Virus record (IMG/VR): IMGVR_UViG_3300015196_000007
Span: 1-21,366 of that record
From: a virus
DNA length: 21,366 nucleotides
Direction: 5' to 3' (one strand)
Positions 1 through 21,366 of the stretch are shown piece after piece. The position numbers were made by a program, and so were the translations under genes. The stretch's first letter is position 1; the number at the start of each line of letters is the position of its first letter. Under the pieces are notes generated by a model. That model had not been told where the DNA came from, searched no databases, and was given only the letters and a program-made list of their open reading frames with translations.

Positions 1-1203
1 ATCCCATCCCGATGAAATTTTATCGTTTAAGTCCTTAACTTGAAAGTTTTTTGCAGCAATCATGGCATCTTTATGATCCATTGTTTTTTCATAAAAAGCT
101 ACATTTTCATCATTCTTTTTTGTGATGTCATTTATAGCTTTTTCTTTATCGGTTGCTTTTTCTTTTTCAGATAATGCCTTAGCCTCTCCTACAGATTGAT
201 AAGCATATACTAATCCTCCAATGGCTAATACTAATAATCCTACAGGTCCTAATGCAGAATCCATAACGGCAGTAAAAATTGTTCCGCTTGCTGCTGCAAC
301 TCTTATTGCATCACTTATAGCAAGAAATAAAGGCGGCACTATTGTAAAAGCTTTCATGGCTAAAAATGCAGCTCCTAATGATATTGTTAGTTTTTTTATT
401 AAATCCCAATGTTCCTTAAGAAATAAAATACTTTGTTTTAGAGTATTCGCAAAACTTTCTAAGGCAGGTGTAAGTTCGGTAAGCAATGATGTGGCAGCTT
501 CACCAACTGTTATTTTTATACCTCCCATTATTTTGTTATACTGAAAGAGAGGATCTGCTTGTGCCATTGCTTTTGCAACACCTTCATAACCACTTGTTGC
601 AATTGCATCCAACATTGCCTGCTGTGCTTGTATTAAATGTCCGCTCTCCTGCAACTGCTTGATCATATCCTTTTGTTGGTCGGTAAACATTACACCATAC
701 CTCATTAACTTTTGTAATCCTTTTGCAGGATCGTTAAATGCCTTACCAAACATTATAGCGGTTTCAGAAAGTCCATGATTTGTTTGTTTGGCAATGTCTG
801 TAACCATGCCCATTGAACGCTCAAATACTTCTTTTGTAATTGATGGGAATGTTAGCAATTGAGATTGCATGTCCATTACTTCTGACCGGCTAAATTGTAC
901 TTGACTAGAAAGACTTTTAGCCATATCTGTAATATCTTTCATTCCTAAACCTGCTGCCTCTCCTGTTGATTTTAAATTTGCTTCAACCTTTGCCATTGAT
1001 TGCTCTAAAGCATGAAATGCTTCTACACCTTCATGTATAAATTCAGCACCCTTAAAAACAGCAAAGCCTACGCCCAAAGTTGCTAGCATACTTCCAGCAG
1101 ATTTTAGAGAGCTTTCTAATTTATTTACATGGGTATTTGCACTATCAACACTGCCTGACATTTGGTCTCGCAAACTAAGGACGTATTCAACATTTGTTGC
1201 CAT
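1..1203 (-). CDS. Phage tail tape measure protein (5' part; continues past the left edge)
   Basis: An open frame of 401 codons starts at the ATG at 1203-1201 (MATNVEYVLS) and runs off the window at base 1 without a stop. The protein begins with a helical, Gln/Ser/Lys-rich segment and then shows features usual in tape measure proteins: a long mixed helical region (SMAKVEANLKSTGE, SQVQFSRSEVMDMQSQLL, MFGKAFNDPAKGLQKLMRYG) followed by hydrophobic stretches around LGAAFLAMKAFTIVPPLF and ALGPVGLLVLAIGGLVYAY, then a charged helix (EKEKATDKEKAINDI). Such proteins set tail length and are carried inside the tail tube. Its place after sheath, tube and tail chaperone fits the canonical order. The opposite-strand gene at 1234-1692 separates it from the preceding virion gene. 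The family call is by sequence style and context; the C-terminal part is not visible. Confidence 0.85.
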   Translation of the reverse strand, partial: MATNVEYVLSLRDQMSGSVDSANTHVNKLESSLKSAGSMLATLGVGFAVFKGAEFIHEGVEAFHALEQSMAKVEANLKSTGEAAGLGMKDITDMAKSLSSQVQFSRSEVMDMQSQLLTFPSITKEVFERSMGMVTDIAKQTNHGLSETAIMFGKAFNDPAKGLQKLMRYGVMFTDQQKDMIKQLQESGHLIQAQQAMLDAIATSGYEGVAKAMAQADPLFQYNKIMGGIKITVGEAATSLLTELTPALESFANTLKQSILFLKEHWDLIKKLTISLGAAFLAMKAFTIVPPLFLAISDAIRVAAASGTIFTAVMDSALGPVGLLVLAIGGLVYAYQSVGEAKALSEKEKATDKEKAINDITKKNDENVAFYEKTMDHKDAMIAAKNFQVKDLNDKISSGWD

Positions 1204-1225
1204 TATAAAAAAAATGTTATATTTA
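1193..1225 (+). promoter_or_regulatory. Candidate Bacteroidota-type promoter for the 1234-1692 gene
   Basis: The sequence reads TTTGTTG at 1193-1199 and TATATTTA at 1218-1225. This is one base off the Bacteroidota -7 element TAnnTTTG, and the TTG at 1197-1199 lies 18 bases upstream of it. Transcription would start within a few bases of the ATG at 1234, giving a very short leader. It overlaps the 5' end of the tape measure gene on the other strand. It is a match by eye to the consensus only. Confidence 0.4.
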
Positions 1226-1233
1226 TTAAAAAA

Positions 1234-1692
1234 ATGGAAGCGAACAATATAAAATGCCCGAAATGTTCATCAACACAATTGTACTTTGACAAAAAGGGTT
1301 TTAGCGGTAAAAAAGCTGTAGTAGGTGCAGTTCTTACCGGTGGTATTGGCTTACTTGCCGGTACATTAGGTAGTAATAAAGTAATGGCAAGTTGCCTTGC
1401 TTGTGGAAATAAGTTTTCACCTGTAAAACCTAAAACTTTTACTAATAATATACCATCTGCAAGAATTGAGAATATACCTACTGAACCAATTATTCCCATA
1501 ACTAAAACAGAATACAAAATAAGGTGTTGGATATTTACCATAATTACCTTGTTTTTATTTGCTTTTTTCTGTAAGGATTTTATTCATCATAATTTTTCCT
1601 TCTTAGATTTTTTAGCTTTATTTGGTTCTTTGATTTTTGGTAGTTTATCTTATTATTCTTACCAACTTTCAAAGCCCGTTACTACTTCTTAA
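1234..1692 (+). CDS. Zinc-ribbon protein with two membrane segments (moron)
   Basis: This 152-aa protein is read against the late genes. I take the ATG at 1234 as the start because the frame upstream of it overlaps the tape measure gene and the candidate promoter. The N-terminus has a CxxC pair (C8, C11) and a second CxxC pair (C54, C57) flanking a Gly/Ala-rich hydrophobic stretch (VVGAVLTGGIGLLAGTLGS). This is the pattern of a widespread small zinc-ribbon family in which the ribbon arms flank a glycine-rich segment. Two further hydrophobic segments (about 99-113 and 124-142) suggest membrane anchoring. The 3' end overlaps the end of the convergent virion gene by 4 bp. Strand, own promoter and membrane character suggest an accessory gene acting on the host cell. 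The molecular function is unknown. Confidence 0.7.
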   Translation: MEANNIKCPKCSSTQLYFDKKGFSGKKAVVGAVLTGGIGLLAGTLGSNKVMASCLACGNKFSPVKPKTFTNNIPSARIENIPTEPIIPITKTEYKIRCWIFTIITLFLFAFFCKDFIHHNFSFLDFLALFGSLIFGSLSYYSYQLSKPVTTS

Positions 1693-3503
1693 ACTATAAC
1701 ACTTGCGCCAATTGTTGCCGTTACTGCCGGTGTTGTACCTGAAACTGTATAAAGTATTCTAAATGTTCTAGGCAATACCTGTGGTGTGCTTACATTAGCT
1801 GTAGATGCTGCACCGGGATAAACAGTTAATAGATTTGTTGATACTGTACTTAATGCCGCACTAACTAATAATGTATAATATTTACCGCTTGCAACATCTT
1901 TACCCTGTACTGTTACCGTAAACACGGGTGTAGTTCCCGAAATAGCCGTTACATCAATTACTAATTGTAATCCTCTGCCATTATAATTTATTTGATCTGC
2001 ACTGTTGCCACCTACTGCCGATGCTGCAAGGGTAACTAATGAAAGATCATTGTTATTTCTTTGGCGATCCATTGTGGCACCGTTAAATAATGCGGGTGTT
2101 TCAGCCACAATATTTTGTACAGGCATTGCATCTTGTGATGCTGATCTTTCAACGTAGTTTAAATTGGTTACGGGATCATAAACACACTCTTCTTCAATGC
2201 CTATACCTGTTGCCAAAAATCCATTAAGCCCCGGCCCATTAGCTGCAAAATCATCCCATTCAACTGTTGCACCGTTAGCATGTGTAAATACTGTGTTTGA
2301 AACAAAACCAATCGTAAGCGATCCTGCCACATAGGTAGAAATTACATAAACAACTTCTTGGTTTGCTGTACCTCTGTCTATTATTAATTGTTCTCCTGCT
2401 GCTAATCCTAAAACGGAAGAAACTGTTATAGATGAAACACCTGCCGCCACACCTGAACCTCCGTTTACTAATCCTGTATTTTTTAATTTTGCCTGTAAAT
2501 TTCTTGCTCTGTCATAGTTGCCACCTCCCGGTGCGCCACCATTCCATTCGTACTCTGCCGCTACCGCCGTACCTACACCTGTTGCACCGTCTAATTCACC
2601 TGCTGCGCTTCTTTCTCTCTCCCATCCGCCATTGCTGCTGTTTAAAGTTTGATTGTATAAATAGGTACCTGCTGCACCGTAACCCTGACCGCTTGAACCA
2701 TCCGCTGCGGTTGCATCCCGTGATTGGTTATATACAAAGCCTAAAATATTAAAGTTTACTGCATGGCTTTTTGCTGCCTTTGCCGTAAATGTCGTAGTTG
2801 TTACCGACAAAACTACAACTGCTTCCTGATTGGCAGGAACCGGCCCACCTACAGGTGAAGGCTCTAAAACCAACACCGAACCTACTTGAATGCTCCACGG
2901 TGCGCCCGAAGTAAAACCTGCCATTGCAGCCGGTGTAAAAGTTACTGTTGCACCTGCCACTGTTGCCCCTGCGTGTATAGATGAAAATGGCTGTGCGTTC
3001 TGTGCTGCACCTGTAGATATTCCTAATGCTGAAACGGAATCAATGCCCGTTTCTCTTTGTCTGTCTAAATTTCCTGATTGATTTAAAAGCTGTGCAACAC
3101 CACCCGTTAAAAGTCCGTTACCTGTACCGATGTTTTGATTATCTATGTTGTGAAACTGTGCTACTGTAGCTTTTATGCCTGTTGCAACACCATCGTTTAG
3201 TGCAACACTTCCTGAAACAACACCGCCACCACCGCTTGCTGCTGCCGCCTCTAAAAATAAGGCTGCAATTTGTGTATCAAACGTTGATTGATTTACAATT
3301 GAAACGCTGTTGATTATAACAGAAGCGTTTGGAATGTTTGGGTAATAATAATTGTTATTGTTAGTTACAAAACCAAGATTGATTGTGTTAGATGCTTGGT
3401 TGTAACTAATAACTACGTTTGCTTTCGATGGATATGATTCACCATCAACGCCATCAATTTGTATTTTAACTTTATTTCCTTCGCCAATTAGATTATATGC
3501 CAT
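1689..3503 (-). CDS. Large virion protein with repeated DR-R motifs and beta repeats
   Basis: This 604-aa protein lies between the tail chaperone and the tape measure gene. It has a low-complexity Gly/Ala/Ser/Thr/Val-rich composition typical of beta-rich virion proteins. A short motif of aromatic or small residues followed by (D/E)RxR recurs: NLDRQRE (~146), VYNQSRD (~258), GGWERER (~292), GNYDRAR (~328), NYVERSA (~449) and ATMDRQRNN (~476). Two segments look like copies of one beta module (about 205-252 and 357-419), both with NQE followed by V-rich strands and a final H-A-x-G/N. The last 100 residues (from about 505) form an Ig-like beta module (LQLVIDVT, FTVTVQGKDVASGKYY, LPRTFRI). Its start ATG at 3503 overlaps by one base the stop of the frameshift extension of the chaperone. 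It is probably a tail or capsid surface protein; the exact role is unknown. Confidence 0.7.
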   Translation of the reverse strand: MAYNLIGEGNKVKIQIDGVDGESYPSKANVVISYNQASNTINLGFVTNNNNYYYPNIPNASVIINSVSIVNQSTFDTQIAALFLEAAAASGGGGVVSGSVALNDGVATGIKATVAQFHNIDNQNIGTGNGLLTGGVAQLLNQSGNLDRQRETGIDSVSALGISTGAAQNAQPFSSIHAGATVAGATVTFTPAAMAGFTSGAPWSIQVGSVLVLEPSPVGGPVPANQEAVVVLSVTTTTFTAKAAKSHAVNFNILGFVYNQSRDATAADGSSGQGYGAAGTYLYNQTLNSSNGGWERERSAAGELDGATGVGTAVAAEYEWNGGAPGGGNYDRARNLQAKLKNTGLVNGGSGVAAGVSSITVSSVLGLAAGEQLIIDRGTANQEVVYVISTYVAGSLTIGFVSNTVFTHANGATVEWDDFAANGPGLNGFLATGIGIEEECVYDPVTNLNYVERSASQDAMPVQNIVAETPALFNGATMDRQRNNNDLSLVTLAASAVGGNSADQINYNGRGLQLVIDVTAISGTTPVFTVTVQGKDVASGKYYTLLVSAALSTVSTNLLTVYPGAASTANVSTPQVLPRTFRILYTVSGTTPAVTATIGASVIV

Positions 3504-4044
3504 TATGAAAAATTTACTTGGTTAACAATTTCTAAATAAAACTTTACCTGCCCCCATGCCCTGTGCCATTCATCTTCTTCTAAATCGTTTGGCTCTATAT
3601 GCAAAACGCAGCGGATAAAAGCGGACATTCGCTCTACCCCGCTGCATTCATTATTTACTTCGTATTGATCTACTTTTTTTTAAACTGATTTTGCAGGCGT
3701 GTTACCATACCCAAACAGTAATCAACGATGCCTAATTTGTATCTGTCACTGTCCGGGCTTTCGCTGTAAGTAATAGCATCTGAATGCTCTTTAATTACTG
3801 AAACCTCCCTTAGTTCTTCTGCTGCTGTGTAGATTCCCATTGTTGTAGCCTTGTCCATTACCCTAATTTTAGTAAGGTAATTTGGCTCCTTTAAATAACA
3901 TACTGCACGCTCTAAAGTGTCAGGATCAATCTGTACAACTACATGAACTTTTGAAACGGATAACTCTCTTGCAAGTGCTTCACATTTTTCGTTATATGCT
4001 TTGTTTTCCGGTATAGTTAACTCCGGGCTTAGTTTTTTACTCAT
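3503..4044 (-). CDS. Frameshifted tail assembly chaperone (gpG-GT-like fusion, -1 frame extension)
   Basis: This is the predicted second product of the chaperone gene. The ribosome reads 4044-3673, slips one base back on A AAA AAG and continues from 3673 to the TAA at 3505-3503. The product is 124 + 56 = 180 aa. The extension starts VDQYEVNNEC and ends VKFYLEIVNQVNFS; it has no ATG at its beginning, is free of stops for 56 codons, contains a normal-looking acidic/aromatic segment (EPNDLEEDEWHRAWGQV), and ends in a TAATG junction with the next gene, the same style as elsewhere in this operon. Tail chaperones of long-tailed phages are known to be made as a short and a frameshifted long form, both required for tail assembly around the tape measure protein. 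The slip itself is inferred from the sequence. Confidence 0.75.
3608..3645 (-). promoter_or_regulatory. Stem-loop downstream of the frameshift site
   Basis: A perfect 7-bp inverted repeat (GCAGCGG ... CCGCTGC read on the minus strand; arms 3645-3639 and 3614-3608) encloses an inner 4-bp stem (AGCG/CGCT). The outer stem starts 27 bases after the slippery heptamer. That is farther than the usual 5-9 bases, so a stimulatory role is possible but unproven. Confidence 0.4.
3670..4044 (-). CDS. Tail assembly chaperone, short form
   Basis: This 124-aa protein starts at ATG 4044 and stops at TAG 3672-3670. It follows the tail tube gene and precedes the tape measure region, the place of the tail assembly chaperone in contractile and siphovirus-type phages. 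The protein is hydrophilic and mixed alpha/beta: an N-terminal Lys/Glu-rich helix (ENKAYNEKCEALARELS), a strand (VHVVVQI), and a C-terminal helix ending QNQFKKK. The last codons, AAA AAA AAG TAG, contain the slippery heptamer, so most ribosomes would make this form and a minority the extended one. No residue motif identifies the family alone; size, position and the frameshift site together make the case. Confidence 0.75.
   Translation of the reverse strand: MSKKLSPELTIPENKAYNEKCEALARELSVSKVHVVVQIDPDTLERAVCYLKEPNYLTKIRVMDKATTMGIYTAAEELREVSVIKEHSDAITYSESPDSDRYKLGIVDYCLGMVTRLQNQFKKK
3673..3679 (-). promoter_or_regulatory. Programmed -1 frameshift slippery site A AAA AAG
   Basis: The zero-frame codons at the end of the chaperone gene are TTT AAA AAA AAG TAG. 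The heptamer A AAA AAG (minus strand 3679-3673) is in the correct phase for a simultaneous -1 slip and is a well-known highly slippery bacterial sequence, also used in dnaX. The stop codon follows at once, which favours pausing. The -1 frame then stays open for 56 codons. Confidence 0.8.
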
Positions 4045-4060
4045 TTAGATTTAGTTTAGT

Positions 4061-4474
4061 TTAACGTTGTATGCCACCAATTATTAACGGAATCTTTACC
4101 GTTAATTTCGTATCGCCTGTTTTACTTTCTAATGGATCTTCTAAAAACTCCACAGCAAGTAATACATCTTTATTTGTTAGCACACCTGTACCACCGAATG
4201 TTACCGGAATTGTAAAAGGTGCAATCTGTAATGGATCTCTGTTTGGTGCGCTTGCTATAATGGATTTCCATGTATCGGTATAAAGTTCAATTGAACCTTC
4301 ATACTCCTTCATGCCGTAACCTCTGCTTATTGGCTCAAAGCCTGCACCGTAATTATTTTCTTTCTTTTGCTTGCGCTTATATTCAATAGATAATATCCCA
4401 ACTACCGGAGTACCAAAAAGTACAACCGAAATATTGCCCCAAGAATAGTTTGTACCATTTATCAAAACTGCCAT
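4061..4474 (-). CDS. Tail tube protein
   Basis: This 137-aa protein lies immediately after the sheath gene (3-base gap), the standard position of the tube gene in contractile tails. It is beta-rich and starts with the tube-like pattern of an N-terminal strand-turn (INGTNYSWGNISVVLFG), followed by VVGILSIEYKRKQKKENNYG, then a strand-rich core (KEYEGSIELYTDTWKSII) and a C-terminal strand with a basic end (KLTVKIPLIIGGIQR). The segment after residue 30 reads like the long loop and strand that stack neighbouring tube rings. The assignment is by order, size and secondary-structure style. It would form the inner tube through which DNA passes. Confidence 0.75.
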   Translation of the reverse strand: MAVLINGTNYSWGNISVVLFGTPVVGILSIEYKRKQKKENNYGAGFEPISRGYGMKEYEGSIELYTDTWKSIIASAPNRDPLQIAPFTIPVTFGGTGVLTNKDVLLAVEFLEDPLESKTGDTKLTVKIPLIIGGIQR

Positions 4475-4477
4475 AAC

Positions 4478-5995
4478 TTATATTTTTGGTTTGAATCCAA
4501 TCGGAATTATTATTTGACGAGCTGTACCATTTATTACAAGCGTTACAGCGATAACGATGGTTGATGTTGATAGTACGTTCTGCACCGGGTTAATTAGTAC
4601 CGCCATTGCTGAAATTTCGAGATCACGTATCATTTGATTTAACGGTAATTCTGCCTGTGCAGATAGATAAGCCGTTGTAGTTTCTGCAAGTGTACCATCC
4701 GCATTAAGCGTTAACGGGCTGTTTAACGAAGGCAGCATAAAAGTATAAATACCTCTTGTTGCTTTGTCAATCGTTCTGTTATTCTCAATGTATGCGTAAT
4801 CACTTGAAACAACTGTAGCTGTATGGCTATCGTTAAACCATGATCCGCTGATGCCTACAAACTTTCTTAGGAAAACATAACGCCTTGTGTTTAGCGAATC
4901 AATTAGCCCGTCTGTAATTGCTACAGAAGAAAACAATTGACCATTTGCATAGGCAAGTAGTTCGCATTCCGTTCCGTTGCTTATGTTAAACTTTGCTACC
5001 CATCCAACGTTCTCTGATACCTTAGCAAATGCTACTGCACCAAGTAAAGCACCTAAAACAGTTACAGATTTACCTGTGGTAAGGAATAAGAAATTACCCT
5101 GACCTCCGCCATCCTGTCCAATTACTGCTGTAGCTTTATTAGCTGTTAATGTGTTTAAATCTATTAGCGTGCTAATGTCTGTTACACCACTTAAATCGGC
5201 TGCATAAAGGCTTGAAATAGGCTTGTGTGCAACATCGTTTGTTTTACATATTACATCTAATGCTGTAAGGTCTGCAACAGCATAGGCAGCGTTTTTAAAT
5301 ACACCTATTTGTCTGATGGCACCGTTTGCAAAGTTCTGCATTGTTGATACTTCTGCAAAATTGTAAACAGATGGTACGGCAAAAAATCCAACATATAAAA
5401 CACCTTTTGGTGAAATTCTAAAGAACTCACTAATTTGATAATAATAAACTGCTAATGCACTTGCAACACCGCCTGCAGGTTGTGTTAACGTACCGGCAAT
5501 TGCGCCTGTAATAACTACTGCTATTGGAGTGGTTGCATTATTCGGAAAGATGCCTAATTTCTTAGGCATCGTTACTGTCACCGTTGCTGTTGCAAACGCC
5601 GCACTGTATCCGTGGTTAATCGTTCCGCTGTTAATGAAGGCTGCTATACTTGCGCCTAAAATTGCAATTGTTGTATCTGTTGCTTGTCTAACGTAAGTAC
5701 CTAAATCAACAACACTGTTTGGTTCTGTACTAAGTATATCTATTTTGTCACCTGCTGCACCTACCGCTGTTAATAAATATGAAAATGTTGCTGCCGTTGC
5801 ATCGCTGTAATCATTTAAGATACCTGCGTTAACTGCATCTGATAAAGCATATAATGCCTTAATTCTATTTACAGAAGTAAAGCCTGATGGTAGTACATTA
5901 GTGTAAGATAACAGCCCCGAAATATAATCCTGTCCCGGCAATGGTCGACCTAAACCGCCCTGCCCTTTTATGAAGGTAATATTTGATAAAGCCAT
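4478..5995 (-). CDS. Contractile tail sheath protein (DUF2586-like)
   Basis: This 505-aa protein is of the size and position of a contractile sheath subunit, directly upstream of the probable tube gene. The N-terminus (MALSNITFIKGQGGLGRPLPGQDYISGLL) resembles the DUF2586-type sheath family of Mu-like phages. In the C-terminal third are features expected of sheath proteins: WFNDSHTATVVSSDYAYIENNRTIDKATRGIY (here given in pieces: WFNDSHTAT, YIENNRTIDKATRGIY), where an Asn-Arg-x-Ile-Asp segment precedes the final helical/strand domain, and a hydrophobic C-terminal strand (STIVIAVTLVINGTARQIII) of the kind used for strand exchange between subunits. Its presence makes the particle a myovirus-type phage. 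The start follows the stop of the 56-aa gene by 3 bases. Confidence 0.8.
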   Translation of the reverse strand: MALSNITFIKGQGGLGRPLPGQDYISGLLSYTNVLPSGFTSVNRIKALYALSDAVNAGILNDYSDATAATFSYLLTAVGAAGDKIDILSTEPNSVVDLGTYVRQATDTTIAILGASIAAFINSGTINHGYSAAFATATVTVTMPKKLGIFPNNATTPIAVVITGAIAGTLTQPAGGVASALAVYYYQISEFFRISPKGVLYVGFFAVPSVYNFAEVSTMQNFANGAIRQIGVFKNAAYAVADLTALDVICKTNDVAHKPISSLYAADLSGVTDISTLIDLNTLTANKATAVIGQDGGGQGNFLFLTTGKSVTVLGALLGAVAFAKVSENVGWVAKFNISNGTECELLAYANGQLFSSVAITDGLIDSLNTRRYVFLRKFVGISGSWFNDSHTATVVSSDYAYIENNRTIDKATRGIYTFMLPSLNSPLTLNADGTLAETTTAYLSAQAELPLNQMIRDLEISAMAVLINPVQNVLSTSTIVIAVTLVINGTARQIIIPIGFKPKI

Positions 5996-5998
5996 TTG

Positions 5999-6169
5999 TT
6001 ATTTTTTTGCGCTCTTTACAATCGGAGCAGGTTCTTTAATTTCTTCTTTGTCGCCTCTGCTTACCTTTTTGCCACCGTAATCCGGGTGCAAATGATGTTG
6101 CCCATCCTCGGTAATCCAAACCTCATCTACATGAGGCAAGGCTACAAAAACTTCTTTTGCTGTTGCCAT
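5999..6169 (-). CDS. Small hypothetical late protein (56 aa)
   Basis: An ATG at 6169-6167 opens a 56-aa frame ending at TAA 6001-5999. The product begins MATAKEVFVALPHVDEVWIT, continues with a His-rich turn (DGQHHLHPDYGG) and ends in a charged Lys/Glu/Pro tail. It fills the gap between the 130-aa protein (9 bases upstream) and the sheath gene (3 bases downstream) with no other candidate in either strand, and its codons look like those of the neighbours. It is probably a small structural or assembly protein; I do not recognise a family. Confidence 0.75.
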   Translation of the reverse strand: MATAKEVFVALPHVDEVWITEDGQHHLHPDYGGKKVSRGDKEEIKEPAPIVKSAKK

Positions 6170-6178
6170 AAAATTATT

Positions 6179-6571
6179 TTAAGCTGTTACTGCTCTACCT
6201 GTTTCTACCCATGCAGCACCGTTGAAAATAAAAGCTACGTTTGCAGTTTTACCTGCAGGTATAATAATAGTAGCTGATACCGGCAATGCGCCCGATCCTA
6301 CTGTTACTGTTGCACCCGGTGTTGATTTAAACAACATCTGTATTGCATCACCAACATAAGGAGCTGTATTGGCTGCTCCTACACCTACGTTAACTGTAAG
6401 TGCGCCACTTAAATCTGCAGGTGCAAATATGGTATAAGACTTTGCAGGGTTTAAAGCTATAACTGCTGCATAAGCAGGTGCTACATAAGCATTGTCCCGA
6501 ACTCTGTCTGTGTTGTCAGTTCCCTGTGCAATTGGGCCGGAACCTGAGGAAAATCTTGCGTTTATTGACAT
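6179..6571 (-). CDS. Small virion protein, possible capsid decoration protein
   Basis: This 130-aa protein follows the major capsid gene. It is Ala/Val/Gly/Thr-rich with few charges, and the last part has a repeated beta pattern (VTVGSGALPVSATIIIPAGKTANVAFIFNGAAWVETGR). The terminal F-x-NG-x-W-x-x-x-GR turn is common at the end of beta-rich phage surface proteins. Position after the capsid gene and size fit a decoration or head-stabilising protein, but this is inference from context. A hairpin lies between it and the capsid gene. Start ATG 6571 is the first in the frame. Confidence 0.6.
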   Translation of the reverse strand: MSINARFSSGSGPIAQGTDNTDRVRDNAYVAPAYAAVIALNPAKSYTIFAPADLSGALTVNVGVGAANTAPYVGDAIQMLFKSTPGATVTVGSGALPVSATIIIPAGKTANVAFIFNGAAWVETGRAVTA

Positions 6572-6588
6572 TGTATAAATTTTATAAA

Positions 6589-6605
6589 GGCGGTTTTTAG
6601 CCGCC
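6589..6605 (-). terminator. Hairpin between capsid gene and the next gene (weak terminator or attenuator)
   Basis: On the minus strand GGCGG (6605-6601) and CCGCC (6593-6589) enclose a 7-base A-rich loop, followed by TTTATAAAATTTAT. The stem is short and the T-run interrupted, so it may act as a partial terminator or RNA-stabilising hairpin after the highly expressed capsid gene. Confidence 0.4.
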
Positions 6606-6614
6606 GTTGATTAA

Positions 6615-7625
6615 TTAAACATTAAATGATGCTGCTGTTAGTGTAGTATATAAGAACACTTGCTCACTAAAACCATATTGTGTATCGTACTTCATCAATC
6701 CTTTAAGGAAAAACAACTCTGAGTTAGCCTGTAGTCTTTGTAACTGTAGGTTGTTATCTTCTGTTGAGTTCATGCCTAAATAAAGGTTAGAATCCACGCT
6801 ATCTGTAGCCTCACAAAACAAAATTGTATCGTCTGCAAGTCCTGCAAGCGGAACAATCTCATACCCTTTGTACTTATTGATACCTTCATCCATAAAGTTT
6901 ACACCTTTATAGATTGCAGATGTAGTGATGTATGTTTGATAGATTTGCTCTGTGTTTATAGATACTAAGAATTTCAATCTCTTGTAGCGGCCCGGATTGC
7001 TTAACAATGCTTTTCTTGTAGTTGCTGCACTTGTTATTAATGCATCCATTGCACTTACTACGTTGTAAAAACCACCGCCTGAAGGTGCTGCTGAAAGTGG
7101 TAATGGTGAAGCTACTTTAGGAACTGCTGCATCGTTTACCATTTTCTTTAGGAAACCATCAAACCATTTGATTTGACCATTGCCCGGTGTACCGTCTGCT
7201 GCTGTGTAAGAAGTAGAACCCATCCATATGGAAAGTTCAATTTGTTCAAATGCTCTATGCAATGCAATTTGCATCATGTAGTTTTCGGCAGTTACCGGAA
7301 GCTCACGGGCCAACAATGTTGGGCTTAACTGCTCACTTAACCAATGTTGTTCAAAATCTCTTGGGTTAAATTCAGTGTACACCATCATATCCTGTGGTGT
7401 AAGTACACGGCCATCAATGGTAAAAGTACCACCGCTTGTAGGTGTAGCTGTTCTACGCTGTAACGGATTAGCAAAATCCATTCTGCCAATCGTATGCGCT
7501 TTTTTGATGCCATCCTGTACGAATACTGCACCTTTTTGTATGGTGTCCATACCGAAAGTAGCCGGCAACCAAAAGTAGCTTGCAAATGTACCTGCGTATG
7601 AAACGTCTGAAATTACTAAAGACAT
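6615..7625 (-). CDS. Major capsid protein
   Basis: This 336-aa protein follows the protease-scaffold gene by 28 bases, the standard place of the major head protein. Length fits HK97-fold capsid proteins of Mu-like phages. The central part holds long helices (TAENYMMQIALHRAFEQIELSIW) that would correspond to the spine helix region, followed by a loop-rich segment with GNGQIKWFDGF, a helix with NVVSAMDALIT, and strands KRLKFLVSINTEQIYQ and GYEIVPLAGL, resembling the P-domain and A-domain order. The C-terminal part (NLYLGMNSTEDNNLQLQRL, FLKGLMKYDTQYGF) ends in strands as in many capsid proteins that compare a capsid to self at the subunit edge. No short diagnostic motif exists for this fold; the call rests on position, size and secondary-structure style. 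Confidence 0.85.
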   Translation of the reverse strand: MSLVISDVSYAGTFASYFWLPATFGMDTIQKGAVFVQDGIKKAHTIGRMDFANPLQRRTATPTSGGTFTIDGRVLTPQDMMVYTEFNPRDFEQHWLSEQLSPTLLARELPVTAENYMMQIALHRAFEQIELSIWMGSTSYTAADGTPGNGQIKWFDGFLKKMVNDAAVPKVASPLPLSAAPSGGGFYNVVSAMDALITSAATTRKALLSNPGRYKRLKFLVSINTEQIYQTYITTSAIYKGVNFMDEGINKYKGYEIVPLAGLADDTILFCEATDSVDSNLYLGMNSTEDNNLQLQRLQANSELFFLKGLMKYDTQYGFSEQVFLYTTLTAASFNV

Positions 7626-7653
7626 AATCTTATTTTTTTAGTTGTTTTTTAAA

Positions 7654-8820
7654 TTATATTTTACCTTCTCTTTTAAGTTTGTTCTTAACCGCCAACGCCA
7701 TAGCATTGGTTGGTAATTCGCCTTCGCTTAATTTGTTCTCTGTAGCTATTACTACAGCGGCTTTATTAAGTGGCAACTCTTTTATTAAATCTTCTGTGCC
7801 TTCAAAATCTGCTTGGGCAAGGTTTACCCATTTAAGAATTACAGAAGCCTCGTTTTTAATGCGGCCTGCCTTTGCGTAATCCTCAACCATTTTTTTAGCT
7901 TTTACGCCATCCGCTTCTTTCTCTGCGGCTTGCTTATCTTCAACCATTGCGTTGTATTCATCCTTTAGTTTATCGAATGCCTCTTTTTGACATTTGATTG
8001 CATCCTCTGCATCATCAAGTTGCTTTTTCATTGCATCCTTTTCTTTCTTTGATGCATTTTCAACTTCTTTTAATTTGTTCTCTGCTGAAATTTTATCTAC
8101 ACCATCTTGATAGGCTTTGTCCTCGATTTTTTTAATTTCTGCAATTACATTATCTTCTGTTGCAGCATCGTTTAAACCGAGTTTCATTGTTATTTTAGTC
8201 ATAACCGTATTTTTAATTTTTATTTGATTAAAATCTTTTATTGAATTTGCAATTTTCCATGCCTCCATTACATTTGTAGTTTGAGACATTCTTTTTTTAT
8301 TGTTGTCGCTTGTAATCTCTATGTCAGTACAAAACCCTTTAGCAAAACATTCTGCGCTGTTTATCCAAGTTGTACGATCCATTAAATACTTAACTTCTAC
8401 ATCGCTTAAAGAACTTTTTGCGGCTAACATTGTGGTAAGGCTGTCAGCAATTGCCTCCATTTGTTTCTTGTCATTGCCTCCGCTTGGTGGATGTATCATT
8501 AGGCTGCTGTAATCTGCCATCACTCTTTTCCTGCCTGCCATGAATATTACCCCTGCTATGCTTGCTGCTATTCCTACATTGTAAGTATCAACAGGTGTTT
8601 TAGATTTTAGGATAGCATTAAAAATATTGTAGCCATCCATTACTACACCACCGGGAGAGTTGATCCAAACCTGTATTCTTTTTTTGCCCATTCCATCGAG
8701 CATTAACAGTTCCCTTTGAAACTGTGCGCCGTCTATACCCATACCATCTTCTGCATCCATTCCTATGTGCTGATTAATCAGCATTATTGGTTCATCGCTA
8801 TTTTGATCTATAGTGTACAT
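7654..8820 (-). CDS. ClpP-like (S14) prohead protease fused to a scaffold domain
   Basis: Residues 1-170 match the ClpP/S49-like head maturation proteases: the oxyanion-turn INSPGG (53-58), the catalytic serine in GIAASIAG (S87), the catalytic histidine in SSLMIHPPSGG (H110), and a late acidic candidate D166 in GFCTDIEI. After a linker, residues ~225-310 are Lys/Glu/Asp-rich and would form a coiled coil (EIKKIEDKAYQDGV, KKEKDAMKKQLDDAEDAI), the expected scaffold. An in-frame ATG at 8202 (M207, MTKITMKLGLNDAA) sits between the domains and could give a separate scaffold product. The gene directly precedes the capsid gene. It would cleave itself and scaffold inside the prohead. Unusually, probable tail and fibre genes lie upstream of it. 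Confidence 0.9.
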   Translation of the reverse strand: MYTIDQNSDEPIMLINQHIGMDAEDGMGIDGAQFQRELLMLDGMGKKRIQVWINSPGGVVMDGYNIFNAILKSKTPVDTYNVGIAASIAGVIFMAGRKRVMADYSSLMIHPPSGGNDKKQMEAIADSLTTMLAAKSSLSDVEVKYLMDRTTWINSAECFAKGFCTDIEITSDNNKKRMSQTTNVMEAWKIANSIKDFNQIKIKNTVMTKITMKLGLNDAATEDNVIAEIKKIEDKAYQDGVDKISAENKLKEVENASKKEKDAMKKQLDDAEDAIKCQKEAFDKLKDEYNAMVEDKQAAEKEADGVKAKKMVEDYAKAGRIKNEASVILKWVNLAQADFEGTEDLIKELPLNKAAVVIATENKLSEGELPTNAMALAVKNKLKREGKI

Positions 8821-8880
8821 CTTACAATAATAAAATTAGGAGTTATGATTTTTTATACTTAAATAGTGGCACACCTATTT

Positions 8881-8913
8881 TAAAAGTATTTTGGGCATAA
8901 AAAAAGCCTCAAA
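8881..8913 (-). promoter_or_regulatory. Weak candidate promoter for the protease-capsid genes
   Basis: On the minus strand TTTG (8913-8910) is followed after 21 bases by TACTTTTA (8888-8881), one base from TAnnTTTG. It lies about 60 bases before the protease start and just after a terminator-like hairpin. The spacing is at the long end and the match incomplete, so this is tentative. Confidence 0.25.
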
Positions 8914-8920
8914 AAGAGAC
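8899..8920 (-). terminator. Rho-independent terminator candidate (minus strand)
   Basis: Read on the minus strand, GTCTC (8920-8916), a five-T loop and GAGGC (8910-8906) form a 5-bp stem with one G-T pair, followed by seven T. It would stop leftward transcription arriving from the tail-fibre block before the protease gene. Confidence 0.5.
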
Positions 8921-8975
8921 GATATAAATGTGCATAACTATATTATGATTGAAGTGCTTTAATCAAATAAAGTTG

Positions 8976-8983
8976 TATATTTG
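8976..8983 (+). promoter_or_regulatory. Bacteroidota -7 promoter element TATATTTG
   Basis: A perfect TAnnTTTG lies 20 bases upstream of the ATG at 9003. The nearest TTG (8949-8951) is 24 bases upstream, slightly too far. The element decides the start of the small gene: the TTG at 8981 that would extend the open frame lies inside the promoter itself, so translation should start at ATG 9003. Confidence 0.5.
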
Positions 8984-9002
8984 TATTACAAAAGCAAACA
9001 AC

Positions 9003-9205
9003 ATGACAACTACACAAACACAAATCGAAAACTTAACAGCAGCGCAATTACACAAACACAAATCGAAAACTTAACAGCAGCGCAATTAAAATCTTTTAAT
9101 TCTTTAGTAAGATTAGGAGACAGTAAAGAATTAGCATTAAAAACTGTTTTAGAAATGCAGGTAAATACAGACAGTCAAATATATCAATTAGCTTATTACA
9201 GCTGA
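9003..9205 (+). pseudogene. Small accessory gene disrupted by a 38-bp tandem duplication
   Basis: From the ATG at 9003 the frame reads MTTTQTQIENLTAAQLHKHK and meets a stop at codon 24, because 38 bp (not a multiple of three) are duplicated in tandem. Removing one copy restores a clean 54-aa protein that begins MTTTQTQIENLTAAQLKSFN and ends YQLAYYS at the TGA at 9203-9205, with a helical middle (VRLGDSKELALKTVLEMQV). The 3' part remains open only by way of a TTG codon inside the promoter element, which is unlikely to be used. It is either a recent pseudogene, a reversible on/off state, or an assembly error. The intact family is unknown to me; it heads the opposite-strand accessory cluster. 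Confidence 0.65.
9011..9086 (+). repeat. Perfect 38-bp tandem duplication
   Basis: Bases 9011-9048 are repeated exactly at 9049-9086, and the next two bases also match. The unit starts TACACAAACACAAATCG and ends CAGCAGCGCAAT. The duplication shifts the reading frame of the small gene in which it lies. Confidence 0.95.
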
Positions 9206-9242
9206 TTGCTACTCATTATTAGTAATATAAAACTTAACAAAA

Positions 9243-9272
9243 TGTCAAGTTTATTAGTTAATAAACTTGACA
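9243..9272. repeat. 30-bp perfect palindrome upstream of the 9287 gene (operator or terminator candidate)
   Basis: TGTCAAGTTTATTA (9243-9256) is followed by GT and then by its exact reverse complement (9259-9272): 14 bp arms with a 2-base centre. It ends 14 bases before the ATG at 9287. It could be a repressor operator overlapping the promoter of the small + strand operon (TAAACTTG at 9262-9269 is a degenerate -7 match). On the minus strand it is followed by TTTTGTTAAGTTTT, so a leftward terminator is also possible. Which of the two holds cannot be told from sequence alone. Confidence 0.7.
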
Positions 9273-9286
9273 AATAAAATAAACTT

Positions 9287-9508
9287 ATGAGTCCAAAAGA
9301 AAAAGCAGTTGAGTTATTTGATAAATTTTCACTATGCTACTACCATGCCCCAAATGCAAAACAATGTGCAATTATAGCAGTTGATGAAATATTAATAGCA
9401 AGGCCATGCGCCCCCTTTTGTATTAGTACAGATAGTGGTAGTAGTGAAGCATTAATTGATGCAAATAATTTTTGGATTATAGTAAAGATTGAAATTGAAA
9501 GATTATGA
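9287..9508 (+). CDS. Small PKEKA / AKQCAIIAVDEIL family protein (paralogue of 17125-17370)
   Basis: This 73-aa protein starts at ATG 9287. It shares with the 81-aa protein at 17125-17370 an N-terminal PKEKAxEL, an exactly identical block AKQCAIIAVDEIL (residues ~24-36), and a C-terminal W-x-x-VK-x-EIE+L. The middle differs in length and sequence. I recall similar short proteins in Bacteroidota phages, but no function is known to me. It overlaps the next gene by the ATGA junction (9505-9508), so the two are translationally coupled. The predicted fold is helical with a variable loop. Confidence 0.75.
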   Translation: MSPKEKAVELFDKFSLCYYHAPNAKQCAIIAVDEILIARPCAPFCISTDSGSSEALIDANNFWIIVKIEIERL

Positions 9509-9672
9509 TCGATAAACCAACCCGTGGCGGCTCCCGCAAAGGTGCAGGGCGCAAATCCCTATTCAAAGAAAAAACAACTGCCTTTAAAGTTACCTGCCCG
9601 GTATCTAAGGTTGATGAACTGAAAGAAGATATTAATAAGAAATTATTAAAGTGGGCAAAAAAAGGAGTGTAG
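9505..9672 (+). CDS. Small basic GG-RKGAGRK protein, likely DNA-binding
   Basis: The ATG at 9505 overlaps the preceding stop (ATGA) and opens a 55-aa frame ending TAG at 9670-9672. The product has an N-terminal basic motif RGGSRKGAGRKS (residues 7-18), then a strand-like TAFKVTCPVSKVDELKED and a Lys-rich helix. The GG-RKGAGRK start followed by a strand and helix recurs in short phage and plasmid proteins of Bacteroidota and looks like a ribbon-helix-helix style binder. A role in regulating the accessory cluster, possibly through the palindrome at 9243, is an inference. Too short for many gene callers, but its coupling and motif make it a real gene. Confidence 0.7.
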   Translation: MIDKPTRGGSRKGAGRKSLFKEKTTAFKVTCPVSKVDELKEDINKKLLKWAKKGV

Positions 9673-9703
9673 TATTAATTATAAATTATTAAAAACTAAA
9701 AAT

Positions 9704-9985
9704 ATGCATACAAAAAATTGTATTGTTTGCGGAAAAACAGCCATAAGTTGGAAAGGTCATATTCACACCGAAATAGGAAGTATAATATCAGGATGGTGCA
9801 ATGAACATCATAGCAGAAATAGACCTCTCTCAAACCGATGTACTTCTATAAATTCAAATAGTTGTGGCGGTGAATATGCATTGTCTGAAATAGATTTAAT
9901 AGAAGAATTGAACAAAGAAAATTTAATACAACATAGAACGAATGAGGAATTTTCAGAAATGGTAAATAGTAAATGTTTACCTTAA
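9704..9985 (+). CDS. Zinc-finger-like hypothetical protein
   Basis: This 93-aa protein starts at ATG 9704, 31 bases after the preceding gene. The N-terminal half has a CxxC pair (C6, C9 in NCIVCGK), His residues in GHIHTEIG, and GWCNEHH (C32, H35, H36). This layout suggests one bound zinc. The second half is acidic and helical (LSEIDLIEELNKENLIQ). It ends 5 bases before the end of the convergent gene at 9991. I do not recognise the family; context puts it in the accessory cluster. Confidence 0.6.
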   Translation: MHTKNCIVCGKTAISWKGHIHTEIGSIISGWCNEHHSRNRPLSNRCTSINSNSCGGEYALSEIDLIEELNKENLIQHRTNEEFSEMVNSKCLP

Positions 9986-9990
9986 AGGTA

Positions 9991-10188
9991 TCAATACGAG
10001 TGTTTAGTCTTATCGTACCTGTCCACACGCTCCCTCATGTCCGGTGGCATAGTTTCCTGCAATTTCTTTACCGCATCATTTAATGCCTGCGATGCTGAAA
10101 TTTCATTCAGTGCTGCATATTTAGCAATAAATAAATGTCGTTGTGGCTTTAGATACCCAACTACTTTTCTTTCGTGGGAAACGCTCAT
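9991..10188 (-). CDS. Ribbon-helix-helix-like small protein
   Basis: This 65-aa protein follows the tail-fibre-like gene by 5 bases and is the last gene of this late block. Residues ~7-48 (KVVGYLKPQRHLFIAKYAAL, then NEISASQALNDAVKKLQET) have the strand-helix-S-x-S-helix order of ribbon-helix-helix proteins. The tail is highly charged. It could be a small regulator; it could also be a virion accessory protein. Convergent with the 9704 gene. Confidence 0.55.
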   Translation of the reverse strand: MSVSHERKVVGYLKPQRHLFIAKYAALNEISASQALNDAVKKLQETMPPDMRERVDRYDKTKHSY

Positions 10189-10193
10189 ATTAA

Positions 10194-11015
10194 TTATTTA
10201 GCAATTAGTACATATTCAAAGGCAACGTTTTGCCCATTGGTTTGCATCTCTTTAAATGTAGCTGTAAAACTTGTTGTTGTACGGGCCGTAATGGTAAATA
10301 CTACCGATGTGTCCATTGATGGTGTGCCATTACTTATCATCGTTCCTACTACATAATAATTTGCTGTAGGTATAGCCGCAAAGGTTACTGACAACCCTAT
10401 GCCTGCTGCCGGTACATCACCAACATTTATTGAGCCTGCGCCTAATATCGGGTGCGCTCCCTGCGATGTGTTTGGTACATAGATAATTTGATTAGGGAAT
10501 GATCCTATAATCTGCACAAGATTATCAGCATAAGGTGCCAATATTGGTGCAGTTAAAACTAACGGTGGCGGTATAGCAAAGTTTAAAAAGAACCCTTGAC
10601 TGTAATCTGCAAGGCCGGAGCCACTCACACCCTGTGCAATCTGCATCTTTCTTATGTTGTGAATACTTCTCACCGTTGTATCGGTAAACGTTACCGGGTC
10701 TGCATCTACTGTAAATTGAGACTGTATTATTGAGAACACAGCCGTACTTGATGAAGTAAAAGATGATGGCAGTAAATCAAAAACTTCACCGTTAAAAAAT
10801 ACTGCACCTGCACTTGTGATATAAACAGGCGGTATAGATATATTTAACCCACCACTCAATACATAAATAACAGTTGGGCTATAATTAGCACCAATCAAAG
10901 CCTTTATTGTTGCCGCTGTAATCTCGGTGTAAGAATCCTGTAAGAATTGCAACGTACCCTTTTTTAAAGGCATCTGTGATGCATTTGTTATGGCAGTTAT
11001 ATCAAGTTTTTTCAT
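10194..11015 (-). CDS. Tail fibre / receptor-binding-like protein
   Basis: This 273-aa protein starts at ATG 11015, which shares one base with the stop of the preceding tail gene (TAATG). The N-terminal part (MKKLDITAITNASQMPLKKG, LQFLQDSYTEITAATIKALIG) is of the type that attaches fibre proteins in Bacteroidota phages. It is followed by a beta-rich middle (PPVYITSAGAVFFNGEVFDL) and a C-terminal beta domain (YYVVGTMISNG, VVFTITARTTTSFTATFKEM, VAFEYVLIAK) that resembles the terminal domains of receptor-binding proteins. A role in host attachment is likely from this layout and its position among tail genes, but receptor and fold are not shown. Confidence 0.55.
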   Translation of the reverse strand: MKKLDITAITNASQMPLKKGTLQFLQDSYTEITAATIKALIGANYSPTVIYVLSGGLNISIPPVYITSAGAVFFNGEVFDLLPSSFTSSSTAVFSIIQSQFTVDADPVTFTDTTVRSIHNIRKMQIAQGVSGSGLADYSQGFFLNFAIPPPLVLTAPILAPYADNLVQIIGSFPNQIIYVPNTSQGAHPILGAGSINVGDVPAAGIGLSVTFAAIPTANYYVVGTMISNGTPSMDTSVVFTITARTTTSFTATFKEMQTNGQNVAFEYVLIAK

Positions 11016-11671
11016 TAATAAGGTTGTATTAAATATCTAAGTGAAAATGAAATATAGAGGTCAGTAAAGTTTCTTATTGCTGCATCGTTTGTTAGTACAT
11101 ACAACGAGTTAAGAATATTTATCTGAAAGTTATTTACATGAATAAAAGTATAGATTGAGCCTATATTATCTGACGATGTAGTTTGCCCAACGCTACTTGT
11201 AGCTGCTTCTGTTTGCCCTATCCTAAAGCCTACAACAACAGATGGCAAATTGGTTAAATAAATATCAGATAAAGACGATGAACCCGGTGGCCTGAATGTA
11301 CCGTTAAACCTTTTATTGAGTGCATATTCTAAAACTAAACGCTGCGTGTTAAACCTTACCCTTTCATTTGCACCTATAAAGTTATCCTGTATTTTAAGCC
11401 ATGAGGTTGCTACTGTTGGCAGGTCTGTATTACCTGCAATCAAAGAATAGTAAACAGATTTATTAAATATTACAGTATCGTTTTTATTATATGAACCTGT
11501 AGCATATACCGGTGCTGTTGATCCGGTGGCATACGATGTAAACAACAAGTCACGGCTCCACTGTAATGCCGATAACAAAGAACTAACAAGGCTCAATGTC
11601 TTGGTATCTCTTTTATCCGGTGGCATTATTTCTGCGCCCTGCTGTGAGTAATTTATATCGTAAATATTCAT
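11015..11671 (-). CDS. Tail/baseplate-associated protein with a carbohydrate-binding-like module
   Basis: This 218-aa protein lies between the probable baseplate gene and the fibre-like gene, overlapping the 57-aa gene by ATGA and the next by TAATG. Residues ~55-94 read YATGSYNKNDTVIFNKSVYY then ...W-x-K-I, the Y-x-x-G/N-D-x-V-x-Y-x-x-x-x-Y-x-(30)-W pattern of small chitin-binding-like beta modules, also present in the adaptor at 16249-17121. The rest is mixed (LVLEYALNKRFNGTFRPPG, IYTFIHVNNFQINILNSLYV). It is probably a tail or baseplate component; the exact role is unknown. Confidence 0.5.
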   Translation of the reverse strand: MNIYDINYSQQGAEIMPPDKRDTKTLSLVSSLLSALQWSRDLLFTSYATGSTAPVYATGSYNKNDTVIFNKSVYYSLIAGNTDLPTVATSWLKIQDNFIGANERVRFNTQRLVLEYALNKRFNGTFRPPGSSSLSDIYLTNLPSVVVGFRIGQTEAATSSVGQTTSSDNIGSIYTFIHVNNFQINILNSLYVLTNDAAIRNFTDLYISFSLRYLIQPY

Positions 11672-11841
11672 TTCTTACACTTTGCTTTTATCTCTACTTT
11701 AGTAAGGCATTCAATCTTTGCAATTGCTAAAAATCCGTATGTTTCAACTAAGTTCATCCATTGCCTGCGGGTACGGTTGTGTCTGTCCTTACCGTAACGT
11801 TCCTCAAACTTTTCCTGCACCATTTCTTTGGTTACTTCCAT
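11668..11841 (-). CDS. Small hypothetical late protein (57 aa)
   Basis: An ATG at 11841-11839 opens a 57-aa frame ending TGA 11670-11668. The start shares one base with the stop of the preceding gene (TAATG) and the end overlaps the next start (ATGA), so it is coupled on both sides. The product is basic and helical (MEVTKEMVQEKFEERYGKDR, RRQWMNLVETYGFLAIAKIE) with two Cys near the C-terminus. It is a genuine member of the tail block. I do not recognise its function. Confidence 0.8.
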   Translation of the reverse strand: MEVTKEMVQEKFEERYGKDRHNRTRRQWMNLVETYGFLAIAKIECLTKVEIKAKCKK

Positions 11842-12893
11842 TATTGCGCTGTAAATGTTAATGAATCGTAGAACGTTTTTGTAGCCGTTGTTTCGCCTGC
11901 AACATACCCGGCTATTGAGGTAAAAGACTTTTGTAGAACGGCTGTATTAAGTATATAATCTACACCTGCAGTAAATATATCTGTGTCTGCCCTGCCTCTT
12001 ACATTCTTTATAACGACATCATTAACTCCCACTACCTTTCTTATTGTCACCTCTAAATCTGACATCTTAATTGCACCATTAAAATTTGTTGTAGATAGAT
12101 TAATCAAGAATAAGTTAAGCGCATCTATTACACGTTGCTGTATGATAGCTGCATATTGACCTGCATAGAATATTTCAGCATTTATATAAATCTTATCCGG
12201 GTTTAAACTGATAATATTGTAAGTAATGCCAACAGACCCTACGGTGTTAATATAGCCTTGTGCTGATGCTATTTCCGCTGTTGCTAATGCTACTAATGGA
12301 TTACCTTTTGCGGCTTTAATTGATACATCATTGCTTGCGTTAGATGTTACACTGCACGCCGTAATAATCATTAATGTAGGATCAATAATTGGGTAAACAG
12401 GTATAGTATTTATTAGTGCAATGATTTGCGGATTGGTAGCCGAGTATTGAAACTTAAACATTCTGTCTTGTACCCATACGGCTGAAGGTGCTGCTGCTTT
12501 GCTTACCGTTAACTCTATACCTTGTACATACAAATCCTGTAGCTGCTCTAACAATGCCTGTGATGATGCAACAGTATAACAAATGGCCCGTAAAATATTC
12601 CTTTTGCTCCACAAGAGTGGATTTATTGTAATCCCAATGGATGCAAAGTTCTGCACCAGATTGGCTACAACATATTGATTGATATTAGAAACAGAACGGG
12701 CCATTAGTAAAATGTTTGTGTAATTGGTAAAGCAAAAATGGCTTTTACATTCACTTGTCGGTAAAATACCGTTTGCTAATAGAAAATCCTTCATCTGTTG
12801 CAAAGTCAATCCTAATACCTGTGAGGACAGCATTAATGTAACGGTGTCAACACCTGTTAATAGGTTAAGTTCGTATAATAAAATATTAAACAT
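11841..12893 (-). CDS. Probable baseplate protein (J-like)
   Basis: This 350-aa protein begins at ATG 12893, sharing one base with the preceding stop. The C-terminal half resembles the baseplate J family: a strand-helix unit NPDKIYINAEIFYAGQY followed by a helix (IIQQRVIDALNLFLINL, ~250-266), then IKMSDLEVTIRKVVGVNDVVI (275-295), where the V-GV-x-D-V segment is typical of that family. The N-terminal half (LLYELNLLTGVDTVTL, LQQMKDFLLANGILP) is less informative. Known J proteins form wedges of the baseplate. The assignment is by motif and context and should be treated as probable. Confidence 0.5.
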   Translation of the reverse strand: MFNILLYELNLLTGVDTVTLMLSSQVLGLTLQQMKDFLLANGILPTSECKSHFCFTNYTNILLMARSVSNINQYVVANLVQNFASIGITINPLLWSKRNILRAICYTVASSQALLEQLQDLYVQGIELTVSKAAAPSAVWVQDRMFKFQYSATNPQIIALINTIPVYPIIDPTLMIITACSVTSNASNDVSIKAAKGNPLVALATAEIASAQGYINTVGSVGITYNIISLNPDKIYINAEIFYAGQYAAIIQQRVIDALNLFLINLSTTNFNGAIKMSDLEVTIRKVVGVNDVVIKNVRGRADTDIFTAGVDYILNTAVLQKSFTSIAGYVAGETTATKTFYDSLTFTAQ

Positions 12894-13444
12894 TATATTG
12901 AAAAGGTTTTTGTTACATTAAATGCCACATCTGTTGGCGGTGCTTTTGTAATAAATGCATTAGGATTGTCAGGATCGTATCTGCTGCCCTTGCTGTCTAT
13001 AAAGTTGCAAACGAAATCAACAATGTAATGGTAGATGTTTGTATGTTCGTAGTCCATCGTTTCGCTCATTGCTTCTAATGGGCCGCATGATGTAAGGTTG
13101 TACCCGGTTAAATATGCCACTAACTTATCACGCAATGCATATACTTTTAAATCCTGCTCAAACGTTCCATCTTGTGCATCGTAGAACTCATGCAGGATAT
13201 GTATTTTAAAAGATAGGTCTGCTGATCTGTAACCCATGCCTAATATCTCATACGTTGGGCTGTTTACGGTTTCAACAAGAAAGGCAGGTAATGGAAACAT
13301 CTCCAACTTACCTTCAGCTAAATATGCGGCTTGGTTATTCCATACCCTTACATAAGGTACTGCTGCGTTGGTATCGCCGTTGGTAACGGGTATTGTTCTT
13401 AATTTATTAAGAAGGTCTGTAATCGGTTGTACTATTCCTGCCAT
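12893..13444 (-). CDS. Probable tail terminator / head-tail joining protein
   Basis: This 183-aa protein follows the gpG-like gene by 9 bases. It begins with a helix (VQPITDLLNKLRTI), has a strand region (PYVRVWNNQ, PLPAFLVETV) and a conserved-looking acidic/aromatic patch (FKIHILHEFYDAQDGTFEQD), then a helix (VYALRDKLVAYL), and a final strand YIVDFVCNFID. This alpha-beta order and length are usual for tail terminator proteins, which cap the tail and join it to the head. Function is inferred from position between gpG and the baseplate protein. Confidence 0.5.
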   Translation of the reverse strand: MAGIVQPITDLLNKLRTIPVTNGDTNAAVPYVRVWNNQAAYLAEGKLEMFPLPAFLVETVNSPTYEILGMGYRSADLSFKIHILHEFYDAQDGTFEQDLKVYALRDKLVAYLTGYNLTSCGPLEAMSETMDYEHTNIYHYIVDFVCNFIDSKGSRYDPDNPNAFITKAPPTDVAFNVTKTFSI

Positions 13445-13453
13445 GTTATAATT

Positions 13454-13933
13454 TTATGCGATCCATACGCTGTCTGTAAATTGTTTAATCTTCTGTATTT
13501 GTTTAACTCTTAATATAGGGCTGTCACCCATAAACTTTCTTTGTGGCATGTGTCCTAAGCCGCTATTATGAACATCTGCATAGGGCAAATCAACCATTAA
13601 CCTTACACCACCCTGCCCGAATACCTGTGAGCGTATCGAGTTATTAACCGCCCGTCTTAATGTACCTGTCTTTACAAGTGTTGCCCGTGTGCGCCTGCCT
13701 ATATCCTTTTTTTTTGGATAACGCCATTCGGGTGTTCCCTTTGCACCACCTACTGATGTTCCCGGCCCTTCTCGCCTTAGCGGTGTTTTCCATCCGGCAC
13801 CATCCCAACCCTGTGCAGCCCATGAACCTACAAAGTATGTTTGTGCCTGTGCTGCAAGCTGTACCGGCAATACTTCCTTCATCTTTACAATGCGTGCCTT
13901 TAATGCCTCAAACTTAAATTTTGTATCTGCCAT
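13454..13933 (-). CDS. Phage virion morphogenesis protein (Mu gpG-like)
   Basis: This 159-aa protein carries the hallmarks of the Mu gpG / tail completion family: a basic middle with TLVKTGTLRRAV (85-96), then a strand ending in PYADVHNSG (117-125) and the C-terminal MPQRKFMGDSP (129-139), which matches the family MPQR-x-F-x-G motif. Length is normal. The start ATG 13933 shares one base with the stop of the 48-aa gene. Proteins of this type act in head completion and head-tail joining. It is one of the genes showing that the head module is of Mu type. Confidence 0.9.
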   Translation of the reverse strand: MADTKFKFEALKARIVKMKEVLPVQLAAQAQTYFVGSWAAQGWDGAGWKTPLRREGPGTSVGGAKGTPEWRYPKKKDIGRRTRATLVKTGTLRRAVNNSIRSQVFGQGGVRLMVDLPYADVHNSGLGHMPQRKFMGDSPILRVKQIQKIKQFTDSVWIA

Positions 13934-14079
13934 TAGTCTTTGCCTTTTTGTAAAAGTTTAATTACTTCTTGTTTTATTTTATTAATATCTTTTATTTTAT
14001 TAATATCTTTTATATTATCAATTTTTGCTTTATCTATTAATAATGAAACATTAATATTTATTTTACAAATTTCCTTCAT
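13933..14079 (-). CDS. Small Lys/Ile/Asn-rich late protein (48 aa)
   Basis: An ATG at 14079-14077 opens a 48-aa frame whose TAA (13935-13933) shares one base with the start of the gpG-like gene. The product begins MKEICKININ, contains the hexapeptide DINKIK twice in a row, encoded by an exact 18-bp tandem repeat, and ends KLLQKGKD. It is very AT-rich. Coupling to the next gene supports translation; the simple sequence means it may act mainly as a translational link. No family recognised. Confidence 0.6.
   Translation of the reverse strand: MKEICKININVSLLIDKAKIDNIKDINKIKDINKIKQEVIKLLQKGKD
13973..14008 (-). repeat. 18-bp tandem repeat inside the 48-aa gene
   Basis: Bases 13973-13990 (TTTATTTTATTAATATCT) are repeated exactly at 13991-14008. 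The unit is a multiple of three and encodes DINKIK on the minus strand, so copy-number change would keep the frame. Confidence 0.9.
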
Positions 14080-14137
14080 TGTTTATATTTTTTATTTTTG
14101 CGCCACATAAGAATAACCGCATGGGCATTTTTATAAT

Positions 14138-14917
14138 TTATTCTTCAGGTATTTTTAAACCAAAATTCTCTTTTGCAAACTCCTTATCCTTTCTTTCAAC
14201 TTGAAAATATGGGTGATCGTCTTTAAACACATACCCATCTTTGCCCGGATTCATTTTAAATAAATCGCTCATGTTGCCTTCAACCTCTTTTACCTTTTCC
14301 TCTTTCTCATCATCCGGTGTAACCTCAACCGTTTCTTCTTCTTGTATTAATAAACACCTACAGTTGAAGTGGTTTTCTGGCGCAATAGTTGACCACACTG
14401 GATCGTCAACAGGTGCAACCAATCCATCTAACGGTAAACAAATATCAGATGTGTTTGCATCTACAACAGCACTATACCGTAACATCGGCAATATCTTCTT
14501 TTGCTTCTCTATCTCATTCCATTTAACAGCATTCTGTGCCTGTCCTACTGCTGTGTTGTATTCAGTTGTTCCCCATACATTGTTCCATTTGTCAAATGCT
14601 GCGGTGCCTAATTCATTAAATTCTTTTGCGCCTATTAAATCGCCTGACTCGTTAAACATCATTGCGCCAATATCCTTTGTCTCTTGAAAGGTTTTAGCCG
14701 CCGCAAACAACCATGTGTTCTCTCTTAACTCTGCCAACAGTTCTAAATCCTTTCCTGCTGCCTCTTTTAAATTCATTCCAAAACCTTTGTACAATCCCTT
14801 CTCAAAGTACCGCCCAATTGCAGTATAAAGGCTTTCCGGTAAATCGTACTCCGTTATGCTGCCATCGTAGATACCTTCAATGTATTTTTCAATATTGGCA
14901 TGACTATATTCTACCAT
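14138..14917 (-). CDS. Minor head protein (Mu gpF-like)
   Basis: This 259-aa protein has the Mu F-family C-terminal core: RYSAVVDANTSDICLPLDGL (147-166) followed by DDPVW and APENHFNCRC (179-188). The D-x-N-T-x-x-x-C and H-F-N-C-R-C motifs are the family signature. Upstream, the Y-x-T-A-x-x-Q-A helix (EYNTAVGQAQNAVKW, ~119-133) is also typical. The start ATG 14917 shares one base with the stop of the portal gene. In Mu it is a minor head component ejected or bound near the portal. The acidic C-terminal extension (~190-259) is longer than the core needs. About 58 bases after its stop hold no gene I can support before the 48-aa gene. Confidence 0.9.
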   Translation of the reverse strand: MVEYSHANIEKYIEGIYDGSITEYDLPESLYTAIGRYFEKGLYKGFGMNLKEAAGKDLELLAELRENTWLFAAAKTFQETKDIGAMMFNESGDLIGAKEFNELGTAAFDKWNNVWGTTEYNTAVGQAQNAVKWNEIEKQKKILPMLRYSAVVDANTSDICLPLDGLVAPVDDPVWSTIAPENHFNCRCLLIQEEETVEVTPDDEKEEKVKEVEGNMSDLFKMNPGKDGYVFKDDHPYFQVERKDKEFAKENFGLKIPEE

Positions 14918-16248
14918 TACTTATATAGTTTTTCTAATTTGTTTTTAACGCTTTCAGTTAAAGGCGCACCAAATGATTTAGTTGGTGGTGGTATTGCTGA
15001 TTTGGTAGTTTTAATACCTGTACGCTCGCTAAAGTAATCCCAATCAGGATCACCGCCTGCATCCTTTATTGTCTTAAATATTAAAGCCGTTTCTGCATTG
15101 CTCTTATCTTCACGCTCCCTTATTTCTTCAGTTTCTGCATCGTTTCTAAACTTAATCTTTGTCTCCGGGCTAATGTTAAAGCCTAACTTAACCATGCGTG
15201 GTATTAATTGGCTGTTGATAATGTTTTCTATAAACACACCGTCTTTGCTTTGTTTATCATCCATTGCTATCTGTGCAGGTGTTTTGCCACCGCTGTTGCC
15301 TAGCTTACCCGGTATGCTATCAATCGCATCTGAATGGCCTAATATTAATTTACTTATCTTCTTTTCACACCGTAACTCTAAATCTGCATAACCTCTGTAA
15401 CCTGTACCGCCTAATGCTGTCTCTAAAAACTTAATCTCATCTGTTGGATCTATGATTGCATAACCGGCTGAACCCATTGAGCGCAAAGCATTTTCTAATT
15501 CGGCCCTTTCGCTTTCCTCTGTTTTCATTGTCTTAGCCACCCGGTAAGGTTGTGCGTACATCTCTAAAAAGTCACCGTTAAAGCCTAATAAGTTTCTTAG
15601 AAATATCTCATATAATGCCACGTTGTAATAAAGCCCATATCCGCATGTAGTTGCGCCTGTATCGTTAGGCGTGTCAATAAATATATGCCAATCAATAACA
15701 TCGGGATCAAGAAAACATTTACCTGTAGTTGAATATTGAAACACGGTTACATTATGCCTATCAGGTGAAACGTTCCACCGCTTTATCGGTGTAAGATGGT
15801 TGAATGCATCGCCATCAATATCGCCTAATGATATAAGGCTGTAGCCGTAAAACAAGGCATCTAGTGAATAACTTATAAAGTCTGTTAACCATTTCTTTGC
15901 ATTGTTATTGCCATCGTCTGTTACTACATCACAAAAAACACTTAATGCATTATCATCGCCGATAACCTCAAACTTACGCAGCATAGTTAAATCCTTTCTA
16001 CGTTCAACACAAGCCGATACATGGCCATTTAGTTTTGTATCAATAAAAAGCTGTTGCATCTTTACCCGTTGTGGAAACCATACCATTTCTGCTTCTGTAA
16101 TACTTTCACGCCAACTCATTACATCCTGCCTTAGCCTTTGTAACGATACCGGTGCAATCATGCCTGCTAAATTCTTTTTTATAGCTGCATCTGTTCCGGT
16201 TGCAAAGGGATTGATTGCCTTAAATAATTGCTGTAATGTGTTTGCCAT
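14917..16248 (-). CDS. Portal protein (DUF935, Mu gp29-like)
   Basis: This 443-aa protein lies after the adaptor and before the gpF-like gene, as in Mu-type head modules. It has the features of the gp29/DUF935 portal family: a membrane-like helix segment LDALFYGYSL (129-138), the aromatic segment FLEMYAQPYRV (227-237), a helix with LRSMGSAGYAIIDPTDEIKF (255-274), and KLILGHSDA (300-308), the place of the LGQ-type motif. The portal forms the dodecameric ring at the head vertex through which DNA is packaged. The gene abuts the upstream stop without a gap. Confidence 0.9.
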   Translation of the reverse strand: MANTLQQLFKAINPFATGTDAAIKKNLAGMIAPVSLQRLRQDVMSWRESITEAEMVWFPQRVKMQQLFIDTKLNGHVSACVERRKDLTMLRKFEVIGDDNALSVFCDVVTDDGNNNAKKWLTDFISYSLDALFYGYSLISLGDIDGDAFNHLTPIKRWNVSPDRHNVTVFQYSTTGKCFLDPDVIDWHIFIDTPNDTGATTCGYGLYYNVALYEIFLRNLLGFNGDFLEMYAQPYRVAKTMKTEESERAELENALRSMGSAGYAIIDPTDEIKFLETALGGTGYRGYADLELRCEKKISKLILGHSDAIDSIPGKLGNSGGKTPAQIAMDDKQSKDGVFIENIINSQLIPRMVKLGFNISPETKIKFRNDAETEEIREREDKSNAETALIFKTIKDAGGDPDWDYFSERTGIKTTKSAIPPPTKSFGAPLTESVKNKLEKLYK

Positions 16249-17121
16249 TTAAAATGAGTTTATTCTTTTAATTTCACTGCCGTATCTAATTCTGCCACCT
16301 TGCTTTGGTTGTATAAGTGGCAAGTCCGCTGTTATCTTACCCTGCCCTGAATCCTTTAGCCATTGTATTGCCTGATCATGCCTAACTACTCTTAATTCGG
16401 GTATGTTACGAGGTGCAATGCGGCTGTGTAAATGATAAAGTGCTATATCTATGCAATAATTAACTAACTGCGGGTTTCTGTTATCGCCTAATGTCCATTT
16501 TGTTATATCTGTAGGTAAGGAGCCAACAGTAATATTGTAAGCAACACCTACATCCCAGGCAGTAACTCCGCTTATCGGATCATCGGGAAATATATTTATC
16601 GCTGTCCGTCTGTCACCTGACTGTAACGCTGCACTATGATTATTTACCCGTGTTGCTACCTTAGCTGTATAAACTGAACCCTGCCAATATACTACTGATC
16701 CAATCTTATAATATAAATTGTAATTAAACTCCGGGAATGGTAATGTTACAAAGTAGATTGTACCCTGTGCGTTTATGGCTGTCCATTTAGTTGTATCAAA
16801 TGCTCCTGTAGTTACTGCTGTAGATATGTAAACAATACCGTTGTAAAGTGCTAACTGCCCGGATGTGTATGCTTTAGTGCTATCATAGCTTGATGCATCT
16901 AAGTACACCCTATTCCTTGCTTGGTAAACGGTTGTATTACTCCAAACGTTTGTACTTGTGAACTCTTGGGCCGTTATGTATTTCTGTGCTAAATAACTTA
17001 CAGCCTCCGATTGCGCCGCCTGCTGTATAGCTGTTAAAATAGTTGTATCACCGCCAATGATTTGATTAAGATTATCGGTTTGTATAAGTTTCTTAAAGTC
17101 CGCTGCTATTAAGTATGCCAT
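16249..17121 (-). CDS. Head-tail adaptor-like protein (gp36/DUF1320-like) with inserted beta modules
   Basis: The ends of this 290-aa protein look like the Mu gp36/DUF1320 adaptor: residues 1-50 (AADFKKLIQTDNL, AIQQAAQSEAVSYLAQKYI) and 216-270 (PQLVNYCIDIALYHLHSRI, RHDQAIQWLKDSGQGKI). The family is normally about half this length. The extra middle (~72-210) holds chitin-binding-like units: AYTSGQLALYNGIVY ... KWTAI (~84-115), YYKIGSVVYWQGSVYTAK (~137-154) and a further W-x-V-x-V-x-Y ... KWTLG (~189-211). These would stand out from the neck as small beta domains. Adaptor function is inferred from ends and position; the insertion is the notable feature. Confidence 0.65.
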   Translation of the reverse strand: MAYLIAADFKKLIQTDNLNQIIGGDTTILTAIQQAAQSEAVSYLAQKYITAQEFTSTNVWSNTTVYQARNRVYLDASSYDSTKAYTSGQLALYNGIVYISTAVTTGAFDTTKWTAINAQGTIYFVTLPFPEFNYNLYYKIGSVVYWQGSVYTAKVATRVNNHSAALQSGDRRTAINIFPDDPISGVTAWDVGVAYNITVGSLPTDITKWTLGDNRNPQLVNYCIDIALYHLHSRIAPRNIPELRVVRHDQAIQWLKDSGQGKITADLPLIQPKQGGRIRYGSEIKRINSF

Positions 17122-17124
17122 TAT

Positions 17125-17370
17125 TTATAATTTTTCTATTTCTGCTTTTACTTTTATCCAATATTGATATGCTAAACTTCCTTCCGTAACGATAAGATTT
17201 TCTTGAAAATTTAATATTTCATCTACTGCTATAATTGCACATTGTTTTGCCTCTGATTCATGTAATGACGTGCATCTAACATCACAATATGGCATATTAC
17301 AATCCTTACAGTTAAATGAAGCATTAAAGTATTTACCTACTAACTCCATCGCTTTTTCTTTTGGTGCCAT
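17125..17370 (-). CDS. Small PKEKA / AKQCAIIAVDEIL family protein with a Cys cluster
   Basis: This 81-aa protein is a paralogue of the + strand gene at 9287-9508 (shared PKEKAxEL, AKQCAIIAVDEIL and W-x-x-VK-x-EIE-L). Between the first two blocks it carries an insert NCKDCNMPYCDVRC with four Cys, which could bind zinc and is absent from the paralogue. It lies between an exported-protein gene (5 bases away) and the adaptor (3 bases). Unlike its paralogue it is on the late strand and would be made with the head proteins. Function unknown. Confidence 0.75.
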   Translation of the reverse strand: MAPKEKAMELVGKYFNASFNCKDCNMPYCDVRCTSLHESEAKQCAIIAVDEILNFQENLIVTEGSLAYQYWIKVKAEIEKL

Positions 17371-17375
17371 AGTCT

Positions 17376-17723
17376 TTATTTAGATATATTTTGCCAAACT
17401 ATTATAGATGGATTTAATGGCTGCTTTTTATCATCTAAGTAATATGAGTGTATCATATAATCTTTACAATCCCAACAATTCCAATCCCCATTACTGTCCA
17501 TATTTCTATTGTACTTTTTTCTTACTGAATATCCTTTAATTATTGTAGGGATGCTGCTACTATCACTTAATAGCAAAACTTCTTTTATCGTATCGGTTTC
17601 AGGTAGTTTTGGTTGATAATACCTAAGAGTGTAAGAAGTATCAAATTTAATTATATAGTTTTGTGCCTGACAAAAAACAGAACATAGCGAAAAAGTTGTA
17701 ATAAGTAATATATAATTATACAT
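17376..17723 (-). CDS. Exported small protein (signal peptide), unknown function
   Basis: This 115-aa protein begins MYNYILLITTFSLCSVFCQAQ, a clear signal peptide with a likely cleavage after CQA. There is no good lipobox around the Cys residues. The mature part has a strand-rich start (YIIKFDTSYTLRYYQP), a W-x-C-W-x-x-C pair (DWNCWDCKDY) that could form a disulfide, and a hydrophobic end. It lies 2 bases after the terminase stop on the same strand. An exported protein between terminase and portal is not part of virion assembly in known phages and suggests a moron acting at the host envelope, but this is inference. Confidence 0.65.
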   Translation of the reverse strand: MYNYILLITTFSLCSVFCQAQNYIIKFDTSYTLRYYQPKLPETDTIKEVLLLSDSSSIPTIIKGYSVRKKYNRNMDSNGDWNCWDCKDYMIHSYYLDDKKQPLNPSIIVWQNISK

Positions 17724-17725
17724 AG

Positions 17726-19087
17726 TTAAAAAGTGTTTTTAGAGTAATTTTTGCCGATGGTTACATTTGCATCCCTGCCGCCACGTTGGTACTTTGAAAA
17801 GCTGTCGCCAAAGGCATAGCAAATGAAATAATCAAATAAATCTGTAAAATGCCCTGTTTTTTGAGAACGCACCTTTGTTAATGGGTTTGTTTCCATCTCC
17901 TTGTTCTTGGTGCCGTCTGCTGCTTCCTTTGTCAGTACAAAATCATTTATCATCTTCTTACACCTCGGATCAATCATAACTGTTATGCCATCAAAATTGC
18001 TTTCCAATACCGTATTGATAAAATTACCACGCATGGCAACTGACGGGTTGGATGGCGACACACGCAATGATGGATGGTATGATCTTAGTTCTTCAGCTAT
18101 TAATCTAAAGAAATTATGTCCACGCTCTAACTTTACATCCTGCTTCTGTGATGTTGCATCGCCGTAAACAAATAACCCTGCTGTATGGCCGGCAAACTTT
18201 CTTTTAAACTCATTGCATACATCTTTGATAGTGTTCAAGGGATTAATACCGGCAATCTCATCAATACATACAATGCTTTTACCTGATATTTGAAATATAC
18301 CCAGAGGTAAATATGGGTTACAATTCTCATCCCAACTGATATGCAAAGGCAAATAAGGGTTGTAATCGCATTGCGCTATGTGCTTATCTAATTCAAAACA
18401 TTTATAAAACTCACCACCTACCTTTAACTGTAAATCCCAATTACCTTCAACTAATACCTCGTATTTATACCGAGGCATGTTTTTTAAATTCTCTTTGTAT
18501 GCTTCCGTTAAGTACGGGTTATCTGTAATTTTTGATGGTATGTAAAGCCATGATGCAGGCAGTATATTGTCTTTGTGCCTATCATAAACAACAGATTTTA
18601 CCCAATTGTTTGAAGGGTTGCAGGTAGCTAATATAATTGGGGCAGGTCGTGGTGTACATTCCCAACGCCCGGCCCGTGAGAAAGCAATATCTAAGCTATC
18701 CTGTTGGCATTCGTTTATTTCCTCAAACAGAAAGCCGTTACATTCTAAGCCACGCATCCAATTAAGTTCTTTATCGCCTGCATAGTTTTCGCCCTTAAAT
18801 AAAATAACACTTCCGTTTGGGTGTGTGTACTCATACGGATTTGTTTTTAGCTTACCGCTTGCACGTAGCTTACCAAATGAAGGAATTGTTGTTGTTCTGA
18901 TTTTCTCTAAATCCTCACGGATTACTACCCAACGGCTTTTAGGAAATATTTGGCACATAATAAGCAAGGCCGATAAACCCCAAAAAGTTTTTCCACCTCC
19001 CATTGCGCCTCCAAATAATACAAACGAATACTGCTCCGATGCAATTGCATCCATAGCATAAGTTTGTGTATTTGTTAATGCAATCAT
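17726..19087 (-). CDS. terL: Terminase large subunit
   Basis: This 453-aa protein has the ATPase and nuclease motifs of the packaging motor: Walker A GGAMGGGKT (26-34), Walker B FLFEE (119-123), and the coupling segment LATCNPS (153-159). The RNase-H-like nuclease part shows candidate acidic residues D252 (SWDENCN), D310 (YGDAT) and D417/D420 (TDLFDY). Length is normal for Bacteroidota Mu-like phages. It pumps DNA into the prohead through the portal and cuts it. One base separates it from the small subunit stop. Confidence 0.95.
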   Translation of the reverse strand: MIALTNTQTYAMDAIASEQYSFVLFGGAMGGGKTFWGLSALLIMCQIFPKSRWVVIREDLEKIRTTTIPSFGKLRASGKLKTNPYEYTHPNGSVILFKGENYAGDKELNWMRGLECNGFLFEEINECQQDSLDIAFSRAGRWECTPRPAPIILATCNPSNNWVKSVVYDRHKDNILPASWLYIPSKITDNPYLTEAYKENLKNMPRYKYEVLVEGNWDLQLKVGGEFYKCFELDKHIAQCDYNPYLPLHISWDENCNPYLPLGIFQISGKSIVCIDEIAGINPLNTIKDVCNEFKRKFAGHTAGLFVYGDATSQKQDVKLERGHNFFRLIAEELRSYHPSLRVSPSNPSVAMRGNFINTVLESNFDGITVMIDPRCKKMINDFVLTKEAADGTKNKEMETNPLTKVRSQKTGHFTDLFDYFICYAFGDSFSKYQRGGRDANVTIGKNYSKNTF

Positions 19088-19088
19088 T

Positions 19089-19589
19089 TTATACTGCTAT
19101 GTTTTTACCTCCCCATACAATTAAAGTAGGTTCAACATCATTTCCTTTGGTGTCAGTTTGTGCAATTTTTGAAGGCATAAAACTTCCAAATCTTTTACAG
19201 TACAAATCAAAGGCTTTTTGTATTTCGGGTTGTGTAGGTTTTCTTTTAAATTCAACAGGTATTCCGTTCTTAAAATAAACATCATCTACTAAATCATCCT
19301 TGCTTAATATCCTAAATGCTTTTTGATCTGCCTTTGCCTGCTCTACAATCAATTCTAAAGCGTTTTTTACTGTATCTGTGTTATTGGCTAATGTTACTAA
19401 GTCTGCATCCTTTTGCTTAGCTTCTTGTATCTCTAAAGCGTATTTCTTAGCTAATATCGAGCCCTCTACTATTGCTGTTCCATTAGTTAGGTTTTTATTA
19501 GGAGATGTTAATATATATGCTTGTTTTTGGCTAACACCTGTAGATACAAGATTTATGAATTTAATATGTCGTGCTGATATTTTAGCCAT
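19089..19589 (-). CDS. terS: Terminase small subunit
   Basis: This 166-aa protein immediately precedes the large subunit. The N-terminal segment (ARHIKFINLVSTGVSQKQAY, residues 6-25) has the helix-turn-helix style used for binding the packaging site; the middle is helical (EIQEAKQKDADLVTLANNTD) and fits oligomerisation. The C-terminal part (KPTQPEIQKAFDLYCKRFG) would contact the large subunit. The gene starts at ATG 19589, 51 bases after the DnaA-like gene. Confidence 0.75.
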   Translation of the reverse strand: MAKISARHIKFINLVSTGVSQKQAYILTSPNKNLTNGTAIVEGSILAKKYALEIQEAKQKDADLVTLANNTDTVKNALELIVEQAKADQKAFRILSKDDLVDDVYFKNGIPVEFKRKPTQPEIQKAFDLYCKRFGSFMPSKIAQTDTKGNDVEPTLIVWGGKNIAV

Positions 19590-19640
19590 CTTTTACAAGT
19601 TGCTAAGTAGTAAGCACATTATTTAAAATCGTTGCAAAAC

Positions 19641-19970
19641 TTAGAAACTTTTATAGTACGGGCTTTGCATGCTAAGGTTGATAGTGCCTATTAATTCTTT
19701 GTATTGTTTGGATCGTTCCTTTACAACAGTTCTTTCGTTGTTGATGTTCTTTACACCCTCATAAACTGCTTTACAGTTTCGGTTAAATTGTTTACCAATG
19801 CCTCGGTAGGATATTGAGAGTTCGTTTTTACATGCTGCCCAAACTAATTGCCGGGCTATGCATATTTGTACTTTTTGGGATCGTGTAGTAATTTCAGCAG
19901 GAGATAGGTTGTATATTTCAGCGGCCTTTACAACCATTTTGTCAATGATAAGTCTTTGGCAGTTGTTCAT
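19641..19970 (-). CDS. DnaA domain-IV-like DNA-binding protein
   Basis: I take ATG 19970 as start (109 aa), because a TTG at 19979 in the same frame lies only a few bases after the -7 element and probably before or at the transcript start. Residues ~13-78 match the C-terminal (domain IV) part of DnaA: VVKAAEIYNLSPAEITTRSQ, the (I/V)ARQLVWAACK helix, and SYRGIGKQFNRNCKAVYEGV for the helix-turn-helix and basic loop. The AAA+ part of DnaA is absent. Stand-alone domains of this kind occur in phages and would bind specific double-stranded sites, possibly at an origin or an operator. Position right before terminase is compatible with a late regulator or a packaging-related binder. Confidence 0.8.
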   Translation of the reverse strand: MNNCQRLIIDKMVVKAAEIYNLSPAEITTRSQKVQICIARQLVWAACKNELSISYRGIGKQFNRNCKAVYEGVKNINNERTVVKERSKQYKELIGTINLSMQSPYYKSF

Positions 19971-19986
19971 ATTAAACAAGGTTTTC

Positions 19987-19994
19987 CAAATATA
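19987..19994 (-). promoter_or_regulatory. Bacteroidota -7 promoter element TATATTTG (minus strand)
   Basis: A perfect TAnnTTTG lies 16 bases before the ATG at 19970. No good -33 TTG is visible at the usual distance. It would start transcription of the DnaA-like gene and possibly the terminase genes. Confidence 0.5.
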
Positions 19995-20034
19995 GCTTAA
20001 AAAATTAGTTTATTTGTTAAGTTTTTTAGCAGGG

Positions 20035-20394
20035 TTAAATTTCTTTTACCTTTATTTTAAGTTCATTATCCATCATCTTATATTTTATTCTGTAAACGGC
20101 TGTTTTTACACCTTTAACATCTAAGACCTCCCAACATCCACTCTCTAAATTTAAGTACACAAAATCTGCTATATAATAGCATACAGATAATTTAAACCTT
20201 ACCTGACATTGTATAGCGGTTATTAATCCTAAACTCTCTTTTAATTTTAGGTTATTAAAATAATCAGATTCTTTTTTAGAGTCAAAGCCATTTGTTTTTA
20301 CGTTGTTGTACTTTGTTCTAATTTTAAGTGTCTGCCCAGTATTGGCTTTTTTCTTGCTTAAATCCTCAATATCTTTTAATGTCCAACCTTTCAT
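20035..20394 (-). CDS. DUF1064-type PD-(D/E)XK nuclease
   Basis: This 119-aa protein fits the DUF1064 family in order and length: an N-terminal basic strand (TKYNNVKTNGFDSKKESDYF, E42 in the helix), LKLKESLGLITAIQCQVRF, then the strand with IADFVY (D77), and WEVLDVKG (D92, K94) followed by VYRIKYKMM. These are the motifs of the PD-(D/E)XK nuclease fold, with D77 and the D-V-K triad as the active site. Family members in phages are thought to cut branched DNA such as Holliday junctions; the exact substrate is not shown. It overlaps the preceding gene by 29 bases. Confidence 0.85.
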   Translation of the reverse strand: MKGWTLKDIEDLSKKKANTGQTLKIRTKYNNVKTNGFDSKKESDYFNNLKLKESLGLITAIQCQVRFKLSVCYYIADFVYLNLESGCWEVLDVKGVKTAVYRIKYKMMDNELKIKVKEI

Positions 20395-20569
20395 TTAGTA
20401 TTTTTTTTAATTGGTTTATTGATAACCATGTAGCTCTGTTTAATCGCCAACTTAACACACCGTTGTTTAACTGTTTCTTTAAGTATGCAAAGCTGTGTGG
20501 CAGCCTAATATTTAGCTTGCCATTGTACTCAAATTGTACAAAACGATGTATATAAGTTTTGTGTTGCAT
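20366..20569 (-). CDS. Small hypothetical protein (67 aa) before the nuclease
   Basis: This 67-aa protein starts at ATG 20569 and its 3' end overlaps the nuclease start by 29 bases. It is basic and begins with an aromatic-rich strand (MQHKTYIHRFVQFEYNGKLN), then a helix (FAYLKKQLNNGV) and another (LSINQLKKILNERL). A second open frame on the other strand covers the same region but has no start signal or neighbour to support it. No family recognised; real by position on the coding strand and coupling, but with moderate certainty. Confidence 0.5.
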   Translation of the reverse strand: MQHKTYIHRFVQFEYNGKLNIRLPHSFAYLKKQLNNGVLSWRLNRATWLSINQLKKILNERLDIKRY

Positions 20570-20610
20570 ATCAGTTAGTTATAAATGGTAGTATCGGAAA
20601 TGGAGGTGTA

Positions 20611-21051
20611 CTACGCTATTTCCCCCGCCAACGCCACACATTCGTTCTTTAATTGGCTGACGTTCTGATTTTCAACCTTTTCAAAGTAGAATACTACAAG
20701 TATAATTATCTCTTTAACTAATCCAAATCTTTTTGCGTTGCGGTAATTTGCGCTGTAACTATTCAGCCTATTTATTTGTTCTGACACTTCATTTCTAAAC
20801 TGTTCTATACTATAAGTTGACTTCCAAATATTACATTGCCTACAAGCAGGATTATAATTTGATACATTATTTTCTCCACGAGTTATAGGCGTTGCCCTAT
20901 AACTATTAATTCTTTCAATACCATAGTCAGTTTCATTTCTTCTTATAGGATTGATATGGTCAACGTGCCACCCTTTTTCTAATTCACAACCACAATAAGC
21001 ACACATCCCGTTATACTTATTGTAAACTGTTTCTCTTTCTTGTTTTTTCAT
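20611..21051 (-). CDS. HNH endonuclease
   Basis: I take ATG 21051 as start (146 aa); the frame is open 38 codons farther, but the extra part runs through a GC-rich structured intergenic stretch. Motifs: a CxxC pair (C17, C20) in GMCAYCGC, the catalytic DH in VDHINP (D31, H32), Asn in ENNVSNYNPACRQC (C70, C73; N67), and N74 plus K77 in CNIWKS. This is the four-Cys HNH type. The C-terminal tail (AKRFGLVKEI, VFYFEKVE) also occurs in relatives I recall from Bacteroidota phages. HNH proteins near terminase often serve DNA packaging or homing. Its flanks differ in composition from the rest of the window. Confidence 0.9.
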   Translation of the reverse strand: MKKQERETVYNKYNGMCAYCGCELEKGWHVDHINPIRRNETDYGIERINSYRATPITRGENNVSNYNPACRQCNIWKSTYSIEQFRNEVSEQINRLNSYSANYRNAKRFGLVKEIIILVVFYFEKVENQNVSQLKNECVALAGEIA

Positions 21052-21180
21052 AATAATTATAAGTGTTTTGACGCTCCGCAGCTTCGCAAAATACAGACGT
21101 AGTACATTGGGTTTTGCAATATCGCCTGATACCATGTTATAATTTAAAGTCCATTCGGGGCGCATCGCAAAGCCCTTGCG
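21052..21180 (-). other. GC-rich structured intergenic segment between the HNH gene and its upstream neighbour
   Basis: On the minus strand this stretch begins GCTAACGCAAGGGCTTTGCG: CGCAA/TTGCG can pair around GGGCT, and GGGC ... GCCC gives an alternative stem. It continues with a second GC-rich block (GCGAAGCTGCGGAGCGTC) before an AT-rich lead to the ATG at 21051. It may hold a terminator for the upstream gene and the HNH promoter, or be a cassette boundary. No gene is supported. Confidence 0.4.
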
Positions 21181-21366
21181 TTAGCAGAAATGCTCACGTA
21201 GTTCTATTGCAAGATATTTTAGTAGAACTTTGCCGTACTGTTTTTTAGTGATATGAGTGCCGTCTATGTTCATCAGTTCTTCTATCGGGATTAATATTTC
21301 AGAATCATTTTCGATGTAATTAATAATTTGTTCACGCACTTCTGCTAACAGTGGGTTTTGCGGCAT
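21181..21366 (-). CDS. Hypothetical protein, probably complete or lacking only its 5' end
   Basis: An open frame of 61 codons reaches the right edge, where the last three bases encode Met (MPQNPLLAEVREQIINYIEN). It is not possible to say whether this is the true start. The product is acidic and helical (VREQIINYIENDSEIL, KKQYGKVLLKYLAIELREHF) and stops at TAA 21183-21181. No family recognised. Confidence 0.5.
   Translation of the reverse strand: MPQNPLLAEVREQIINYIENDSEILIPIEELMNIDGTHITKKQYGKVLLKYLAIELREHFC

Follow-up and report, generated by a model that had tools for sequence, protein, structure and literature searches.

The window, that is the whole stretch of DNA that was analysed, comprises 21,366 nt of the IMG/VR record IMGVR_UViG_3300015196_000007 and carries a set of tail genes on its minus strand (Table 1). 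Their order, as read with the help of Pfam and PHROG matches, is sheath, tube-like protein, chaperone, extension and tape measure protein. The short chaperone frame closes with CAG TTT AAA AAA AAG TAG. The -1 frame entered from this A-rich end stays open for 56 codons (VDQYEVNNECSGVERMSAFIRCVLHIEPNDLEEDEWHRAWGQVKFYLEIVNQVNFS) up to a TAA (3505-3503), which overlaps the ATG of the next gene in a TAATG junction at 3503. A preliminary description of this DNA had given the coordinates, the in-phase A AAA AAG, the length of the open -1 frame and its peptide, all of which were correct when checked against the sequence. It had also counted five further TAATG junctions in the same operon; the junction does recur, at four places (14917, 12893, 11841 and 11015), the fifth overlap being ATGA.

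Table 1. Features of the chaperone locus and its surroundings in the window.
Feature	Position	Strand	Basis and remarks
Contractile tail sheath (DUF2586)	4478..5995	-	phrog_907 and PF10758
Tail tube-like protein, upstream of chaperone	4061..4474	-	phrog_4579 tail protein, E 1.6e-18
Short tail assembly chaperone (gpG-like), 124 aa, 0 frame	3670..4044	-	ORF, synteny, relatives; stop TAG 3672-3670
Conserved recoding stretch CAG TTT AAA AAA AAG	3673..3687	-	synonymous codon choice, 54 clusters
-1-frame TAA just before the A run	3680..3682	-	sequence; relatives arranged alike
Slippery heptamer A AAA AAG	3673..3679	-	sequence and relatives; 8 A + G in the window, 9 A in most relatives
-1-frame extension (gpT-like), 56 codons + TAA	3503..3673	-	no conserved start codon
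RNA hairpin inside the extension	3604..3649	-	arms 3649-3638/3615-3604, 12 bp; inner stem 3635-3630/3623-3618, 6 bp
Tape measure protein, runs off the window	1..1203	-	phrog_27166, PF06791 TMP_2

Matches of the portal and capsid proteins are mostly to phages of Bacteroides, Flavobacterium, Winogradskyella and Cellulophaga. Together with the tail gene context, these matches identify a phage with a contractile tail and with relatives on Bacteroidota, a group that would, by these relatives, also include its own host. No prophage host was found: genome contigs yielded no relative of the chaperone and, for the extension, a single spurious match of 12 residues, and the short chaperone had no match in a phage genome collection. 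In relatives L001, L004, L005 and L006 the tape measure gene adjoins the extension directly; in the window the two are separated by a 2.3-kb block (1204-3502). This block contains a 604-aa gene (3503-1689, minus strand), for which neither Pfam nor PHROG nor the loci of relatives gave a match, and, on the opposite strand, a zinc-ribbon-like ORF (1237-1692, plus strand), so that accessory genes seem to have been inserted here.

The short chaperone was modelled by AF2 with a pLDDT of 92.4 and a pTM of 0.83, and the extension as a confident fold of its own (pLDDT 92.5, pTM 0.74). Similarity of fold to solved chaperones was weak (E 0.13-0.15): in the Foldseek search with the short chaperone, the chaperone of HK97 (2ob9) ranked second with an E value of 0.15 and YqbN (3klu) twelfth with an E value of 1.6, both weak matches. 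The model of the extension had no meaningful match among PDB folds, and Pfam and PHROG models matched neither the short chaperone nor the extension.

In contractile phages, P2 gpE/E' and other chaperones are made with the use of a frameshift. The tail assembly chaperones gpG and gpGT of lambda were reportedly treated by Xu, Hendrix and Duda in 2004. The lambda pair is reviewed, and P2 named, in PMC5009743. As in lambda, the gene described here is small and lies between a major tail protein and the tape measure gene, and a -1 shift near its 3' end would add a C-terminal domain without a start of its own. Unlike in lambda, the slippery sequence is A AAA AAG or a run of nine As rather than G GGA AAG, the 0-frame stop follows the slip site directly, the window and its nearest relatives have a hairpin approximately 23 nt downstream, and the chaperone is not recognised by the profile models mentioned above. 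The resemblance to P2 gpE/E' is one of gene logic: the logic and the contractile tail are the same, and the host group and the slip signal differ.

Relatives were collected from IMG/VR by searches with the chaperone, which returned 7 and then 35 loci, and with the extension alone, a search blind to the slip site, which returned 43 and 80 loci. The approximately 98 distinct sequences were grouped into 70 clusters at 85% identity of the extension. In nearly all relatives an A-rich slippery stretch closes the upstream ORF, with a stop coming at once or after one codon, and the open -1 frame spans 54-65 codons in the main group. Since the slippery run and the open -1 frame are also present in the loci found through the extension alone, the arrangement is not a product of chance. 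The chaperone-found relatives were partly picked by a peptide pattern containing QFKKK, so that this motif is biased among them; codon choice, the adjacent stop and the extension-found loci are free of this bias. Over the next ~53 codons, the 70 clusters together contain a single stop in the -1 frame, compared to 328 in frame 0 and 339 in frame +1. A shift to +1 was also considered and rejected: that frame closes within ~33 codons in the loci first examined, with 0 loci stop-free. Between close pairs of extensions, substitutions are biased to the third codon position and dN/dS lies mostly between 0.06 and 0.36; on this comparative evidence the extension is under purifying selection.

An alignment of relatives was one of the checks suggested in the preliminary description, and the heptamer and the -1 frame proved to be kept in the ~98 relatives, with substitutions biased as above. 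Stops in the -1 frame and the lack of a slippery run, named there as evidence that would speak against recoding, were looked for in relatives and not found. The same survey bears on the idea that the -1 frame is a decayed frame or a sequencing error, i.e. the remnant of a gene broken by a homopolymer indel. Homopolymers of 8-9 As are indeed prone to error, but an arrangement that recurs in so many distinct relatives and in four isolated phages with other slippery sequences, with its extension apparently under purifying selection, is scarcely to be expected of an error, and we regard this reading as already refuted by the relatives and give it next to no credence.

The site of the frame change is delimited by two stops. 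Among relatives of the main group, the codon preceding the Lys codons ends in T, which together with the first As of the run reads as TAA in the -1 frame, and the 0-frame stop (TAG in the window) directly abuts the other end. With the run bracketed by these two stops, and an extension that has no conserved start, the change of frame is confined to the 8-9 As. Judged from sequence, the bracketing stops and the lack of a conserved start form the strongest argument for recoding. An alternative is that the extension forms a small gene in its own right, with ribosomes initiating at a start of its own or re-initiating once they have passed the chaperone stop. This reading could draw on an ATG at codon 16 of the window's extension (3628-3626) and on the short ORFs of this kind that GenBank has in the phages pippi8-1 and fF4. 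The preliminary description had seen no ATG near the start of the extension; the ATG at codon 16 exists, and what holds is the absence of a conserved start codon. Several relatives have no ATG, GTG or TTG anywhere in the extension, and an independent start was rejected on this ground. Moreover, conservation and the open frame extend right up to the slip site, and codon choice is fixed in the last five codons of the chaperone. A separate gene is thus very improbable.

Isolated phages carry the same arrangement. The Winoviridae, here Flavobacterium phages pippi8-1, FPSV-S1 and fF4 and Winogradskyella phage Peternella_1, have the gene order of the window, and a -1 extension at the same place (L168 3974-4156 in pippi8-1, L169 3977-4156 in FPSV-S1, L336 26648-26899 in Peternella_1 and L337 23732-23923 in fF4). 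The FPSV-S1 extension matches that of the window by sequence, and the pippi8-1 extension matches that of a relative. The claim that annotation usually loses such extensions is borne out by GenBank, which omits those of FPSV-S1 and Peternella_1 and gives those of pippi8-1 and fF4 an internal start. Peternella_1, pippi8-1 and FPSV-S1 have an in-phase A AAA AAG and fF4 has lambda's own G GGA AAG, none with a long A run, which speaks for slippage by the ribosome as the common mode. These isolates differ from the window in having 6 A + G and one sense codon before the stop in three of them, and three codons in fF4. In Bacteroides phage p00 no such junction was present at the three tail-region ORF ends examined. 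A search of literature outside subscription journals turned up no earlier report of this arrangement in such phages.

Taken together, the evidence supports the assignment of the gene as a short and long tail assembly chaperone pair of the lambda gpG/gpGT kind; the same pair had been proposed in the preliminary description, and it is borne out by synteny, by the heptamer and frame of relatives, by the substitution bias and by the fold of the extension. Programmed -1 ribosomal frameshifting probably makes two proteins from this gene. Most ribosomes would halt at the UAG after AAA AAA AAG and release the 124-aa chaperone. A minority would slip back by one base on A AAA AAG, where both Lys tRNAs can re-pair with AAA, read GUA next and append a helical domain of 56 residues. 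By analogy with lambda, the short form would coat the tape measure protein and the added domain would recruit tail tube subunits. The occurrence and rate of slippage, its ribosomal nature and the role in assembly are what we infer from the locus and its relatives. The predicted tryptic peptide of the window's fusion is VDQYEVNNECSGVER.

The slip signal itself is remarkably uniform among relatives. The window has A AAA AAG at 3679-3673, and relatives have A AAA AAA/G. Exactly nine As are found in 54/70 clusters and ten in one more, so that 55/70 have at least nine, and 50/70 read exactly T-A9-TAG (or TAA). A8G occurs in the window and in L005 and A8C in L063; other clusters have A AAA AAG, one codon and then a stop. 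Among the 54 clusters ending in NNN AAA AAA AAR, synonymous constraint is limited to the last five codons, CAG TTT AAA AAA AAR: CAG is used for 31 of 34 Gln (expected 0.30), TTT for 47 of 48 Phe, and AAA at all three Lys codons except for two AAG. Nothing stands out in the codons further upstream of CAG. The P values for codon choice were computed as if clusters were independent of kinship. A chaperone frameshift as such is known from lambda and others; what is new here is the signal common to dozens of relatives, i.e. the near-fixed T-A9-TAG together with the constraint on five codons.

A scan that started from the signal GTTTAAAAAAAAATAG gave at least 118 matches, at least 82 of which end an ORF of at least 70 codons. 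Among the matches listed, 78 of the 82 ORF-ending ones have at least 45 open -1 codons, and these 78 loci, again among the matches listed, are nearly all recognisable chaperone extensions, including the very divergent L170, L187, L244, L254 and L271. The GTTC version of the scan gave 47 matches, 7 of them in frame and 3 with an open -1 frame. This simple signal can thus serve to locate and annotate lost extensions.

The uniformity of the A run also bears on transcriptional slippage, in which RNA polymerase would add or drop As, so that some mRNAs carry the extension in frame and ribosomes read them normally. The nine As of most relatives are the length at which bacterial RNA polymerase slips efficiently (PMC5009743), and Thermus dnaX is known to rely on transcriptional slippage at a run of exactly nine identical bases at the frame junction (PMC5009743), as found in most relatives here. 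The abundance of exact A9 and T-A9-TAG among the clusters fits this, as do L053, L057 and L148, which have exactly nine As at the junction in another codon phase (TTA AAA AAA AAT TAG). Runs of at least nine As are rare elsewhere in these loci (7 in 325,608 bases), and the AAG preferred by ribosomes is rare in relatives (2/54 clusters). Homologous dnaX genes use either type of slippage (Larsen 2000, as cited in PMC3711429; dnaX in PMC5009743). However, the window has only eight As followed by G, short of a homopolymer of at least nine A or T, and keeps the in-phase ribosomal heptamer; unlike in Thermus dnaX, some relatives have 6 A or G GGA AAG, and these sequences, found in isolates and distant relatives, should not support polymerase slippage. 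A9 also results simply from three Lys codons combined with a heptamer that requires AAA AAA. The A8G of the window with its in-phase A AAA AAG appears to favour the ribosome over the polymerase, and transcriptional slippage seems unlikely as the explanation of the pair, being possible on the A9 of relatives outside the window. Mass spectrometry cannot separate the two modes, since one added A gives the same peptide (KKK-V/I) as a ribosomal slip. Relatives with A6G and with A9-TAG provide a natural test of ribosomal versus transcriptional slippage within one gene family, as in dnaX.

The RNA hairpin in the extension starts 23 nt past the slip site in the window; the preliminary description had mentioned neither this hairpin nor the T-A9-TAG of relatives. 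Stimulators of -1 frameshifting are known to begin 5-9 nt, and in rare cases as much as 15 nt, past the heptamer (PMC5009743), a range beyond which the hairpin of the window lies. Its stability stands out against synonymous recodings (z -4.67), and over the 70 clusters the mean z is -2.03, compared to -0.48 and 0.07 in control stretches (P 1.7e-8). When arms were swapped among 40 relatives, pairing of each arm with its own partner gave a mean of -16.1 kcal/mol, and the best of 100,000 permutations reached -13.4 (0/100000). In alignment A5, 75.8% of cells pair, compared to 66.7% after shuffling, and 9/18 pairs changed on both sides, figures of a type that related sequences can inflate. The hairpin is absent from one large subclade (L024, L030, L038, L040 and others), and another group of relatives has a shorter hairpin further downstream. 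Among the four isolates examined, pippi8-1, FPSV-S1 and fF4 have no significant hairpin, and Peternella_1 (z -2.27) has a different and nearer structure. These comparisons argue that selection acts on the hairpin in the clade to which the window belongs, with a distant stimulator, or a protector of an otherwise little-translated stretch, as candidate roles. Other structures were considered as well: for a pseudoknot between the spacer and either the loop or downstream sequence, arm swapping gave no signal, and pairing across the slip site, of upstream sequence with the spacer, gave a modest family signal (49/20000) and is not claimed because it amounts to only -3.9 kcal/mol in the window. Rfam had nothing in the window.

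A more speculative scenario, which we put forward tentatively and consider possible but rather doubtful, is that in a large clade the switch has moved from ribosomal slippage on A AAA AAG to a fixed T-A9-UAG cassette. Polymerase slippage, or ribosomal slippage aided by the UAG, would then set the ratio of the two products, and the covarying hairpin some 20 nt downstream would be an undescribed kind of distant stimulator or protector. A covarying hairpin beyond the known range of stimulators poses a concrete mechanistic question in any case. More generally, strong comparative evidence now places a large group of contractile phages, with kinship to phages of Bacteroidota, among those that have a chaperone frameshift of the lambda type.

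Two further observations were made. The 0-frame stop after the A run in the main group is TAG in 53/58 clusters and TAA in 5, and never TGA; in the same loci, most long ORFs close with TAA (146/187). The preference for TAG may reflect slow termination, or only the second residue of the extension. Elsewhere in the window, two small ORFs in opposite orientation (9287-9508, plus strand, and 17125-17370, minus strand) look like paralogues by eye (M-PKEKA-EL ... KQCAIIAVDEIL).
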